Notes under the pieces: generated by a model
Seen by the model: the letters and a program-made list of their open reading frames with translations, nothing else
Database searches by the model: none
What the model was told of the DNA's origin: nothing
Origin: Neofamilia massiliensis
GTDB lineage: Bacteria; Bacillota; Clostridia; Tissierellales; Peptoniphilaceae
Assembly (NCBI RefSeq): GCF_001299475.1
Contig: NZ_CYUJ01000003.1
Span: 190,409-254,408, forward strand
DNA length: 64,000 nucleotides
Direction of reading: 5' to 3'
Shown: positions 1 to 64,000 of the stretch, piece after piece
How positions within the stretch are numbered: position 1 is the stretch's first letter
Layout of the letters: the number at the start of each line of letters is the position of its first letter
Made by a program: the position numbers and the translations under genes

Positions 1-36
1 AATATTTTGTAACTTTTCATAATTATTTCACAAAAA

Positions 37-350
37 AGAGTAAACCTATAAGCCGTGTTCTGTGTTATCTAATCATTAATCTAGCCTTATTGTTGCCAAT
101 AAGTTCATGCGATCTACCATCTGACAATTGCTTGCCCCATTTGATCTTGCTCCAGGTGGGGTTTACATAGCCATATAATCATTTATATGCTGGTGAGCTC
201 TTACTTCACCTTTCCACCCTTACCTTATATAAATAAGGCGGTATATCTCTGTTGCACTAGCCTTAGGGTCACCCCTACTGGACGTTATCCAGCACCTATT
301 GTAGGAGCACGGACTTTCCTCACTTTAAGCGCGATTAGTCAGTTTACTCT
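37..350 (-). ncRNA. rnpB: RNase P RNA (catalytic subunit)
   Basis: Ribozyme subunit of RNase P, which removes the 5' leader of pre-tRNAs together with the RnpA protein. On the minus strand the 5' part carries the conserved core GAGGAAAGUCC followed by UGCUC (positions 300-325), and the 3' part carries the universal GGCUUAUAGG-type element (45-60). The two ends form helix P1: AGAGTAAAC at the 5' end pairs with GTTTACTCT at the 3' end. A run of six T follows P1 on the transcript side and may end transcription. It lies directly downstream of purD with its own promoter. Length is normal for the Firmicute type. Confidence 0.94.
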
Positions 351-356
351 TTCCAT

Positions 357-385
357 ATTATATTTTAAATCTCTTTTTTTATCAA
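357..385 (-). promoter_or_regulatory. rnpB promoter
   Basis: Minus-strand sigma-A type promoter: -35 TTGATA (380-385), 17-bp spacer, -10 TATAAT (357-362). The first base of the rnpB P1 helix lies seven bases after the -10, so transcription can start at the mature 5' end. It occupies the 39-bp gap between the purD stop and rnpB. Confidence 0.8.
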
Positions 386-389
386 GTCT

Positions 390-2042
390 TTATGATATTT
401 TTGTTGGAACGCCTAAAAGTTTTCCATCTGATCCTTGAAGAATTTCTAACAAGGCTCTTTTTAAATTTATAAAATCATTCTTATTAACTTCTTTGCTGCT
501 AGCAAGAACTAAAGACTTTTCTAAATACATATTTTCAAATTCAGCTTCTTTTTCTAAGTCAACTACTAGGGCCTTTTCAAAAGTTTTTTGTAAATCAAAG
601 GCTTTTAAGTTATAAAAAGATTTTTTATTTCCAGCTAAGGTCTTACAAAGGTCTTTTCCTTCTTCTTGATTTAAATTTTCGTAGTCGTATCTTGAGTAGA
701 CTTTTATTTTGCTTTTATCAATATTATTTTTTTCTAAAAGTTTTTCAATTTCCTCAAAATCTCCAAGGTCTTCTTCTATATAAAATCTTTGAACTTGAGG
801 TCCAATATCTGTTCTATAATACTTGCCTTCAAAATCAATTGTCTCTGCTGCTTTATAAGCTTTATTTATTGCTTCCTCAAAAGAATCTTCTATGGCAACT
901 ACTGAAAGAACTCTACCACCTGCTGTCACTAATTTATCATCTTCAAGTTTAGTTCCTGCATGATAAATTTTTACGCCTTCAAGTTGGTGAATGTTTGATA
1001 TTTCATAGCCTTTTTTGTAGCTTTCTGGGTATCCAGCTGATGCTAAAATCAAAGTTAAAACTTTTTTGTCATTAAAGACAAGATCGGCCTCAGCTAATTT
1101 GTCTTCGCTGGTTTTTATCATTAGGTCTAAAAGATCTGAATCCAGTCTATTTAAAATTGATTGGGTTTCAGGATCTCCAAAGCGAGTGTTAAATTCTAAA
1201 ACCTTAATGCCATCTGCTGTAATCATTAGGCCAATAAAAATAACTCCTCTAAAATCCATTTTATCTGCTTGGATCCCTTTTAGAAATGGATTTAGAATCT
1301 CTTCTTCAAGATCAGCTAAATATGGACTTGCTTGAATATTTGGGCTATAAGTTCCCATACCACCTGTATTTAGACCCTGGTCCTTGTCAAAAATATTTTT
1401 ATGATCCTTGGATGTTGGAAGCATTTTTATTGTGTGGTTGTCTACAAAGGCAATTAAACTCATTTCAAAGCCTTCGAGAAACTCTTCAATAATTACTTTC
1501 TTAATTCCATAGTCTCCAGTTTTTAAAATTCTCCTTAAGTACTTTTCTCCATCTGAAAGATTATCTACAATGAAAACTCCCTTACCTGCACAAAGACCAT
1601 CAGCTTTAATTACAGCCTTAGATGATTCGTCTAAAAGTTTTTTTGTAAAATCAATCGCCTGGTTAAGGTTTGATGTTTCTATATATTGACCAGTTGCAAT
1701 ATTATGTCTAACCATAAAGTCTTTGGCAAAGGCCTTAGAGCCTTCTAGCCTTGCACTTTCTTTTCTTGGTCCAAATATTTTTAGCCCCTTATCTTCAAAG
1801 ACATCAACTAGACCTAGGTTTAGTGGGTCTTCTGGACCGACAATAGTAAAGTCTATTTTATTTTTTTCTGCAAAAGCTACTAGGCCATCAAGGTCTGTAA
1901 CTTTTATATCTACATTTTCTCCTACTTTTCCAGTGCCGCCATTGCCTGGAGCAAAATATATTTTATCACACATGGGTGACTGGCTTATTTTTTCTCCAAT
2001 GGCATGTTCTCTTGCACCAGAACCGACAATTAAAATTTTCAT
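390..2042 (-). CDS. purD: Phosphoribosylamine-glycine ligase with an extra C-terminal PurS/PurL-N-like domain
   Basis: GAR synthetase, second step of purine biosynthesis: PRA + glycine + ATP gives GAR. The start chosen is the ATG before KILIVGSGAREHAIGEK, with GGAGGA upstream; a longer frame adds 23 residues that do not belong to the family. The ATP-grasp core is complete, with GPEDPL, KADGLCAGKGV, NTGGMGTYSP and LEFNTRFGDPE. The normal enzyme ends near residue 417, after the YYRTDIG motif. About 134 more residues follow, beginning VQRFYIEEDLGD; they align by eye with residues about 8-130 of the PurL in this window (ID..K.YSRYD against ID..KTYRLYD; LQKTFEKALVVDL against LQDSFDKYLCVNL). The gene is monocistronic with its own promoter. 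Function of the added domain is not known. Confidence 0.95.
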   Translation of the reverse strand: MKILIVGSGAREHAIGEKISQSPMCDKIYFAPGNGGTGKVGENVDIKVTDLDGLVAFAEKNKIDFTIVGPEDPLNLGLVDVFEDKGLKIFGPRKESARLEGSKAFAKDFMVRHNIATGQYIETSNLNQAIDFTKKLLDESSKAVIKADGLCAGKGVFIVDNLSDGEKYLRRILKTGDYGIKKVIIEEFLEGFEMSLIAFVDNHTIKMLPTSKDHKNIFDKDQGLNTGGMGTYSPNIQASPYLADLEEEILNPFLKGIQADKMDFRGVIFIGLMITADGIKVLEFNTRFGDPETQSILNRLDSDLLDLMIKTSEDKLAEADLVFNDKKVLTLILASAGYPESYKKGYEISNIHQLEGVKIYHAGTKLEDDKLVTAGGRVLSVVAIEDSFEEAINKAYKAAETIDFEGKYYRTDIGPQVQRFYIEEDLGDFEEIEKLLEKNNIDKSKIKVYSRYDYENLNQEEGKDLCKTLAGNKKSFYNLKAFDLQKTFEKALVVDLEKEAEFENMYLEKSLVLASSKEVNKNDFINLKRALLEILQGSDGKLLGVPTKIS

Positions 2043-2082
2043 AAGTCCTCCAAAAATTAACAAACAACTTTTTCTCTTTTTT

Positions 2083-2111
2083 ATTATAGCAAATATTATA
2101 AATCTCCTCAA
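2083..2111 (-). promoter_or_regulatory. purD promoter
   Basis: Minus strand: -35 TTGAGG (2106-2111), 17-bp spacer, extended -10 TGCTATAAT (TATAAT at 2083-2088). It gives a leader of about 35 nt with no obvious riboswitch before the GGAGGA ribosome binding site. Confidence 0.7.
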
Positions 2112-2130
2112 TACAAGGACTAGATTAATA

Positions 2131-2160
2131 AAATAAAAAAGCCTGGCCTAAACCAAGCTT
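2131..2160 (-). terminator. Terminator of the dgt-dnaG-rpoD-trmK-nif3 operon
   Basis: On the minus strand AAGCTTGG and CCAGGCTT form an 8-bp stem (one G-U pair) followed by TTTTTTATTTT. It lies just after the nif3 stop and before the purD promoter. Confidence 0.8.
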
Positions 2161-2174
2161 TGTGCAAGTAAGAT

Positions 2175-2936
2175 TTAAAAAAATACTGGATCTGTAAAAA
2201 TATCTACAGATAAGTCTTTAAATTCTTCTTCAATTAAATTTTTCATGGAATAGAGGACTGGAAATTCTGATTGAAAATGACCTAGGTCTACTAATAGCAA
2301 GTCTTCTTCATAAGCTAATTGACCATCGTGATGTTTAATATCTGCTGTTATTAAAACGTCACAGCCTAGGGCCTTGGCAATTTTTATTCCAAAGGCACCT
2401 GATCCGCCAATAAAGGCTAGCTTTTTAATATTGTCCTTACTTCTGCCATAGATTTTATAGTCTTTGAAATTTTTATCTAAAACCTTTTTAAAATCTCCAA
2501 GAGAAACTTCTTCTATCTCTCCTACAGTTCCAATTTCATCTTCAAAGTACTGGGATATGTTTTCTAACTTTTTAAGTGGAAACTTTTCTGCTAGAGCATA
2601 ATTAACTCCACCTACAGCCTTGTCTAAGTTAGTGTGGGCTGAGTAAACAGTGATTGAATTGTCAATTAGTTTTTTTATTAAAGCTCCCTTATAAGTTCCA
2701 ATGTCAATCTTCTTAATCTCATTAAAGAAAAATGGATGGTGGCAGAGAATTAAATTTTTTCCCTCTACTAAAGCCTTATCAACTGCTCGATCTGTTAGGT
2801 CCATAGAAAGCAAAACTCCCTTAAGGTCAGCTTGTTTATCTCCTAATTGCAGGCCACAGTTGTCCCAATCTTCTTGGGTATTTAAGGGTGCAATGGCTTC
2901 TATATAATCTATAAGTTCTGAAATTTTAATAGTCAT
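2175..2936 (-). CDS. Nif3-like dinuclear metal centre hexameric protein (YqfO family)
   Basis: Member of the Nif3/YbgI/YqfO family, annotated by homology as GTP cyclohydrolase 1 type 2-like; the physiological reaction is unsettled. Metal-ligand motifs are visible: LCHHPFFF near residue 66, SAHTNLD near residue 100, and the C-terminal GHFQSE. At 253 residues it is the short form and lacks the PII-like insert of the roughly 370-residue Bacillus version. Its start overlaps the trmK stop by 11 bp, so the two are probably translationally coupled, as in the sigA-yqfN-yqfO order of B. subtilis. Confidence 0.88.
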   Translation of the reverse strand: MTIKISELIDYIEAIAPLNTQEDWDNCGLQLGDKQADLKGVLLSMDLTDRAVDKALVEGKNLILCHHPFFFNEIKKIDIGTYKGALIKKLIDNSITVYSAHTNLDKAVGGVNYALAEKFPLKKLENISQYFEDEIGTVGEIEEVSLGDFKKVLDKNFKDYKIYGRSKDNIKKLAFIGGSGAFGIKIAKALGCDVLITADIKHHDGQLAYEEDLLLVDLGHFQSEFPVLYSMKNLIEEEFKDLSVDIFTDPVFF

Positions 2937-3618
2937 CTAATAGCTCCTTATAAAGTTTAGCTTGTCTTTCTAAGTTTTCTCTTCTCTTTATGGCCTTTAT
3001 ACTTTGTGACTGGCTGGCCTTTTTTATATAATTTTCAGTTTTTTCTAAAAGATGCTCCAAATATTCTTTTAGCACTGGATCTTTTTCTTCTAAAAGATTT
3101 TTAGCAAAATAGTAGTCACAGCTAGATCCTAAATCTTTACCAGGAATAAATTTCATTATTTCATAAAATTTATTTTTATCTCTGACTATGGCTTCTTTTG
3201 TGATTTTAAAACCATTTGCTACTAAATATTTTCTAACTTGGTCTCTTTGGGTCATTGGTTGCAGGATTAGAGTTTTATCCTTCACTAAGTCAAAGGACTC
3301 CTGAAGAATTTTTATAATTAAGTCTCCGCCCATGCCTGCTATAATAACTAGGTCAAAGTCCTTGTCTCTAAGGGGGACAAGGCCGTCGCCTAAAAGAGAA
3401 ATAACTCTTTGGTCATTGCCTCTGTTGTAGGCAAATCTCTCATTTTTTCTCAAAGATGGCTCAGAAATATCAGTGGCATAAACTTTTTTTGCTAAATTTT
3501 CTTCTACTAAATAGTTTGCTACATACCCATGGTCGCAACCAACATCTACTACTATGTCAGCTTTTCCAACTAAATCAACAATTGCACTAAGTCTTTGGTC
3601 TAAAATAAGTTTTTTCAT
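2926..3618 (-). CDS. trmK: tRNA (adenine22-N1)-methyltransferase
   Basis: SAM-dependent methyltransferase of the TrmK (YqfN) family, which makes m1A22 in tRNA in Gram-positive bacteria. The SAM-binding motif I is DVGCDHGYVANYL (residues about 25-37). ATDISEPSLRKN follows as motif II, and LVIIAGMGG carries the family signature. The C-terminal region (about residues 160-230) is helical and charged, as in YqfN. It lies 15 bp after rpoD and overlaps nif3, an order shared with many Firmicutes. Confidence 0.93.
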   Translation of the reverse strand: MKKLILDQRLSAIVDLVGKADIVVDVGCDHGYVANYLVEENLAKKVYATDISEPSLRKNERFAYNRGNDQRVISLLGDGLVPLRDKDFDLVIIAGMGGDLIIKILQESFDLVKDKTLILQPMTQRDQVRKYLVANGFKITKEAIVRDKNKFYEIMKFIPGKDLGSSCDYYFAKNLLEEKDPVLKEYLEHLLEKTENYIKKASQSQSIKAIKRRENLERQAKLYKELLDDY

Positions 3619-3633
3619 TATTCTAAATAATTT

Positions 3634-4770
3634 TTATTCTAAATAGTCTTTTAGTTTTTTGCTTCTGCTAGGATGTCTTAACTTTCTTAGGGCCTTGGCT
3701 TCTATTTGTCTTATTCTCTCTCTAGTTACGTCAAATTCCTTGCCAACTTCTTCTAGAGTTCTAGACCTGCCATCTTCTAGACCAAATCTTAAAATTAAAA
3801 CCTTCTTTTCCCTTTCATTTAAAGTATCCAAAACTTCTGTAAGTTGTTCTTTCAAAAGTGTAAAAGAAGCAGCATCTGATGGCGAAACTATTTCATCATC
3901 TGGAATAAAGTCTCCAAGATGAGAGTCTTCTTCTTCACCAATTGGTGTTTCTAGAGAAACTGGTTCTTGGGCAATTTTTAAAATCTCATGAACCTTGGCT
4001 TCGTCTATGCCCATTTCCTTGGCAATTTCTTCTGGAAGTGGGTCTCTTCCAAGTTTTACTATAAGTTTTCTTTGGGTTCTAACTAACTTATTAATAGTTT
4101 CAACCATGTGAACTGGTATCCTAATAGTCCTAGCTTGGTCGGCAATGGCCCTAGTTATAGCCTGTCTTATCCACCAAGTTGCATAAGTTGAAAACTTAAA
4201 GCCTTTTCTGTAATCAAATTTTTCTACAGCCTTCATTAGACCAAGATTTCCCTCTTGGATTAGGTCTAAGAACATCATGCCCCTGCCTACATATCTCTTT
4301 GCTATAGAGACAACAAGTCTTAGGTTGGCTTCAGCTAGTCTTTGTTTGGCAAATTGGTCACCTGCTTCAATAGCCTTGGCAAGTTTAACTTCTTCTTCTG
4401 CAGTAAGCAAATCGACTTTTCCAATTTCCTTTAAATACATTCTGACAGGGTCATCTACAGAAATACCTGCAGGAACAGACAAGTCTTCGTCTTCGATATT
4501 TATTTCTTCATCATCTTCGTCATCTATATCAGCATCGACGTCAATATCGTCTTCTTCAGCTTCATTTTCTGTCATTACATCTATATGTGCTTTTTCTAAT
4601 CTTTCATAAACAGAGTTTATTTGTTCAGCGTCTATGTCTTCTTGGTCTTCGTAGGCCTTGGCTACATCTTCATAGGTCAAGTAGCCCTTGCCCTTGCCTG
4701 CCTTAATAAGTTCTTCTAAAACTTCTCCTAGTTCTCTGTTCTCTTCAAGTAATTCTTTCGTATCTGTCAT
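3634..4770 (-). CDS. rpoD: Primary sigma factor of RNA polymerase (sigma-70/SigA)
   Basis: Housekeeping sigma factor that directs RNA polymerase to the TTGACA/TATAAT promoters seen in this window. A short region 1.1 is followed by a strongly acidic linker (residues about 70-95). Region 1.2 contains [13 protein letters not shown]. Region 2 contains [15 protein letters not shown], the -10-binding [10 protein letters not shown] and [15 protein letters not shown]. Region 3 starts at [12 protein letters not shown]. Region 4 carries [20 protein letters not shown], the -35-binding helix-turn-helix. The length, 378 residues, matches Firmicute SigA. It lies 25 bp downstream of dnaG, the classical macromolecular-synthesis pairing. 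Confidence 0.98.
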
Positions 4771-4795
4771 AGTATCCCCTCGCTTTAATCTAAGA

Positions 4796-6574
4796 CTACA
4801 AATTTATATTTATAAGCTTGTTTATTAGGTCATTTAAAAGTTCAACTTCATCTGGACTTTTATTTTTTTTTGCTTCTAATATTCTAATTCTCTCTACAAT
4901 ATCTCTTCTAGAATTAATAGAGTCTGTTTCTATTAACCTGTCAATCATTTCTTGAACTAGTTGTTTTTTGTCTATTTTTTCAAATTCTAAAACGTCCTTA
5001 GATAATTCGGTATATAAAAACTCATCAATTATATAATTATTTCTCAAATATTGCAAGACTGTATCCTTGTCTAAGTTTTCTTCTTCATCAAAGCTAGACT
5101 TAATAGATTGGTAAACCTCTTTTAGTTTTTTGTTGTCAATCATAGAGGCATCTAAGGTCTTTGAAAACTCTAAAAAAAGCTCCTTGTCGTCCATCATTAG
5201 CTTAAAAATTTCTATAATATCCTTGTCTTTTTGAGACAAGTTAATTTTTTCAGGCCTCTTTGTTGGCTTAACATTATTTATCCTAGGCTGCTTGCCTTTG
5301 CCAGCAAAAATTTCCGCCTTTATAGCATCTACTGAAATGTCAAAGTCTTTTGATAGTTTTTTTATCTGTAATTCTCTTTCTATTGGACTTTTTATAGTCT
5401 TTATAATGTCTCCAATGTATTTAATCAACTTCACCTGGTCGTCAATTTCATTTAGATTTAAGCTGTCCTTGTAGTCGTCAATTAAAAAATTGTAACCTGA
5501 TTTGGCCCCTTTAAGTTGGCTTTCATATTGGATAGGACCTTCTTCTTGAATAAATGAATCTGGGTCTAGGTCTCTAGGTAATAAGACTACAGATGCGTCC
5601 CAATCTAAAGAATGCAGAACCTTTAAGGCTCTTTTTATGGCAGTCCTTCCTGCCTGGTCTCCGTCATAGGATATATATAAGTTGTCTGTGTACTTTCTCA
5701 AAAGTCTGGCCTGGTCAGGAGTAAAAGCTGTTCCCAAGGAGGCAACTGATCCCTTAATTCCAGCTAGGTCTAAGGCTATTACATCAATATAACCCTCGCA
5801 CAAAATTAGCCTGTCTAGCTTTTTGTGTTTCTCCATTCTATTTAGGCCATAAATTGTCCTGCCCTTGTTATAAATTGGCGAATCTGCTGTATTTATATAC
5901 TTGGGCATTTCATCACCCATAGCCCTGGCACCAAAACCTAAAACCCTGGACTTGGTGTCAATAATTGGAAAGATAATTCTATTTTTGTAAAAATCATAAT
6001 ATGATCCAGACTTATTTTTTCCAATTAAACCAGCTTTAAAGGCAAGTTCAAGGTCATAACCTTGAGCTTTTAAATAACTTACTAGGTCATCCCAAGAATT
6101 TTTTGCATAACCTAGGCCAAATCTTTTAATTCCACCTGGTCCAATATTTCTATTTTTTAAATACCTTAATGGTTCTTTGGCTACTCTTAGGTTTTTCATA
6201 TAATAGGCGGCTACATCTCTAGTCATTGTATACATTTCGTCCATCATATCCTGATAAGAGTTGTCAATGTTTCCTTTTGACTTAATTTCTACTCCGTATT
6301 GGTCTCCTAGCCTTTGGCAGGCTTCTGGAAATGATAGGCCTTCCATTTTCATAACAAAGCTAATCACATTTCCTCCTTCGCCACAGCCAAAACACTTGTA
6401 GATTTTCTTTTGAGGAGAAACTGTAAAGGATGGAGTTTTTTCACCATGAAAAGGACAAAGGCCCTTATAATTTGCTCCAGCTTTTTTTAAATCCATATAC
6501 TGAGAAATTACATCGACTATGTCTGCCCTATCTCTAATTTCTTCTAAAGTTCTATCATCTATAAAATAAGCCAT
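4796..6574 (-). CDS. dnaG: DNA primase
   Basis: Synthesises RNA primers at the replication fork and binds the DnaB/DnaC helicase through its C-terminus. The N-terminal CHC2 zinc finger is seen as [11 protein letters not shown]...CFGCGEGG (residues about 41-66). The TOPRIM catalytic core has [11 protein letters not shown] (metal-binding Glu) and YDGDQAGR (DxD-type). The last 150 or so residues are helical and poorly conserved, as expected for the helicase-binding domain. The length, 592 residues, is normal. It lies 9 bp after dgt and 25 bp before rpoD. Confidence 0.97.
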
Positions 6575-6583
6575 AAAAACATC

Positions 6584-7594
6584 CTATTTCCACATTTTCG
6601 GTTCATAAATTTCTTTCCAAATTTTTATTACAAAGGTGTCTGTCATTCCTGATATATAATCACAAACAATATCTTCGTCACTTGCGTCTAAATTTTTATA
6701 AATGTCTAGATGGTGTTTGGGTATTCTGCTCAAGTCCTTGTAATAATAATGATAAAGCTCTGTAAGTATATGACTGATTTTATCTTCTTCGCTTTTTACA
6801 AGAGGATTAAGATAGACATTTTCAAACATAAACTTTCTAAGGCCGTTCATTGCTTCTAGAACATGGTCACTCATTGTTATCTTTTTCTTATCCTGAGAAG
6901 AATAAATTAAGTCCTTAATCATAGTGTCAATTCTCTTTGAATGACTTTGGCCTAGAACTTCAATGTATCCCTTTGGAATTTGCTCTAAAGAAATTACTCC
7001 TGCCCTAATTGAATCGTCAATGTCGTGGTTCAAGTAAGCAATTCTATCTGCAAATTTTAATAGCTCTCCTTCTAAGGTTGCTGCCTTGTTAGTGCCTGAA
7101 TGATTTCTAATGCCATCTATAACTTCTGCAGTTAAATTTAGTCCTTGGCCTGCCCTTCTTTGTTCTAAATATTTTACTATTCTCACACTTTGTTCGTAAT
7201 GTTTAAAGCCTCCTGGATGAAGCCTATTTAAAACTTCTTCTCCTGAGTGGCCAAAAGGAGTGTGGCCTAGGTCATGACCAAGAGAAATTGCCTCTGCCAA
7301 GTCTTCGTTTAATTTTAAGGCCCTGGCCATAGTCCTACAAATTTGAGAAACTTCTAGGGTATGGGTAAGTCTAGTCCTATAATGGTCTTGTTCAGGAGCG
7401 ATAAAAACTTGGGTCTTGTGCTTTAATCTTCTAAAGGCCTTTGAATGTAAAATCCTATCCCTGTCTCTTTGAAAGGCAGTTCTAATTTCTGATTCTTCTT
7501 CATAAACCTCTCTGCCTAAAGAGTTTTTAGAAAGGCTGGCCCATTTAGATAAGTTTTGTTCTTCTAGGTTTTCAATTTCTTCTCTAATGTTCAA
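6584..7594 (-). CDS. dgt: dGTPase-like HD-domain nucleotide triphosphohydrolase
   Basis: HD-superfamily deoxyguanosinetriphosphate triphosphohydrolase-like protein; related enzymes remove triphosphate from dNTPs and control dNTP pools. HD motifs: FRRLKHKTQVF and RTRLTHTLEVSQI, then GHDLGHTPFGHSGE, then a later HD in YLNHDIDD. A GTG frame starts four codons upstream, but a TTG codon giving MNIREEIENLEEQN lies 8 bases after AGGTGG and is preferred. It is the first gene of the dgt-dnaG-rpoD operon. The true substrate cannot be read from sequence. Confidence 0.88.
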   Translation of the reverse strand: MNIREEIENLEEQNLSKWASLSKNSLGREVYEEESEIRTAFQRDRDRILHSKAFRRLKHKTQVFIAPEQDHYRTRLTHTLEVSQICRTMARALKLNEDLAEAISLGHDLGHTPFGHSGEEVLNRLHPGGFKHYEQSVRIVKYLEQRRAGQGLNLTAEVIDGIRNHSGTNKAATLEGELLKFADRIAYLNHDIDDSIRAGVISLEQIPKGYIEVLGQSHSKRIDTMIKDLIYSSQDKKKITMSDHVLEAMNGLRKFMFENVYLNPLVKSEEDKISHILTELYHYYYKDLSRIPKHHLDIYKNLDASDEDIVCDYISGMTDTFVIKIWKEIYEPKMWK

Positions 7595-7622
7595 TATAAT
7601 CACCACCTATAAGTCCTACTTA

Positions 7623-7650
7623 CTTATACCCTATATGTCCATGTATGTAA
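7623..7650 (-). promoter_or_regulatory. Candidate promoter of the dgt-dnaG-rpoD operon
   Basis: Minus strand: -35 TTACAT (7645-7650), 16-bp spacer, -10 TATAAG (7623-7628). It lies between the upstream terminator and the dgt ribosome binding site. The match is moderate. Confidence 0.4.
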
Positions 7651-7652
7651 CT

Positions 7653-7680
7653 AAAAAAAGACCACAATGTGTGGCCTTTT
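7653..7680 (-). terminator. Terminator of the ybeY-to-PPDK-regulator operon
   Basis: Minus strand: AAGGCCACA / TGTGGTCTT stem with a 3-4 base loop, followed by seven T. It begins 5 bp after the stop of the PPDK regulator gene. Confidence 0.85.
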
Positions 7681-7684
7681 ATCT

Positions 7685-8500
7685 TTATTCACCAAAGTTT
7701 TCTTTCATGTGATCTATTATTATTCCAGCTGTCTCTTCAATAGACTTGTTAGTTACATCAATTACTAAACATCCTAGGTCCTTCATGATTTTTTTTGAAT
7801 AATCTAATTCTTCTTCAATCCTGTCTAGAGATGAATAACTAGCACTTGAAGAAAGTCCAAGGGTCTTTAGTCGTTCTTCTCTAATTGCATTTATCTTATA
7901 AGGATTGGCGATTAATCCAATGACCCTTCTCTTATCTTTTTTGTAAACTTCATCTGGAACAGGAACCTCTGGCACAAGTGGAATATTTGCAACTTTAAAG
8001 TGTTTGTTGGCTAAATAAATTGAAAGTGGTGTTTTTGAAGTTCTAGAAATTCCAACTAAACATATATCTGCATTCTTGGCTCCTCTTGGGTCCTTGCCGT
8101 CGTCATAAGTTACTGCAAATTCTATACACTCAACTTTTTTAAAATAGTTTTCGTCTAACCTTCTTATTAAACCAGGTTCTCTAAGAGGAGCTTCTTTAAG
8201 AACTTTTTCCATAGCATCTAAAGGTGGTCCCATTACATCAACTAGGGCTACATTTAATTCCTCAGCCTTGTCTTGGATAAATTTTCTGGTTTTTTCTTCT
8301 ACAGTTGTATAAACTACCATAGAATTTTCTTCCTTGGCAGCCTCGTATAAAATTGGTTCAATCATTCCAATTGAATTGTGGTAGGGAAATCTTTTTATTT
8401 CATAATCATCTAAGTCAAATTGTCTAATTGCTGCCTTGGCTATTTGTTCTCCAGTTTCTCCTATAGAATCTGATAATACATAAATTTTTAAATATTTCAT
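7685..8500 (-). CDS. yqfL: Putative pyruvate, phosphate dikinase regulatory protein (bifunctional kinase/pyrophosphorylase, DUF299)
   Basis: The family includes the ADP-dependent kinase/Pi-dependent pyrophosphorylase that switches PPDK off and on by phosphorylating an active-site threonine. The nucleotide-binding loop appears as GISRTSKTPLSIYLAN (residues about 149-164). The N-terminus YVLSDSIGETGEQIAKA is typical, as is the 271-residue length. Its start overlaps the stop of the CcpN-like gene by 4 bp; the same pairing (yqzB-yqfL) occurs in B. subtilis, where CcpN controls gluconeogenesis. The target (PPDK or PEP synthase) is not in this window. Confidence 0.9.
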   Translation of the reverse strand: MKYLKIYVLSDSIGETGEQIAKAAIRQFDLDDYEIKRFPYHNSIGMIEPILYEAAKEENSMVVYTTVEEKTRKFIQDKAEELNVALVDVMGPPLDAMEKVLKEAPLREPGLIRRLDENYFKKVECIEFAVTYDDGKDPRGAKNADICLVGISRTSKTPLSIYLANKHFKVANIPLVPEVPVPDEVYKKDKRRVIGLIANPYKINAIREERLKTLGLSSSASYSSLDRIEEELDYSKKIMKDLGCLVIDVTNKSIEETAGIIIDHMKENFGE

Positions 8501-9135
8501 AATAATTCCTCACCATCATAATTGTAGCCCATTTTTACAAAAAGGCTGGTAATATTTGTTTTAGTAACCCTGCCTACAACTTTTATTCCACTAGCTGTCC
8601 TTTCAATAACTGGAACTCCATCAATATGAGAATTTACAATTTTCTTTGCACACTCGTAAACAGATGTAGTTCTTTCAACTGATTTTATATTTGGCATCTT
8701 TGTCATAATTGACTTTATTGGAGTCGTTTTTATATCAAGGTCGCTAATGGCTGCTTTCAAAAGGTCCTTTCTCGAAACAACACCAACTAAGGACGAGTCT
8801 TTAGTTATATAAATGCTGCTAACATTTTCTAAAAACAAAAACACAATAGTGTCATAAATTGAGACAAAGTCTTCAACTATAACTGGCATGCTCATAATGT
8901 TTTCAACTGCATAGTATTTTAATACCTCAGTGAAAACTATGTAATTTTTACTTCCCTGATAATAATAGCCAAATTTTTCATTAAAGGCTATTACGCTAAG
9001 GTTTTCTAACAAGGCCAAGTCAGATTCTAGATCTGACTTTGGCACTTGTAGTTTATCGGCTATTTCATTTTCAGATAGCCTTCCTTCTTCTTTTAATAAG
9101 TTAATAATTCGCTCTTGCTTTTTATTAAAGTTCAA
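8497..9135 (-). CDS. ccpN: CcpN-like transcriptional repressor (HTH + two CBS domains)
   Basis: An N-terminal winged helix (residues about 1-65, KKQERIINLLKEEGRLSENEIADKL) is followed by two CBS modules (about 75-205, with MPVIVEDFVSIYDT and SRKDLLKAA). CBS pairs bind adenine nucleotides. B. subtilis CcpN represses gluconeogenic genes in an energy-dependent way, and this protein has the same architecture, size and genomic position beside yqfL. It lies 12 bp after glyS. Orthology is well supported by synteny; the regulon is inferred. Confidence 0.82.
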   Translation of the reverse strand: MNFNKKQERIINLLKEEGRLSENEIADKLQVPKSDLESDLALLENLSVIAFNEKFGYYYQGSKNYIVFTEVLKYYAVENIMSMPVIVEDFVSIYDTIVFLFLENVSSIYITKDSSLVGVVSRKDLLKAAISDLDIKTTPIKSIMTKMPNIKSVERTTSVYECAKKIVNSHIDGVPVIERTASGIKVVGRVTKTNITSLFVKMGYNYDGEELL

Positions 9136-9146
9136 CTTGAGACTCC

Positions 9147-11207
9147 TTACATAACAATTTTAGAAAAATCAATAATGGTATGCATAAATTTATTTATTGT
9201 ATCAAGTAGACCTAGCCTATTATTTTTAAGTGTTTCATCTTCATCAAAAACTAGGACATTATCTAAGAAGTTATTAATTGGCTCTTGCATACTTACAGCC
9301 TCTTCTAAAACTTTCTTATAGTCTAAATCCCCAACTGTTGATTCAATTTGGTCTTTAACACTAAGGTAGGTCTTATAAAGATCTTTTTCGTAGTCATTAA
9401 AGTAGTCTTCACTAAAGTCAAAGCTTTCAGCCTTAACAGCAATATTATTTAATCTAGCAAAGGTTTCAACTTCCTTAGACCTGTCTGTCTGATCAAACCA
9501 TTCTTTTAAGTCAAAGGCTTTTTTGAAAATATTGTAAATGTCGTCGTCTTGAGTGTCTATAATCGCATCTACTAGGTCGTATCTTACTCCTTCGTCAAGT
9601 AAAATTACCTTAATCCTAGATAAGAAGAAGTCATAAATTTCCTTAGACACACTTTCATAGTCAAAAACTAGAGAATTATTTTCAACATAGATAAATAAGG
9701 CGTCTTTTATTGCCTCTTTAATTGACAGTCTCCAGTTATTTTTTCTAATAATTCTTATTATACCAAGGGTTGACCTTCTTAAAGCAAATGGATCTTGGGA
9801 TCCTGTTGGTGCCATTCCTATTGCAAACATTCCAGCTATGGCATCTAACTTTTCTCCAATTGAAAGTATAGAACCAACTGTTGTCTCTGGTAGGCTATCT
9901 CCATTAAATCTAGGCTTATATTGTTCTCTAATAGCTTCTGCTACTAAACTGTCTTCGCCAGATTTTTTTGCATAAATTTCTCCCATAATACCTTGAAGTT
10001 CAGAAAATTCATCAACCATGTGAGTAAGCAAGTCGTTTTTTGATAAATATGCTGCTCTTTTTACTTGGTCTTGGGACTCTTTTGCAATATCTAATTGGTC
10101 GCCAATTTTTTCTACTAGTTCTTCAATCCTATCAACTCTGGTTTTCATTGAACCTAGTTTTTCGTGATAGATAATTCCACTTAGGGCTTCGTTTAATCCT
10201 GCAAAGTCTGTAGCTAAATCTTCGCCATAGAAAAACTTAGCATCTTCAAGTCTGGCAGAAAGAACTTTTTCATTGCCTTTTATAACTACATCCTTGTGGT
10301 CATCTGTTCCATTTACAATTGAAATAAAGTATGGAAGTAGAGTTTTCTCATCCTTGTATATAGGAATATATCTTAGGTGCTCCTTCATTGTTGTTGTAAT
10401 TACAATGTTGGGAAACTCTAGATATTCTTCTTTTATTGATCCTAAAATTGGTGTAGGATATTCATTTATATTTGTAAGCTCGTCAATTAGATCTGAGTCT
10501 TCAATAATATCTCCAGAAACTTCCTTGGCTAACCTATTAGCTTCTCTTTTAATTATATTTTTTCTTTCTTTAGCATCTACAATTACATAGTTTTCTTTTA
10601 AAACTTTTTCGTAAGCACTAGGTTCAGTTAAAACTATATGGTCTGAGCCTAAGAACCTGTGGCCCCTAGTTATATTTGAACAACTAATGCCTTCAAGGTC
10701 TAGAGGAAGAACCTCTGATCCATAAAGAGAAACTAGCCATCTAATAGGTCTGGCAAATCTTAGGTTTTTGCCGCCCCATTTCATATTTTTAGGAAAGTTT
10801 ATTCCCTTAATTAAAGCTGGAACTTGGTCAGCAAAAATTTCTTCAACAGTTTTTGCCTTTACAGTTTTTTTGCCATAAATATAGTCGTCTTTAATTTCTA
10901 TGTCAGCTTCAGTAAAACCTTGAGATCTCATAAAGCCTTGAAGGGCCTTTGATGGATTGCCTGCTTCGTCGTAGGCAATTTTTGCACTTGGTCCCTTTAG
11001 TTCAACTTCACTGTCAGAAAGGTCAGCTTCTAAATCTTTTATAAGAAGGCTTAGTCTTCTTGGTGTAGAGTATTTTATTATTTTATCAAAACTTAATTTG
11101 TTTTCTTCAAGGAGTTTTTTAAAGTCTCCTTCAAATTGGTCAATGGCCCTATTTATATATCTAGCTGGAAGTTCTTCAACTCCAATTTCTAATAAATAAT
11201 CTTTCAC
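9147..11207 (-). CDS. glyS: Glycyl-tRNA synthetase, beta subunit
   Basis: Large subunit of the alpha2beta2 bacterial glycyl-tRNA synthetase; it carries tRNA recognition and editing-like domains. The N-terminus LLEIGVEELPARYI is diagnostic, followed by KGPSAKIAYDEAGNPSKALQ-type and PRRLSLLIKDL motifs. Length (686 residues) is normal. The stop of glyQ abuts its start with no gap, giving equal expression of the two subunits. Confidence 0.97.
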   Translation of the reverse strand: MKDYLLEIGVEELPARYINRAIDQFEGDFKKLLEENKLSFDKIIKYSTPRRLSLLIKDLEADLSDSEVELKGPSAKIAYDEAGNPSKALQGFMRSQGFTEADIEIKDDYIYGKKTVKAKTVEEIFADQVPALIKGINFPKNMKWGGKNLRFARPIRWLVSLYGSEVLPLDLEGISCSNITRGHRFLGSDHIVLTEPSAYEKVLKENYVIVDAKERKNIIKREANRLAKEVSGDIIEDSDLIDELTNINEYPTPILGSIKEEYLEFPNIVITTTMKEHLRYIPIYKDEKTLLPYFISIVNGTDDHKDVVIKGNEKVLSARLEDAKFFYGEDLATDFAGLNEALSGIIYHEKLGSMKTRVDRIEELVEKIGDQLDIAKESQDQVKRAAYLSKNDLLTHMVDEFSELQGIMGEIYAKKSGEDSLVAEAIREQYKPRFNGDSLPETTVGSILSIGEKLDAIAGMFAIGMAPTGSQDPFALRRSTLGIIRIIRKNNWRLSIKEAIKDALFIYVENNSLVFDYESVSKEIYDFFLSRIKVILLDEGVRYDLVDAIIDTQDDDIYNIFKKAFDLKEWFDQTDRSKEVETFARLNNIAVKAESFDFSEDYFNDYEKDLYKTYLSVKDQIESTVGDLDYKKVLEEAVSMQEPINNFLDNVLVFDEDETLKNNRLGLLDTINKFMHTIIDFSKIVM

Positions 11208-12089
11208 TTATTTTTCCTCCTTTTTAAGTAAAGGATAGCCCATTTCTTCCCTTTGTTTTACATAAAGGCTGGCAACTTTTCTAGCCAGATTTCTAACTCT
11301 TTGGATATAGCCAGTTCTTTCAGAAACAGAAACTGTTCCCCTAGCGTCTAAGAGATTGAAAACATGGGAGCACTTTAGAACATAGTCATAGGCTGGAAGA
11401 ACTAAGGCGTCTTCATCTATAATTCTAAGAGCTTCTTTTTCGTATTCGTTAAACAAGTTTCTTAAAAGGTCCTTGTCTGATTTTTCAAAGGCATAAACTG
11501 AATGTTCGTATTCAGCCTTTTTAAAAATGTCGCCGTATTTTATATTTTCATTCCACTGGATGTCATAGACATTGTCAACTTCTTGTAAATAAAGGGCAAT
11601 TCTCTCTAAACCATAAGTAAGTTCACCAGATTCAAGATCGCAATTTATTCCTCCCACTTGTTGGAAGTAGGTAAACTGAGTTATTTCCATGGCGTCAATC
11701 CAAACTTCCCAGCCTAGGCCCCAAGCTCCAAGAGTTGGTGACTCCCAGTTGTCTTCAACAAATCTTACGTCGTGGACAGTTGGGTCGATACCTATGGCTT
11801 TTAAAGAGTTTAAGTATAGGTCTTGAATGTTTTCTGGTGCAGGTTTTAAAATAACTTGAAATTGATGGTGTTGATAAAGTCTATTGGGATTTTCTCCATA
11901 TCTACCATCATCAGGTCTTCTTGAAGGTTCAACATAACAAACCTTCCAAGGTTCTGGGCCTAGGGCCTTTAAAAAAGTATTAGGGTTCATAGTTCCTGCC
12001 CCTACTTCTACATCATAGGGCTCCATAACTAAACAGCCTTGCTTGCCCCAATATTCTTTAAGTTTAAAAACTAAATCTTGAAAATACAT
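11208..12089 (-). CDS. glyQ: Glycyl-tRNA synthetase, alpha subunit
   Basis: Catalytic class II core of glycyl-tRNA synthetase. Diagnostic stretches are [53 protein letters not shown] and [11 protein letters not shown]. The length of 293 residues is normal. It is followed directly by glyS and preceded within 11 bp by recO. No T-box was found immediately upstream; it appears to be read as part of the era-recO operon. Confidence 0.98.
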
Positions 12090-12100
12090 TTTTTCCTCCT

Positions 12101-12862
12101 CTAAATCCCAAAAAACTTGTCATAGCGAATTTGAGATTTTAATCCATCTATTTCTATATTATAAGTCAAATATCCATATATAAGCCTATGGAGGTCCTTC
12201 ATTGTCTTTTCATCAAAGTCAAAAGAATAAAAATCTTCATACTTGGAAAAAAGTAATTTTATAAGTGCCTCATAGGTGGATTTGTTTAATTTAACACAGT
12301 CATCAAAATTATTCAAACAATTATCACAGACAATGCCGCCACTTTCGTTAGAAAAATAAATATTTGAAAAATTTCTAGTCTCACAAGATGAGCAAAGTTC
12401 TAACCTTGGCCTAAAACCAATGTGAGAAATATATTTAATCATAAAGGCCAAATTTATTAAATCAGGGTCAAGACTGAAATCTTGTAAGTATTTAAAAGTC
12501 TTTATTACCAGGTCATAGACTGTGCTGTCAACTTGGTTTTCTAACATTGTCAGATCTACAATTTCACAAATTAAATCTCCAATAATTACCCTTTTTGGGT
12601 CCTGGCCTAGGGATAGGTTTGAGTCAATAATTTTTGCCTTTTCTATATAATAAGAATTTTTATTAAGCCTTAGTGTAAAGTCTGACTCAACAAATTTTTC
12701 TGTAACTAGCATTAGCCCCCTAGTTGGAAGCATGGCTCCTGATACAAATACATTGATTTTGCCCCTGTCTCTGGTGAGAATATTTACAATTTTAGAAGAC
12801 TCCTTGTACCTGTTTTGGAAAATAACTAGGCCCCTAGTCTTTATAAGCTTATTTGTATCCAA
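12101..12862 (-). CDS. recO: DNA repair protein RecO
   Basis: RecFOR-pathway mediator that loads RecA on SSB-coated DNA and anneals strands. It begins with an OB-fold domain ([22 protein letters not shown], split over residues about 9-30). A helical region with a four-cysteine zinc motif follows, CSSCETR...CDNCLNN (about residues 150-180). The start overlaps the era stop by 14 bp. Order era-recO-glyQ-glyS matches B. subtilis. Sequence divergence is high, as usual for RecO. Confidence 0.9.
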
Positions 12863-13733
12863 AGTTCTTTAACTTGTCTTCCTTTTCTCGCCAATTTTTT
12901 TCAACCTTGACCCAAAGGTCTAAGTTTACTTTTTTATCTAAAAATTTCTCTAAATCTTCAGTGGCCTCCAGGCGGATTTTCTTTATCATAGACCCGCCTT
13001 TTCCTAAAATAATTCCCTTGTGAGAGTCTCTTTCTGTATAAATTGTTGCTCCAATGTTAAAGCTATTTCCATCTTTACTGTCCTTTACAGAGTCAACTAT
13101 AACTCCAATACCGTGGGGAACCTCTTCTCTTAAGTTGGTCAAGGTCTTTTCTCTAATTATTTCTGAAATTATAAATCTCTCAGACTTGTCTGTAATATAG
13201 TCTTCTGGATAATACTTGGGTCCTTGAGGCAAATATTCTTTTATTGTATTTAAAAGCTGAGAAACATTGTCTCCCATACTTGCAGAAAATGGAATAATTT
13301 CGCTTATAAAATCTAAGTCCTTGTAGAGAGAAATTAATTCTAAGATTTTTCCCTTTTCAACTGTGTCTACCTTGTTAATCGCCAAAATTACTGGCAGGTC
13401 TAAGGTCTTTAAAAAATTAATAATGTCTGTGTCTCTAGCTCCAATATAAGGGCTAGCATCTACTATATATAAGATTAAATCAGCATCAACTACTGATTCT
13501 TTTGAAATATTTAGCATATAGTCACCTAGTTTGTTTCTAGGATTTTGCATGCCAGGAGTGTCTACAAAAATAATCTGAGACTCATCGTCATTGTAAATCA
13601 TTTTTATTTGGTCCCTGGTTGTTTGTGGCTTGTTAGAAATAATAGAAATCTTTTCTCCTAAAAGCCTATTTAATAAGGTAGACTTTCCAACGTTGGGCCT
13701 ACCAATTACAGATACGAAACCTGATTTTGTCAT
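12849..13733 (-). CDS. era: GTPase Era
   Basis: Essential GTPase that binds the 3' end of 16S rRNA and aids 30S assembly. G1 GRPNVGKSTLLN, G2 TTRDQIK, G3 DTPG, G4 NKVD and G5 SAS are all present. The C-terminal KH domain carries GIILGKGGSMIKKI. The length of 294 residues is typical. It lies 11 bp after the DgkA-PAP2 gene. Confidence 0.97.
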   Translation of the reverse strand: MTKSGFVSVIGRPNVGKSTLLNRLLGEKISIISNKPQTTRDQIKMIYNDDESQIIFVDTPGMQNPRNKLGDYMLNISKESVVDADLILYIVDASPYIGARDTDIINFLKTLDLPVILAINKVDTVEKGKILELISLYKDLDFISEIIPFSASMGDNVSQLLNTIKEYLPQGPKYYPEDYITDKSERFIISEIIREKTLTNLREEVPHGIGVIVDSVKDSKDGNSFNIGATIYTERDSHKGIILGKGGSMIKKIRLEATEDLEKFLDKKVNLDLWVKVEKNWREKEDKLKNFGYK

Positions 13734-13744
13734 TAAAATCTCCT

Positions 13745-14470
13745 TTATAAAATTTGAAAAATAAGTACCCCAACTAAGATGCCTAATAAAGACCCTGCTA
13801 CAACTTCTAAGGTCGAGTGAATTTTTCCCTCTACTCTTGACTCTGCAACTAATAGAGCCATAATGTAGGCGAGAATTGTAATAATTGTATTGTCTGCACT
13901 AGTTGAAATAATTGTTGCACAACAAAAAGCCAATGATGAGTGGCCTGAAACTGCCCCACCTTGAAGATGGCTGCCTTTAGAATAACCTTTTAAGAGGGCC
14001 TTTAAGCCTAGAGTTATTACTAAAACTAATAATATCGCCATCAAAGTTAAATGAGATGGGGATTGAGTAATTCTCAAAACTACAGCTGACCTAACTTGGT
14101 CCAGTCTATCAAAGAATAATAAATATCCAACAGCAACTGAATTTATTGCTGCAAGAAGCACTCCACCTGCTGCTATATCCTTGGCAACTTTTGCCAGTGG
14201 ATGGTAATCTTCTGTAACTAAGTCAATGGTCTTTTCAATAGCCGTGTTCATAAGCTCTGCCACAATAACAAAAGAAATAGTTAGAAGCAAGAGAATGTAC
14301 TCTACCCTTGAAAAATTAAAAAACATAGAGAGAAACAAAACTATTAAAGCTGCACTATAGTGGATCTTCATATTTCTCTCAGTTTCAACTGCAATAATCA
14401 AACCATTAATGGCATAGTTAAAAGAATCAATTAAGGCTAAGATTATATTTTTGTTCTTGTCTCTTTTCAT
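13745..14470 (-). CDS. DgkA-type lipid kinase fused to a PAP2-type phosphatase domain
   Basis: Residues about 1-120 form a DgkA/undecaprenol kinase module with the signature AELMNTAIEKTIDL...KDIAAGGV and three membrane helices. Residues about 125-241 are a second membrane domain with PAP2 signatures: SGHSSLAF (motif 2) and SRVEGKIHS (motif 3, Arg and His present). Firmicute DgkA enzymes phosphorylate undecaprenol; PAP2 proteins release phosphate from lipid (pyro)phosphates such as undecaprenyl pyrophosphate. The first PAP2 motif is weak, so phosphatase activity is less certain. The start overlaps ybeY by 4 bp. It sits where B. subtilis has the single-domain dgkA. Confidence 0.85.
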   Translation of the reverse strand: MKRDKNKNIILALIDSFNYAINGLIIAVETERNMKIHYSAALIVLFLSMFFNFSRVEYILLLLTISFVIVAELMNTAIEKTIDLVTEDYHPLAKVAKDIAAGGVLLAAINSVAVGYLLFFDRLDQVRSAVVLRITQSPSHLTLMAILLVLVITLGLKALLKGYSKGSHLQGGAVSGHSSLAFCCATIISTSADNTIITILAYIMALLVAESRVEGKIHSTLEVVAGSLLGILVGVLIFQIL

Positions 14471-14964
14471 CTTAAAATCCCTAGTCTTTCCATAATTGCA
14501 TCTTCCCTAGGCCTCATAATAAGCCTGTCCCCTTCTTCAATATGGTCGTAGCCTAAAAGATGTAAGAGGCTGTGAACAGTTAAATAAGAAAGTTCTCTTT
14601 CTTCACTGTGACCATATTCTAAAGCCTGGTCTTTTATTCTATCTAAGTTAATAAAAATATCTCCTAAAAAATATTGGATTTGGTGAACTTCTTGAGCTTC
14701 AAAAAATTCTTTTGCCCTGCCTTCATATGAAATAAATTCAACTAGGTCCATAGGAAAGGATAAAACATCAGTGACCTTGTCTACATTTCTGTAGTCTCTG
14801 TTGACTTCCTGAATTTTTTCTCCATTGACTAAAAAAACACTGGCAGAAATATTTTCATCTATTCCCATAAAGGCCAAAGAAGTTTTTATGGCATTTTCAA
14901 TTAAGGCATAAGAGTTTTCATCAACATCTTTGCCACTTTCGTTTAAAATTTCTAAGTCTAGCAT
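14467..14964 (-). CDS. ybeY: Endoribonuclease YbeY (16S rRNA 3'-end maturation)
   Basis: Metal-dependent endoribonuclease in 16S rRNA processing and 70S quality control. The zinc site is HSLLHLLGYDH (H-x3-H-x5-H). DVLSFPMD and the GDIFIN strand are also family marks. The ATG at 14964 is chosen because GGAGGAG lies just upstream; an ATG eight codons earlier has no good ribosome binding site. The product has 165 residues. It overlaps the DgkA-PAP2 gene by 4 bp and is the first gene of the ybeY-dgkA-era-recO-glyQS block. Confidence 0.95.
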   Translation of the reverse strand: MLDLEILNESGKDVDENSYALIENAIKTSLAFMGIDENISASVFLVNGEKIQEVNRDYRNVDKVTDVLSFPMDLVEFISYEGRAKEFFEAQEVHQIQYFLGDIFINLDRIKDQALEYGHSEERELSYLTVHSLLHLLGYDHIEEGDRLIMRPREDAIMERLGILR

Positions 14965-15044
14965 AAAATCTCCTCCAGTCTTTGGCATACATAATATTAT
15001 TTTACCACTTTTCCCCTAAAATTTCACTTTAAAAACCCAGATTT

Positions 15045-15068
15045 TAAAAAAAGGAATCCTAGGATTCC
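15045..15068 (-). terminator. Terminator of phoH
   Basis: Minus strand: the palindrome GGAATCCTAGGATTCC followed by seven T. The phoH stop codon TAG is the centre of the palindrome, so the ribosome reaching the stop would cover the hairpin. Confidence 0.75.
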
Positions 15069-16057
15069 AATTTTTTCTCTAATGCTTTTTTCTTTTCTTC
15101 TGCCTCTTCATAGGCTTCAATAATTTTTTGAACTACAGAGTGTCTAACAATATCACTTTTATCTAAAAATATAAAGCTGACCTTGTCTATATCGTGGAGA
15201 ATGTCAATTACTTCTAAGAGACCTGACTTTTGTCCCCTTTTTAAGTCAATTTGAGTTATGTCTCCATTTACAATTGCCTTTGATCCTTGGCCAAGTCTAG
15301 TTAAGAACATTTTCATTTGTTCGCTAGTTGTGTTTTGGGCCTCGTCTAAAATAATATAAGAATTGTCTAAGGTCCTTCCTCTCATATAAGCAAGAGGTGC
15401 AACTTCGATTATGTTTTTTTCTAAAAGATCGTAGAAAACATCTGCTCCAAGCATATCAAAAATTGCATCATAAAGAGGTCTTAAATAAGGATCGACTTTC
15501 ATTTGCAAGTCTCCTGGCAAAAATCCTAAATTTTCTCCTGCTTCAACTGCTGGCCTAGTTAAAATTATTCTAGCAACTTCCTTTTCTTTAAAGGCTTTAA
15601 CTGCCATGGCAACAGCCAAATAAGTTTTTCCAGTTCCAGCTGGCCCTACGCCAAAGGTTACATTGTTAGTTTTTATGGCGTCAATGTATCTTTTTTGACC
15701 TAGGGTCTTTGGTCTAATGACCTTGCCAGTTGATGAATAAATAATTGCCTCTTTAAAATGTTTGCTTAAATCTACTTCAGGATTTTTCTCTCCCTGGTAG
15801 ACAAGATATTTTACATCTCTTAGGCTTAGGGATTTTTGTTGTTTTAAAACTTTAAAAAGGGACTTTAAGTGTTTTTCGACCTTAGAAATATTTTCTTCAC
15901 TAGGTCCACTTATTAATAAATAGCCTTCTTTTAATTTAATCCTAACTTGAAACTTGTCTTCAAGGAATTTAATATTTTCATCTAGCCTGCCAAAAAGTTG
16001 GCTTAGATCTATAGTGTCAATGTGATTAATGTCTATTTCTCTTTTAAATTCTGTCAT
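15059..16057 (-). CDS. phoH: PhoH-family ATPase (YbeZ-like)
   Basis: Cytoplasmic P-loop protein of the PhoH/YbeZ family, often a functional partner of YbeY in rRNA processing. Walker A is GPAGTGKTYLA (residues about 137-147), and Walker B is YIILDEAQN. The N-terminal 100 residues form a KH-like domain, as in YbeZ. The C-terminus is a charged Glu/Lys helix ending at the terminator. It lies upstream of ybeY but has its own promoter and terminator. Confidence 0.94.
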   Translation of the reverse strand: MTEFKREIDINHIDTIDLSQLFGRLDENIKFLEDKFQVRIKLKEGYLLISGPSEENISKVEKHLKSLFKVLKQQKSLSLRDVKYLVYQGEKNPEVDLSKHFKEAIIYSSTGKVIRPKTLGQKRYIDAIKTNNVTFGVGPAGTGKTYLAVAMAVKAFKEKEVARIILTRPAVEAGENLGFLPGDLQMKVDPYLRPLYDAIFDMLGADVFYDLLEKNIIEVAPLAYMRGRTLDNSYIILDEAQNTTSEQMKMFLTRLGQGSKAIVNGDITQIDLKRGQKSGLLEVIDILHDIDKVSFIFLDKSDIVRHSVVQKIIEAYEEAEEKKKALEKKLES

Positions 16058-16076
16058 TTATACCTCGCTTTATCTT

Positions 16077-16106
16077 ATTTTACTATAAAAACAAATACAA
16101 GTTCAA
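16077..16106 (-). promoter_or_regulatory. phoH promoter
   Basis: Minus strand: -35 TTGAAC (16101-16106), 18-bp spacer, -10 TAAAAT (16077-16082), about 20 bp upstream of the phoH start. Confidence 0.55.
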
Positions 16107-16109
16107 GGC

Positions 16110-16138
16110 AAAAAACAAAGGCAGCATCTTGCCACCTT
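16110..16138 (-). terminator. Terminator of the nfeD-floA operon
   Basis: Minus strand: AAGGTGGCA / TGCTGCCTT stem with a three-base loop, followed by TGTTTTTT. It closes the unit nfeD-floA-small membrane gene. Confidence 0.8.
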
Positions 16139-16151
16139 CGTCTTTCCTTTT

Positions 16152-16703
16152 TTAATTTCTTCTCAAAGCCACAGGCTTGTCTAAAATCTCTTTCATAATT
16201 ATAGCTTCTTTCAAGTCTAAAGATTTTTTAGAGCCTTCAAAAATTTCTAATTCAAAATCTTCATCAACATTATTTATTGCATCGTAGTCATAATCAAACA
16301 TTGGATTTTCTTCATCAGACCCATAAAGAGAAAGTTCATATTCTTTAAATCTTTGGACCTGAAGGACTTCTGGCTCTAAATAGTCAGGATCCATACTATA
16401 AGCTTTATTTTCTTCAGCTCTTTTTTTCCTGCTTTTTTCAAAAATATAAGTTGATTGGTCTCTATCTTTTGGATTTTTAGAATTTCTATACAAAGATTTT
16501 TCTAAACCGCCTAAAAATTCACCAAGGTCTCTTTTATTTGCCTGTCTTTGAGCCTTCTTCCTTTGAACTGAAGAGTCAAAGGTATTTTTCTTTGGTCTAT
16601 CTGCCTTATAATCTTCGTATTTTTCATATTTATTAGTAAATTTTCCTTTTTCCAAAGACTTACTAATTACCAAATAGACTATTAATAGGATAAATTTCCA
16701 CAT
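16152..16703 (-). CDS. Hypothetical single-pass membrane protein downstream of floA
   Basis: Not recognised. It starts with one hydrophobic helix (residues about 3-14), then a very basic segment (about 20-110, many Lys/Arg) and an acidic segment (about 115-165) containing DYDYDAINNVDEDFELEIFEG. The product has 183 residues, with the N-terminal helix probably anchoring a cytoplasmic, partly disordered tail. It is the third gene of nfeD-floA-X, 12 bp after floA, and is followed by a terminator. The position suggests a role with the flotillin membrane platform; this is inference only. Confidence 0.7.
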   Translation of the reverse strand: MWKFILLIVYLVISKSLEKGKFTNKYEKYEDYKADRPKKNTFDSSVQRKKAQRQANKRDLGEFLGGLEKSLYRNSKNPKDRDQSTYIFEKSRKKRAEENKAYSMDPDYLEPEVLQVQRFKEYELSLYGSDEENPMFDYDYDAINNVDEDFELEIFEGSKKSLDLKEAIIMKEILDKPVALRRN

Positions 16704-16715
16704 CTATTTCACATC

Positions 16716-17723
16716 CTAGTTGTTTATTTTGTCCTTATCGTCGTCTGCCTTTGATTTTTCATCTACTCTTGCAATAGATTCTCTCATGTCAGTATCTGCC
16801 ATTACATTTTTCATATTATAGTAGTCCATAACTCCAAGCTTTCCAGATTTTAATGCTTCTGACAAGGCTAGTGGAACTTGAGATTCTGCTTCAACAACCT
16901 TGGCCTTCATTTCAACAACTTGGGCCTTCATTTCTTGTTCTCTAGCTAGGGCCATGGCTCTTCTTTCTGATGCCTTTGCTTCTGCAATCTTCTTGTCAGC
17001 TGCAGCTTGGTCAGCTTGAAGTTTTGCGCCAATATTTCTAGCTACGTCAACGTCTGCTATATCAATAGATAAAATTTCAAAGGCTGTACCTGAATCAAGG
17101 CCCTTGTCTAAAACTACCTTAGAAATGTTATCAGGATTTTCTAAAACTCCCTTGTAGGATCCAGAAGAACCAACTGTTGTTACAATACCTTCACCAACTC
17201 TGGCTATAATAGTTTCTTCACCAGCACCACCAACAAGTCTGTCAATATTTGCCCTAACAGTTACTCTTGCCTTTACAATAACTTCAATTCCGTCTTGGGC
17301 AACTGCAGAAATATTTGGAGTTTCAATTACCTTTGGGTTAACAGAAACTTGGACTGCTTCTAAAACATTTCTTCCTGCAAGGTCAATGGCTGCTGCCCTT
17401 TCAAATACTAGAGGGATGTTTGCCCTTTGGGCTGCAATTAATGCATCTACTAAGGTGTTAATATTACCACCTGCTAGATAGTGAGCTTCTAATTCAGAAA
17501 TATCTAAGTCTAGTCCTGCCTTTGTTGCCTTAATAAGAGGATTAACTATCCTAGAAGGGACAACCCTTCTTAGTCTCATTCCAACTAGGTTAGAAAGTTT
17601 AATTCTAACTCCAGAGAAAAATGCTGTTACCCATAGTCCTACTGGAATAAATGTAAAAAACATTACCAGCAAAAAGATAACTAAAATAGTAATTAAAATT
17701 GTACCAATACCTAATCCACCCAT
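16716..17723 (-). CDS. floA: Flotillin-like protein FloA
   Basis: SPFH-type membrane scaffold of functional membrane microdomains, YqfA family. One N-terminal hydrophobic hairpin (residues about 5-35, [17 protein letters not shown]) is followed by the signature [21 protein letters not shown] and the band-7 core ([19 protein letters not shown]). A long Ala/Glu/Lys coiled coil then ends near residue 310. The length of 335 residues is typical. It lies 4 bp after nfeD, the usual pairing (yqeZ-yqfA). Confidence 0.95.
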
Positions 17724-17727
17724 ACTT

Positions 17728-19026
17728 TTAAATCTCCTTTACAATTATTGTGTTTCCGTGAAGTTTTATTACTTCTACTGTGCGATCCTTATCTATAAAA
17801 GTTGACTCTGAACTTGCGTCAAATTTTATACCATTAATTTCTATAAAGCCGTAAGGCCTTAACATTGTAAGAGTCTTTCCCCTATCTCCAATTTTAATCT
17901 TTGCATCATCAACCTTTTTGTCAGGTCCAGAAGTTCCCTTAATGGCAGTAGTCAAGGTTATATTAGAAAAAGTCCTAGAGTTAAGACCAAATTTGAAAAT
18001 CAAATATATAACTCCACTTGTAACAACAATGGCTATAACAATTGAAGTTAAAGCCTGCTGAAGACTAGCCATAGAAGTTGCAAGGCCTATTATTGAAAGG
18101 GTTATTCCAGCTATGCCTGGTAGGCCAAAACCTGGAATAAATAACTCTACAACAATTAAAACTGCCCCTACCATAAAGCAAATTAGTGAAATCCAAGAGG
18201 CATTTCCTACCATTAAGTTTGAGCCAAAGAAAAGGGCAAAGGAAACTAGGGAAATAATTCCTGGGACTCCAAAGCCTGGCATTAATAGTTCAACAACTAA
18301 ACCAACAAAGGCTAGGACTATTAATATAGAAGAAACCCACTGCTTAGAAATACTTTTAGCAAACTTTGTTGCCCAATCTTCACTGGCATAGACCTTAGAG
18401 TATGATTGAAAACCCAAAGTTTTTATAAGGTCGTCAAGATCTTTTGCTGTCCCGTCAGAAGCTTTTAAATCTTCTGCTTCTTTGGCAGTTAGATTGAGTA
18501 AACTGCCTTTTGGGCTTATACCTGGAATATCCATTTGAGAATCTGCCATGGCTTCAAAAATTTCAGGGTCTCGGCCTTGGACTTGGGCTGTGTTTCTAAG
18601 GAGGGACTTCCACATAGATAATACTTTTTCCGTATTAGGAATAGTTTCTGCAGATCCTATTGTCCCTCTTGGGCTCATATAAATATGATCACAAGATAGA
18701 CTAATTAAAACTCCAGCTGACTCTGCCTTAGAATTAATATAGCAAGTTGTTGAAAGACTTGAGTCTAAAAGAGAATTTTTTATCTCCTCTGCCCCATCAA
18801 CTAAGCCGCCATAAGTATCTAAGTCTACAATTAAATGACTGGCTCCAAGGTCTTCTGCTTCTTTAATAGCCTGGTCTACATACCTAGAAGATGCCTTGGT
18901 TATTTCTTCTTTAAGGGGAAGAATATAAATTGTGTCTTCTTTTGCCTCAGCAAAAACTAAATTTGATGTTGCCAGTAAAATAATAAATAGAAAAATTATT
19001 ATTTTTTTAAGTGATCTCTTTCCCAA
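17728..19026 (-). CDS. NfeD-family membrane protein with ClpP-like serine protease domain (YqeZ type)
   Basis: Long-form NfeD. A signal peptide (residues 1-27) precedes a ClpP/crotonase-fold protease domain (about 30-220) with the region [18 protein letters not shown]. Five or so membrane helices (about 230-345) and a C-terminal OB-fold NfeD domain follow ([16 protein letters not shown]). The start is TTG with AAAGGAG eight bases upstream. Long NfeD proteins act with flotillins in membrane-domain organisation, and floA follows after 4 bp. Confidence 0.92.
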
Positions 19027-19116
19027 AGTTTCTACTCCTTTCTTAATTTTTTTATTTAAAGTTTTTTCATCAACATGTATTTAATTTAACTATTATTATA
19101 CCTATACCCACAAAAT

Positions 19117-19147
19117 AAAAAAAGCCTCTAGATTTTCTAGAAGCTTT
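19117..19147 (-). terminator. Terminator of the mal operon
   Basis: Minus strand: AAAGCTTCTAGA / TCTAGAGGCTTT stem with a 3-base loop, followed by seven T. It lies about 40 bp after the hemerythrin-like gene, so malE through this gene may form one transcription unit. Confidence 0.82.
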
Positions 19148-19184
19148 TTGTTTTTGTAAAATAAATTTAAGTCTTTATAAAACC

Positions 19185-19724
19185 CTAACCTAATAAAACC
19201 ATTTCAAAATCTGCAAGAAATTCTTTATTAAAGTTTTCTTCATAGGCCTTGGTCTCTTCATTTATTAAATTTAATTTTTCTTCAGACAAGTTCTTTGCTG
19301 CAAAGGGATAAAGAACTTGGTTTTCTTTTTCTGCATGTCGTCTTAATAAATAAACATAGGCCATACCGTGGCCGATTATGTCTAATTTATTTTTTGTAGA
19401 CGGGTCAGCTTCATAAGACTTAAGAGCCTTTTCAAGTTCAAGGGTTGTAAACCTAGCTAGGTCATGTTCAACTAACATACCTGAGCGAATTAGTTTATCT
19501 GCTAAAGGTCCTAAATCTTCTAACATATACTTAAAGAGAATATCCTCCTCTTTTTTGTGGTGGTGGCCATCAGCATAGACTCTAATAAAGTTAATTGATT
19601 TTTCAAAAAAATTTATACCAATTTCTTCTTTGCCATCTAAAATATTTATAAATTTCTCTTCTAAAATATTAGTAAAGTTTAAAATATTTTCGTGTTCTCT
19701 TTCTAAAATTTCTATTCCGTACAT
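19185..19724 (-). CDS. Hemerythrin-like HHE domain protein
   Basis: A four-helix-bundle protein with di-iron ligand motifs: REHENIL (residues about 8-14), DGHHHKKEED (about 52-61), VEHDLARF and RRHAEKENQVLYPF. Such proteins bind oxygen, NO or iron, and in anaerobes are linked to oxidative or nitrosative stress. The 179-residue length is normal for the single-domain type. It lies 15 bp after a GNAT gene at the end of the mal operon. A functional link with maltose use is not obvious. Confidence 0.85.
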   Translation of the reverse strand: MYGIEILEREHENILNFTNILEEKFINILDGKEEIGINFFEKSINFIRVYADGHHHKKEEDILFKYMLEDLGPLADKLIRSGMLVEHDLARFTTLELEKALKSYEADPSTKNKLDIIGHGMAYVYLLRRHAEKENQVLYPFAAKNLSEEKLNLINEETKAYEENFNKEFLADFEMVLLG

Positions 19725-19738
19725 TTTTTTTCTCCTAT

Positions 19739-20293
19739 TTATCCCTTAGAAAGTTTTTTATAGTCTTCTCGAGTTAGACCATAACAAACTAAATCAATAT
19801 AAGTAGGTCCCTTTTTTAAGTGGCCTTTGAGAGTTCCTTCATATTTGAGTCCTGCCTTTTTCATAACCTTGCCAGATGCAGGATTTGAAGCAAAGTGCTC
19901 TCCATAGACTTTGTTATAAGATCTTTCGTCAAAGACATAAGAAATAATTCTCTTTAAACACTCAGTCATTATTCCCTGATTTCTATAAGGAGCTCCTAAC
20001 CAGTAGCCAATAGTCGCCCTCTTGTGGACTTGAGATAAATCTAAACTTATACAACCTATTACTTCTCCATCTTCCTTTCTACAAATTGCCAAGGTAATTT
20101 GTCTATCTAAATCCCAAGATTTTTGCAAATATTCTATCCATTCAATAGAATCAATAAGTTTGTAAGGAAATGGAAGCAAAAATGTGTTGTCATAAATACT
20201 CTTGTCGTTACAAAGTTCCGCCACCTTTTTTGCATCCTCAGTCTTAAAGGGTCTCAAAATAAAATTTTTACTGTAAAGTCTAAAGTCTTCCAT
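19739..20293 (-). CDS. GNAT acetyltransferase, RimJ/RimL-like
   Basis: Resembles acetyltransferases that modify ribosomal-protein N-termini or small substrates. An N-terminal LYSKNFILRPFKTEDA is followed by the acetyl-CoA loop region GYWLGAPYRNQGIMTE (residues about 95-110), and ASNPASGKVMKKAGLKYEG near the C-terminus. The ATG at 20293 overlaps the malQ stop (TGATG), so the gene is translationally coupled to malQ; a GTG one codon upstream is the alternative. The substrate is unknown. Confidence 0.85.
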   Translation of the reverse strand: MEDFRLYSKNFILRPFKTEDAKKVAELCNDKSIYDNTFLLPFPYKLIDSIEWIEYLQKSWDLDRQITLAICRKEDGEVIGCISLDLSQVHKRATIGYWLGAPYRNQGIMTECLKRIISYVFDERSYNKVYGEHFASNPASGKVMKKAGLKYEGTLKGHLKKGPTYIDLVCYGLTREDYKKLSKG

Positions 20294-21804
20294 CACAGTC
20301 TTCCAGAAATCCTAGTTAGCTCTCTAAGTTCATCAATAATTTGCTTGTTTATGCCATCGTCTTTCATTCTCCAAGTCCAATTGTCTCCAATTTTACCTGG
20401 GTTGTTCATTCTTGCCTCGTTGCCTAGGTCTAAGAAGTCTTGCATTTGGAAAATTGCCATAAATGAAACAGAGGTCATTGCCCCTCTAATTAGGCCGTGG
20501 TTAAAGCCTTCTTCTTCATCAATATTAAAATATTTTCTAGCAAATTGTAATTCATCTTCTCTGGCATTTGCTGCCCAGCCTTTGATGGTGTCATTGTCGT
20601 GGGTGCCAGTATAAATAACTGAATTGTCAACTAAGTTGTGAGGAAGGTAGTCACTACTTGCATCTGGATTAAAGGCAAATTGAAGGACCTTCATAGATGG
20701 AAAACCTGTTTCTTTTCTAAAGTTAACAACTTCTTCAGTTATATAACCTAGGTCTTCAGCAATAATAGAAAGTTCTCCAAGTTCTTCTTTTACCTTATTG
20801 AACAAGTCCATGGCTGGTCCTAGTTCCCATGACCCTCTTCTGGCATTTTCATCTCCATAGGGAATCTTCCAATAAGATTCAAATCCCCTAAAGTGATCTA
20901 GTCTTAGGACATCAAAAATTTCTAAATTGTGTTTGATCCTATTAATCCAAAAGTTATAGCCCTCTTCTTTGTTGGCCTCCCAATCATAAACTGGATTACC
21001 CCAAAGCTGACCATCTTCTGAAAAATAATCTGGTGGACAGCCTCCTACATACTTGGGCCTTAGGTCCTTTTCCATTTGAAATAGCTGAGGCTTGGTCCAA
21101 ATTTCTAAAGAATCTGCTGCCACAAAAATTGGCAGGTCTCCTATAATTTTTATATTTCTTTCATTGACATAGGCCTTAAAGTCTGTCCATTGTTTAAAAA
21201 ATTCATATTGGATAAACTTTTGAAAATCTATTTCTTCTTGATGGTCTCTAGCAAATTCTTCTAAGGCTATAGGGTCTCTATACTTGTAAGAGTCAGGCCA
21301 ACTGTAAAAATTTTTTCCAGCAAACTTATTTTTCAGGGCCATAAACAAGGCATAGTCGTTTAACCAATCTTTTTTTTTGGCCACAAAGTCTTGAAAGCCC
21401 ATATTGCCAATATCAAAATTTGCAAAGGCCTTTTGTAAAATTGGATATCTTTCATTGTAAAGTCTTGCATAGTCAACTTTTTCAGGATCAAAACCTTCTT
21501 CTAATGACGCCAAGTCTTCCTTGGTTAAAAGGCCATCTCTAACTAAATAGTCTAAGTCTATAAAGTAAGGATTGCCAGCAAAGGAAGAAAATGAAGCATA
21601 GGGACTGTCTCCATAACCTGTTGGTCCAACTGGCAGAAGCTGCCAATACTTTTGTCCTGCAGCTTTTAAAAAATCTGCAAAATCTCTGGCCTTGTCTCCT
21701 AGGGTTCCAATTCCATAAGGGCCTGGTAGAGAGCTTATATGCATGAGAATTCCTGAACCTCTATTTTGTTTTGTTTCTTTGTAGTCGTATTTTTCATCTA
21801 ACAT
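20293..21804 (-). CDS. malQ: 4-alpha-glucanotransferase (amylomaltase)
   Basis: GH77 enzyme that transfers glucan units between maltodextrins in the cytoplasm. The N-terminus GILMHISSLPGPYGIGTLG is diagnostic. Catalytic-site stretches visible are LRLDHFRGFESYW (nucleophile Asp), IIAEDLGYIT (acid/base Glu) and GTHDNDTIKGW. The length of 503 residues is normal. It lies 13 bp after malK in the mal operon and processes maltodextrins imported by MalEFGK. Confidence 0.96.
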   Translation of the reverse strand: MLDEKYDYKETKQNRGSGILMHISSLPGPYGIGTLGDKARDFADFLKAAGQKYWQLLPVGPTGYGDSPYASFSSFAGNPYFIDLDYLVRDGLLTKEDLASLEEGFDPEKVDYARLYNERYPILQKAFANFDIGNMGFQDFVAKKKDWLNDYALFMALKNKFAGKNFYSWPDSYKYRDPIALEEFARDHQEEIDFQKFIQYEFFKQWTDFKAYVNERNIKIIGDLPIFVAADSLEIWTKPQLFQMEKDLRPKYVGGCPPDYFSEDGQLWGNPVYDWEANKEEGYNFWINRIKHNLEIFDVLRLDHFRGFESYWKIPYGDENARRGSWELGPAMDLFNKVKEELGELSIIAEDLGYITEEVVNFRKETGFPSMKVLQFAFNPDASSDYLPHNLVDNSVIYTGTHDNDTIKGWAANAREDELQFARKYFNIDEEEGFNHGLIRGAMTSVSFMAIFQMQDFLDLGNEARMNNPGKIGDNWTWRMKDDGINKQIIDELRELTRISGRL

Positions 21805-21817
21805 ATATTTTTACCTA

Positions 21818-22903
21818 CTAATTTATTCTAAGGGTTGTCTCTCCATCAAAAAAGTGTAAGGCTTCTAGGTCAAAGGTAAAGTTGTGCTTTTCATCTACTG
21901 CATATTCATAGTGGCCTGGCACACTCATTACACATTCATTGCCATCTTCAAGGACAGTATAGAGAAGTTTTTCCTTACCTAGGTTTTCTATTACATCAAT
22001 TCTAGCAACAAAGGAATTTTTATCTTCTTTTTTTGATAAAAATCTTTCAGAGCGAATGCCCATTACCACTTTTTTCCCTTCATAGGCCTTTAACTTTTCC
22101 TTGTCTTCATCCCTTGGGTCTACAATTATTACTCCTGAGTCAGAAACAAATTTATTGTCCTTCATCTTACCCTCAAAAATATTAATAGTTGGTGACCCAA
22201 TAAATTGGGCTACAAAAAGATTCTCTGGTCTGTTATAAAATTCTTCAGGCTTGCCTACTTGTTGGACCTTTCCCTTGTCTAAGAGAACAATTTTTGTTGC
22301 CATAGTCATTGCTTCAGTTTGGTCGTGGGTTACATAAATAGATGTTGTTCCCAGTTGCTTATGGAGCCTTACTAGTTCAACTCTCATGTGTTCACGAAGT
22401 TTTGCATCTAGGTTTGATAGGGGCTCGTCCATTAAAAATACTCCAGGTTTTCTAACCATGGCCCTGCCCAAAGCAACTCTCTGTCTTTGGCCGCCTGAAA
22501 TATCAGATGGCCTGTTATAAAGATAGTCTTCAATTTGTAAGACCTTGGCCGCTTCTAATACCCTTTGATGGATGACTTCTTTTCTCTCTTTTTTCATCTT
22601 TAGAGAAAAGGCCATATTTTCATAAACTGTCATATGAGGATATAGTGCATAAGATTGGAAAACCATGGCTATATCCCTGTCTGATGGGTCAACCTTGTTC
22701 ATTAACTTGCCATCAAATAAAAGCTCACCTTCGGTAATAGAGTTAAGCCCTGCAATCATACGTAAAAGGGTTGACTTTCCACAGCCAGAAGGCCCTAATA
22801 TTACGCAAAATTCTTGGTCATCTATAAGCAAATCTATATTTCTAATGGTGAAGTTTTCTCGTCCTTCGTACTTCTTGCCGATATTTTTTAATTCAACTTT
22901 CAC
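21818..22903 (-). CDS. malK: Sugar ABC transporter ATPase, MalK/MsmK family
   Basis: Energy-coupling ATPase of the maltodextrin importer. Walker A is GPSGCGKST, the signature is SGGQRQR, Walker B is VFLMDEPLSNLD, and the switch His is in VTHDQTEAMT. The C-terminal regulatory/OB (TOBE) domain spans about residues 240-361. The length matches CUT1 MalK-type ATPases. It lies 9 bp after malG. As in other Gram-positives it may also serve further CUT1 systems. Confidence 0.95.
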   Translation of the reverse strand: MKVELKNIGKKYEGRENFTIRNIDLLIDDQEFCVILGPSGCGKSTLLRMIAGLNSITEGELLFDGKLMNKVDPSDRDIAMVFQSYALYPHMTVYENMAFSLKMKKERKEVIHQRVLEAAKVLQIEDYLYNRPSDISGGQRQRVALGRAMVRKPGVFLMDEPLSNLDAKLREHMRVELVRLHKQLGTTSIYVTHDQTEAMTMATKIVLLDKGKVQQVGKPEEFYNRPENLFVAQFIGSPTINIFEGKMKDNKFVSDSGVIIVDPRDEDKEKLKAYEGKKVVMGIRSERFLSKKEDKNSFVARIDVIENLGKEKLLYTVLEDGNECVMSVPGHYEYAVDEKHNFTFDLEALHFFDGETTLRIN

Positions 22904-22912
22904 TTTTTCCTC

Positions 22913-23809
22913 CTAGCCTTTAACTGATCCTGCAGATAGTCCTGATACTAATTCCTTTTGCAAGGAAATAAATAAGATTATTATTGGAATAGCTGTCAAC
23001 AAACCTCCTGCTGCAAAGGCAGGTTGATTCATGGTCCTAACGTCGTTAATTAAAGTAAAGAGTCCTGTTGCCAGCGTATAATTTTTTGGATTTGTCAGTA
23101 GAATACTTGGTAGCATATAATCCATAAAGGGTCCTATAAAAGACCAAAGGGCAATAATTGCAAGCATTGGCCTTGCTATAGGCATAATAATTAACCTGTA
23201 AACCTGCATATTGTTACAGCCATCTATTCTAGCAGCGTCGTCTAGCTCTGTAGATACTGAATCTATATAGCCCTTTAAAATAAAGGTATTAGAAGCTATC
23301 CCTCCTGCTGCATAAATTAAAATTAACATAAACCTTCTCGAAAAAACTGGAAGGACTCCAGAGATAATTGAGTGAATAGCATAGTAGGCTGTAATACCTG
23401 CAAAGGTTGGGATTGTTTGGATTAGCATAATTGCAAGTAGACTCATCTTCTTTCCCCTAAACCTAAACCTTGAGTAGGCATAGCCTGTAAAGGAGACAAT
23501 TAGTAAGGTAATTATCGCCGTTAGAATTGCTATATAAATAGTATTTCTCACCCAATATAAAAAGTAGGTTTCTTCAAAAAGATACTGAAAATTCTTTAAG
23601 GAGAAGACAAATTCAGAGTTTAGAGAAATGTTTCTTCCTTGGTTGCCATTAAATGAAGATACTACCATCACTGATAGGGGCCAAAGAATAACAAAGGCCC
23701 AAATTATCATAATGACATAAGAAATAACAAGTAAGACCTTGCCCACTCCTGTAAGAGGCTGTTTGTCAGACAAATAAAGTTGGGAATCTTTTTTCTTTTT
23801 CTTAAACAT
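22913..23809 (-). CDS. malG: Maltodextrin ABC transporter permease MalG
   Basis: Inner-membrane permease of the CUT1 family with six predicted helices. The cytoplasmic EAA-like coupling loop is DDAARIDGCNNMQVYRLIIMP. The C-terminus ends LQKELVSGLSAGSVKG, which is characteristic of MalG. A Lys-rich N-terminal patch precedes helix 1. It starts 1 bp after the malF stop, consistent with equal expression. Confidence 0.95.
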   Translation of the reverse strand: MFKKKKKDSQLYLSDKQPLTGVGKVLLVISYVIMIIWAFVILWPLSVMVVSSFNGNQGRNISLNSEFVFSLKNFQYLFEETYFLYWVRNTIYIAILTAIITLLIVSFTGYAYSRFRFRGKKMSLLAIMLIQTIPTFAGITAYYAIHSIISGVLPVFSRRFMLILIYAAGGIASNTFILKGYIDSVSTELDDAARIDGCNNMQVYRLIIMPIARPMLAIIALWSFIGPFMDYMLPSILLTNPKNYTLATGLFTLINDVRTMNQPAFAAGGLLTAIPIIILFISLQKELVSGLSAGSVKG

Positions 23810-23810
23810 C

Positions 23811-25847
23811 TTAATCCTCCTTAAAGGCCTTAGTATTCCTGTAGCCTAAAAATGAAACAAACATTATGACTAGGGAAATTACTATGGTTATTGCTGCCCC
23901 AATACCCTGGTACTGGTTTTCTATAGTTAGCTTATAAATATAAGAAATTAACAAGTCTGAAGATCCAGCTAAATTACCATAAAGGGTTGGGAAAAACGGT
24001 CCACCTCTGTTAAACAAATAAATTATTGAAAAGTTATTAAAGTTAAAGGTGTACTGGTTTATTAGTAGAGGTGCTGTTTGATATAAAACTAGGGGAATAG
24101 TTATTCGCAAGGTCTGTTGAAATCCCTTGGCCCCATCAATTTCAGCTGCCTCATAAAGGTCTTTTGGAATTCCTTGAAGAACTCCAGTTGACAATAAGAA
24201 GATATAAGAAGATCCCAACCAGCCTTGTAATAAAATTAGGCTCAGCCTTGTTAATTGGGTTGAGTTTTTTATATCAACATTGACATTAAAGGTAGAATTT
24301 ATTACATCTGTCAAAGGTCCACCTCTAGATACCATTAGAGAAAAGAACATAATGGTTATAAAGGCAGGCACAGCCCAAGGTAGTAGATAAATAGTTCTGA
24401 AAATTTTCTTGCCCTTAACTCTGTCTTGGTTAACAAGTAAGCTTAAAATAAAACCAATAGCTATGGCCAAAGTAGTAGCTCCTAGAGTCCATACAATGGT
24501 CCACCTTAAAATTAGCCAAAAGGCTCCTCCAGCTACCCCCTCACCCTTGGCAATAAGGGCATAATTACTTAGGCCAATCCAAGAAAATTTATTTTGGTGG
24601 TCTGGATCCATATTAGTAAAGGATATTAAGAGTGTGGTCACTATTGGAATCAAAACTATAAAGGCTATTAACAAGTAGGCTGGTATAGAAACCAAATATG
24701 GAAAGCCTTCTCTGTTTAAAGTCTGCTTAGTTTCAAACCAAGTGTTTACCCTAACTCCTTTAATATTTTTCTTTTCAGTCCTATAGACGTCTACAAAGGA
24801 AAAGACAAATAAAAATATTGCTATTAATATTAGTAAAATTGAAATTATTCCCTCTATCATAAAGATAATAGACCTGTCCATTCTAGCTCCATCATGGGCC
24901 AGTGAAATTAGACCATAGAAGCCCTCGCCTTGATAATTGCCAAAACCTAAAAAATAAGGGATAGCAAGAAAATAAATATAGAGAGAGCCTAAGAAAAATA
25001 GACCTGCCTTAACTGGCTGCTTGTTTAACAGTTGACCTAGACCAGGTACAAGGGCGCCAATTATAGTGTTAATTAAAGAACTTTTTTCTATTTCTTCTGG
25101 AATTTTTCTCTTTGTGTCAGCTATATCTGACTTCATAACCTTGATCATAGATTTTGTATCTAGCTTAAGGTGGTGATTAATATTTTCAATTTCCTCTTCC
25201 AGGGATTTTTTTGGATTTTCATAGGAATAAACTAAGACGTCTTCCTTGGCCCTAGTCTTGGCTATTTTTACCTCGTTGTTGTAGGCCTTTTGAGAAATTA
25301 AACCTGATTTTTCCTTGGCCTTAATTTCTAAAATTTCTTTTTCAAGGTCTGCCTTTCTAGCTTCCTTATAGGCTTTTATTTCTGCTTCTTTTTTTGCAAC
25401 TTCTTTTGCATCTATTTTAGCTAGGGCTTCCTTCTTTTCCTTTAAAAGCTTAGATAGATTTTTGTGGTTGTCTATTATATCTGGTATGTGCCTAAGCTTG
25501 TGGGCAGAAATTTCATACTCTAGCTGGGCATCATAGTCTAAGTCTACATAGGGCTTATAAAAATCTAATTTTTTTTCTGCTATAAAAAACTCAACTTCTA
25601 AGGCTTTGATTTCCTTTACAGCCTTAGATGACTTTTCAAAGCTGGCTACTTGCTTTTTTAGATCAGATAGAAAATCCTTCTCCTGGTCCTTATATTTTTT
25701 ATATTCAATAATATAAGGGTGGGAGTCCCTATTTTTCTTTATTTTTTCAAAGTCTTCTCCAGATGCCTGAGCCAAATCTAATAGATAGAGATTTTTTCTA
25801 GGATGGGAGTTGCCAATCTCGTCTATTAAAGTTTTTTCATATCTCAT
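23811..25847 (-). CDS. malF: Maltodextrin ABC transporter permease MalF with a long N-terminal coiled-coil extension
   Basis: The CUT1 permease core occupies the last 300 or so residues, with the EAA loop EAAEIDGAKGFQQTLRITIP. It is preceded by a membrane-hairpin segment (about 260-370) with the motif PGLGQLLNKQPVKAG. The first 250 or so residues are an unusual hydrophilic, mostly Lys/Glu helical region predicted to be a cytoplasmic coiled coil. Gram-positive MalF homologues are usually about 430-450 residues; this one is 678. The ATG at 25847 is preferred because GGAGG lies seven bases upstream; an ATG four codons earlier overlaps the preceding stop (TAATG). Confidence 0.92.
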   Translation of the reverse strand: MRYEKTLIDEIGNSHPRKNLYLLDLAQASGEDFEKIKKNRDSHPYIIEYKKYKDQEKDFLSDLKKQVASFEKSSKAVKEIKALEVEFFIAEKKLDFYKPYVDLDYDAQLEYEISAHKLRHIPDIIDNHKNLSKLLKEKKEALAKIDAKEVAKKEAEIKAYKEARKADLEKEILEIKAKEKSGLISQKAYNNEVKIAKTRAKEDVLVYSYENPKKSLEEEIENINHHLKLDTKSMIKVMKSDIADTKRKIPEEIEKSSLINTIIGALVPGLGQLLNKQPVKAGLFFLGSLYIYFLAIPYFLGFGNYQGEGFYGLISLAHDGARMDRSIIFMIEGIISILLILIAIFLFVFSFVDVYRTEKKNIKGVRVNTWFETKQTLNREGFPYLVSIPAYLLIAFIVLIPIVTTLLISFTNMDPDHQNKFSWIGLSNYALIAKGEGVAGGAFWLILRWTIVWTLGATTLAIAIGFILSLLVNQDRVKGKKIFRTIYLLPWAVPAFITIMFFSLMVSRGGPLTDVINSTFNVNVDIKNSTQLTRLSLILLQGWLGSSYIFLLSTGVLQGIPKDLYEAAEIDGAKGFQQTLRITIPLVLYQTAPLLINQYTFNFNNFSIIYLFNRGGPFFPTLYGNLAGSSDLLISYIYKLTIENQYQGIGAAITIVISLVIMFVSFLGYRNTKAFKED

Positions 25848-25858
25848 AACTTCCTCCA

Positions 25859-26254
25859 TTAATTTTCGTATCTTACAAGTAAAATAAATAAAACAACATA
25901 CAAGGCTAAAATAATATAAAAAAATATTGAAGCTATATTAAAAGAAAAGATCAATCTCAGTATTCTCACTAAAACTATGCCAGCAAAAACCAGCTTGTGG
26001 ATGCCCTTGATTTTAATTTTGTCAAAGGTCAAAAATAAAAAAACTGAAAGAATAATAGGTTCAATGATATTTGATAGGTAATAAACTAGCACAAAGCTAA
26101 GGTAGTCACTTCCCTGACTTCCTGGGTAGGCTGCCTTAAAAAGTTCAAAGGCCTCTGAGCTTTTAGCTGTAATAAGGGCTTCAAGAGAGGATAAAAGAAT
26201 TATTGCTAGGGATACTATTAAAATATAGCTGAGGTTTTTGTTGATTTTTTTCAT
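25859..26254 (-). CDS. Small integral membrane protein in the mal operon
   Basis: Not recognised. The product has 131 residues with about four hydrophobic segments (residues about 8-27, 50-75, 85-103, 107-128) and a basic N-terminus. It lies between malE and malF, and its stop touches the malF region (TAATG), so it is co-transcribed and probably co-translated with the permease. Streptococcal mal loci have unrelated accessory membrane genes at other positions. A role in transporter assembly or regulation is inference. Confidence 0.7.
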   Translation of the reverse strand: MKKINKNLSYILIVSLAIILLSSLEALITAKSSEAFELFKAAYPGSQGSDYLSFVLVYYLSNIIEPIILSVFLFLTFDKIKIKGIHKLVFAGIVLVRILRLIFSFNIASIFFYIILALYVVLFILLVRYEN

Positions 26255-26284
26255 TTTTAATCCTGTACATACTTATATGTAAGA

Positions 26285-26302
26285 GGGGAACCTAAGTTCC
26301 CC
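26285..26302 (-). other. Intercistronic hairpin after malE
   Basis: Perfect 7-bp stem GGGGAAC / GTTCCCC with a four-base loop, 16 bp after the malE stop and before the next gene. No T-run follows, so it is not a normal terminator. Such hairpins protect the malE message from 3' decay and favour high binding-protein levels. Confidence 0.6.
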
Positions 26303-26318
26303 CACTAACTTTTATAAA

Positions 26319-27650
26319 TTATTTAAAGTTTGCCATCATTGCATCAAAGGATGCTTTTAGTTCGCCATAGGCGTCTTCTACACTTGCTGGCTTAACACTG
26401 TTCCAAGAAAGAACAGCATTTTTCCATGTATCCCAAACCTTACCCCATTCAGAGAAAAGTGGTCTATATGGTGCATCTGCATAAGATGCATAAGCTGCTT
26501 CTATAATTTCTTTTTGAGTGTCGGATAGGTCTGAGTCTTTATAAACATCAGCATTGGCATTTTCAAGGATCTTTCCAGTAGCCTTAAATAATTCTACAGC
26601 ATTGTCTGGATTTACTAGTTCCTTGATCATTGCATAACAAAGTTGAATCTTGTCTGGGTCCTTTTCATTTCTAGAATTAATTGCAAATCCCCAGCCGCCC
26701 TTCCAGTGAGCTAGTGGTTTGCCGGCAACAGTAATCTTGTCAATAGAATCAATTACTAGGTCTTCTCCTGCAAGCTCGTTCATGGTTGCTTGTTCCCAAG
26801 GTCCGGCTAGTCTAATAACGCCTTCTGATCCAGTTCTAAAAGAGTCGTCAATATAACCCCAGCCAGCATCTGCGTCAAATAAGGCAGTTCCAGCATCGTT
26901 GTGGACCTTCCAGTAATCATAAACAGCTGCAATAACTGCTTGTTGGTCAGAGCTTAGGTCTGCATATTCTTTAGTAAGGTCAGAATAAAAGTTTCCATTT
27001 TCATCCATGCCTAAAAGTTCAATGTTGGCTGCATTTGTTAATGCAACTCCAAACCAAGCATCAAAAATTGGTATTAAAACTGTAGACTCATTAGGTCCTG
27101 CATTTAGGTCAACTGCCTTTGATAAGTCTACGCCAGTAGCTTCAGCGTTGGCCTTGTTAGCATAAGTGATTAAAGTTTCAATATTATATGGGAAGGCTAA
27201 ATATTCGTCATCGATTTTAAGTTGGCCACCAAGACCTGCTGTAAAATCGTCCCAGCCTCCTATTTCTGCTGCCAAGGCTTCTGAATCAATTGGATTTAAA
27301 ACTTGGGCATCGTTTAGGCCATATAATCTATCAGCTGGAATAGCAAAAAGGTCAGCTACGTCTTCGTTAAGAGCATCAGTTGCATCTAGAGTATCTAGGT
27401 GGTCAAAGGCTCCTACTTCAATAATGTTGATCTTTGCATCTGGGTTAGCTTCCATAATTTTGTCTGCTGCCGCTTGGTAATAATCCATCCAATCAGTTTC
27501 AGCTTGAACAGAAATTTCACCCTTTAAGCTACCTGCTGCTGGAGTTGCTTCTCCATTGTCAGCTGGCTTATCTGTAGATGATTTTCCACAAGCAGTTAGA
27601 ACTACAGCTAAGACTAAAATTAAAGCTATAAGTCCTTTAAATTTTTTCAT
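26319..27650 (-). CDS. malE: Maltose/maltodextrin-binding lipoprotein
   Basis: Extracellular solute-binding protein of the CUT1 family, anchored by a lipid. The signal peptide ends in the lipobox LTACGKSS (Cys near residue 21). A Ser/Thr/Ala linker and the family-1 binding domain follow (ISVQAETDWMDYYQAAADKI; WGFAINSRNEKDPDK). The length of 443 residues is normal. It is the first gene of the operon, with a cre site and promoter upstream. Substrate preference for maltodextrins follows from malK and malQ next door. Confidence 0.9.
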   Translation of the reverse strand: MKKFKGLIALILVLAVVLTACGKSSTDKPADNGEATPAAGSLKGEISVQAETDWMDYYQAAADKIMEANPDAKINIIEVGAFDHLDTLDATDALNEDVADLFAIPADRLYGLNDAQVLNPIDSEALAAEIGGWDDFTAGLGGQLKIDDEYLAFPYNIETLITYANKANAEATGVDLSKAVDLNAGPNESTVLIPIFDAWFGVALTNAANIELLGMDENGNFYSDLTKEYADLSSDQQAVIAAVYDYWKVHNDAGTALFDADAGWGYIDDSFRTGSEGVIRLAGPWEQATMNELAGEDLVIDSIDKITVAGKPLAHWKGGWGFAINSRNEKDPDKIQLCYAMIKELVNPDNAVELFKATGKILENANADVYKDSDLSDTQKEIIEAAYASYADAPYRPLFSEWGKVWDTWKNAVLSWNSVKPASVEDAYGELKASFDAMMANFK

Positions 27651-27693
27651 ATATTTTCCTCCTTATATTAAAGCTGCTTATTTTTAAATTTCA

Positions 27694-27707
27694 AATAAAC
27701 GCTTTCA
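27694..27707 (-). promoter_or_regulatory. CcpA-type cre site at malE
   Basis: Minus strand TGAAAGCGTTTATT matches the cre consensus TGWAANCGNTNWCA at 12 of 14 positions. It lies just downstream of the malE -10 element, where a bound CcpA or other LacI-family repressor would block transcription. A MalR-like operator is the main alternative, since LacI-family sites share the central CG. Confidence 0.65.
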
Positions 27708-27719
27708 TTGTTATAGTAT

Positions 27720-27749
27720 ATAATACCCTAAATTTTAATTTAAAGTCAA
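27720..27749 (-). promoter_or_regulatory. malE operon promoter
   Basis: Minus strand: -35 TTGACT (27744-27749), 18-bp spacer, -10 TATTAT (27720-27725), followed after about 12 bp by the cre site. Confidence 0.6.
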
Positions 27750-27798
27750 TAGAAATGATATAAAATATCAAAGTATATAAGTAAAACACTTAAATATT

Positions 27799-27832
27799 AA
27801 AAAAGGATGGAGCCTTGGTCTCCACCCTTTTT
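27799..27832 (-). terminator. Terminator of the amino-acid ABC transporter operon
   Basis: Minus strand: AAAGGGTGGAG / CTCCATCCTTT stem (with G-U pairs) and a T-run. It starts 3 bp after the ATPase stop codon. Confidence 0.83.
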
Positions 27833-27834
27833 GC

Positions 27835-28566
27835 CTATAAATTTACATTTAAAAATTGTCTGGTTCTATCGTACTTAGGACTAGTAAATATTTGATCTGG
27901 ACTTCCTTCTTCTAAAATTTTCCCCTGGTCCATAAATATTATTTTATCTGAAACCCTTCTAACAAAGTCCATTTCGTGACTAACTATTAACATTGTTAGA
28001 CCTAGGTCTTTTAGATTATTAATAGTAGACAAAACTTCTCCAACCATTTCTGGATCCAGGGCTGAAGTTGGCTCGTCAAATAAAATTATATCTGGATCCA
28101 TAGTTAAGGCCCTTGCAATTGCTACCCTTTGTTTTTGGCCACCTGAAAGTTGACTAGGTCTTGCCTTAATAAAGTCTCCCATGCCAACTAGGTCTAAATT
28201 TTTTATGGCCTTTTCTTCAACTTCTTCTCTTGATGCTTTTAAAACTTTTATTGGCGCCTTGGTGCAATTATCTAAAACACTCATATTGTTAAAGAGATTA
28301 AAGTTTTGGAAGACCATGGCAAGTTTTCCTTTAAAGTCAGCTGTTTTAAAATCTCCCTGTAAAATATTTTCGCCCTTGTAAATAATTTCTCCACAGTCAG
28401 GTCTTTCTAAAAGATTAATACACCTTAGAAAAGTTGACTTACCTGATCCTGATGGGCCAATTAAACTTACAACTTGGCCCTTTTCTAAATTTAAGGATAG
28501 GCCCTTTAGTATTTTTTTGGAGCCAAAAGATTTTTTTAAATTTTTTATTTCAATTATATTTTCCAT
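27835..28566 (-). CDS. Polar amino-acid ABC transporter ATPase (GlnQ/HisP type)
   Basis: ATPase of a PAAT-family importer. Walker A is [18 protein letters not shown], with the family-typical RCIN. The signature is [15 protein letters not shown], Walker B is [19 protein letters not shown], and the switch His is in [12 protein letters not shown]. The length of 243 residues is typical. It lies 9 bp after the fused binding-protein/permease gene, under the same T-box. Substrate is not readable from the ATPase; the T-box suggests lysine or another basic amino acid. Confidence 0.93.
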
Positions 28567-28575
28567 TTTTCTCTC

Positions 28576-30156
28576 CTAATTTGCGCTTCTCATTACGTCG
28601 GTTTTGTTAACCCTTGAATATGAACCTGGATCTGCTAGTCTTTCTTCAACTAAATGAAGAAGATAGGCTATAGACAGAGTCAAAGTCAAGTAGATTAATG
28701 AAGTTATAAAATACGTTTCAAAATACATTAGATTGCCGCCGACAATTGACTTGGTTGTAAAGAACAATTCGTTAACTGCAATTACATTTAAAACTGATGT
28801 GTCCTTTATGTTTACAATAAACTCGTTGCCAATTGATGGAATTATATTTTTTAAAGTTTGTGGAAGGATAACCTGGGTCATTGTTTGAAAATGAGTCATA
28901 CCTAATGAACTTGCTGCTTCAAATTGACCTGAGTCAATAGAATTTATTCCTCCTCTAACAACCTCAGAAAGATAGGCACCTGTGTTAACTGATACAACTA
29001 AAAAGGCTGCTTCCATTGGCGATAAGTTTATGCCAGCAAATTGTAAGAGGCCAAAATAAACTAAAACCGATTGAACAATCATTGGCGTTCCCCTTAGAAC
29101 TTGGACATAAATGTTTACTAGAACTTTTAACAAGTTCAAGAAAAAGTTTTTGCCCTTGTTAAGAGACGGTGGAATTGTTCTTATAATTCCAACTATTAGT
29201 CCAATTACAAGTCCTAGGACTGTTCCAACAAAGGAAATAATTATTGTAAAGGCTGTTCCCCTTAAAAAGTTGTCCTTGTTTTCTACGAAAATATTTTTCA
29301 TATTAGATAAAAATCTTTCTAGGCCATCTCTGTCGTCATCGTCCTTGTCTTGTAGGATATTCATTTCGTCCATTAGATCCATTCGCTCTTCTTGAGAAAT
29401 TGTAGCTAAGATTTCATTAAGCTGGTCTCTTAGGGGACTGCCTTTTTTTATTCCAATGGCAATTTGTGTATCTTCTGGACTGGTTTCAAAACCTGGATCA
29501 AGTTCAGCCATTTTTAGGCCAACTCCTGCCCTTGCTGCTGCCATGGCCTCAGGTCTTTCTGCTACATAGCCGTCGGCTTTTCCTGTTTGAACTGCAACTC
29601 TCATAATTGAAAAGTCTGACATTGGTTCAAGATGGTTGACGCCAGGAATTTGATCTATAACTGTATCGTGGAAGGTGTTTAGCTGGGCGACAATGTCCGC
29701 GTCAGAAAAATCTTCTAGAACCTTTGCGTCGGCGTAAGGTCCCTTTGCATTTACAACCATAACCAAGTCTGACTGGTAATAGCCATCTGAAAAATCAATT
29801 TGCTTGGCCCTTTCTGCTGTTGGACTCATGCCAGCCATTATTAAGTCAATTCGTCCTGATGTTAAAGCTGGAACAAGACCGTCCCATTCAATTTTAATAA
29901 TTACTGGCTTCTTGCCTAGGACCTTGGCAATTTTTTTCGCCATTTGAACATCGTAGCCATTGGCATATTCATTTGATCCTTCAATAGGAAGGGCTCCATT
30001 GTCTGCAGTTTTTTGAGTCCAATTAAATGGTGGATAGGCTGCTTCAAGGCCTATTCTTATTGTGTCTTCCTCTGCTTCAACTGGACTTGAAAAGACAAAG
30101 ATGCTAGGAAGTAAAATTCCTAAAACTAAAATCAAATTTACAATTCTTCTTCTCAT
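28576..30156 (-). CDS. Fused amino-acid-binding protein and ABC permease
   Basis: One polypeptide with a signal peptide (residues 1-28), a family-3 solute-binding domain (about 32-255, with GLEAAYPPFNW, NGYDVQMAKKIAKVLG and DLIMAGMSPTAERAKQIDFS) and a HisM/GlnP-type permease domain (about 295-515, with GTPMIVQSVLVYFG and ASSLGMTHFQTMTQVILPQ). This fused layout is common in Firmicutes and leaves the binding domain tethered to the channel. It is translated behind a T-box leader and followed by its ATPase. Amino-acid specificity is inferred only from the leader. Confidence 0.93.
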   Translation of the reverse strand: MRRRIVNLILVLGILLPSIFVFSSPVEAEEDTIRIGLEAAYPPFNWTQKTADNGALPIEGSNEYANGYDVQMAKKIAKVLGKKPVIIKIEWDGLVPALTSGRIDLIMAGMSPTAERAKQIDFSDGYYQSDLVMVVNAKGPYADAKVLEDFSDADIVAQLNTFHDTVIDQIPGVNHLEPMSDFSIMRVAVQTGKADGYVAERPEAMAAARAGVGLKMAELDPGFETSPEDTQIAIGIKKGSPLRDQLNEILATISQEERMDLMDEMNILQDKDDDDRDGLERFLSNMKNIFVENKDNFLRGTAFTIIISFVGTVLGLVIGLIVGIIRTIPPSLNKGKNFFLNLLKVLVNIYVQVLRGTPMIVQSVLVYFGLLQFAGINLSPMEAAFLVVSVNTGAYLSEVVRGGINSIDSGQFEAASSLGMTHFQTMTQVILPQTLKNIIPSIGNEFIVNIKDTSVLNVIAVNELFFTTKSIVGGNLMYFETYFITSLIYLTLTLSIAYLLHLVEERLADPGSYSRVNKTDVMRSAN

Positions 30157-30194
30157 TTTTTTCTCCTTAAATTTATTTATGACAATACTGAATA

Positions 30195-30445
30195 TAAAAA
30201 AGCCCCATCCCTGTTGTTTCCAACTAGGGACGGAGCGTTAAAATTTCCGTGTTACCACCCATATTTATTTAAAGTTCACACCTTAAACCTTATCAAGTAC
30301 TATCATACTCTCCTTCTATAACGGGAAGTCCCGACAACTTATCAAAAATCCAGGCTGCTGCTCCAAGTCTTTTTTCACTCCTACTAACATTATCTTCTCT
30401 CACCACCAAAGACTCTCTGTAAATATATCATAGGGCTAATCTTCT
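30195..30445 (-). promoter_or_regulatory. T-box riboswitch, specifier probably AAA (Lys)
   Basis: The minus-strand transcript shows the T-box GGGTGGTAACACGG (30247-30260) followed by a strong terminator hairpin and TTTTTT (30195-30235). The terminator 5' arm CTCCGT can instead pair with ACGG of the T-box to form the antiterminator. Upstream are AGAGAG and GGTGGTGAGAG (stem I 5' side) and GAA-AAA-AGAC-TTGGAGC (stem I 3' side). By the usual spacing between GAA and TTGGAGC, the specifier triplet reads AAA, lysine. Uncharged tRNA would allow read-through into the transporter genes. The T-box call is firm; the specifier is read by eye. Confidence 0.9.
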
Positions 30446-30469
30446 TATCAAAGCATTTAATTAAATAAC

Positions 30470-30498
30470 ACTTTAGCAAAACTTTTTTCACTTGTCAA
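30470..30498 (-). promoter_or_regulatory. Promoter of the T-box transporter operon
   Basis: Minus strand: perfect -35 TTGACA (30493-30498), 17-bp spacer, -10 TAAAGT (30470-30475), just upstream of T-box stem I. Confidence 0.75.
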
Positions 30499-30545
30499 GG
30501 AAAATTTTTAAAAATACTTAAATTAATCTGCAAAATTTCTCTTTA

Positions 30546-30580
30546 ATAAAAAGAAAACCCTGCGATTAACAAGGTTTTCT
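30546..30580 (-). terminator. purL terminator
   Basis: Minus strand: AGAAAACCTTG / CAGGGTTTTCT stem with a T-run after it, about 12 bp beyond the purL stop codon. Confidence 0.85.
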
Positions 30581-30591
30581 CAATTTAACTT

Positions 30592-33500
30592 TTATTTAAA
30601 GTATTCTACTGCAGCTTTGAAAATATTATTTTCTTCTACACCTTCAATGTTTTTAAATAAGTCTTTTTCATTTCTCTCTGGATGACCCATTCTGCCGTAG
30701 ATCTTTCCACACTTGCAAATTAGGCCTTCAATGTTGTATGAAGATCCATTGACAGCTGTCTTATAAACTGAAGCAACTTGGCCGTTTTCTAAAAGTTCTT
30801 TTAAGATTTCTTCTGAAACGACAAGTCTGCCATCGTAGTGGGCTATTGGAGTCTTATAAGTTTTGCCTGCTTCAAAATTCTTTAACCAAGGTGAATTAGT
30901 TGTTTTAATTTCAATTTCTTCTAGTCTTGAAACAAAGTTGCCTGATGAGTTAAAGGAAATTGTCATATCACTTTCTTCTTGGTCTCTAATTTCTCCATAA
31001 GGAAGAAGTCCTGACTTAACTAGACCTTGGAAGCCGTTACCAAGTCCTAAAATTAAGCCGTCATTTTCTTCAAGGAGATATTCAATAGCTTCTTTAACTT
31101 CAGATTTCTTTAAAATATTTGCTATATACTTGCCTGCTCCATCTGGCTCATCTCCTGTAACTGCTCCACCAGGAATAGCTAGGATTTGTGCTTTTTTAAT
31201 TTCTTCAGCAAGGGCTAACTTTGAGGCTTCAAGTTCTTCTTGGGTCCTGTTTTTATAAACAAGGGTCACAACTTCAGCGCCTTCTTCTTCAAAGGCCTTG
31301 GTCAAGTCGTATTCTCCATTTGTTCCGTAGAAAATTGGAATTAATACTCTTGGTCTGTCAGTCTTCTTTGTTGAGTGAAGTTTTCTTTCAACTTCAGCAT
31401 TAGTTAAATCTTTAGCTTCAGAAACTTTTTCGCTAGGGAAAACTGGGTCAAGGGTATTTAAATAGGCCTTTTCTAAGTCTTCTTCATCTAAGGTTACGCC
31501 ATTTACTATCATCTTGTCAGCAAAGCTACCGATGTTTTTAATGAAGTCTCTGTCTTCAAGGTACTCAACTATAAAGGATCCGTATTTTGGTGAATACAAG
31601 TCATCAAGTTTTATGTCAAAGCCTGTTTGATAAAGGGCTTGTTCATAAATTTGTGGAAGAGTTCCCTTGTGGGTAATTGTTGATGCAGCTAAAATATTTC
31701 CTGCTTTAATATCTGCGTGTAATTTTTCAAAGTTGTCTTTTAATTTATCTAAGTCAAGTAAGCCGTTTTTGTCATATTGGGCTTCAACTAAACCTAACTT
31801 GCCCTTGCCTTTAAAGTCTGGAGACAAAATGTTTTCTATGTCTGTTGTTGTTACAGCAAAGGAAATTAGTGTTGGCGGAACGTCAATGTCTTCAAAGGTT
31901 CCACTCATTGAGTCCTTACCTCCAATTGGTGGAGCGTCAAAGTGTGCTGAAGCAACTAAGGCACCAAGTAAAGATTTTAATGGCTTGGACCAAGATTCTT
32001 CTGATGAAAGTCTTTGATAAAATTCTTGGAAGGAAAGTCTGATCTTATCTAGGTCAGATCCTGTTGCTACTAACTTTGCTAGAGATTCGATTACTGCATA
32101 GTAGCCTCCTAGGAATTGAGATTCTTCAGAAAGATATGGGTTAAAACCATAGGACATTAGGGAAACTGTATTTACATTTCCTTCTAGGGCTGGAATCTTT
32201 GCTGCCATAGCTTGGATTGGAACTGTTTGTTTTTTACCACCAAGTGGAGCTAGGACTGTTGCCCTGCCTACTGAGCCGTCAAATAATTCTATAATATTTT
32301 TCTTTGAAGTTGTATTTAAGTCTTTTAAATAAGTCTTTAAGTTTTTAGGGTCTGTATCTGAAACTTTTAAAGATTTAGCAACTTCTTCAGATTTAACCTT
32401 AACTTTTTGGAACCTGTCTGCTCCAGCTGTGTTTATAAAATCATAGGATAGGTCAGCTATTAGCATGTCGTCATGGTACATGGTCATCCTGTTTGTGTCT
32501 ACAACTTCAGCTACAATGCTTGCGTCTAAGTTTTCTGCATCAGCTAATTTTATAAATTCATCAAGGTCATCTTTTCCAACAACTACTGCCATACGTTCTT
32601 GGGATTCAGAAATGGCAACTTCTTTTGGAGCCATGCCTGGATATTTTACAGGAACCTTGTCTAAGTGAATTTCAATTCCGTCAGCAAGTTCGCCAATGGC
32701 AACAGAAACTCCGCCAGCACCAAAGTCATTACATTTCTTTATTAACTTAGCCGCCTTTTCATTTCTAAATAATCTTAGAATTTTTCTTTCTTCAGGGGCA
32801 TTTCCCTTTTGAACTTGGGCAGATTCAGTTACAATTGATTCAACATTGTGAGACTTAGATGAGCCAGTTGCTCCACCAATTCCATCTCTACCAGTTTTGC
32901 CACCTAATAAAATTACCACATCGCCAGGTGTTGGTTCAATTCTCTTTACATTTTCAATTGGAGCGCAGGCCATAATTGCTCCTGCTTCCATTCTCTTGGC
33001 CATATAACCTGGATGATAAATTTCGTCCATATAACCTGCAGCTAGACCAATTTGATTGCCATAAGATGAATAACCTTTGGCAGCATCAATGGCAAGTTTT
33101 CTTTGTGGAAGTTTTCCTTCAAGAGTTTCTTCAAAAGGAGTAAGAGGATTTCCTGCTCCAACAACTCTCATTGCTTGGTAAACAAAGGCTCTAGCAGAAA
33201 GTGGATCTCTAATGGCTCCACCTAAACAAGTTGATGCGCCACCAGTAGGTTCAATTTCTGTTGGGTGGTTGTGGGTTTCATTTTTAAATAATAACAAGTA
33301 GTCTTCTAATTCTTCCCTGCCATTTTTTTCTACCCTGACTTTAATTTTTACAGAACAAGCATTGATTTCAGAAGAAACTTCTAAGTCTTCTAGCTTGTCA
33401 TTTTGTCTCAAATATTTGGCAAGAATTGTACCAAAAGACATTAAAGATATTGGCTTTTCGATTTTTAATTCTTCTCTTAGAGATAAATAATAATCAAAGG

Positions 33501-34263
33501 CCTTTTTAATTTCTCTATCTAGGTCTGTTTTTACATCATCAAAGGCTACTTCTAACTGGGTGTTAAAAGTAGTATGACGGCAGTGGTCTGACCAATAAGT
33601 GTCGATAATTGCAAGTTCAGTTTCGTTAGGGTCCCTATCTTCAGATTTAAAATAGTCTTGGAAAAATTTTAAATCATCTAGGTTCATAGCTAGGTTTTCG
33701 TCAACTAAAAATTGTTTTAAAGTTTCTTCGTCATAGTCTCTAAAGCCATCATAAATAAGATTTTCTAAGTTGTCCGATGCATTTTTCTTTAAAGTCTTTA
33801 CTTCCTTAGAAAGATCAATAGTTTGGCTGTCAACTGGATTTACTAAGTATTCTTCAATTTTTTCAAGGTCTTTGTCACTTAAGCCTTCAAAAACATAGAC
33901 TTCAGCTGACCTGACCCTTACATCTTCGCCAGTAAATAAGGCAATATTATCTAACAAACCTTGGTCTCTTTGGTTAAATTGACCTGGAAGTAGGTTTACA
34001 CAAAGGTATTTGTCAAAGCTATCTTGAAGCTTTTTTGCATCAGCATTTACAAAAACTTCGTCAACTGGTTTTTCTGCTAAAACAGTGTACAAAATTGAAT
34101 CTAAAGTTTCCTTTGAAGATTCAATGTCATAGAGCCTATAGGTTTTTAAAGATCCTAGGTCTATGTGTAAGAAGTCTTTGATTTCACTAATTAAAGCTTC
34201 TTCTCTCTTGTCATCTTTTCTCCTTACAAACACCCTGTTTACACAAGTACTACTATTATTCAT
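30592..34263 (-). CDS. purL: Phosphoribosylformylglycinamidine synthase, single-chain clostridial type
   Basis: Converts FGAR + glutamine + ATP to FGAM, fourth step of purine synthesis. All parts are in one 1223-residue chain: an N-terminal PurS-like domain (about 1-165), the linker, and two AIRS-type ATP domains (about 210-900; NETHNHPTEIEPTGGASTC-type and DFGAGGVSVAIGEL motifs). A C-terminal class-I glutaminase follows (LAIPGGAVTGDEPDG; GLGNGFQGLVKSGLLP contains no Cys and the catalytic position is uncertain by eye). The ATG has GAGGAGG upstream. Transcription starts 215 bp upstream and passes an intrinsic terminator. Confidence 0.95.
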   Translation of the reverse strand: MNNSSTCVNRVFVRRKDDKREEALISEIKDFLHIDLGSLKTYRLYDIESSKETLDSILYTVLAEKPVDEVFVNADAKKLQDSFDKYLCVNLLPGQFNQRDQGLLDNIALFTGEDVRVRSAEVYVFEGLSDKDLEKIEEYLVNPVDSQTIDLSKEVKTLKKNASDNLENLIYDGFRDYDEETLKQFLVDENLAMNLDDLKFFQDYFKSEDRDPNETELAIIDTYWSDHCRHTTFNTQLEVAFDDVKTDLDREIKKAFDYYLSLREELKIEKPISLMSFGTILAKYLRQNDKLEDLEVSSEINACSVKIKVRVEKNGREELEDYLLLFKNETHNHPTEIEPTGGASTCLGGAIRDPLSARAFVYQAMRVVGAGNPLTPFEETLEGKLPQRKLAIDAAKGYSSYGNQIGLAAGYMDEIYHPGYMAKRMEAGAIMACAPIENVKRIEPTPGDVVILLGGKTGRDGIGGATGSSKSHNVESIVTESAQVQKGNAPEERKILRLFRNEKAAKLIKKCNDFGAGGVSVAIGELADGIEIHLDKVPVKYPGMAPKEVAISESQERMAVVVGKDDLDEFIKLADAENLDASIVAEVVDTNRMTMYHDDMLIADLSYDFINTAGADRFQKVKVKSEEVAKSLKVSDTDPKNLKTYLKDLNTTSKKNIIELFDGSVGRATVLAPLGGKKQTVPIQAMAAKIPALEGNVNTVSLMSYGFNPYLSEESQFLGGYYAVIESLAKLVATGSDLDKIRLSFQEFYQRLSSEESWSKPLKSLLGALVASAHFDAPPIGGKDSMSGTFEDIDVPPTLISFAVTTTDIENILSPDFKGKGKLGLVEAQYDKNGLLDLDKLKDNFEKLHADIKAGNILAASTITHKGTLPQIYEQALYQTGFDIKLDDLYSPKYGSFIVEYLEDRDFIKNIGSFADKMIVNGVTLDEEDLEKAYLNTLDPVFPSEKVSEAKDLTNAEVERKLHSTKKTDRPRVLIPIFYGTNGEYDLTKAFEEEGAEVVTLVYKNRTQEELEASKLALAEEIKKAQILAIPGGAVTGDEPDGAGKYIANILKKSEVKEAIEYLLEENDGLILGLGNGFQGLVKSGLLPYGEIRDQEESDMTISFNSSGNFVSRLEEIEIKTTNSPWLKNFEAGKTYKTPIAHYDGRLVVSEEILKELLENGQVASVYKTAVNGSSYNIEGLICKCGKIYGRMGHPERNEKDLFKNIEGVEENNIFKAAVEYFK

Positions 34264-34316
34264 ACATCCTCCTCATGATATAAAACATGTCTTTCTTACA
34301 AATTTATAAGTGTATA

Positions 34317-34343
34317 CAAAAAAGAGAACTAATAAAGTTCTCT
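34317..34343 (-). terminator. Terminator in the purL leader (candidate attenuator)
   Basis: Minus strand: 8-bp perfect stem AGAGAACT / AGTTCTCT with a 5-base loop, followed by TTTTTT. It lies 54 bp upstream of the purL ATG and downstream of the purL promoter, so full-length purL mRNA requires read-through. An outer repeat, TAAGTGTA (34351-34358) and TACACTTA (34307-34314), flanks it. Confidence 0.75.
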
Positions 34344-34449
34344 AAATACTTACACTTATTTTGTTAAAGCTAAAAGAAGAGACACTCCAAGCCTTAGTTT
34401 TAGATAGTGGTAAAATTTTTCTTAAATATCTAAAAGAAAATAAAAACAT
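34342..34449 (-). CDS. Possible 35-residue leader peptide upstream of purL
   Basis: ATG at 34449 with GGGGAG six bases upstream; the peptide begins MFLFSFRYLRKILPLSKTKA and is rich in Phe and Ser. Its TAG stop (34342-34344) falls at the 5' foot of the leader terminator stem, so a ribosome at the stop would interfere with the hairpin. It has no Gly, Gln or Asp codons, the amino acids used in purine synthesis. It could be a chance ORF through a riboswitch. Confidence 0.35.
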   Translation of the reverse strand: MFLFSFRYLRKILPLSKTKAWSVSSFSFNKISVSI

Positions 34450-34477
34450 AAGTCTCTCCCCAATTAATTTCACTATT

Positions 34478-34486
34478 ATTATAGCA
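34478..34486 (-). promoter_or_regulatory. purL promoter (extended -10)
   Basis: Minus strand TGCTATAAT: -10 TATAAT at 34478-34483 with the TGN extension. The -35 region (TACAAT) is poor, as usual for extended -10 promoters. The start point would fall about 20 bases before the leader P1 helix. Confidence 0.55.
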
Positions 34487-34515
34487 TAAGTTTATTTTTT
34501 ATTGTAGCTGTATTT

Positions 34516-35010
34516 TTATTTTTTTACAAAATCAAAGGCAATTCTTTCACTGCCGTCTTTAACATAAATTATTCCACATTTTTTAAAGCCAGCTTTTTCT
34601 ATGGCTGCTAACATTTTTTCATTGGCTCTGTGGGTATCTACTCTTAAATAATTAATTTGGTCTTTGGCATAGTCAAAAACTATTTAGGAAAGGCCTTTGA
34701 CACTTCCATCAGATGCTAATCTGTGAATGGTTCCATAGGGAATATCTTCTGACCAAGCTCCATCATAAATTTTTTTATAAGTTTCTTCTTGGCCAAAGAT
34801 TAAAGAGAAAGTTCCAATAACTTTTTCATCTAAGATGCAGACATAAGAGTTGCCAGCTTCAATGTCTTTTATAAGAACATCTTCTCCTGGATAAGCTCCG
34901 CCCCACTGACTTGGATTGCCATTGGCTGCCATAAAGGTCTTGGCTTTTGTTATTATTTTTTTTATATCTTCAAGATCAGTTAATTTTGCTTTTCTAATTT
35001 TTATATCCAT
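34516..35010 (-). pseudogene. GNAT acetyltransferase interrupted by one in-frame stop codon
   Basis: The frame from ATG 35010 reads a GNAT-like protein (IRKAKLTDLEDIKKIITKAK; WGGAYPGEDVLIKDI) to residue 108, where TAA occurs at 34684-34686 after DGSVKGLS. In the same frame, without any shift, translation continues IVFDYAKDQINYLRVDTHRA...AIEKAGFKKCGIIYV to a second TAA at 34516-34518. The continuation is plainly the missing acetyl-CoA-binding half. In relatives a lysine or similar residue would be expected at the stop, and AAA to TAA is a single change. Full length would be 164 residues. Either a recent nonsense mutation or a sequencing error. Confidence 0.85.
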
Positions 35011-35208
35011 AGGCCCTCCAAAAAATTAATTACAATTTATTTTTCTCTTCCTTATATTTATTGCCAAATTTTTTTAAAGTTAAGCTTCTTATTTTAAATG
35101 TCAAAGTGATGTTAAATTAATATTTACTGGAATTTTATTTTTAAAAGATATAAGATAGATATGTACTATTTTAATTAAGTGTTTTATTTATAAATGAGGT
35201 TTTAAATT

Positions 35209-36549
35209 ATGGAAGATAAAAAATATTATAGTCGGGCTTTGAAAGTTGCTTGGCCCTCGGTTTTAGAAAGTTTTTTCATAGCCTTAGCTGCTATGATTGA
35301 TACAATGATGGTTGGAAATTTAGGCCCCTATGCTATTGCATCAGTTGGACTAACAACTCAACCAAAGTTAATTGGCTTTATTATTTTTATAGCCATTAAC
35401 GTTTCTCTTTCTGCCTTGGTTGCCAGACGACGAGGAGAAGAAGACAAAAAAGGAGCAAATGAAATTTTTGTTACTGCCTTTATCTTGGCCCTTGTTTTGG
35501 TCCTTCTAGTTTCTATAATTGCAGTTAGTTTAGCAGACCCACTTATGAGAATGTCTGGGTCCAACCACGAAACCCATGTCTATTCAGTTGAATACTTTAG
35601 AATTATTATGGGAGGCATGGTCTTTAATGTTGTTGCTATGATAATTAACGCTGCCCAAAGAGGATCAGGCAATACAAAAATTGCCTTTGTTACTAATCTT
35701 GTATCTTCAATTGTAAATATTATTTTTAACTATTTGTTAATTGAAGGAAACTTTGGCTTTCCTGCCTTAGGCGTTAGAGGAGCTGCCATTGCTACAGTTT
35801 TTGGATCATTTATAGCTATGCTTATGGCAATTAGGTCTCTCTTTAATCCTCTGTCCCTAGTTGATATAAAATATATTTTAGCTAGCAAGATAAAATTATC
35901 TCTCGCTTCCTTTAAGTCAATTTTTGAACTTTCCTTTAATATATTTTTTGAAAACCTTGCTATGAGAATCGGTTTTTTAATTACAGCAGTTACAGCTGCA
36001 AAACTTGGGACCCAAGCCTTTGCAGTTCACAACGCAGGAATGAATATTTTGTCCCTAGGATTTTCCTTTGCAGACGGCATGCAAGTTGCTGCAGTTGCCC
36101 TAGCTGGCAGGTCCTTAGGCGCTGGCAATAGAGAGGAAGCAATTACTTACGGCCATGTCTGTCAGAGAATTGGCTTTATGATTTCTGTAATTTTTTCTCT
36201 AGTAATGTTTTTCTTTGGAAAAAATATTATGGGCCTATACTTTAAAGACCCTGCTATAATTGAAGATGGAGTTATCATTACTAGATTTATGATGGTAATT
36301 GTCCTTTTACAAATTTCTCAAATCATTTATGGCGGCTGCCTAAGGTCAGGTGGAGATGTTAAATACACTTTAGTTGCTGGAATAATTGCTGTAACAATAA
36401 TTCGTTCATCAGTAACCCTAGTTACAGTAAATATTTTTAACCTTGGCCTTTATGGAATTTGGATTGGAATTTTGTCAGACCAAATTTCAAGGTTCACTTT
36501 ACTTAGACACAGGTTTAAACAAGGCAAGTGGACAGAAATTAAAATTTAA
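35209..36549 (+). CDS. MATE-family efflux transporter
   Basis: Twelve-helix multidrug/toxin exporter driven by Na+ or H+. The N-terminus has ALKVAWPSVLESFFIALAAMIDTMMVGNLG, split over residues about 9-38 and typical of the family. The second half repeats the pattern with AVTAAKLGTQAFAVHNAGMN and VALAGRSLGAGNREEA. The length of 446 residues is normal. It is monocistronic, on the opposite strand to its neighbours, and ends in a two-way terminator. Substrate is unknown. The ribosome binding site is a modest GAGG. Confidence 0.93.
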   Translation: MEDKKYYSRALKVAWPSVLESFFIALAAMIDTMMVGNLGPYAIASVGLTTQPKLIGFIIFIAINVSLSALVARRRGEEDKKGANEIFVTAFILALVLVLLVSIIAVSLADPLMRMSGSNHETHVYSVEYFRIIMGGMVFNVVAMIINAAQRGSGNTKIAFVTNLVSSIVNIIFNYLLIEGNFGFPALGVRGAAIATVFGSFIAMLMAIRSLFNPLSLVDIKYILASKIKLSLASFKSIFELSFNIFFENLAMRIGFLITAVTAAKLGTQAFAVHNAGMNILSLGFSFADGMQVAAVALAGRSLGAGNREEAITYGHVCQRIGFMISVIFSLVMFFFGKNIMGLYFKDPAIIEDGVIITRFMMVIVLLQISQIIYGGCLRSGGDVKYTLVAGIIAVTIIRSSVTLVTVNIFNLGLYGIWIGILSDQISRFTLLRHRFKQGKWTEIKI

Positions 36550-36560
36550 AAATGACATTT

Positions 36561-36597
36561 AAAAAATCAGGCTTATTTTACCAAGCCTGATTTTTTT
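36561..36597. terminator. Two-way terminator between the MATE gene and a small membrane gene
   Basis: Inverted repeat AAAAAATCAGGCTT / AAGCCTGATTTTTTT with an 8-base loop. It has T-runs in both directions and serves the MATE gene (plus) and the 49-residue gene (minus). The last codons of the small gene lie inside the stem. Confidence 0.88.
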
Positions 36598-36722
36598 ATA
36601 GCCCTCTTTACTGCAAAATAAATTACAAAGTAAAGTAAGACTAAAAATATTAAAGTAAGCGGTCCATAAACTTTTAAAGCTGTTAAATAAAAGTCTTTAA
36701 TCATCATAGAATAATTTGGCAT
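36573..36722 (-). CDS. 49-residue single-pass membrane protein
   Basis: Not recognised. An ATG with AAAGGAG eight bases upstream starts MPNYSMMIKDFYLTALKVYG; a hydrophobic helix (residues about 19-38) and a basic tail (KRAIKKSGLVK) follow. The strong ribosome binding site, a promoter upstream and a terminator at its end support a real gene. The last eight codons are encoded by the terminator stem itself. Confidence 0.6.
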   Translation of the reverse strand: MPNYSMMIKDFYLTALKVYGPLTLIFLVLLYFVIYFAVKRAIKKSGLVK

Positions 36723-36772
36723 AGTTTCTCTCCTTTTAAAATTCAAAACTTCCAATTACTTCTCTTACATAT

Positions 36773-36801
36773 ATTATATCTTAAATCTAAAGTTATTTCA
36801 T
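36773..36801 (-). promoter_or_regulatory. Promoter of the 49-residue membrane protein gene
   Basis: Minus strand: -35 ATGAAA (36796-36801), 17-bp spacer, -10 TATAAT (36773-36778). Confidence 0.5.
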
Positions 36802-36810
36802 TAAAAAAAT

Positions 36811-36865
36811 GGGGACACAGCTGAAGCAATGTACCTAATTCCAAAGCACATAACGAAATGTCCTC
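36811..36865. repeat. 55-bp segment bounded by GRGGACA inverted ends
   Basis: GGGGACA at 36811 and TGTCCTC at 36859-36865 are inverted copies (one mismatch) bounding a non-coding segment between the small membrane gene and the murA terminator. Ends of this kind occur in miniature elements and transposon remnants. No second copy was noticed in the window. Confidence 0.25.
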
Positions 36866-36866
36866 A

Positions 36867-36890
36867 ATAAAAAATAGGGCTTAGAAAAAT
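36867..36890 (-). terminator. murA terminator, distal half (cut off by the insertion sequence)
   Basis: Contains the 3' arm (AGCCCTA on the minus strand) and T-run of a hairpin whose 5' arm (TAGGGCT) is at 38394-38400. Removing 36891-38389 restores a 7-bp GC-rich stem with a T-run directly downstream of murA. Confidence 0.75.
36883..36890 (+). repeat. Target-site duplication, left copy
   Basis: AGAAAAAT, identical to 38382-38389. Eight bases is the duplication length known for ISL3-family elements. Confidence 0.9.
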
Positions 36891-38381
36891 GGTTCTATAC
36901 TAAATAGTGTTGATGGAAATATCCATTGACACTATTTTTTAGTTTTTAGTGTAAAAAAATAGACATAACTTACACTTTCTCCTAAAATATAGTCATCATC
37001 AATCTAATAAGGAGTGGTTTGTTATGTCTATTAATCTTAATTCTATCAGAGATATCTTAAATATTAAAGATGATAATATTATTTTTTCTGATAATTTTTA
37101 TCTTAAGAAGAAGTTTAGGTATGTTGATTCTCATTTTTTCTTTGCTTCTTTGTCTTATGTGCCTTCTTTCTGTCCTTGTTGTGGGGCTATAAATTCTTCT
37201 AATTCTATTGTTAAGAATGGTTTTAAGTCTTCTAGGATTAGGCTTCTTCCTATTTCTAATTTGCCTGCTTTTTTGGTTTTGAAGAAACAAAGGTTTTTGT
37301 GTAGGGATTGTGGTTCTTCTTTTATGGCTGAGTCGTCTTTTGTGGATCCTTATTGTAATTTGTCTAATGATCTTAAAAAGGCTATCTTAATTGATTTAAT
37401 GGAGGTTTATTCTCTTAAGTCTATTGCTAGAAGATGGCATGTTTCTCCTTCTACTGTTTTAAGGGTTTTGAATTCTGTGCCGCCTCTTAAGAATGATTTT
37501 TCTTCTCTTCCTGAGTTTATTTGTATGGATGAGTTTAAGTCGGTTAAGAGTGTTGATTTTAATATGAGTTTTATTTTTATGGATGCTGTTTCTAGAAGGG
37601 TTATTGATATTTTGCCTGATAGAAGAATTCATAGGCTTATTTCTTATTTTCAAAGGTATCCTATCGAGGTTAGAAGAAGGGTTAAGGGAGTTGTTATTGA
37701 TATGTATGAGCCTTATATTACTCTTATTCAGTCTGTTTTTCCTAATGCCGTGATTATTTTTGATAGGTTTCATATTGTTCAAAATCTTACTCGGGCTTTG
37801 GATAGGACTAGGATTTCTGTTATGAATGGTTTTGCTCGTGATTCTCAGGAATACAAGGTTTTAAAGAGATATTGGAAGTTGTTTTTATTAAATGAGTTTG
37901 AGTTACATCCTAGTTTTATTCAAAGGTATACTGCTTTTATAAATTTTATGAGTCAGGCTTCTATTGTTTCTTTTATGAGAGATATTGATCCTGTTTTAGA
38001 TAAGTCTTACATGTGTGTTCAGGATATTTTAGCTGCGATTAGGCTTTCTAATACTGATATGCTTTCTTCTTTGTTTGATAGAAAGCTTGATTCTAGGGTT
38101 TCTCATTATGTTAATGTTGCAATTGAAACTTGTAGGAGGTATGAGGAGTTTATTTTAAATGCTTGTAGATACAAGCTTTCTAATGGCCCATTAGAAGGAA
38201 AAATCAACAAGATTAAGCTTATTAAGAGAAATGCTTTTGGTCATAGAAATTTCTATAACTACAAGAAAAGAATAATTTTGGTCTTTGAAAAGTTTCGGTA
38301 TATTGAAAATGGCCCAGACATTTCTGTCTGAGCCATTTGATAGTTATTTTTCTCTTCATCAACACTATTTGACAAAGAACC
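36891..38381 (+). mobile_element. ISL3-family insertion sequence, complete (1491 bp)
   Basis: Left end GGTTCTATACTAAATAGTGT and right end (reverse complement) GGTTCTTTGTCAAATAGTGT are imperfect terminal inverted repeats that continue into TTGATG. It is flanked by the 8-bp direct repeat AGAAAAAT. One transposase gene fills the element. Ends, duplication and ORF are all intact, so the copy may still move. Confidence 0.93.
37024..38331 (+). CDS. ISL3-family transposase
   Basis: DDE transposase. The N-terminal zinc-binding region is CPCCG...CRDCG (residues about 51-98), followed by a helix-turn-helix (KSIARRWHVSPSTVLRVL). The DDE core has FICMDEFKS (first Asp), VIDMYEPY and FDRFHIVQNLTRALD (second region), and SNGPLEGKINKIKLIKRNAFG (Glu). 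The length of 435 residues is full. AAGGAG lies upstream of the ATG. Codons are strikingly T-ending (TCT, GTT, CTT, TTT) compared with flanking genes, consistent with acquisition from outside. Confidence 0.95.
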   Translation: MSINLNSIRDILNIKDDNIIFSDNFYLKKKFRYVDSHFFFASLSYVPSFCPCCGAINSSNSIVKNGFKSSRIRLLPISNLPAFLVLKKQRFLCRDCGSSFMAESSFVDPYCNLSNDLKKAILIDLMEVYSLKSIARRWHVSPSTVLRVLNSVPPLKNDFSSLPEFICMDEFKSVKSVDFNMSFIFMDAVSRRVIDILPDRRIHRLISYFQRYPIEVRRRVKGVVIDMYEPYITLIQSVFPNAVIIFDRFHIVQNLTRALDRTRISVMNGFARDSQEYKVLKRYWKLFLLNEFELHPSFIQRYTAFINFMSQASIVSFMRDIDPVLDKSYMCVQDILAAIRLSNTDMLSSLFDRKLDSRVSHYVNVAIETCRRYEEFILNACRYKLSNGPLEGKINKIKLIKRNAFGHRNFYNYKKRIILVFEKFRYIENGPDISV

Positions 38382-38403
38382 AGAAAAATCTCTAGCCCTA
38401 GTT
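38382..38403 (-). terminator. murA terminator, proximal half (disrupted by the insertion sequence)
   Basis: The minus strand reads TAGGGCT then AGAG and into the loop; the loop is where the element inserted, and the right copy of AGAAAAAT (38382-38389) is loop sequence. The other arm is now 1.5 kb away. murA transcripts would therefore run into the IS antisense to its transposase. Confidence 0.75.
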
Positions 38404-38410
38404 AAAAATT

Positions 38411-39691
38411 CTATTCATTTACTCTTTTAATATTTCCACCAATACCCTTGAGTTTGGCTTCTATATCTTCATAACCTCTGTCTATGTGATAGATGTCATA
38501 AACTTCAGTTTGGCCTTCAGCTACAAAACCAGCTAGGATTAAAGCTGCCCCACATCTTAAATCTGTTGCATAAACTTTATTGCCTACAAGTTTCCTCCCG
38601 CCTTTAATAGTTGCAGATCTGTCGTCTACACTTATCATTGCACCCATTCTTCTAAACTCGTCAACGTGCATAAACCTGTTTTCAAAAACAGTTTCAATTA
38701 CAGTATTAGTTCCCTGACATTGGGTCATCATTGCCATAAACTGGGCCTGCATATCTGTAGGAAAACCTGGATAAGGCAAAGTCTTAATGTCAATGCCCTT
38801 TAAAAATTCAGGGCCTACTACTCTAACTGACTCGTCAAACTCTTCGATTTGGCAGCCAGCTTCTTCAAGTTTTGAAATAACTGGTCTTAAGTGATTTGGA
38901 ATTACATTGTCAATAATTACATCCCCTTGGGTGATTGCTGCTGCAACCATAAAAGTTCCTGCCTCAATTCTGTCAGGAATAATTTGGTGCTTGGCCCCAT
39001 AAAGTTTTTCAACTCCGTCAATAATAATTGTGTTAGTTCCAGCTCCTTTAATATTTCCACCTAACTTTCTCAAGAAGTTAGAAAGGTCAACTATTTCAGG
39101 TTCCATAGCTGCATTTTCAATTATAGTCCTGCCTTTGGCTAAAACTGCTGCCATCATTATATTTTCTGTGGCGCCAACAGATGGAAAGTCTAGGTAGACC
39201 TTGTTGCCAACTAAATTTTCTGTGTGGGCTAGGATATAAGAATCTTCACCGTCGTCATCTTCTCCATAGTGTTCTTCACACTCAACTCCCAAGGCCCTAA
39301 AGCCTTTTAAGTGAAGGTCAATTGGTCTTGCGCCAATAGTACATCCACCTGGCAAGGAGTTTTTTGCCTTGTTCATCCTACCTAGAAGTGGTCCCATTAC
39401 TAAAAATGATGCCCTCATCTTGCTCATTAGTTCATACTTGGTTTCATAAGTGTTTATGTTTTTTGCATTTACCCTTACTACTCCACCGCCAAGGTCTTCA
39501 ACTTCAGCTCCTAGAGCCCTTAAAACCTCACACATTATTTCAACGTCTTTTAGTTTTGGCACATCTTCTAAAATAATATCTTCTGTTCCTAAAAGAGTTG
39601 CTGCAAGAATTGGCAGGCAGGCATTTTTTGCCCCACTAACTCTAATGTGACCCCTTAGGTTCATACTTTTTTCAACTACCAGTTTTTCCAA
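38411..39691 (-). CDS. murA: UDP-N-acetylglucosamine 1-carboxyvinyltransferase
   Basis: First committed step of peptidoglycan synthesis: PEP + UDP-GlcNAc gives enolpyruvyl-UDP-GlcNAc. GAKNACLPILAATLL carries the substrate-binding Lys/Asn. PGGCTIGARPIDLHL carries the catalytic Cys, the target of fosfomycin, so no natural Cys-to-Asp resistance. A TTG at 39691 giving MEKLVVEKS aligns with the family N-terminus and lies 7 bases after GGGGG; another TTG two codons earlier is too close to the binding site. The product has 426 residues. Its terminator is split by an IS. Confidence 0.95.
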   Translation of the reverse strand: MEKLVVEKSMNLRGHIRVSGAKNACLPILAATLLGTEDIILEDVPKLKDVEIMCEVLRALGAEVEDLGGGVVRVNAKNINTYETKYELMSKMRASFLVMGPLLGRMNKAKNSLPGGCTIGARPIDLHLKGFRALGVECEEHYGEDDDGEDSYILAHTENLVGNKVYLDFPSVGATENIMMAAVLAKGRTIIENAAMEPEIVDLSNFLRKLGGNIKGAGTNTIIIDGVEKLYGAKHQIIPDRIEAGTFMVAAAITQGDVIIDNVIPNHLRPVISKLEEAGCQIEEFDESVRVVGPEFLKGIDIKTLPYPGFPTDMQAQFMAMMTQCQGTNTVIETVFENRFMHVDEFRRMGAMISVDDRSATIKGGRKLVGNKVYATDLRCGAALILAGFVAEGQTEVYDIYHIDRGYEDIEAKLKGIGGNIKRVNE

Positions 39692-39766
39692 CTGCAATCC
39701 CCCGTCCTATCTTTATAATAAATAATTTAATTTTAAAATTTTCACGGGAAGTTTATTCCCTCTTAA

Positions 39767-39795
39767 TTTATATCAAATAAAAAAGTTTTTTTCAA
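39767..39795 (-). promoter_or_regulatory. murA promoter
   Basis: Minus strand: -35 TTGAAA (39790-39795), 17-bp spacer, -10 TATAAA (39767-39772). Confidence 0.6.
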
Positions 39796-39802
39796 TAATA
39801 GA

Positions 39803-42370
39803 TTATAATTTCATTCCCTTGAAATCATAGCCTGCATCTTCAATTATCTTTTTATAAGTTTCTTCATCATAGCTAACAGATGTTTTTATATAGGCAGCTC
39901 CTTCGTCAAGGTCAACTTGGGCCCTAAGGCCGTCAAGACTTTCAAGGGCTTCCTTAACTCTTCTTTGACAGTGCTTACAAGTCATGCCGCCTACAAAAAT
40001 TTTAACTTCTTCTACTTCTTTTTTAGAAAAATCTGCTGTCAACCTAGACCTATTAACTTGAACGTCTTCCATTTTCATATCAGAAACATCTTGACTTTTA
40101 AGTGGTTTAAATCCATTTAATCTCAAGGCATTAGTCACAACAAAAACTGATGAAAAAGACATGGCCAAGGCTCCTAGCATTGGAGATAATTTTAGACCAA
40201 AGGCTTTGTAAAATAATCCAGCAGCAATTGGGATTCCTATAACATTGTAGAAAAATGCCCAGAAGAGATTTTCCTTAATGTTTTTCAAGGTGGCCTTGCC
40301 TAGGTCAATGGCGTTTACAACATCTAATAAATTGTTTTTCATTAAGACAATGTCAGCTGATTCCATAGCTATGTCAGTTCCAGCTCCAATTGCCATACCA
40401 ATGTCGGCCTTTACTAAAGCAGGCGAATCGTTAATACCATCTCCTACCATAACAACTTTTTCTCCCTGGTCTTGGAGACTGGAAATTGCCGCCTCCTTGT
40501 CTTGAGGAAGGACGTCAGAAATTATTTGATCAACTTCCAAATTCTTTCCTATAGCCTTGGCTGTTACTTCATTGTCACCTGTTAACATGACAACTTTAAT
40601 GCCTTCAGCCTTTAATTTTGAAATAGCTTCTTTAGAACTTGTTTTAATTACATCAGCTACGGCAATTATTCCTAAAACACTTTCAGAATTGGCAAAGTAC
40701 ATAGGAGTCTTTCCTTCTTCAGCCAGCCTTCTTCCCTCAGCTAAAATTTCTTCAGACTCAAGACCTAGCTGGTCGAGAATTTTATTATTGCCAGCAAAGT
40801 ATTCCCTGTCATTAACCTTGGCCTTTATTCCCATACCGACTTGGGCTTCAAAGTCTTTAACTTCAAGGTCAGAAGTTTTTTCTTCTTTGGTAAAGGCAAC
40901 TATAGCTTCAGCTAGTGGATGTTCAGATGATTTTTCCATAGCATGAGCTAAGTTGATTAAAGTCTTTTCGTCAGCTGCTATAGAAATAAGGTCAGTTACA
41001 AAAGGCTTGCCAAAAGTTATTGTTCCAGTTTTGTCTAAGACCACAGTTGAAATATGGCCTAGACCTTCAAGGCTTTCTGCAGATTTAATTAAAACTCCAA
41101 AAGACGCTCCCTTACCTGTTCCAACCATAATTGCAACAGGAGTAGCTAGTCCCAAGGCACATGGACATGAAATTACTAAAACTGCTACAGCCATTTGCAT
41201 GGCAAATTCAAAGCCTTGGCCTAGGATAGACCAAGTTATAAAAGTAATTAAAGCAATTACTAAAACTATTGGCACAAAGACTCCAGCAATTTTATCAGCA
41301 AGCTTTGCAATTGGCGCCTTTGATGAAGATGCCTTCTTTACAAGGTCAACAATTTGTGCAAGAGTTGAATCTTCTTGGGACTTGGTAACTTCAACTTCAA
41401 GAGCTCCTGTCTTGTTTATAGTTGCAGTAAAGACATCGTCACCAAGATCTTTTGTTATAGGAAGAGATTCTCCAGTAAGTAAGGCTTGGTCAACTGCGCT
41501 TGAGCCATTAATAACTTTACCGTCAGCTGGAATTTTTTCTCCAGGTCGAATTACTAAGACGTCGCCAATTTTTATTTGGTCAACTGGGATTTCAATTTCC
41601 TCTCCGTCTTTTAAAATTCTGGCAGTTTTTGGTGCAAGGTCCATTAGCTTTGTAATAGCTTGAGAAGTTTTTCTCTTGGACCTGGCTTCAAAGTATTTGC
41701 CTAAAGTTATTAAAGTCAAAATCATTGCCGCCGATTCAAAATAAATATCGTGGCTAAACTTGTGGACCATGTCCATGTTTTGGTCTCTAAAGGCGATTAT
41801 CAACATAAAAATTGCATAGATGCCATAGAGATATGAAGCTCCAGATCCAATGGCAATTAGCGAATCCATATTTGGATTTCTATTGAAAAGAGACTTAAAG
41901 CCATTTATAAAATAGGCCTTGTTTACAAATAGAATTGGACTGGCTAGTAAAAACTGAATAAAAATATTTATTAGCGAGTTTTCTGCTCCTACTAAAAAAC
42001 CTGGACTTGGAAGGCCCATCATTGGTCCCATGGCCACATACATTAAAATTATCATTAGAGGAAAGGAAACTTTTAGGCGAAAGACCTTGTCCTCTAATTC
42101 GTTTTTATAAATATCTGTAGATTCATTTGTCTGAGAAGTATTATTAGCAGATTTTTCTTTTTTAAAAACTTCCGCCTTGTAGCCAGCCTTGTCAACTGCC
42201 TTTATGATTTCAAAATCATTTACTTGTTTTTCGTCAAAGGAAACTTCCATAGACTTAGTCAGTAGATTTACTTCAACCTTGTCTACACCGTCAAGTTTGC
42301 CCACAGACTTTTCAACTGCAGAGACACAAGCGGCGCAAGTCATTCCTTCAACATTAAATTGTTTTTGCAT
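39803..42370 (-). CDS. copA: Copper-translocating P-type ATPase with HMA domains at both ends
   Basis: P1B-type Cu(I) exporter. The N-terminal HMA domain has GMTCAACVSAVEKS (residues about 9-22). The transmembrane metal site is SCPCALGLATP. The phosphorylation site is DKTGTITFGKP, the actuator carries LTGESLPI, and the nucleotide domain carries HPLAEAI; GDGINDSPALVKADIG is the hinge. Unusually, a second HMA domain is fused at the C-terminus (about 785-855, FVGGMTCKHCQRRVKEAL), in the style of a tethered CopZ chaperone. It lies alone downstream of leuS. No CsoR or CopY gene or operator was seen. Confidence 0.93.
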   Translation of the reverse strand: MQKQFNVEGMTCAACVSAVEKSVGKLDGVDKVEVNLLTKSMEVSFDEKQVNDFEIIKAVDKAGYKAEVFKKEKSANNTSQTNESTDIYKNELEDKVFRLKVSFPLMIILMYVAMGPMMGLPSPGFLVGAENSLINIFIQFLLASPILFVNKAYFINGFKSLFNRNPNMDSLIAIGSGASYLYGIYAIFMLIIAFRDQNMDMVHKFSHDIYFESAAMILTLITLGKYFEARSKRKTSQAITKLMDLAPKTARILKDGEEIEIPVDQIKIGDVLVIRPGEKIPADGKVINGSSAVDQALLTGESLPITKDLGDDVFTATINKTGALEVEVTKSQEDSTLAQIVDLVKKASSSKAPIAKLADKIAGVFVPIVLVIALITFITWSILGQGFEFAMQMAVAVLVISCPCALGLATPVAIMVGTGKGASFGVLIKSAESLEGLGHISTVVLDKTGTITFGKPFVTDLISIAADEKTLINLAHAMEKSSEHPLAEAIVAFTKEEKTSDLEVKDFEAQVGMGIKAKVNDREYFAGNNKILDQLGLESEEILAEGRRLAEEGKTPMYFANSESVLGIIAVADVIKTSSKEAISKLKAEGIKVVMLTGDNEVTAKAIGKNLEVDQIISDVLPQDKEAAISSLQDQGEKVVMVGDGINDSPALVKADIGMAIGAGTDIAMESADIVLMKNNLLDVVNAIDLGKATLKNIKENLFWAFFYNVIGIPIAAGLFYKAFGLKLSPMLGALAMSFSSVFVVTNALRLNGFKPLKSQDVSDMKMEDVQVNRSRLTADFSKKEVEEVKIFVGGMTCKHCQRRVKEALESLDGLRAQVDLDEGAAYIKTSVSYDEETYKKIIEDAGYDFKGMKL

Positions 42371-42415
42371 TTATATCACCTTTTTAATTCCTAGTTATTC
42401 ACTATGGATTTACCC

Positions 42416-42453
42416 GAAAAAGAAGGAGCCTAAGCACAAGTCCTAAACTCCTC
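42416..42453 (-). terminator. leuS terminator
   Basis: Minus strand: AGGAGTTTAGG / CTTAGGCTCCT stem (several G-U pairs) followed by TCTTTTT, just after the leuS stop. Confidence 0.7.
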
Positions 42454-42461
42454 GATTTATT

Positions 42462-44873
42462 TTATTTTACAACTATATTTATAATCTTTCCTGGAACAAA
42501 AATTTCTTTTACAATATTTTGTCCGCCGAAGATTTCTTTGCCTTCTTGAGATTCATAAAGCATTTTTAAAACTTCGTCCTTACTTGCGTCTTTAGATGCT
42601 TGAAGTTTCATTCTAAGTTTTCCATTTATTTGAACTGGATATTCGATTTCATCTCTAACAGTTTTAGCCTCATCATAAGTCGGCCAAGTTTGGTCAACAA
42701 TGTGACCTTCAAAACCACAAGATTCCCAAAGCTCTTCGGTAATATGAGGGGCAACTGGGTTTAATAAAATCAAATAAGTTTTAAACTCTGTCTTATTTAT
42801 AGATCCCTTTTTGTTAATGGTATTTAATAGTTCCATTAAGGCTGCAATTCCAGTGTTAAACTTTAGTGTTTCGTAGTCTTCAGAAACTTTTTTAATAGTT
42901 TGGTTAAATTCAATTTCTAAGTCCTTAGAATATTCATCTCCATCAACTAAGTTATCTGCAAGTTTCCAAACCCTGTCTAAATACCTTCTAGTTCCAATTA
43001 GAGATTCAGTTGACCAAGGAGCAGACTTTTCAAAGTCGCCCATAAACATTTCATAGGTCCTTAAAGTGTCGGCGCCGTATTCGCTCACAATGTCGTTAGG
43101 ATTGATGACATTTCCACGAGACTTAGACATTTTTTCTCCATTTGAACCAAGGATCATGCCGTGAGAAGTTCTCTTTGCATAGGGTTCTTTAGTTGGAGCA
43201 ATGCCTAGGTCATATAAGAACTTGTACCAAAATCTTGAATAAAGTAAGTGAAGAGTTGTATGTTCCATGCCGCCATTGTACCAATCTACATTTAACCAGT
43301 AGTCTCTGGCTTCTTTAGATGCAAGCTCTTCGTGGTTGTGAGGGTCAATGTATCTCATAAAGTACCAAGATGATCCAGCCCATTGAGGCATTGTATCAGT
43401 TTCTCTCTTGGCAGGGCCACCACATGATGGACAAGTAGTATTTACCCAGTCAGTCATTTTAGAAATTGGAGATGATCCGTCTTTAGATGGCTCATAGGTT
43501 TCAACTTCTGGTAGGGTTAGAGGTAGGTCCTTTTCATCAAGAGGAACCCAGCCGCACTTGTCACAATAGATCATTGGAATTGGTTCGCCCCAGTATCTTT
43601 GTCTAGAGAAAATCCAGTCTCTAAGTTTGTAATTTACTTTTTTATCTCCAAAACCATTTACCCTTGCATATTCAATGGCCTTGTCCTTGGCTTCTTTAAC
43701 ACTTAGGCCGTCAAAAAGTGGAGAGTTAATCATCTTTCCAGATTCAATATCAGTAAAGGCTTCCTTAGAAATATCTCCGCCGTCTACAACTTGGACCATA
43801 GGAAGATTAAACTTTTTAGCAAAGTCATAGTCTCTTTGGTCGTGGGCAGGAACAGCCATTATCGCTCCAGTTCCATAGCTAGCTAGGACATAATCAGAAA
43901 TCCAAATTGGAATTTCCTTTTTTGTAAAAGGATTAATTGCCCTTAGGCCAAGAAGTTCAACTCCAGTTTTGTCTTTAACAAGTTCAGTTCTTTCAAACTC
44001 AGAAAGATGAGAGGCCTTGTGCCTGTAGTCTCTAACTTGGTCAATGTTTGTAATTTTGTCGGCATACTTTTCAATAATTTCATGTTCAGGAGCAATAACC
44101 ATATAAGTCGCCCCATAAATTGTGTCTGGTCTAGTAGTAAAAACTTCTAAGTAGTCTTCAGTGCCAGCAATGTTAAACTTAAGTTGGCCACCAATAGACC
44201 TGCCGATCCAATTAATTTGTTGGGCCTTGATCCTGTCAAAGTAGTCAACATCTTTAAGGTCCTCAATTAACCTGTCAGCATATTCAGTTATCTTTAACAT
44301 CCATTGGGACCTAACTTTTTGTTCAACTTCAGCCCCACACCTTTCGCACTTGCCGTTTACAACTTCTTCATTAGCAAGACCACAAAGGCATGAAGGACAC
44401 CAGTTAATAGGCATTTCCTTTTTATAGGCTAGGCCCTTTTTAAACATTTGAATAAAAATCCATTGGGTCCACTTGTAGTAGTCAGGATCAGTAGTATTAA
44501 TTTCCTTGGACCAATCAAAAGAAAAACCAATAGACTGTAATTGATTTTTAAAGTTAGCTACATTATCTTCAGTAACCTTTTTAGGATGGATGCCAGTTTT
44601 AATAGCATAGTTTTCAGTAGGCAAACCAAAAGCGTCCCAACCCATTGGATAAAGGACATTCTTTTCCTCTAATCTCTTTTTTCTAGAAACAACATCTAAG
44701 GCAGTATAAGGTCTAGCATGACCAACATGCAAACCTTGGCCAGAAGGATAAGGAAACTCAACAAGGGCATAAAACTTTTCCTTGTCCTTATCAATATCAA
44801 CTTCAAAAGACTTATTGTCCTGCCAAAACTTCTGCCATTTCTTCTCCACATCAGCGTGATTGTACTTGTTCAT
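42462..44873 (-). CDS. leuS: Leucyl-tRNA synthetase
   Basis: Class I synthetase. The HIGH motif is present as HVGH in [19 protein letters not shown]. The KMSKS loop is exact ([14 protein letters not shown]). The CP1 editing domain has [14 protein letters not shown]. Two zinc-type Cys clusters are seen (CPSCLCG...CERCG; CDKCGW...CPSCGG). The length of 803 residues is normal. The ribosome binding site is TTGGAGG. No T-box lies in the 100 bp upstream. Confidence 0.98.
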
Positions 44874-44970
44874 AGTGCCTCCAATATATATAAATAAAAA
44901 TTTCTCTAAGATTTAAAAATAACTTGCCTATTATTATACTACAAAAAAATTATATAGGCTAAGAATTTAT

Positions 44971-45009
44971 AAAAAAATTAAAATAAGACTAGAAAAACTA
45001 GCCTTATTT
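44971..45009 (-). terminator. Terminator of the catabolic cassette
   Basis: Minus strand: AAATAAGGCTAG / CTAGTCTTATTT stem with a five-base T loop, followed by a T-rich tail, about 50 bp after the RpiR gene stop. Confidence 0.75.
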
Positions 45010-45059
45010 TTATATTAATGAAAAATTTATTTTGGTTAAGTGTGCTTCAGAATGCTTTA

Positions 45060-45896
45060 TTAGAGATAAACATCAAAGAAAGTAGAAACTAGGTCTTGAA
45101 CTTCATACAGTTGGTCCCCTAAGTTAGAGCTTTTGTTATACAACATTACAAGAATATTTAATATTGTCATAGTAGAAACAAACGAAAAAGATTCTTCTCC
45201 ATTTTTAATAATTAAAGTTTTATCTGCAATATTATATAAAGGTGATTCAGTGCTATCAGTAATCGCAACAATTTTGCTATGTTGTAATTTAAAATATTCT
45301 GTAACCCTATAAGTGAACTTAGTATATTTAGAATAACTTATAGATATTAATAAATCATCTTTATCAATATATTGGACTTCTTTTATAAACCCATCATTTT
45401 GATTTGAAATTAAAAATGTATCTTTTCTAACTGATTTTAGTAAGAAATATAGATAATACGCTACAGACATTGAACTTCTTGAACCGACTATATATATATC
45501 TTTAGACTTAATCATTAGATCAGTAATTTCATTTAAATCTATAATTGTTTTTTTATTTCTTATTGCTTCTAAAGCCCTTATATTGCTGTCTACTATCGTA
45601 TTAAAAATACTCTCGCTATTACTATTGCTTTCATTTAATTTTCGAATTTCTTCAAAAGATACTAAATCGGTAGTAACTTCTCTCTTTAGTTGCTTTTGTA
45701 ATTCGGTAAAACCATTAAATCCTAATAATCTAGAATATCTAGTTATTGTTGATGTACTAACTCTACATTCATCAGATAATTCTATAATAGATAAAAAAGG
45801 AACTATGTTTCTATTATTCAAAATAAAATCAGATATTAATTTATGAGATTTTGACATTTCATTATATTTTTCATTAATTTCGTTAAATATTTTCAT
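45060..45896 (-). CDS. MurR/RpiR-family transcriptional regulator
   Basis: An N-terminal HTH_6 domain (residues about 1-78, with IELSDECRVSTSTITRYSRLLGFNGF) is followed by a SIS sugar-isomerase-like ligand domain (about 120-255, with IYIVGSRSSMSVAYYLYF). Such regulators sense phosphosugars or other small ligands and usually control the adjacent catabolic genes. It lies 12 bp after the M20 gene as the last gene of the cassette. The ligand is unknown. Confidence 0.9.
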   Translation of the reverse strand: MKIFNEINEKYNEMSKSHKLISDFILNNRNIVPFLSIIELSDECRVSTSTITRYSRLLGFNGFTELQKQLKREVTTDLVSFEEIRKLNESNSNSESIFNTIVDSNIRALEAIRNKKTIIDLNEITDLMIKSKDIYIVGSRSSMSVAYYLYFLLKSVRKDTFLISNQNDGFIKEVQYIDKDDLLISISYSKYTKFTYRVTEYFKLQHSKIVAITDSTESPLYNIADKTLIIKNGEESFSFVSTMTILNILVMLYNKSSNLGDQLYEVQDLVSTFFDVYL

Positions 45897-45908
45897 TAAT
45901 TAAATATA

Positions 45909-47063
45909 TCATAGAATAAAATATCTTGCAAATGCTAATACTCCAAAATAAATTAAATCTTCATCTGGTAAAAATTTGTCACTATGAAGAGATTCATCTA
46001 CTCCACAACCTAAAAAAGCAAACATTGATTTTGCCACTTTCCCATAGGCGTAAAAGTCTTCAGCAATCAATGACATATTAAAATCGCTTATTATATTGAT
46101 ATCATTATAATTACTTTGTTTTTCAATAAATTTTCTAACTAGATCTCTATCATTTATTACAGGGCCATATCCATCAGCTATTTCTATTACACTATTGGTT
46201 CCATAGAATTCATTTAACACTCTTATATAAGAATTTAATCTATCAAATATTAAATGTTTAACTTCTTCGCTAGAACTTCTAATAGTACCTTCTATTGATA
46301 CATTATTAGAAATAACATTGTATCTCCCTGTGCTTTCCATTTTTCCTATAGATACTACACATACATCATTGGGGCTTATCTCCCTTCTCAATTTATTAAG
46401 AGCATAATCTATGAATTGAATAGATATATTTATAGCATCAATTCCTAAATGAGGTTCAGCAGCATGAGAATTCTTACCTTCTATATGTGCAATAAATTTA
46501 TTAGAAGATGCTTGTTGAGTTCCTTGTCTAACCAATACATCTCCAACTTTATATTTTGGCCAACAATGTGCTCCGTATACTTCTTTTATATTATATTCAT
46601 TAAATATTCCTTCATTTATTACATCTTTAGATCCACCCACCGGATTATTTTCTTCAGCTGGTTGAAAAATTATAATAAAATTATTATCAAGTTTTTCTTT
46701 AAAATTATTTAAAACAAGACATAAGCCTAAAGCTATAGTTGTATGGATGTCATGTCCACAAGCATGCATAATACCATTATTTTTTGATGAATAATTACAA
46801 TTAGTTTTTTCTGTTATAGGGAGAGCGTCAATGTCAGACCTATAAGCTATACTGCTTGCTTTCTTATTATCAATAAATACATATCCACCATGAATGTTTT
46901 TAAATCTTGTGAATTTAATTCCATATTCACATAGAAATTCTTCGATAGTATTTGTAGTCTCAATTTCATTATTACTAAGTTCAGGATTGTTATGTATTTC
47001 CCATCTTATATCCTTTAGAGCATTTTGTTGCTTTTTTATATAATCACTTAAAATTTTTTCCAT
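45909..47063 (-). CDS. M20-family metal-dependent amidohydrolase (HipO/AbgB type)
   Basis: Zinc/manganese hydrolase that removes acyl groups from N-acyl amino acids or similar amides. Metal-site motifs: YRSDIDALPI, HACGHDIHTTIALG, QPAEENNPVGG, then GAHCWPKYKVGD and the dimerisation lid with HAAEPHLGIDAIN. The length of 384 residues is normal. It is cytoplasmic, without a signal peptide, and sits next to a transporter and a nitrilase-family enzyme, suggesting uptake and breakdown of an amide-linked compound. The substrate cannot be told from sequence. Confidence 0.9.
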   Translation of the reverse strand: MEKILSDYIKKQQNALKDIRWEIHNNPELSNNEIETTNTIEEFLCEYGIKFTRFKNIHGGYVFIDNKKASSIAYRSDIDALPITEKTNCNYSSKNNGIMHACGHDIHTTIALGLCLVLNNFKEKLDNNFIIIFQPAEENNPVGGSKDVINEGIFNEYNIKEVYGAHCWPKYKVGDVLVRQGTQQASSNKFIAHIEGKNSHAAEPHLGIDAINISIQFIDYALNKLRREISPNDVCVVSIGKMESTGRYNVISNNVSIEGTIRSSSEEVKHLIFDRLNSYIRVLNEFYGTNSVIEIADGYGPVINDRDLVRKFIEKQSNYNDINIISDFNMSLIAEDFYAYGKVAKSMFAFLGCGVDESLHSDKFLPDEDLIYFGVLAFARYFIL

Positions 47064-47092
47064 TTTAGTTTTATTATCTCCTTTGAAAATAT

Positions 47093-47121
47093 AAAGGGCA
47101 AAATCTAATTATTTGCCCTTT
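47093..47121 (-). terminator. Internal hairpin between the amidase and M20 genes
   Basis: Perfect 10-bp stem AAAGGGCAAA / TTTGCCCTTT (minus strand) with a weak T tail (TATATTTT). It may partly terminate transcription after the transporter and amidase genes or act as a processing or stability site. On the plus strand a better T-run follows, but no plus-strand gene ends here. Confidence 0.55.
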
Positions 47122-47134
47122 ATTTTTTACTAAA

Positions 47135-47947
47135 TTATTTTACTACTTCACCATAAAATTGTGGCTGTCTATGATCAAACACATGAATTAAATTCCTTAC
47201 ATTTTCAGTTTCTTTAAAGTCTGCTTCACCTGTAATTATTTCCTGTTCTTTAGTGCCTTCGCTAATAATTTCTCCCCACGGATCTATAATTAATGAGTGC
47301 CCAAAATATGTTCCCATAGGGCTATCTCCTACTCGGTTACAAGCAACAACATACATTTGATTTTCAATAGCTCTTGCTTTTAGTAAAGTTTTCCAATGGT
47401 CTAGCCTTGGTTCTGGAAAGTCAGAAACAACAATTAATGCATCCGCTCCTTTTAAAGCATAAGTCCTTGCTAGTTCTGGAAATCTGATGTCATAGCATAT
47501 CATAAATCCTAACTTTTCAAATTCCGTGTCGTAAACTTCAGTTTTTGATCCATTTTCAAATGCAACATTTTCATCCATATCATTATAGAGATGCATTTTG
47601 CTGTAGTCTCCAACTATTTCTCCATCTCTATTAATTAAATAGGTTGTATTTCTAAATAATCCATCTTCATGTTTTATTGATAAAGATCCAGCTACAACCC
47701 AAACTTTAAATTCTTTAGCTAAGTTTCTTAAAAATGTAAGTGAAGGTCCATTAACATCTTCAGCATGCTTATCTATTTCGTGAAACATTTTATCCGAAAA
47801 TCCTGAATTCCAATCTTCTGGCAGAAGGATCAAATCTGTCTCTGGATTTTCTTTCATAGCTTTTCTAAATAAATTATCTACATTTTCATAATTCTTTTCA
47901 GGATTTGCAAAGTGTATGTCAGTTTGTAACATAATAATTTTAGTCAT
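47135..47947 (-). CDS. Carbon-nitrogen hydrolase (nitrilase superfamily, omega-amidase-like)
   Basis: The Glu-Lys-Cys catalytic triad is visible: LLPEDW (Glu), YSKMHLYND (Lys) and MICYDIRFPEL (Cys). The C-terminal block HVFDHRQPQFYGE resembles the YafV/omega-amidase branch, which hydrolyses alpha-ketoglutaramate-type amides. The product is 270 residues and cytoplasmic. It follows the transporter gene by 32 bp. The assignment to the branch is by motif only. Confidence 0.87.
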   Translation of the reverse strand: MTKIIMLQTDIHFANPEKNYENVDNLFRKAMKENPETDLILLPEDWNSGFSDKMFHEIDKHAEDVNGPSLTFLRNLAKEFKVWVVAGSLSIKHEDGLFRNTTYLINRDGEIVGDYSKMHLYNDMDENVAFENGSKTEVYDTEFEKLGFMICYDIRFPELARTYALKGADALIVVSDFPEPRLDHWKTLLKARAIENQMYVVACNRVGDSPMGTYFGHSLIIDPWGEIISEGTKEQEIITGEADFKETENVRNLIHVFDHRQPQFYGEVVK

Positions 47948-47979
47948 ATATATCTTCCTTTCTTATCGTATTTAACAAA

Positions 47980-49287
47980 TTACATTGTATAAATTAAAGC
48001 TCTAATAGCTAAGGCAATGAAAACTACTATACTTATAGTCCAACCGTTTTTAAGCATCTCTTTAATGTTTTCAGAACGTGCTAATCCCATTTGCGCTACC
48101 ATGTCAACTGTAGGACTAACAAAGAATGTTATTTGAGATCCTATTGATAGAATGATAGCCCACATAGGCATTGCTACTCCCAAGCTATTTACTAAAGGTT
48201 TAAATAGCTCATCAATAATTTGAATTTGAGCTACGCCTGCACCTGATATACCAAATACTCCTATGGCTGCACTTAACATTAAGAAAGCAAAATCCCCACC
48301 AATATTTATAAATGGTTGCATATAGCTTGTTACAGCCTCAAAGGCTCCAGAACTTGATACATAATTTAACATCAATTCAAACATAATGAACATAAAGAAC
48401 ATATAAAACATTCTAGATGCACCATCAAGCATTGCTTGAATAGATCCCTTAAATCCAAGTCCGCCTACAACACCAGTAATAATAGAAGAAGCTAACATTA
48501 CGAATATCGCATGAGAAGCACCTGCTTTAACTATAATTCCATAAATTAATAATCCAAACATTGTTACTAGGAAAGCGATTGTTGCACTATTTGCTTTTTT
48601 ATTTGGTACAAATTCACTTTCTAATTCATCTTCTTCACTGTACTTAGCCAATTTTAACTTTTCTTTATTTTTTTCCATTCTCCAGGCATTAAATAATGTA
48701 CATCCCCATAATAAAATGAATAAAGGTATACCAATATTAGATAAATATTGTCCATAAGAAATTCCTGTTAAGCCCATTATTGTAACTGGTACTGGGCAAA
48801 AAGGTCCTAAAGAATAACCCGCAGCTCCTGCACCATGTAATAATACTCCTAATGTATCTGGACTAAGACCTATACTAGCAACTATTGGTATAAGTATTGG
48901 TGCTATAATAGCATTTGCACCAGATAAAGTGCCTAGTAGAGAAACTAATAATGTCGAGATTAACATTGATACAATGACTCCCTTAGGTTTGCTGTTAATA
49001 TTAGCTTTGTTTACTACTTTATAAACTATATTATGAGCTACTTTAGTTCGAGTCATTACTTCTCCCAAGCCAGAACCTAATACAATTATAAAACCAATTA
49101 AAGCTGTAAAAGATCCAAGTGATGTAGCTACCTTACTTCCAAAACCAATAACGTTTTCACCTGTCAAGACTGCACCTATAACTACACTGATTATTACGGC
49201 TACATTCATCTCTGTATTTCTTAACATAAGAATTATGTACACCAACAGCGGAAGGAAACCAATAATTGGAGGTAAATCAAAAATCAT
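47980..49287 (-). CDS. Ion-transporter-superfamily permease (Na+/H+ antiporter or DcuC-like)
   Basis: Integral membrane protein with about eleven hydrophobic helices. It resembles the broad NhaC/YfcC/DcuC group by pattern: GSGLGEVMTRTKVAHNIVYKV, LGTLSGANAIIAPILIPIV, LHGAGAAGYSLGPFCPVPVT and FGISGAGVAQIQIIDELF. The ATG at 49287 is chosen for AAAGGAG nine bases upstream; a longer frame adds 12 residues. It is the first gene of the cassette and probably imports the amide substrate or exchanges a product. Substrate is not assigned. Confidence 0.8.
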   Translation of the reverse strand: MIFDLPPIIGFLPLLVYIILMLRNTEMNVAVIISVVIGAVLTGENVIGFGSKVATSLGSFTALIGFIIVLGSGLGEVMTRTKVAHNIVYKVVNKANINSKPKGVIVSMLISTLLVSLLGTLSGANAIIAPILIPIVASIGLSPDTLGVLLHGAGAAGYSLGPFCPVPVTIMGLTGISYGQYLSNIGIPLFILLWGCTLFNAWRMEKNKEKLKLAKYSEEDELESEFVPNKKANSATIAFLVTMFGLLIYGIIVKAGASHAIFVMLASSIITGVVGGLGFKGSIQAMLDGASRMFYMFFMFIMFELMLNYVSSSGAFEAVTSYMQPFINIGGDFAFLMLSAAIGVFGISGAGVAQIQIIDELFKPLVNSLGVAMPMWAIILSIGSQITFFVSPTVDMVAQMGLARSENIKEMLKNGWTISIVVFIALAIRALIYTM

Positions 49288-49339
49288 AATTATAAACTCC
49301 TTTATATATTTTTTATTTAACACAGCTGTATTTGATAAG

Positions 49340-49368
49340 AGTGTATAACATGATAATCAAATTGTCAA
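49340..49368 (-). promoter_or_regulatory. Promoter of the catabolic cassette
   Basis: Minus strand: perfect -35 TTGACA (49363-49368), 17-bp spacer, -10 TACACT (49340-49345). Confidence 0.55.
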
Positions 49369-49500
49369 GAAAAATGACTTAATTATTTTTATTTTTTTGA
49401 ATTATGACTCTTTATTTTTCATAATTGCCTGAATTTTTTAAAGCATCGTCTTATTTTTTTAATGAATTTTTGGGTATAATTTCAAACAATGTTGTTAAAT

Positions 49501-49538
49501 AAAAAAATACCAAACTAAGTCACTTTAGTCTGGCATTT
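49501..49538 (-). terminator. Terminator of the HEPN-nuclease gene
   Basis: Minus strand: 13-bp fully paired stem AATGCCAGACTAA / TTAGTTTGGTATT (two G-U pairs) followed by seven T, 12 bp after the stop. Confidence 0.88.
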
Positions 49539-49549
49539 ACTCAATATAA

Positions 49550-50437
49550 TTAAATTTTCACTGTCATGTCTTTCATAATATTTATGTCTATTACTTTTAA
49601 ATTTTTCTTTTCCCTTATTAAATCTCTTGATGCTTTTGTTAGTCTAGTGTCGTCGAGGATTAAAACGAGTTCTGTGTTTGGCTCTTTTATTATGTCTTCG
49701 TATTTTGATATTTGCGTAAGAATTTGTTCAAATTTTTCTGGCGGCATGTATGTGCCCTTGTAGCTTCTTTTAAATTCTATTATATAGGTCTTGTCATTTT
49801 TTCTGACGATTAGGTCTGGTCTTATCGTAGATTTTGGTCCGCGAATGGCTGGTTCTCTTTCTACTTCGTAGCCGTTTTTTCTTAAGATTCTTTCTACCAT
49901 TTGGGTCCTTGAAAGTTCACTAACTGTTAAACTTAGGTTTAAGGCTTCTAGTAGTTTTTTTGGCTTTACTTTTATTATGGCCTTTCTCTCGCCCTTGTAT
50001 TCGTTAAAGCCTATAAACGTGTCACCTACAAGGTTAAAGTCTCCATGGGCAACTGAATTTCTTATGCACCTAAGGAGGTTTTCTGTTTTTGTATTGTAGG
50101 GTCTTCTGACTAGAATAATTTTTTGACAAGATGTACAAATTTCACCCTGATAGTAGTCCCAGATCTTCTTATCAATTTCCTCTCCTTGGTTAATAAATTT
50201 TACATCGTCATCTGTCATCCCTAAGACTTCTAAGATATAGGTAAAGAAAATATTGTCATAGGCCTTGTTTCTAATTAGCGAACTTGGCTTAGACTGAACT
50301 GAATCGATGTTTGGTATATACCACAAGAGCATTTGGATGGAATCTAAAAGGTCCTTGTCCCAATCTTTTGGCTTTGGTCTGTGGTCGATGTTATAAGTAT
50401 GAGCCTGTCTATGGTCGCAACATAATTTAAAAGTCAT
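49550..50437 (-). CDS. HEPN-like and PD-(D/E)XK nuclease-like two-domain protein
   Basis: Not a recognised named family. The N-terminal half is helical with two Cys clusters (CCDH near residue 6; CTSC near residue 101) and the motif CIRNSVAHGD (residues 124-133), whose R-N-x3-H fits the catalytic signature of HEPN ribonucleases. The C-terminal part (about 175-295) has VERILRKNGYEVEREP, IRPDLIV and YIIEFKRS, matching PD...ExK of restriction-endonuclease-like folds (Asp 208, Glu 221, Lys 223). The ATG at 50437 follows GAGGAGAAGG; a longer frame adds nine residues. It is monocistronic with its own terminator. A defence or RNA/DNA-cleaving role is inference. Confidence 0.75.
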   Translation of the reverse strand: MTFKLCCDHRQAHTYNIDHRPKPKDWDKDLLDSIQMLLWYIPNIDSVQSKPSSLIRNKAYDNIFFTYILEVLGMTDDDVKFINQGEEIDKKIWDYYQGEICTSCQKIILVRRPYNTKTENLLRCIRNSVAHGDFNLVGDTFIGFNEYKGERKAIIKVKPKKLLEALNLSLTVSELSRTQMVERILRKNGYEVEREPAIRGPKSTIRPDLIVRKNDKTYIIEFKRSYKGTYMPPEKFEQILTQISKYEDIIKEPNTELVLILDDTRLTKASRDLIREKKNLKVIDINIMKDMTVKI

Positions 50438-50504
50438 TTTCCTTCTCCTCTTTTCTTTCTTCAACTATAACACATTTTCTCTTTGTTTTTATTTTTATTT
50501 TCAA

Positions 50505-50536
50505 ATTAAAAGCCTATTCTCTTTAGAATAGACTTA
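50505..50536 (-). terminator. Terminator of the XRE regulator gene
   Basis: Minus strand: AAGTCTATTCT / AGAATAGGCTT stem, four-base loop, then TTTAATTT. Confidence 0.65.
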
Positions 50537-50578
50537 TTTTTAAGCTATGAAATTTTTAAATTTTTTCCTTGGCTTTAA

Positions 50579-51097
50579 TTAGTTGAAAGATTTTTCTCCC
50601 TTAATTTTTTTAAAAAAGTCGCTTTTAAAAACTCCAAAGGAATATAAAAGACCTAAAAGCAAAAAGGCCATAGTAAAGCCTTGGAAAAATCCAATTGCAA
50701 ATTCAACTAGGTCAAGGGTCTTTCCACTTAAATTTGGTATTATCTTTTCTAAGAAATATGCAAGAACGCTTCCTAGAAATGATACTAGTAAAAATCCCCT
50801 AAGGGCCTTTAAAAATATTTTGTTGTTTTCTTTTTCGTATTCTGAAACTTTTATGTTAGTTTCTCTTTCTTCGTTTTTCATCTCAGACCTCCTAGATCCA
50901 TTTAAAATTTCCACCAGCTCAACTCCATAAAAATCTGCAAGGATAAGAAGGGTTTCAATGTCAGGCATATTTGATCCCCTTTCCCACCTGGAGATGGACC
51001 TGCTAGATACATAAAATTTTTCTGCCAACTCTTCTTGGGTTAGTCCTTTTTCTTTTCTAAGATCTTTTAAAAACAAACCCATTTTTTGTAAATCCAT
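50579..51097 (-). CDS. XRE-family regulator with C-terminal membrane helices
   Basis: An N-terminal HTH_XRE domain (residues about 1-62, LKDLRKEKGLTQEELAEKFY and SSRSISRWERGSNMPDIETLL) is followed by a charged linker and two hydrophobic helices (about 98-118 and 130-155). Such membrane-tethered XRE proteins are common in Firmicutes and often sense envelope state. The ATG at 51097 is chosen for AAGGAGG six bases upstream; a longer frame adds 18 residues. A 16-bp palindrome about 80 bp upstream may be its operator. Confidence 0.85.
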   Translation of the reverse strand: MDLQKMGLFLKDLRKEKGLTQEELAEKFYVSSRSISRWERGSNMPDIETLLILADFYGVELVEILNGSRRSEMKNEERETNIKVSEYEKENNKIFLKALRGFLLVSFLGSVLAYFLEKIIPNLSGKTLDLVEFAIGFFQGFTMAFLLLGLLYSFGVFKSDFFKKIKGEKSFN

Positions 51098-51176
51098 TTT
51101 TTCCTCCTTCAAGATAATTTTATGACTCTTATGGATATTTTTTAAGGACAAGGGCTGAGAATTTTATTTTTTCTTC

Positions 51177-51192
51177 TAGACAAGAGTGTCTA
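51177..51192. promoter_or_regulatory. 16-bp palindrome upstream of the XRE gene
   Basis: TAGACAAGAGTGTCTA: 6-bp perfect arms and a 4-base centre. It lies in the 306-bp gap between the XRE gene start and the neighbouring terminator, where an autoregulatory operator would be expected. Apart from this palindrome and the terminator at 51346, I see nothing else in that gap. Confidence 0.4.
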
Positions 51193-51345
51193 ATTTAAAT
51201 ATTTTATCTCTTTTAAAATTATTTTAGATATTTGTTAGCCTAGTATTTGATTCTTGTAAATTTTATTTGATAAGCATATTTTATAAACCACAAAAATCTT
51301 ATAATCATAAATTCCATAACCTTTATCAATGATTATAATTTTATA

Positions 51346-51372
51346 GAAAAAAACCCAGCTCAGGCTGGGCTT
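51346..51372 (-). terminator. Terminator of the 217-residue membrane protein gene
   Basis: Minus strand: AGCCCAGC / GCTGGGTT stem with a short loop, followed by seven T, about 32 bp after the stop. Confidence 0.85.
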
Positions 51373-51403
51373 AGACTAGTAATTTTTAAGGTTCTATACA
51401 ACA

Positions 51404-52057
51404 CTATTTCTTCATCTTCTCTCTTTCAATAAAAATAAAAATTCCCATGGTAACTAACAAGTATAAAATTCCACTATAAACTGGAACATTGGCTTTGAAA
51501 TAATAAAACATTATCACATAGGCAATGTTTATTAGTATTGATGGAAATAAGTTTTTCCAGTTTTCTAATCCAACTTTTTTATCTTCAGCTGCATTTCTTT
51601 TGTAGCCTTTTTTATAGGATTTTTCAGTACTTTTATTAAAGATAAAAACTATATTTTCTGTTCCTAGGACAAATAAGGACACATTTATGAGAAGTTTTAA
51701 ATCTAGGTTGACCCTGCCTATAAGACCGAGCCAATTTATGATTAGGCTTATTATAAGAGCGTCTATTAAAATCATAGCAGCAAATAATATGCTGAAGATA
51801 TTTTTCCCTAGTATGTATGATGAAAGCTCTTCTCTCTTTAGTCTAGGAAGTTCTTTTGCAAAATATTTTTCGTCTCTAGTGATATAGTGAAAGATGGATG
51901 ATAGTAAGAGGCCTAAGACTAGGGCTATAACCCACTGCCAATCTTTAAGATTTATAAGGCCAAAGGTAAATATAATTTCAAGGCCTAGAATAAAATAAAA
52001 AATATCATAGGACCCATCTTTTACAAAAAATTTATTAAAAGTTTCTTTTAAATTCAT
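51404..52057 (-). CDS. Hypothetical integral membrane protein
   Basis: Not recognised. The product has 217 residues with six likely membrane segments (about 20-38, 42-58, 85-110, 120-138, 170-187, 192-210) and a basic loop at about 140-165. The N-terminus is cytoplasmic and charged (NLKETFNKFFVKDG). AAGGAG precedes the ATG. It may be the permease-like half of an exporter, but no ATPase adjoins it. Upstream lie a proximal promoter and, further up, a promoter, short ORF and terminator arrangement. Confidence 0.8.
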   Translation of the reverse strand: MNLKETFNKFFVKDGSYDIFYFILGLEIIFTFGLINLKDWQWVIALVLGLLLSSIFHYITRDEKYFAKELPRLKREELSSYILGKNIFSILFAAMILIDALIISLIINWLGLIGRVNLDLKLLINVSLFVLGTENIVFIFNKSTEKSYKKGYKRNAAEDKKVGLENWKNLFPSILINIAYVIMFYYFKANVPVYSGILYLLVTMGIFIFIEREKMKK

Positions 52058-52087
52058 AAACTGCTCCTTTGAATGAAAGTCTCTTTA

Positions 52088-52096
52088 ATTATAACA
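52088..52096 (-). promoter_or_regulatory. Proximal promoter of the membrane protein gene (extended -10)
   Basis: Minus strand TGTTATAAT (TATAAT at 52088-52093), 30 bp upstream of the start codon. The -35 region is poor. Confidence 0.4.
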
Positions 52097-52131
52097 TGAA
52101 CTAAGACGCTTTTCTTTCTAGTAAAGAATGT

Positions 52132-52257
52132 TTAAATTTTCCCCAACCAAAAAAGACTTGGAAAAGGAGACCCAAGTCTTTTTTGCCGATCTTCGTGTTT
52201 AGTCGCATTCAAAAAATAAAAAAATCGGAGAAAACAAAAATGAAAAACATTTATCAA
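52132..52257 (-). CDS. Possible 41-residue leader peptide overlapping a terminator
   Basis: TTG at 52257 lies 5 bases after GAGGAGG. The peptide starts MINVFHFCFLRFFYFLNATK and is rich in Phe. Codons 24 to 38 or so run through the hairpin at 52149-52184, so translation and termination would compete. It could equally be a chance frame. Confidence 0.35.
   Translation of the reverse strand: MINVFHFCFLRFFYFLNATKHEDRQKRLGSPFPSLFWLGKI
52149..52184 (-). terminator. Terminator in the leader of the membrane protein gene
   Basis: Stem of about 13 bp, AAAAAAGACTTGG / CCAAGTCTTTTTT with a loop of about 10 bases and T-runs on both strands. No annotated gene ends beside it; it lies between a good promoter (52342-52370) and the membrane protein gene. 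Confidence 0.75.
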
Positions 52258-52341
52258 GATAGCCTCCTCTCTTTTTTTTTAGATTTATAGAGATAGACTT
52301 CTTGAATTTGAAAATTTATGTTTTTAAATTTTCATATTTAT

Positions 52342-52370
52342 ATTATAAGTCTTTTTTTAATTTTTTGCAA
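52342..52370 (-). promoter_or_regulatory. Distal promoter for the leader transcript
   Basis: Minus strand: -35 TTGCAA (52365-52370), 17-bp spacer, -10 TATAAT (52342-52347). It heads a leader of about 150-200 nt that ends at the 52149-52184 hairpin. This promoter, the leader and two terminators account for the 386-bp gap between flanking genes. Confidence 0.6.
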
Positions 52371-52399
52371 GTCTTATAAGTATTATTTATTTTTTTATT

Positions 52400-52435
52400 A
52401 ATAAAATAGAGAGCCTGACTTATAACAAGCTCTCT
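52400..52435 (-). terminator. Terminator of the SLH-like lipoprotein gene
   Basis: Minus strand: AGAGAGC / GCTCTCT with a 14-base loop, followed by TATTTTATT, directly after the stop. Confidence 0.65.
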
Positions 52436-52443
52436 GTCTGTTT

Positions 52444-54690
52444 TTAGTTATTTGCTTTTAAATAGTAATAGTAATATAGTAAGGATTCTCTATCTACTTC
52501 TTTGTCGGCTTCTAGTAGATTATCTGATGGAAAGTCCATAAGTTTTTTCAATTTTGCTAAGACTAAATATCCATAGTCTGAATCTGTTGAACTTATATCT
52601 TTATAGGTGTCTTTAAAGATTTCGTTGTGAAGGCCGATTTCATCGTAAGACAAATATCTAGCTAAATATCTAGCATAGTCTCTATTTCTAATTATTTTTT
52701 CTTCTTTTCTTTCTTCGTCCTTTAAAAGTCCTCGATCTTTTGCAAGTTTGTAAATATCGTCTGTAGATGCTGAAGAAAAGTCTCCGTATATATCTCCAGC
52801 TAATAAAATTCTAAATACTTCTTCTTGGGTTACTGCCTTTGTAGGAAGAAGTTCTCCTCCTGGAAAACCAATGTTGTTTTCTAAAAGGGTTTTTATTATT
52901 TCTGGATGTTTAGCAGAATCTATGTCTTCATATTCTACAAGGTCGCCTGTTAAAAATTCCTTACCTTCAAGGTTTATAACTTGGCCAGTTTTGCCATCTA
53001 CTAAAAATATTCCTGTGTAGTCTAACTTTGAGGAATCAAAAGAGTAGTAGGCCTTTAGAATTTTGTCATCTGCCTGAGTATCTCTTAGGTATACTAGGTC
53101 AAAGCCAAAGGAATCTTTTAGTTTTTTATAGGCTTCTGCTTCGTTAATAGTTCCTGCTTGAACTTGGTCTTTAAGATCATAGGTCCAGGCCTTGTCAAAG
53201 TACTCGACCTTGCCAGATTTTTTGTTTATATTAACTGTTACTGTATCGCTATAAAGAATTTGGCCGTCATCTAAGTTTCTGTGGTATTCAACTATGTGAT
53301 AGTTGTCTCCTTGTTTTTGGCTAGATCTTTTTGTCAAGGTAAGTTTTGATAAATCTAGGCCTGCCTTTGAAACTAAAAAGTCATTGGCTAGGTTTAAATA
53401 ATTTTCTGCATCTGCTTCTGCCTTGTTTCCTTCTTCATAGTTTGAATAAGAAACTAAAGACAAGTCGTTTGCAAGTAAGGAAACATAAACGTATGAATCG
53501 TCTTTGTTAAAACTTAGGGACCACTTGTTATAGCCTTTTGTTCCCCTATAAGTTGAAAAATTAGAATAAGAAAGCTTATAGTCCTTTAAGGAAAATAAGG
53601 ATCTAGCTTTTTTTTCTGCATCTTCTAGACTGTACTGGTCTTTAACGGTGTCTAATTGTTCTTGTTCTGCTGGGCTTAAAGCTCCTTCTGCAACTTGAGC
53701 TGCTTCTTCAGCTTTTTCTCCTCCATAACCTACTAGTCTAAAAGGATCTAAGTAATAGGGACTTAGGTCTTTGGCATTTACTGGAATTTGTTTTTCAATA
53801 AAGCCAAGGGCTGGCTGCAAGTTATATTTTTCGTAAAGATGGAAATTGTCCCTGTTTAAAATCTTTAATTGCAGTGGATAAATTTTATTTTCCTTCATAA
53901 AGGCATCAAAGGCTGTAATTTCATCAACTATTCCATCTAGGTCTTCAAAATTAGATGTGTCAGAAAAATCGTAGTTGCTGGCAGTGTAGACATTTAATGA
54001 TGTAATCTTCTTTTGGCCCTTAGAAACTTCAAATAGGATTGTGTCAGTTGGAACTTTAATTTTATTTACTGTTCTAATAACATTAAAATAATAGGAAGTT
54101 GATCCTAGGGTGTTTATGTCAGCATTTTTAGAGATTATAAAGTCTTCTGATACTGGACCGTATAAGTCATTTAATGTTTCTCTAACCAAATCCATTGCTT
54201 CTGTTGAAGTTAGGCCTTCACTTTTATTATCAGTGTCTTTGGTAAAGGCTGAAAAATTCATTAAGTTTCCATAAATATCTGCAGAAAACCACATGGACTC
54301 ATCTGTCTTTGAATCATAATAATTTACTGTGTAGTACTTGTTTCCATCTGTTTCGCTTGACTCTTCTGTTGAAACTTCGTCAAAGTCTGGAGAAATTTTT
54401 AGAATTTCCTTGTACTTTAAAATTATTTCTTCAATAGACATTTCTTCTTTATTAGTGGCTATGGTTTTAACTTGGTCTGCCTCTATATTTATATTTTCTG
54501 CTTCTTTATTTTCGTTTGTTATTTGCTTGTCTTCTTCTGAGACAAGGTCTTCTTGGTCCTTTTCTTCTGTCTCTTTGGCCGCTGTGTTAAAAGACTCTGG
54601 GTCTGTGTTTAGACTTTTTGTTGGAGACTCATCACAACCTACTAAGAGACTAGCCATTATAAGGACTACTAATAGTATAGATTTTCTCAT
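52444..54690 (-). CDS. Surface lipoprotein with YcdB/YcdC-like repeats and SLH-like C-terminus
   Basis: The signal peptide ends in the lipobox LLVGCDESP (Cys near residue 19), then an acidic Glu/Asp linker to about residue 75. Two or more alpha/beta repeat units of PepSY/YcdB type follow (about 85-240 and 350-570; for example EDAEKKARSLFSLKDYKLS and TINEAEAYKKLKDSFGFDLVY). The last 130 or so residues look like S-layer-homology repeats (AVTQEEVFRILLAG; FKDTYKDISSTDSDYGYLV). It is secreted and membrane- or wall-attached. Function is unknown; similar proteins occur in spore-forming and non-spore-forming Firmicutes. Confidence 0.75.
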   Translation of the reverse strand: MRKSILLVVLIMASLLVGCDESPTKSLNTDPESFNTAAKETEEKDQEDLVSEEDKQITNENKEAENINIEADQVKTIATNKEEMSIEEIILKYKEILKISPDFDEVSTEESSETDGNKYYTVNYYDSKTDESMWFSADIYGNLMNFSAFTKDTDNKSEGLTSTEAMDLVRETLNDLYGPVSEDFIISKNADINTLGSTSYYFNVIRTVNKIKVPTDTILFEVSKGQKKITSLNVYTASNYDFSDTSNFEDLDGIVDEITAFDAFMKENKIYPLQLKILNRDNFHLYEKYNLQPALGFIEKQIPVNAKDLSPYYLDPFRLVGYGGEKAEEAAQVAEGALSPAEQEQLDTVKDQYSLEDAEKKARSLFSLKDYKLSYSNFSTYRGTKGYNKWSLSFNKDDSYVYVSLLANDLSLVSYSNYEEGNKAEADAENYLNLANDFLVSKAGLDLSKLTLTKRSSQKQGDNYHIVEYHRNLDDGQILYSDTVTVNINKKSGKVEYFDKAWTYDLKDQVQAGTINEAEAYKKLKDSFGFDLVYLRDTQADDKILKAYYSFDSSKLDYTGIFLVDGKTGQVINLEGKEFLTGDLVEYEDIDSAKHPEIIKTLLENNIGFPGGELLPTKAVTQEEVFRILLAGDIYGDFSSASTDDIYKLAKDRGLLKDEERKEEKIIRNRDYARYLARYLSYDEIGLHNEIFKDTYKDISSTDSDYGYLVLAKLKKLMDFPSDNLLEADKEVDRESLLYYYYYLKANN

Positions 54691-54757
54691 AAAATCCTCC
54701 TTGTAAAATCAATTATAAGTTAAGTTAAAATTTATTTAGTTACAAAAGAGTTAATTT

Positions 54758-55684
54758 TTAAAAAATTATACTGATTACAAAATAAAAAATCAAAAAGAGA
54801 ATTTCTGTCTTATACATGACTTTTATAGTAGAAAAAATACATTCCCTAGTTAAGAAGTTTTTTTCGTAGCCAATTTTTGGTTTTTCAACCCAGAGACCCT
54901 TATAAAATTGTCCACCGCCAAGTTGAACTCCTAAAATTGATGCGACAGCAGATTCTGGATAGCCAGCATTTGGAGATGAATGGTGCCTAGCAAATTTCTT
55001 TATATCTTTTAAAGTTTCAACGATTTTTTTTGGATAAATATTTGTTAAAGCCATTAAAAGTCCTGTTAGTCTAGCAGGGATATAATTGAAAATATCGTCA
55101 ACTATTGCTGCAGCTCTTCCTATGTGAATGTATCTTTCGTTTTTGTAGGCGATCATTGAGTCCATTGTGTTTACAAACTTATAAGTCAGTCCACCAAGAG
55201 GGCCAAAAATAACCATATAAAAAAGCGGAGCGATAATTCCATCTGAAGTATTTTCTGCAACAGTTTCAACTGTCGCCCTGACAACTCCATTTTCATTTAA
55301 GTTTTCTGTATCCCTGCCGACAATGTACTTGACTCTTTCTCTGCCAGCTTCAAGGGAGATGTCCAAGGCTTTTTTTACTTCCATGGCTTCATAGTGAAGC
55401 ATCCTTGCAGATATACAATAGTAATAAATAATTACAGTAAGCACATTTTTTGTCCTTGGTCCTAAAAATGAAAATATAAAGTACATAGGAAAAATTGCAA
55501 GACTTATATTTATAAGGACAATTAAAAGACCGGCAAACTCTAAGCCAGTCTTAGTTGAAAAATATTTTTTAAAAAATCTTTCTTCAAAGGCAATAATAGA
55601 TCCCATTAGCCTAATTGGATGAGGGAGAAAGTATGGGTCTCCAACAATCCAATCAATGGCAACTGCAATAAAAATTAAAATCAT
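54758..55684 (-). CDS. cbiB: Adenosylcobinamide-phosphate synthase
   Basis: Membrane enzyme that attaches aminopropanol phosphate to adenosylcobyric acid in cobalamin synthesis (CbiB/CobD). The N-terminus AVAIDWIVGDPYFLPHPIRLMG is diagnostic. VETVAENTSDGIIAPLFYM and VNTMDSMIAYKNERY follow, then RHHSSPNAGYPESAVA. The length of 308 residues is normal. It overlaps the cobQ-like gene by 4 bp. CbiB acts directly on the CobQ product, which fits the pairing. Confidence 0.95.
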   Translation of the reverse strand: MILIFIAVAIDWIVGDPYFLPHPIRLMGSIIAFEERFFKKYFSTKTGLEFAGLLIVLINISLAIFPMYFIFSFLGPRTKNVLTVIIYYYCISARMLHYEAMEVKKALDISLEAGRERVKYIVGRDTENLNENGVVRATVETVAENTSDGIIAPLFYMVIFGPLGGLTYKFVNTMDSMIAYKNERYIHIGRAAAIVDDIFNYIPARLTGLLMALTNIYPKKIVETLKDIKKFARHHSSPNAGYPESAVASILGVQLGGGQFYKGLWVEKPKIGYEKNFLTRECIFSTIKVMYKTEILFLIFYFVISIIF

Positions 55685-56520
55685 AGGCCCATTAACTCCA
55701 TTATCTTGTCCATGTCTAGACTTTCTTCCATGTCCTTAGCCAGTCTATTTAGTTCAGAGTCTAAAAGTTCTTCTGAAATATTTCCAAAGGTCCTTTCGTC
55801 TTTGCCATCAACTAGAGAGTCTTCGTCTGGAAGATTATAGTCTCCATAATCAAGAACTCCTAAAACAGAAACGCCAGTTAATCTTTCAATTTCTTCGATT
55901 CCTGAATCTAGTAGGCTTTTGTCTCCCCTAAATTTGTTTATGACAAAGCCTTTTATTCTCTTGGCGTCTTTTTCATTTAAAATTTTTACAGTTCCATAAA
56001 GATGAGCAAAGGCTCCTCCCCTATTTATGTCTGTAACTAAAATACAATTACAGTCGGCAATTTCTGCCATGCCTGTGTTGACAAAATCATTTTCTAGTAG
56101 ATTTATTTCTGCAGGAGATCCAGCTCCTTCAATGACAACAACGTCGTAGTCTTCTTTAAGGTCGTCGAAAATTTCTTTGATCTTAGGTCCCAAATCTTTT
56201 TTATAAGAAAAATACTCCTTGGCCTTCATGTAGGCAACTTTTTCTCCCATAAAATAAATGTCTGAGCCATTAGTTTCTTGCGGTACTAAAACTAGAGGAT
56301 TTAGTCTTGGGTCTAAATCAATTCGTGCAGCCTTGGCTTGAAGAACTTGGGCTGCTGCAATTACTTTGCCGTCACTTAGTTTGTAATAATTTCTCGACAT
56401 ATTTTGGCTTTTAAAAGGCGCTACCTTGTAGCCCTTGTTTGCTAAAATTCTACATAGACCAGTTGTAAGTAGAGACTTGCCAGCTGATGATGTAGTTCCA
56501 TAAATCATAAGTTTTCCCAT
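55681..56520 (-). CDS. Cobyric acid synthase homologue lacking the glutaminase domain
   Basis: CobQ amidates adenosylcobyrinate a,c-diamide at four side chains. The N-terminal ATPase domain is complete: P-loop MIYGTTSSAGKSLLTTGLCR, FKSQNMSRNYYKLSDG, and VVIEGAGSPAEINLLENDFVN. Family proteins are about 480-510 residues, with a C-terminal class-I glutaminase. Here the protein has 279 residues. After NLPDEDSL it passes through about 25 residues into RLAKDMEESLDMDKIMELMGL, split here as the family's usual extreme C-terminal helix. The whole glutaminase domain appears to be deleted internally. It may use free ammonia, borrow a glutaminase, or be inactive. Confidence 0.85.
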   Translation of the reverse strand: MGKLMIYGTTSSAGKSLLTTGLCRILANKGYKVAPFKSQNMSRNYYKLSDGKVIAAAQVLQAKAARIDLDPRLNPLVLVPQETNGSDIYFMGEKVAYMKAKEYFSYKKDLGPKIKEIFDDLKEDYDVVVIEGAGSPAEINLLENDFVNTGMAEIADCNCILVTDINRGGAFAHLYGTVKILNEKDAKRIKGFVINKFRGDKSLLDSGIEEIERLTGVSVLGVLDYGDYNLPDEDSLVDGKDERTFGNISEELLDSELNRLAKDMEESLDMDKIMELMGL

Positions 56521-56616
56521 TTTTTATTTCTCCTTGTTCAATATCAAAATTTTATCAGATTAATATCTACTTTGCAAACAAGTTAAAAGCCTGCAAACTT
56601 AGTGAATTTTTAAAAA

Positions 56617-56638
56617 CTTTGTTACTTCTTTGTTACAC
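56617..56638 (+). promoter_or_regulatory. 11-bp tandem direct repeat upstream of the ABC export operon
   Basis: CTTTGTTACTT followed at once by CTTTGTTACAC. Direct repeats with 11-bp period suit dimeric OmpR/PhoB-family response regulators bound on one face of the DNA. It lies 47 bp before the start codon of the ATPase gene, near the expected promoter region (TAAAAT at about 56657). Confidence 0.4.
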
Positions 56639-56684
56639 TTTTAAGGCCATTAATGATAAAATAAATATATAAATAGGAGTGGAT

Positions 56685-57461
56685 ATGGAAACATTAATAA
56701 AGATTAGAAACTTAAAAAAGGTTTTTCGTATGGGCCAAGAAAAAGTCGTCGCCCTAAATGGCATTGATCTCGATGTCTACAAAGGCGAAGTCTTATGTCT
56801 ACTGGGAACTTCTGGTTCTGGTAAGTCTACCCTTTTAAATATGATTGCAGGTTTAGACAAGCTGACCAAGGGTTCTGTTGAAATCGCTGGCATACATATT
56901 GAAAAGCTTAGTGAAGCCCAAGTTACAAAATTTAGACAGCTAAATGTAGGTTTTGTTTTTCAGGCCTACAATTTGATCCAAGGACTTACTGCTGTTGAAA
57001 ATGTTGCCCTTGGACTTATTTTTAAAGGCGTCGACAAGAAAAAGAGAGAGCAAATGGCTACTCAAATTTTAAAAGACGTTGGCCTTGGAACTAGACTAAA
57101 GCACAGGCCTAATGAAATGTCTGGTGGCCAGCAACAAAGAGTTTCAATTGCTCGAGCCTTTGTAGACCAACCGAAAATTGTCTTTGCCGACGAGCCAACG
57201 GGAAACCTAGACTCAAAAACTTCCATAGAGATTATGGATATGATAGTAGGAATGACTAAGTCTCACAATCAAACTATGATTATAGTTACTCACGACCCTC
57301 AAACAGCCAAGTATGCTGACAGGATTGTAGAAATTCGAGACGGAAAAATAATAGATATTAGAGACAATATTTCTATATTTAATGGAGGACAAAACAAGAA
57401 TGAAGAAGAAGATGATGAAGGAGAAGAAAGTGATGCAAAAGAAGAAGACCAAGCTGTTTAA
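56685..57461 (+). CDS. ABC transporter ATPase, MacB/LolD type, with acidic tail
   Basis: Walker A is GTSGSGKSTLLNMIAGLD, the signature is MSGGQQQRVSIARAF, Walker B is IVFADEPTGNLDSKTS and the switch His is in IVTHDPQTAKYAD. These fit the MacB/FtsE/LolD group that partners FtsX-like permeases. The ATG at 56685 lies 5 bases after AGGAG; a GTG two codons earlier overlaps the binding site. The last 26 or so residues are extremely acidic (NEEEDDEGEESDAKEED) and lie in DNA that also encodes the start of the next gene. It is the first gene of a three-gene operon. Confidence 0.93.
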   Translation: METLIKIRNLKKVFRMGQEKVVALNGIDLDVYKGEVLCLLGTSGSGKSTLLNMIAGLDKLTKGSVEIAGIHIEKLSEAQVTKFRQLNVGFVFQAYNLIQGLTAVENVALGLIFKGVDKKKREQMATQILKDVGLGTRLKHRPNEMSGGQQQRVSIARAFVDQPKIVFADEPTGNLDSKTSIEIMDMIVGMTKSHNQTMIIVTHDPQTAKYADRIVEIRDGKIIDIRDNISIFNGGQNKNEEEDDEGEESDAKEEDQAV

Positions 57462-59745
57462 AAATGTGTTAGCCAGTCTACTTGCCCTAGTGCTTGTAAT
57501 TGGAAGTTTTTCTACAGTTTTTGCTGAAGGGGAAAAGGAAGAAGAAAAAAGTATTTTCTACCAAGAAAAAAGCGGAACAGTGACAACTAATACTAATACA
57601 AAAACTAATAACACTAGTGATGATTTAATAATTTCTGCAAAACAGTCAACTATAGCAGGTGACTTTAACAATAGATATATTGATGTAAATGTATCTGTTA
57701 GAGGAAAGGATAAAAAGTTTTCAAATGCCGTTGCCTACGCAAAAATCAATTCACCTAAGACAGTTTATATAAATGGAAGCGGTACTTATTACTTAAGTGA
57801 TTTTACAGATTTCAACACTTTTAGAATTGATGTTTCAACTCTTGATACCAATGAAGATGTTACCGTTCCAATTGATATCACTATTAAATATGACGTTGAA
57901 AAATCTGAGACAGACACTAGTAAAGAGGAAAAGCCAAACACAACTACTTTTACAAAAGATAAAAATGGCACTAACTTAACTATTGATACTGAAGTTAAAA
58001 AATCTAATGACAGCTCTATGATTATGGAAACTCGAGAAGTTACAACAACTATCTATGTAATCCACCGTGCAGAAAAATTAGCTTCAAACTCTGCCCTTGA
58101 AATTTCAAAGGTTGACATCCACCCTAATGGTTATGTCGTTCCTGGATCTAACTTCTCCCTAGTCTTTACAGTTAAAAACGTTGGAGATGCAGAAGCTAAA
58201 AACATTAAGGCTACTCTTGAAGGCATGGACCCTAAGGGAATAAATATTGCCCAAGGTTTAGCAACAAAAGATATAACTATCTTAAAACCAGGAGAAGAAA
58301 CAACTCTTATTTACGATATGAAAATTCCACCATCAGCTAAAGGTGGCATGTATCCACTTACTTTAAAATACGATTTTAATGGAAAAAATGCCAAGGGCAA
58401 TGAAACAACTTCTCCAATTTCTGGATCCTATGCCCTATCAGTTGATGTTAACCAAGCTGACAGAGATCCATCTGCCTTAATTTTTGAAAGGATTAACTTC
58501 CCTACTGGCAGACTTGGAAAAAATCAAAATGTTCCAGTAACTTTTACTTTAAAAAATGTTGGAACAAAAAATGCTCAAAATATTAAAATAACTGCTATTA
58601 GCCAAGACGTTGAAGGCCTAACTCCAGTTTCTTCTTCAACTGCCATAGTTGAAAAAATTCTTCCTGGCCAAAGTGCAGACTACCAATTTGATTTTAAAAC
58701 AACTAACTCAGTTGCTACAAAATCTTATCCTGTAGAAATTACAGTTGAGTACACAGACAGCGCCGTTTCAGAAGAACCTCACAAGATTACTCAAATTGTT
58801 GGAGTTAATGGTGTTGACTGGAGGGCTGAAGCTGAAAAGGACAAAGACCTTCCAACTTCTACACCGATTTTAATAATCGAAAAATATTCTTTTGACCCAG
58901 AATTAATTTATGCTGGAACCCAATTTAAAATGGACCTAGTAATTAGAAATACTTCTGACAAGGCAATTAAAAATATAAAAATTGCCCTTTCATCAGATGC
59001 TGCCCAATCATCAACTGAAGGCAAACCTGCAACTCAAGCATCTGTATTTACACCAGTGCAGTCTTCTAATACTTTCTTCATAGATTCTATTCCAGCTGGC
59101 CAAAAGGTTGACAAGCAAATTACTATGACTACAAGCCACGACACTGCAGCTAATACTTATACCTTAACTGCTGATGTTACCTACGAAGACTCCCAAGCTA
59201 AACAATATACTTCTAAGGAAATTATTGGAGTAACTGTTGTTCAAGATTCGAAGTTTTCTATAGGCGAAGTCGTTTTAGATCCAACTTTCTTTGTTGGTAT
59301 GCCTGGAAATATTTCTGTCGATTTTTATAACACTGGTAAGGTAACTCTTTCTAACTTTATGGTAGAGTTTGAATCAGATGACGACATGTCTGTAGATATG
59401 CCAACTTATTATAAGGGCAACTTCCCTTCTGGAACTACTGACACTTATTCAGCTACTTTAACAGTAAATTCTCCAGAGGCTAAAAAGGGAAAATTAATTT
59501 TCTCCTACGAAGATACAACTGGTCAAAGCCACACTATGGAAAAAGAATTTGAAGTAACTGTAGAAGATATGCCAATGCCTGACGAAGACATGGGCGAAAT
59601 GCCAATGGAACCTGAAAGTTCTTCAAAGAAGCCGATAATAATTGGTTCTCTAATTGGTCTTGTGGCCCTTGGTCTTGGCGCAGTTTTATTTAAGAAACAT
59701 AAAAAGAAAAAAGAAGAAGAGGATTTGAAAATAGATGAAGACTAA
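57400..59745 (+). CDS. Secreted CARDB-like repeat protein with C-terminal membrane anchor
   Basis: Starts at ATG 57400 (GGAGG 11 bases upstream), giving a very basic n-region and a signal helix (residues about 24-42, LASLLALVLVIGSFSTVFAEG). The extracellular part contains at least three Ig-like CARDB/DUF11-type units with the repeated pattern FTVKNVGDAEAKNIK, FTLKNVGTKNAQNIK and IRNTSDKAIKNIK. A C-terminal helix (IIGSLIGLVALGLGAVLF) and a Lys/Glu tail anchor it. It overlaps the ATPase by 62 bp and the permease by 11 bp, so the three are co-translated. Probably an exported partner or substrate-presenting subunit of the transporter. Confidence 0.87.
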   Translation: MKKKMMKEKKVMQKKKTKLFKNVLASLLALVLVIGSFSTVFAEGEKEEEKSIFYQEKSGTVTTNTNTKTNNTSDDLIISAKQSTIAGDFNNRYIDVNVSVRGKDKKFSNAVAYAKINSPKTVYINGSGTYYLSDFTDFNTFRIDVSTLDTNEDVTVPIDITIKYDVEKSETDTSKEEKPNTTTFTKDKNGTNLTIDTEVKKSNDSSMIMETREVTTTIYVIHRAEKLASNSALEISKVDIHPNGYVVPGSNFSLVFTVKNVGDAEAKNIKATLEGMDPKGINIAQGLATKDITILKPGEETTLIYDMKIPPSAKGGMYPLTLKYDFNGKNAKGNETTSPISGSYALSVDVNQADRDPSALIFERINFPTGRLGKNQNVPVTFTLKNVGTKNAQNIKITAISQDVEGLTPVSSSTAIVEKILPGQSADYQFDFKTTNSVATKSYPVEITVEYTDSAVSEEPHKITQIVGVNGVDWRAEAEKDKDLPTSTPILIIEKYSFDPELIYAGTQFKMDLVIRNTSDKAIKNIKIALSSDAAQSSTEGKPATQASVFTPVQSSNTFFIDSIPAGQKVDKQITMTTSHDTAANTYTLTADVTYEDSQAKQYTSKEIIGVTVVQDSKFSIGEVVLDPTFFVGMPGNISVDFYNTGKVTLSNFMVEFESDDDMSVDMPTYYKGNFPSGTTDTYSATLTVNSPEAKKGKLIFSYEDTTGQSHTMEKEFEVTVEDMPMPDEDMGEMPMEPESSSKKPIIIGSLIGLVALGLGAVLFKKHKKKKEEEDLKIDED

Positions 59746-61033
59746 AGATCTCATCGCCATGGCCTTTAAAAACCTAGGCGCTAGAAAGTTAAGAACCTTT
59801 CTAACTGTTTTAGGTGTTGTTATAGGTTGTACTTCTATAGTGGTTATGATGTCTTTAGGCTATGGGATGACCAAGCAAAGTGAAGATTGGGTAAAGTCTA
59901 TGGGAAACCTTACTGACATAACAATTTATGGCAAGACTAACCCAACTAATGGAAAAAATGAAGTTTTAAACGAAAAACTTGTAGCTGAACTTACAAAAAA
60001 ACCTCATGTAAAAAATGTCTTCGGGATTTTAAATCTCCAAGGTGAATATTCAGTTATTGCCAATAGAAAATACGACGGCTATGCAGAAATTGTAGGAATT
60101 GATCCTGCAAATATGGAAGCCTACGGCCTTGAACTGGCTGATGGGAAATATCCAAATGCTGGTGATGGCCTAAATGCAGTTTTTGGCTCTCGTGTCAAAG
60201 ATTCTTTTGGTTACATGGCTGGTAACACCTACCGCCAACTCGATGGAGATCTTAAAAAAATAAAGTTTGAGCTTGTAAAGGTAGAATATTCTGAAACTGG
60301 AATGAGAGAAGTTAAAAATTCTGACAAAAAGGAAATAAAGTATTCAGGAGAACTTGTAGAGTCTCAAGACTGGCAAAAGTCTTCTGCCATCTTCCTTCCT
60401 ATCCAGGCAGTTAGAAAAATTCTCTTAGATGAAAATGACAAGTTAGACAAGGCCCAACAAGACAAGGACTTAAAAACAAAATACAATCGAATTGTTGTAG
60501 TTATGGAAGACATTGACTATGTAAAGGATTTAAAAAACGAGTTAGTAGACAACGAAGGCTACCAGGCTGAAGCTATGACTGACTGGCTAGATTCAATGAA
60601 ACAAGATATGCTTGTAACTCAGGCTATCTTTGGAGGCATTGGAGCAGTTTCTCTTTTAGTTGCAGCTATTGGTATTTCCAACACCATGGTTATGTCTATT
60701 CAAGAAAGAACCAAGGAAATTGGTATTATGAAGGTTATTGGCGCATCTATTAAGGACATTAGAGCCTTGTTCCTTTTAGAAGCTGCTGCCATTGGACTTT
60801 TAGGTGGTATTGTTGGTCTCATTCTATCCTACGGAGCCTCTGCTCTTTTAAATAATCTTTTAGGAGGCATGATTGGTGGAATGGGAATGGGAGAAACAAA
60901 AATTTCTATTATACCGATTTATTTGTCTGTTGCTGCCTTAGTTTTTACTTCTTTAATTGGAGTAATTTCTGGCTACTTCCCAGCAAGAAAGGCTATGAAA
61001 ATTTCTGCCTTAGATGCTATGAGATATGAATAA
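59735..61033 (+). CDS. MacB/FtsX-like ABC transporter permease
   Basis: MacB topology: N-terminal cytoplasmic segment DLIAMAFKNLGARKLRTFLTVLGVVIG into helix 1 (split about residues 5-31), a large extracytoplasmic domain (about 55-285), then three C-terminal helices with the FtsX motif ISNTMVMSIQERTKEIGIMKVIGA and PARKAMKISALDAMRYE. The length of 432 residues is normal. Partner of the ATPase two genes upstream; it probably acts as a mechanotransmission exporter rather than a channel. It ends the operon. Confidence 0.93.
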   Translation: MKTKDLIAMAFKNLGARKLRTFLTVLGVVIGCTSIVVMMSLGYGMTKQSEDWVKSMGNLTDITIYGKTNPTNGKNEVLNEKLVAELTKKPHVKNVFGILNLQGEYSVIANRKYDGYAEIVGIDPANMEAYGLELADGKYPNAGDGLNAVFGSRVKDSFGYMAGNTYRQLDGDLKKIKFELVKVEYSETGMREVKNSDKKEIKYSGELVESQDWQKSSAIFLPIQAVRKILLDENDKLDKAQQDKDLKTKYNRIVVVMEDIDYVKDLKNELVDNEGYQAEAMTDWLDSMKQDMLVTQAIFGGIGAVSLLVAAIGISNTMVMSIQERTKEIGIMKVIGASIKDIRALFLLEAAAIGLLGGIVGLILSYGASALLNNLLGGMIGGMGMGETKISIIPIYLSVAALVFTSLIGVISGYFPARKAMKISALDAMRYE

Positions 61034-61040
61034 AAGATTT

Positions 61041-61071
61041 AAACTGGTTTCGTTTTTGAAGCCAGTTTTTT
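61041..61071 (+). terminator. Terminator of the ABC export operon
   Basis: AACTGGTTTC / GAAGCCAGTT stem (one G-U), six-base loop, then TTTTTTCTTTT, just after the permease stop. Confidence 0.87.
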
Positions 61072-61140
61072 CTTTTCCCATTTTTTATTTTCAAATTTAT
61101 TCTATCCTCTTTTTCAAGTAAATAGATTTTTATTTTAAAG

Positions 61141-61178
61141 AAAAAAATATCTGCTAGGATTTTTCCCAACAGATATTT
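61141..61178 (-). terminator. pepF terminator
   Basis: Minus strand: AAATATCTG / CAGATATTT stem followed by a T-run, about 14 bp after the pepF stop. Confidence 0.78.
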
Positions 61179-61191
61179 TAAAATTTATTTT

Positions 61192-63000
61192 CTATTTGCC
61201 TTCAAGTTCGTCTGTCAACTCTTCTATTTTATTAACAACTCCGTCTAAATACTTTAAGGTATCTCTTAGAGCCTGGTCAGTTGTAATATCAACTCCTGCA
61301 ATTTTTGCAAGGCCAACTGGATTTTCAGTTCCTCCAGCCTTTAAAGTCTTTCTCCAAGCATCAACTGCTGGCTGACCTTCTTTTACAATTTTTTGAGACA
61401 CAACTGTTCCAATTGTTAGGCCTGCTGAATAAGTGTAAGGATATAGGCCCCTGTAATAGTGAAGCTGTCTCATCCACGTTAATTCTGCCCCGGAAGTCAA
61501 GTCAACTGTATCTCCCCAGAATTTTTCTAGAGTTTCCATAAATAATTTATTTAAAACTGTGGCGTTTATGCCTTGGCCCTTGTCTACTAGCTTATAAACT
61601 TCTCTTTGGAAGTGGGCTTCTAGTAGATGGGTTACCATGTTGTGGTAGTAGGTCCTTGAAATTATTGATGAGTAGACAAATCTTTGGAAGGCTGGGTCGT
61701 CATTCCAAGTTAGCATGTCGTTACCAATAATAAGTTCATTAGTTGTTGATGGTGACTCTATAAAGTAAAGGCTTGGTCTAGTGTTAGTTAGGTTTTGGGC
61801 CTTGCCTGCTAGGCTAAAGTGGCCTGCGTGACCTAGTTCGTGACCTAAAACAAATAAGTCTTCTAGAGATCCTGTCCATGAATTTAAAATATATGGATGA
61901 ACTCCATAAGGTGATGAACAGAAGGCTCCATTTTCTTTGCCATCGTTAATTGGAAAGTCAATCCATCTTTCGTCAAAGGCTTTTCTAATCATTTCAACAT
62001 AGTCGTCACCTAAAACTTTTAAGCCTTCTATTAGCTTGTCCTTAGATTCTTCTATAGTTATTGTCTCTGTAAAGTCTGGGTCTAAGGCGATTTTTAAATC
62101 TGCATAAGTTAATTTGTCTAGCTTGTTTACTCTTTTAATTAGATTTACATACCTTCTCATTATTGGTGCAAAGTCTTCCATTAGGATGTCAATTTGCCTG
62201 TCATACATTTCTCTAGTTACTTCTTGGTCAAATAATAAATAGTCTATTACTGAATCAAAACCACGCAAGTTGGCTAGAGATTTTTCCTTATAGACTTGAG
62301 CTGACATTGTTGCTGCCATAGTGTTTTGATACTTTCTTAGGTCTTTGGAAAAGGCGTCAAAGGCTGCCCTTCTTACTTCTGTATCCTTTAACCCTTCGTA
62401 GTAGTTTTCAAAAAGTACAAAGGAGTTTGGGTAAGTTTTTCCACCTACTTCAAAGTCTTCAAAGGTCAAGTCTGCGTGTTTTGCTTGGGCATAAATTGAA
62501 TAAGGTCCGTCAAAAACCCTAGACAGAGATGATAAGGCTTGTTCAACATCTGCGCCTAGGTAGTGGGCCTTTTGTCTCAAAACGTCTTTTATTAGTGACT
62601 TGTTAGCTGGGATTTTTCCTGCTTCTTTTAAAATTTCTTCATCAAGTTGGATAAGGTCGCTTTCAACAAAGGAAAGTTTTTCTGCCATTAGGGCTCCAAC
62701 GTTAGCTGCATAGGCTTCGTATTCTTGGAAGCTGTGGTTGCCTTGGTCTGTTGTTATTTGTAAATAGGCATAGCCTGCAAAACGATTGTATCTTTGGTAA
62801 ATATCTTCGTAGGCTTCTCTCATTTTTGTAATTGAGTCTACGTCTTTGATTTTTCCCTTGTAAGTTTTTTCAAAAGTTTCTAGGTCTTTAGCAACTTGGT
62901 CAAGACCTTGTTTAAATTCATTTTCGTCCTTGGCCATGGCTGATAGGTCCCAGGTATATTTTTCGTCTACCTCACTTCTCTTAACACTTTTTAATTCCAT
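61192..63000 (-). CDS. pepF: Oligoendopeptidase F
   Basis: M3-family zinc metallopeptidase that cleaves short peptides in the cytoplasm. The zinc motif HELGHAGH (HExxH) is present in LFVLGHELGHAGHFSLAG, followed by the third-ligand region FIESPSTTNELI. The N-terminal helical region (KYTWDLSAMAKDENEF) is typical, as is the length of 602 residues. GGAGG precedes the ATG. It lies 10 bp after a histidine phosphatase gene, with which it is probably co-transcribed. Confidence 0.95.
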   Translation of the reverse strand: MELKSVKRSEVDEKYTWDLSAMAKDENEFKQGLDQVAKDLETFEKTYKGKIKDVDSITKMREAYEDIYQRYNRFAGYAYLQITTDQGNHSFQEYEAYAANVGALMAEKLSFVESDLIQLDEEILKEAGKIPANKSLIKDVLRQKAHYLGADVEQALSSLSRVFDGPYSIYAQAKHADLTFEDFEVGGKTYPNSFVLFENYYEGLKDTEVRRAAFDAFSKDLRKYQNTMAATMSAQVYKEKSLANLRGFDSVIDYLLFDQEVTREMYDRQIDILMEDFAPIMRRYVNLIKRVNKLDKLTYADLKIALDPDFTETITIEESKDKLIEGLKVLGDDYVEMIRKAFDERWIDFPINDGKENGAFCSSPYGVHPYILNSWTGSLEDLFVLGHELGHAGHFSLAGKAQNLTNTRPSLYFIESPSTTNELIIGNDMLTWNDDPAFQRFVYSSIISRTYYHNMVTHLLEAHFQREVYKLVDKGQGINATVLNKLFMETLEKFWGDTVDLTSGAELTWMRQLHYYRGLYPYTYSAGLTIGTVVSQKIVKEGQPAVDAWRKTLKAGGTENPVGLAKIAGVDITTDQALRDTLKYLDGVVNKIEELTDELEGK

Positions 63001-63010
63001 TTTTTCCTCC

Positions 63011-63613
63011 TTAAGATAAATGTTCTAAACAGTTTTCTTCTATTATATTGTACTTTCCATTTTCGTATTTAATGTGAGACAGGGATGTTCCTGCTGGCAA
63101 AACTCTTTTGCTTATATCTTTTAATTCTTTGCCTTCAAAAATATTTAAAAGCATCATATAAGTTAGGCCATGGGTTACAATTAAAATCGAATCATGGTCT
63201 TCGTTTTTTAAATCCTCTACAAAGTCTCTTACCCTTTTTTCAAAGTCTTTAAAAGTTTCTCCGCCAGGAGTTGGTTGGTAGGCATCTGGATTTGTCTTGT
63301 AGGCTTTGAATTTTTCTGGATAAGTTTTTTCTATGTCTTCATAAAACATGCCTTCCCACTTGCCTACGCCAATTTCTCTTAGGGCTTTTAAGGGTCTAAC
63401 TTTGTCTCTTGATCCGATAATTATCTCAGCCGTGTCTATGGCTCTTTTTAAATCTGAGCTATAAGCTAGGTCGATGTTTTTATTTTTTAATCTAAGGCCA
63501 AGTTTTTTTGCATCTTCCCTTCCCTTTTCTGTTAAAGGTGAGTCTAGGTGGCCTTGGATTTTATTTATTAAATTCCATTCAGTTTGTCCGTGTCTGGTTA
63601 TATATATATCCAT
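63011..63613 (-). CDS. Histidine phosphatase family protein (phosphoglycerate-mutase-like)
   Basis: The catalytic motif YITRHGQTEWN (RHG, phospho-His acceptor) is near residue 4. Further motifs are YSSDLKRAIDTAEII, EIGVGKWEGM and VTHGLTYMMLL (second His). The product has 200 residues, the size of GpmB/CobC-like phosphatases rather than of full phosphoglycerate mutase (about 230-250). With cbiB nearby an alpha-ribazole phosphatase role is possible, but it is not in that operon. Substrate unassigned. Confidence 0.88.
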   Translation of the reverse strand: MDIYITRHGQTEWNLINKIQGHLDSPLTEKGREDAKKLGLRLKNKNIDLAYSSDLKRAIDTAEIIIGSRDKVRPLKALREIGVGKWEGMFYEDIEKTYPEKFKAYKTNPDAYQPTPGGETFKDFEKRVRDFVEDLKNEDHDSILIVTHGLTYMMLLNIFEGKELKDISKRVLPAGTSLSHIKYENGKYNIIEENCLEHLS

Positions 63614-63680
63614 TTAATCCTCCAAGGTCTATTATATCAAAGGATGAGTCTTTGTGTTATAATATTTTTTAGGTGATGAA

Positions 63681-64000
63681 ATGGCATTTGATGGAATTGT
63701 AACTGGGGCCTTAGTAGAAGAATTAAAGTCTACCTTAGTTGGCCTTAGAGTTGATAAAATATATCAAGTTGAAAATGATGAAATAAATATTAGTTTTAGA
63801 AAATTTAGGCTGTTAATTTCCTCTTCTGGCAACAACCCGAGAATTTATTTGACAGAAGAAAAAAAGGACAGCCCACAAAAGGCGCCGATTTTTTCTATGG
63901 TTTTGAGAAAACATTTAAATGGCGCGATTTTAAAAGATGTAGTCCAATATGGCAACGACAGAGTTATTGAACTGGTCTTTGATGCCTGGGATGACTTTAG
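63681..64000 (+). CDS. rqcH: Rqc2 homologue RqcH (NFACT protein), N-terminal part; runs off the window
   Basis: Begins MAFDGIVTGALVEELKSTLV, the standard start of the RqcH/FbpA (fibronectin-binding-protein-like) family. It continues with DKIYQVENDEINISF, PRIYLTEEKKDSP and FSMVLRKHLNGAIL, all NFACT-N domain. RqcH recruits Ala-tRNA to add alanine tails to stalled chains on 50S subunits. AGGTGAT lies upstream of the ATG. About 106 of roughly 580 residues are inside the window. It is divergent from the histidine phosphatase gene, with a gap of 67 bp. Confidence 0.92.
   Translation, partial: MAFDGIVTGALVEELKSTLVGLRVDKIYQVENDEINISFRKFRLLISSSGNNPRIYLTEEKKDSPQKAPIFSMVLRKHLNGAILKDVVQYGNDRVIELVFDAWDDF

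Follow-up and report, generated by a model that had tools for sequence, protein, structure and literature searches.

Ribosomes of E. coli repress terminators that closely follow a stop codon, and pyrBI has its terminator inside its own leader ORF (both from the available part of PMC4824070). The E. coli pyrBI leader, a UTP-sensitive system based on coupling (available part of PMC4824070, together with general knowledge of the system), is similar to the purL leader described here in that its leader ORF runs into the terminator, in the direct ribosomal block, which is our proposal for purL, and in serving nucleotide biosynthesis. Unlike pyrBI, the purL leaders precede purine genes, belong to a Gram-positive anaerobe family and have a helix, P1, that is able to hide their own Shine-Dalgarno sequence; their response to nucleotides is a prediction. 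The mgtM leader ORF of the Salmonella mgtCBR operon, which has an unconserved sequence, reads ATP with a proposed effect on coupling; the purL leaders share with it a short ORF of unconserved amino acid sequence and, putatively, the reading of a purine nucleotide, whereas the mgtCBR genes are on at high ATP via alternative stem-loops, none of which were found in the purL leaders, and the sign expected for purL is opposite (mgtM as described in the available part of PMC3641672). Transcription attenuation that depends on translation is also described for bmrB, the leader ORF of the B. subtilis bmrCD operon. Like the purL leader, it is Gram-positive and has an intrinsic terminator within a leader ORF whose translation is required, as would be the case for purL; unlike the purL leader, it responds to antibiotics directed against protein synthesis, using three alternative stem-loops (available part of PMC4191407).

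Two RNA elements of purine genes are also relevant to this comparison. Aptamers for PRPP have been described (available part of PMC5912903). The PRPP riboswitch is a subtype of ykkC, and ykkC-type elements are found before the other purine unit of the genome studied here and, in an order-level relative (L029), before purL; unlike the purL leader, it has a conserved aptamer and no leader ORF, and it was not found before purL in the window. The purS motif of Corynebacterium, a weak riboswitch candidate with six examples in one genus, is likewise located before FGAM synthase, and, unlike for the purL leader, no leader ORF appears in the available part of its description (PMC11109978).

We analysed a stretch of 64,000 nucleotides from Neofamilia massiliensis (the window), in which the purL leader spans about 34471 to 34264 on the minus strand. 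The leader and its gene are composed of the following parts:

34478-34486, minus strand: extended -10 element TGCTATAAT, read from the sequence
About 34471, minus strand: predicted RNA start, placed from the -10 element
34461-34455, minus strand: leader Shine-Dalgarno sequence GGGGAGA, read from the sequence
34450-34461, minus strand: Shine-Dalgarno region forming the 5' strand of helix P1, from sequence and fold
34342-34449, minus strand: leader ORF of 35 codons from ATG to TAG, MFLFSFRYLRKILPLSKTKAWSVSSFSFNKISVSI, read from the sequence
34376-34387, minus strand: 3' strand of P1, within codons 21-25 of the leader ORF, from fold and pairing test
34398-34435, minus strand: helix P2, inside the P1-closed loop, not conserved, from the fold
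34323-34343, minus strand: intrinsic terminator hairpin with a stem of 8 pairs, from terminator scan and fold
To about 34317, minus strand: T run 3' of the terminator hairpin
30592-34263, minus strand: purL, formylglycinamide ribonucleotide amidotransferase of 1223 aa, with Pfam domains GATase_5, AIRS_C and FGAR-AT_linker

The initial annotation, which was made from the sequence alone, had listed an extended -10 element, a strong Shine-Dalgarno sequence, a 35-codon ORF, the helices P1 and P2 and a terminator before purL, and all of them are confirmed in place. It had also put the ORF stop at the foot of the terminator, where the last two bases of the TAG are indeed the first two bases of the stem (stop at -1). 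Downstream of the terminator there is a Shine-Dalgarno sequence for purL and then the purL ATG at 34263; PurL is a single chain that includes the glutamine amidotransferase domain according to Pfam. Terminators and ORFs were located with custom scripts. Between 34000 and 34800 there are two terminator-like sites, versus 0.3 (sd 0.6) in shuffled sequences. Among the 96 terminator-like sites of the window (54 on the plus strand, 42 on the minus strand), only the purL leader fits a rule that combines a TG before a -10 element with at least 5/6 matches, a Shine-Dalgarno sequence and ATG 14-50 nt further on, and an ORF of at least 20 codons that stops at or in the hairpin. No Rfam 15 family reached its threshold in the leader, and in a permissive scan all scores stayed well under the family cut-offs, which agrees with the earlier view that the sequence does not fit the purine, PRPP/ppGpp, ZTP, THF or T-box classes.

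From these features and from their distribution in related genomes, we consider it rather probable that the purL leader is a translation-gated transcription attenuator. Transcription would begin about 10 nt upstream of the leader Shine-Dalgarno sequence, and a ribosome would load on the short ORF, trail RNA polymerase closely and reach the end of the ORF as the terminator emerges. By covering the 5' arm of the hairpin, it would allow the polymerase to read through into purL. If no ribosome is in place when codons 21-25 emerge, P1 would hide the Shine-Dalgarno sequence, the terminator would form and transcription would stop. The arrival of the ribosome would matter mostly, rather than the identity of the peptide. 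As the signal we can suggest, with some reserve, the supply of purine nucleotides acting on the speed of the polymerase: low ATP or GTP would slow the polymerase, the ribosome would win the race and purL would be made, a sign that would be right for a biosynthetic gene. We infer the ribosome as the block to the terminator, P1 as the timer, and the signal; comparison of sequences argues for the open frame, the stop at or in the hairpin, the promoter spacing, the recurrence, the lack of an antiterminator and a P1 in a minority of leaders. A direct-block attenuator of the pyrBI kind is suggested because the ribosome can reach the terminator, there is little constraint on the peptide, no alternative stem was found and, in part of the class, the start can shut itself when the ribosome comes late. 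As in pyrBI-type leaders, the leader ORF overlaps or abuts an intrinsic terminator, and the frame appears to matter and the peptide not to, except in Anaerococcus and in genera g6 and g9, and with no excess of indels whose length is a multiple of three. Among the observations that count against such a gate are the conservation of KKL[RK] and KLRGK in these exceptions, for which a model based on position alone has no use, and the fit of a lenient version of the leader rule to 7/109 other gene heads and 59/829 background sites. The indel lengths, the many leaders with a non-significant P1, the optimum fold of G001, which lacks P1, and the alignment-fold energies of some genera (all given below) also count against it. 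In B. subtilis, RNA polymerase runs ahead of the ribosomes, so that close coupling is not to be taken for granted in Bacillota.

With purL as bait, 104 genomes were compared (60 + 41 + G000, G001 and G135), and a leader was assigned to the class if it has a short ORF that ends at or in a terminator, before purL or the head of the purL unit. Comparable leaders were found before the purL-holding unit in 61 of these genomes and in 14 genera, one of which (g22, two genomes) is doubtful; G010 also has a leader, yet is not among the 61. The leader-bearing genera include Anaerococcus, and the NCBI taxonomy gives Peptoniphilaceae, Tissierellales; in a PurL scan of genome contigs there was one Anaerococcus, and the others were more distant taxa. 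The unit always contains purL because purL was the bait. It consists of purL alone in g1 and G141, of purC-purL in g34 and g11, and of a fused purD-purL in g32, and most other genera have longer units, putatively headed by other purine genes. In G033, PurD and PurL are fused in one frame (L014, positions 262-5169; Pfam GARS_N/A/C and FGAR-AT domains), and the same fusion is suggested for many genomes of the family, the window's not being one of them, by open frames of about 1630-1675 codons at the purL locus.

The 61 leaders were chosen for having an ORF near a terminator. Among 57 of them, 40 fit a rule similar to that used in the window, whereas 0.2 are expected on shuffling the whole sequence from the -10 element to the stem and 2.4 on shuffling no more than the part downstream of the ATG. 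A control on gene gaps is fairer than this shuffle because the 57 were a selected set. It covered, in 80 genome stretches, the gaps of 150 nt or more that precede same-strand genes. The strict rule asks for TG and a -10 element (at least 5/6), a Shine-Dalgarno sequence and ATG 14-50 nt later, and an ORF of 20-75 codons with its stop between 15 nt before the stem and 15 nt after the hairpin; it fits 19/65 purL-unit heads versus 0/109 other gene heads, and 19/42 versus 0/27 if only gaps with a terminator are counted. The lenient rule, which accepts GTG and TTG starts and a weaker -10 element and does not require TG, fits 36/65 purL-unit heads versus 7/109 others. Over all terminator-like sites, the strict rule fits the heads in 20/80 genomes versus 1/829 other sites, and the lenient rule fits 59/829 background sites; this background counted coding regions and both strands, which is why the gene-gap control was added. 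Called head by head with the lenient rule, the 80 genomes comprise 37 with a leader, 12 with a terminator only, 23 with neither, six with the head at a contig edge and two with a ykkC-like motif. Among twenty purC heads, 18 are without a leader ORF, 13 of these having a terminator, and in the two that have one (G134 and G035) purC precedes a purL of the same orientation.

The leaders also agree in their dimensions. The best -10-like hexamer is located 19-48 nt before the leader ATG (mean 29.5, sd 6.3; 57 leaders), and the distance from the ATG to the stem is 64-193 nt, the value of 64 belonging to the short frame of G034. Relative to the stem start, the stop falls at -15 to 0 nt in 39/61 leaders and beyond it in 22/61 (17 of them within 30 nt, five further in, including G119, with a wrong stem), whereas no stop (0/61) was found from -35 to -16 nt, although this range was allowed. 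Four genomes are outside the 57-leader counts (-10 spacing, antiterminator and rule fit) and the single-sequence folds, namely G119 for its wrong stem, G034 for its short GTG frame, and G103 and G104 for a stop far into the hairpin; G119 and G103 are included in the P1 test, which covers 41/61 leaders, and residue composition covers 38/61. For G075 and G097 an ATG inside the Shine-Dalgarno sequence was used as the start in the figures on spacing, stop position, motifs, composition, fold, P1 and pN/pS where they are included, and the right start in the indel counts, the gene-gap control and, for G075, the test of the open frame. Pairing with the 5' arm of the terminator, as expected of an antiterminator, is not in excess (mean z +0.49; z below -1.64 in 1/57 leaders). 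The initial annotation had named a ribosome-controlled attenuator as one of its two readings, and this reading gains support from an architecture that recurs in 61/104 genomes with an open frame, a stop at or in the hairpin and no antiterminator.

Within genera, the frame stays open in 16/16 independent pairs, with a joint chance of 10^-7.35 for pairs drawn from ORF-bearing leaders. Lengths of indels in the leader ORFs are at the chance level, 21/63 being multiples of three; this count comes from alignments with costlier gaps, naive alignments having put gaps even into the gap-free pair of genus g1. For 17 independent pairs pN/pS is 0.75 in frame, compared with 0.89 and 0.73 when the two other frames are read; the pooled value over 21 overlapping pairs, for which ORFs were placed manually in G142 and G147, is 0.70. 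The peptide thus compared appears not to be conserved overall while its frame is kept. There are local exceptions: KKL[RK] in Anaerococcus and DLxLI[ND]KLRGK in g6 and g9 are conserved at the peptide level with synonymous changes.

These exceptions bear on nascent-peptide arrest, in which the leader peptide would bind a purine-pathway metabolite in the exit tunnel and the ribosome would halt at the end of the ORF and block the terminator, as TnaC does with tryptophan. The synonymously varying KKL[RK] and KLRGK, about 15-28 codons before the terminator, speak for arrest, as do W21-S-V-S and F-S-F-N, which are kept in g1. We nevertheless regard arrest as unlikely, given that the pooled pN/pS shows no reduction in frame compared with the other frames and that the C-terminal ends differ freely: the last residues vary among 38 representative leaders, in g23 the frame 3' of the P1 strand differs between species, and the conserved tunnel residues or C-terminus of TnaC- and SpeFL-type peptides were not found. 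No peptide motif common to all genera was seen. A profile of the g1 peptide run against 130 family genomes gave E values of at most 1e-22 only in G000 and G001, the next match having E 0.004; weaker loci inspected by eye, from a set of 28 of which one was empty, were largely antisense to or inside apparent other genes.

Genus g1 is represented by three genomes, the window's own (G000), the sister species G001 and G002, and has two usable leaders, as purL of G002 starts at a contig edge. PurL of G001 is 83% identical to that of the window, and its leader has the same -10 element 28 nt before the ATG, the same Shine-Dalgarno sequence and the same terminator. Its ORF has exactly 35 codons and aligns gap-free despite 37 substitutions in 34 codons; taken alone, the chance of this frame staying open is 0.11. 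Conservation along the two leaders is uneven: 15/15 positions are identical in the Shine-Dalgarno sequence with the ATG, 11/12 in the 3' strand of P1, 25/34 in the spacer, 37/62 in the stretch to the purL Shine-Dalgarno sequence and 24/26 columns in the terminator, where the pairs are kept, and the codons enclosed by P1 (2-20) form the least conserved leader stretch with 30/57. The codons for WSVS and FSFN are nearly identical in nucleotides between the two sequences, so that RNA and peptide constraint are inseparable in g1. Used as a query against the three g1 genomes, the leader DNA has good matches only at its own locus and in G001, and weaker ones were taken as AT-rich chance; a plasmid collection gave no match.

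The window's leader has a minimum free energy of -33.0 kcal/mol (z -2.25; equalled by 1/200 shuffles). The corresponding fold contains P1, which pairs 34461-34455 with 34382-34376 and 34453-34450 with 34387-34384 (11 pairs, one mismatch), P2, which pairs 34435-34427 with 34406-34398 (9 pairs), and the terminator. Tested against shuffled ORF bodies, the pairing of the Shine-Dalgarno sequence with 34376-34387 has z -2.64 and p 0.005. The consensus fold of the two g1 sequences retains P1 and the terminator, drops P2 and has no compensatory changes; the optimum fold of G001 alone has neither P1 nor P2, and the Shine-Dalgarno sequence of G001 pairs with the same codons as in G000 (p 0.04). The initial annotation had expected helices, ORF and terminator to be conserved in related purL leaders, which held in G001 for the ORF, the terminator and, in the consensus, P1, and failed for P2 and for P1 in the optimum fold.

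Pairing of the kind seen in P1 was noticed as a class feature post hoc and then tested by shuffles and with a gene control. Across 41 leaders, in which relatives of one genus are non-independent, the mean z is -1.22, with p<0.05 in 10/41 and p<0.01 in 6/41, versus a mean z of 0.1, one case with p<0.05 and none with p<0.01 among 79 ordinary genes; the test as run gave 11 leaders with p<0.05, and G097 has p 0.05 from the right start. Significant leaders are G000, G001, G119, G012, G134, four of g23 and G074, from six genera, and the pairing is individually non-significant in 31/41. The sequence of P1 varies by genus. One of the P1 pairs of g32 is C-G in G033 and G120 and U-A in G119, as seen by eye in the alignment. 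In g23 the 3' strand GCG ACT AAT TTT has no synonymous change in 10 of the 11 leaders of one type, while neighbouring codons vary; G141, a further member of g23, has a different leader. The apparent peptide motifs ATNF (g23), SIF (Anaerococcus) and WSV (g1) fall in the 3' strand of P1. IFATNF, SIF and WSVS had been considered as motifs of an arrest peptide and were dropped, as they fall in P1 strands and pN/pS is not lowered in frame.

If the domain closed by P1 were an aptamer that controls access to the leader Shine-Dalgarno sequence, the leader would be a metabolite-binding riboswitch, the other reading in the initial annotation, where a new purine-pathway class was envisaged. The position upstream of a purine gene, the fold energy of the window's leader and the P1 strands as its best conserved stretch would all fit an aptamer. 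In alignment folds before the terminator, covarying pairs number six of 19 in g3 (though 15/114 cells are broken), three in g14 and one in g32, versus none in g25A, g25B, g1 and g23, the last from an alignment that loses even the terminator, so that its fold says little. The energy z of these folds against shuffled columns is -2.5 in g25A, -2.1 in g32, -1.8 in g1, -1.2 in g3, -1.1 in g25B, 0.1 in g14 and 0.4 in g23, and the modelled energies in g25A, g32 and g1 leave room for conserved structure beyond P1. Against a riboswitch, which we hold to be improbable, stand the low identity of the enclosed domain between the sister species, with P2 lost and no conserved aptamer core in g1, the lack of covarying pairs in four of the seven groups and of a match in Rfam. 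The initial interpretation is therefore supported in part, on the side of the attenuator.

A constitutive or decorative terminator behind an ORF that is open by chance would account for the frame of G001 by itself, given its probability of 0.11, and becomes very hard to maintain in view of the recurrence over genera (19/65 versus 0/109 heads) and of the frame open in 16/16 pairs. Classical attenuation by an amino acid, with a stall at Gln, Gly or Asp codons that lets an antiterminator form, would match a biosynthetic unit whose terminator is preceded by a leader ORF and a 1.43-fold excess of Gly, and is the least credible explanation of all, as Gln is depleted (15 observed versus 40.8 expected) and Asp neutral (50 versus 46) in 38 leaders, no antiterminator was found in 57, and the terminators sit at the stop, versus more than 20 bp after it in amino acid attenuators (available part of PMC4824070).

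In the window's genome purL stands alone, and purC with further purine genes forms another unit. The leader of this purC unit has a ykkC-type element (RF00442, 44.1 bits with a gathering score of 63, E 7e-5), and 12/19 further purC heads have RF00442 matches at E of at most 0.01, all below the gathering score. We take the ykkC-type elements before purC units to be of the PRPP subtype, and the further genes of the unit to be, from their protein sequences, purE-F-M-N-H. In L029 a purine aptamer and then an RF00442 match precede purL (positions 1242-1438, plus strand), a pair that resembles the known tandem guanine-PRPP riboswitch (available part of PMC5912903, together with general knowledge). 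Applied to the whole family, translation-gated attenuation would be a purine counterpart of pyrBI, a conceivable but speculative extension: polymerase and first ribosome would race on a throw-away ORF with P1 as the timer, purines would be sensed without an aptamer, a regulator protein or a conserved peptide, and control of the pathway would be shared, a riboswitch of the ykkC/PRPP type acting on the purC unit.

Several other features were seen around the purine genes. A T-box leader (RF00230, 97.9 bits; 30223-30460, minus strand) separates purL from the gene (28576-30156) of a fused solute-binding/permease transporter. Upstream of purL there is a 108-aa frame (34684-35010, minus strand) that appears interrupted relative to a 196-aa frame in G001 (L160, positions 4164-4754), and an ISL3-family transposase is found near purL (37024-38331, plus strand). 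The window also contains RNase P RNA class A (33-350, minus strand). Beside the main purine operon of L156, pieces of a group II intron (RF01998 and RF02001) were identified at 4661-4940 on the minus strand.

Among the matches listed in the open-access literature, a scope that leaves most subscription papers outside, there was no report of such a purine leader, and no purine leader ORF in this family was found in the available parts of PMC8632094, PMC11109978 and PMC2965389. The class can escape aptamer-based searches because little of its sequence is conserved beyond the frame, the place of the stop and a helix. In Bacillota, the coupling of transcription to translation is doubted, and the leader, if the proposed attenuation is true, would offer a simple test of it there. 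Purine synthesis in an anaerobe family, many members of which are human-associated, would then be controlled by this coupling; as judged from sequence comparison, the purine genes of the family probably need a ribosome close behind the copying enzyme in order to be switched on.
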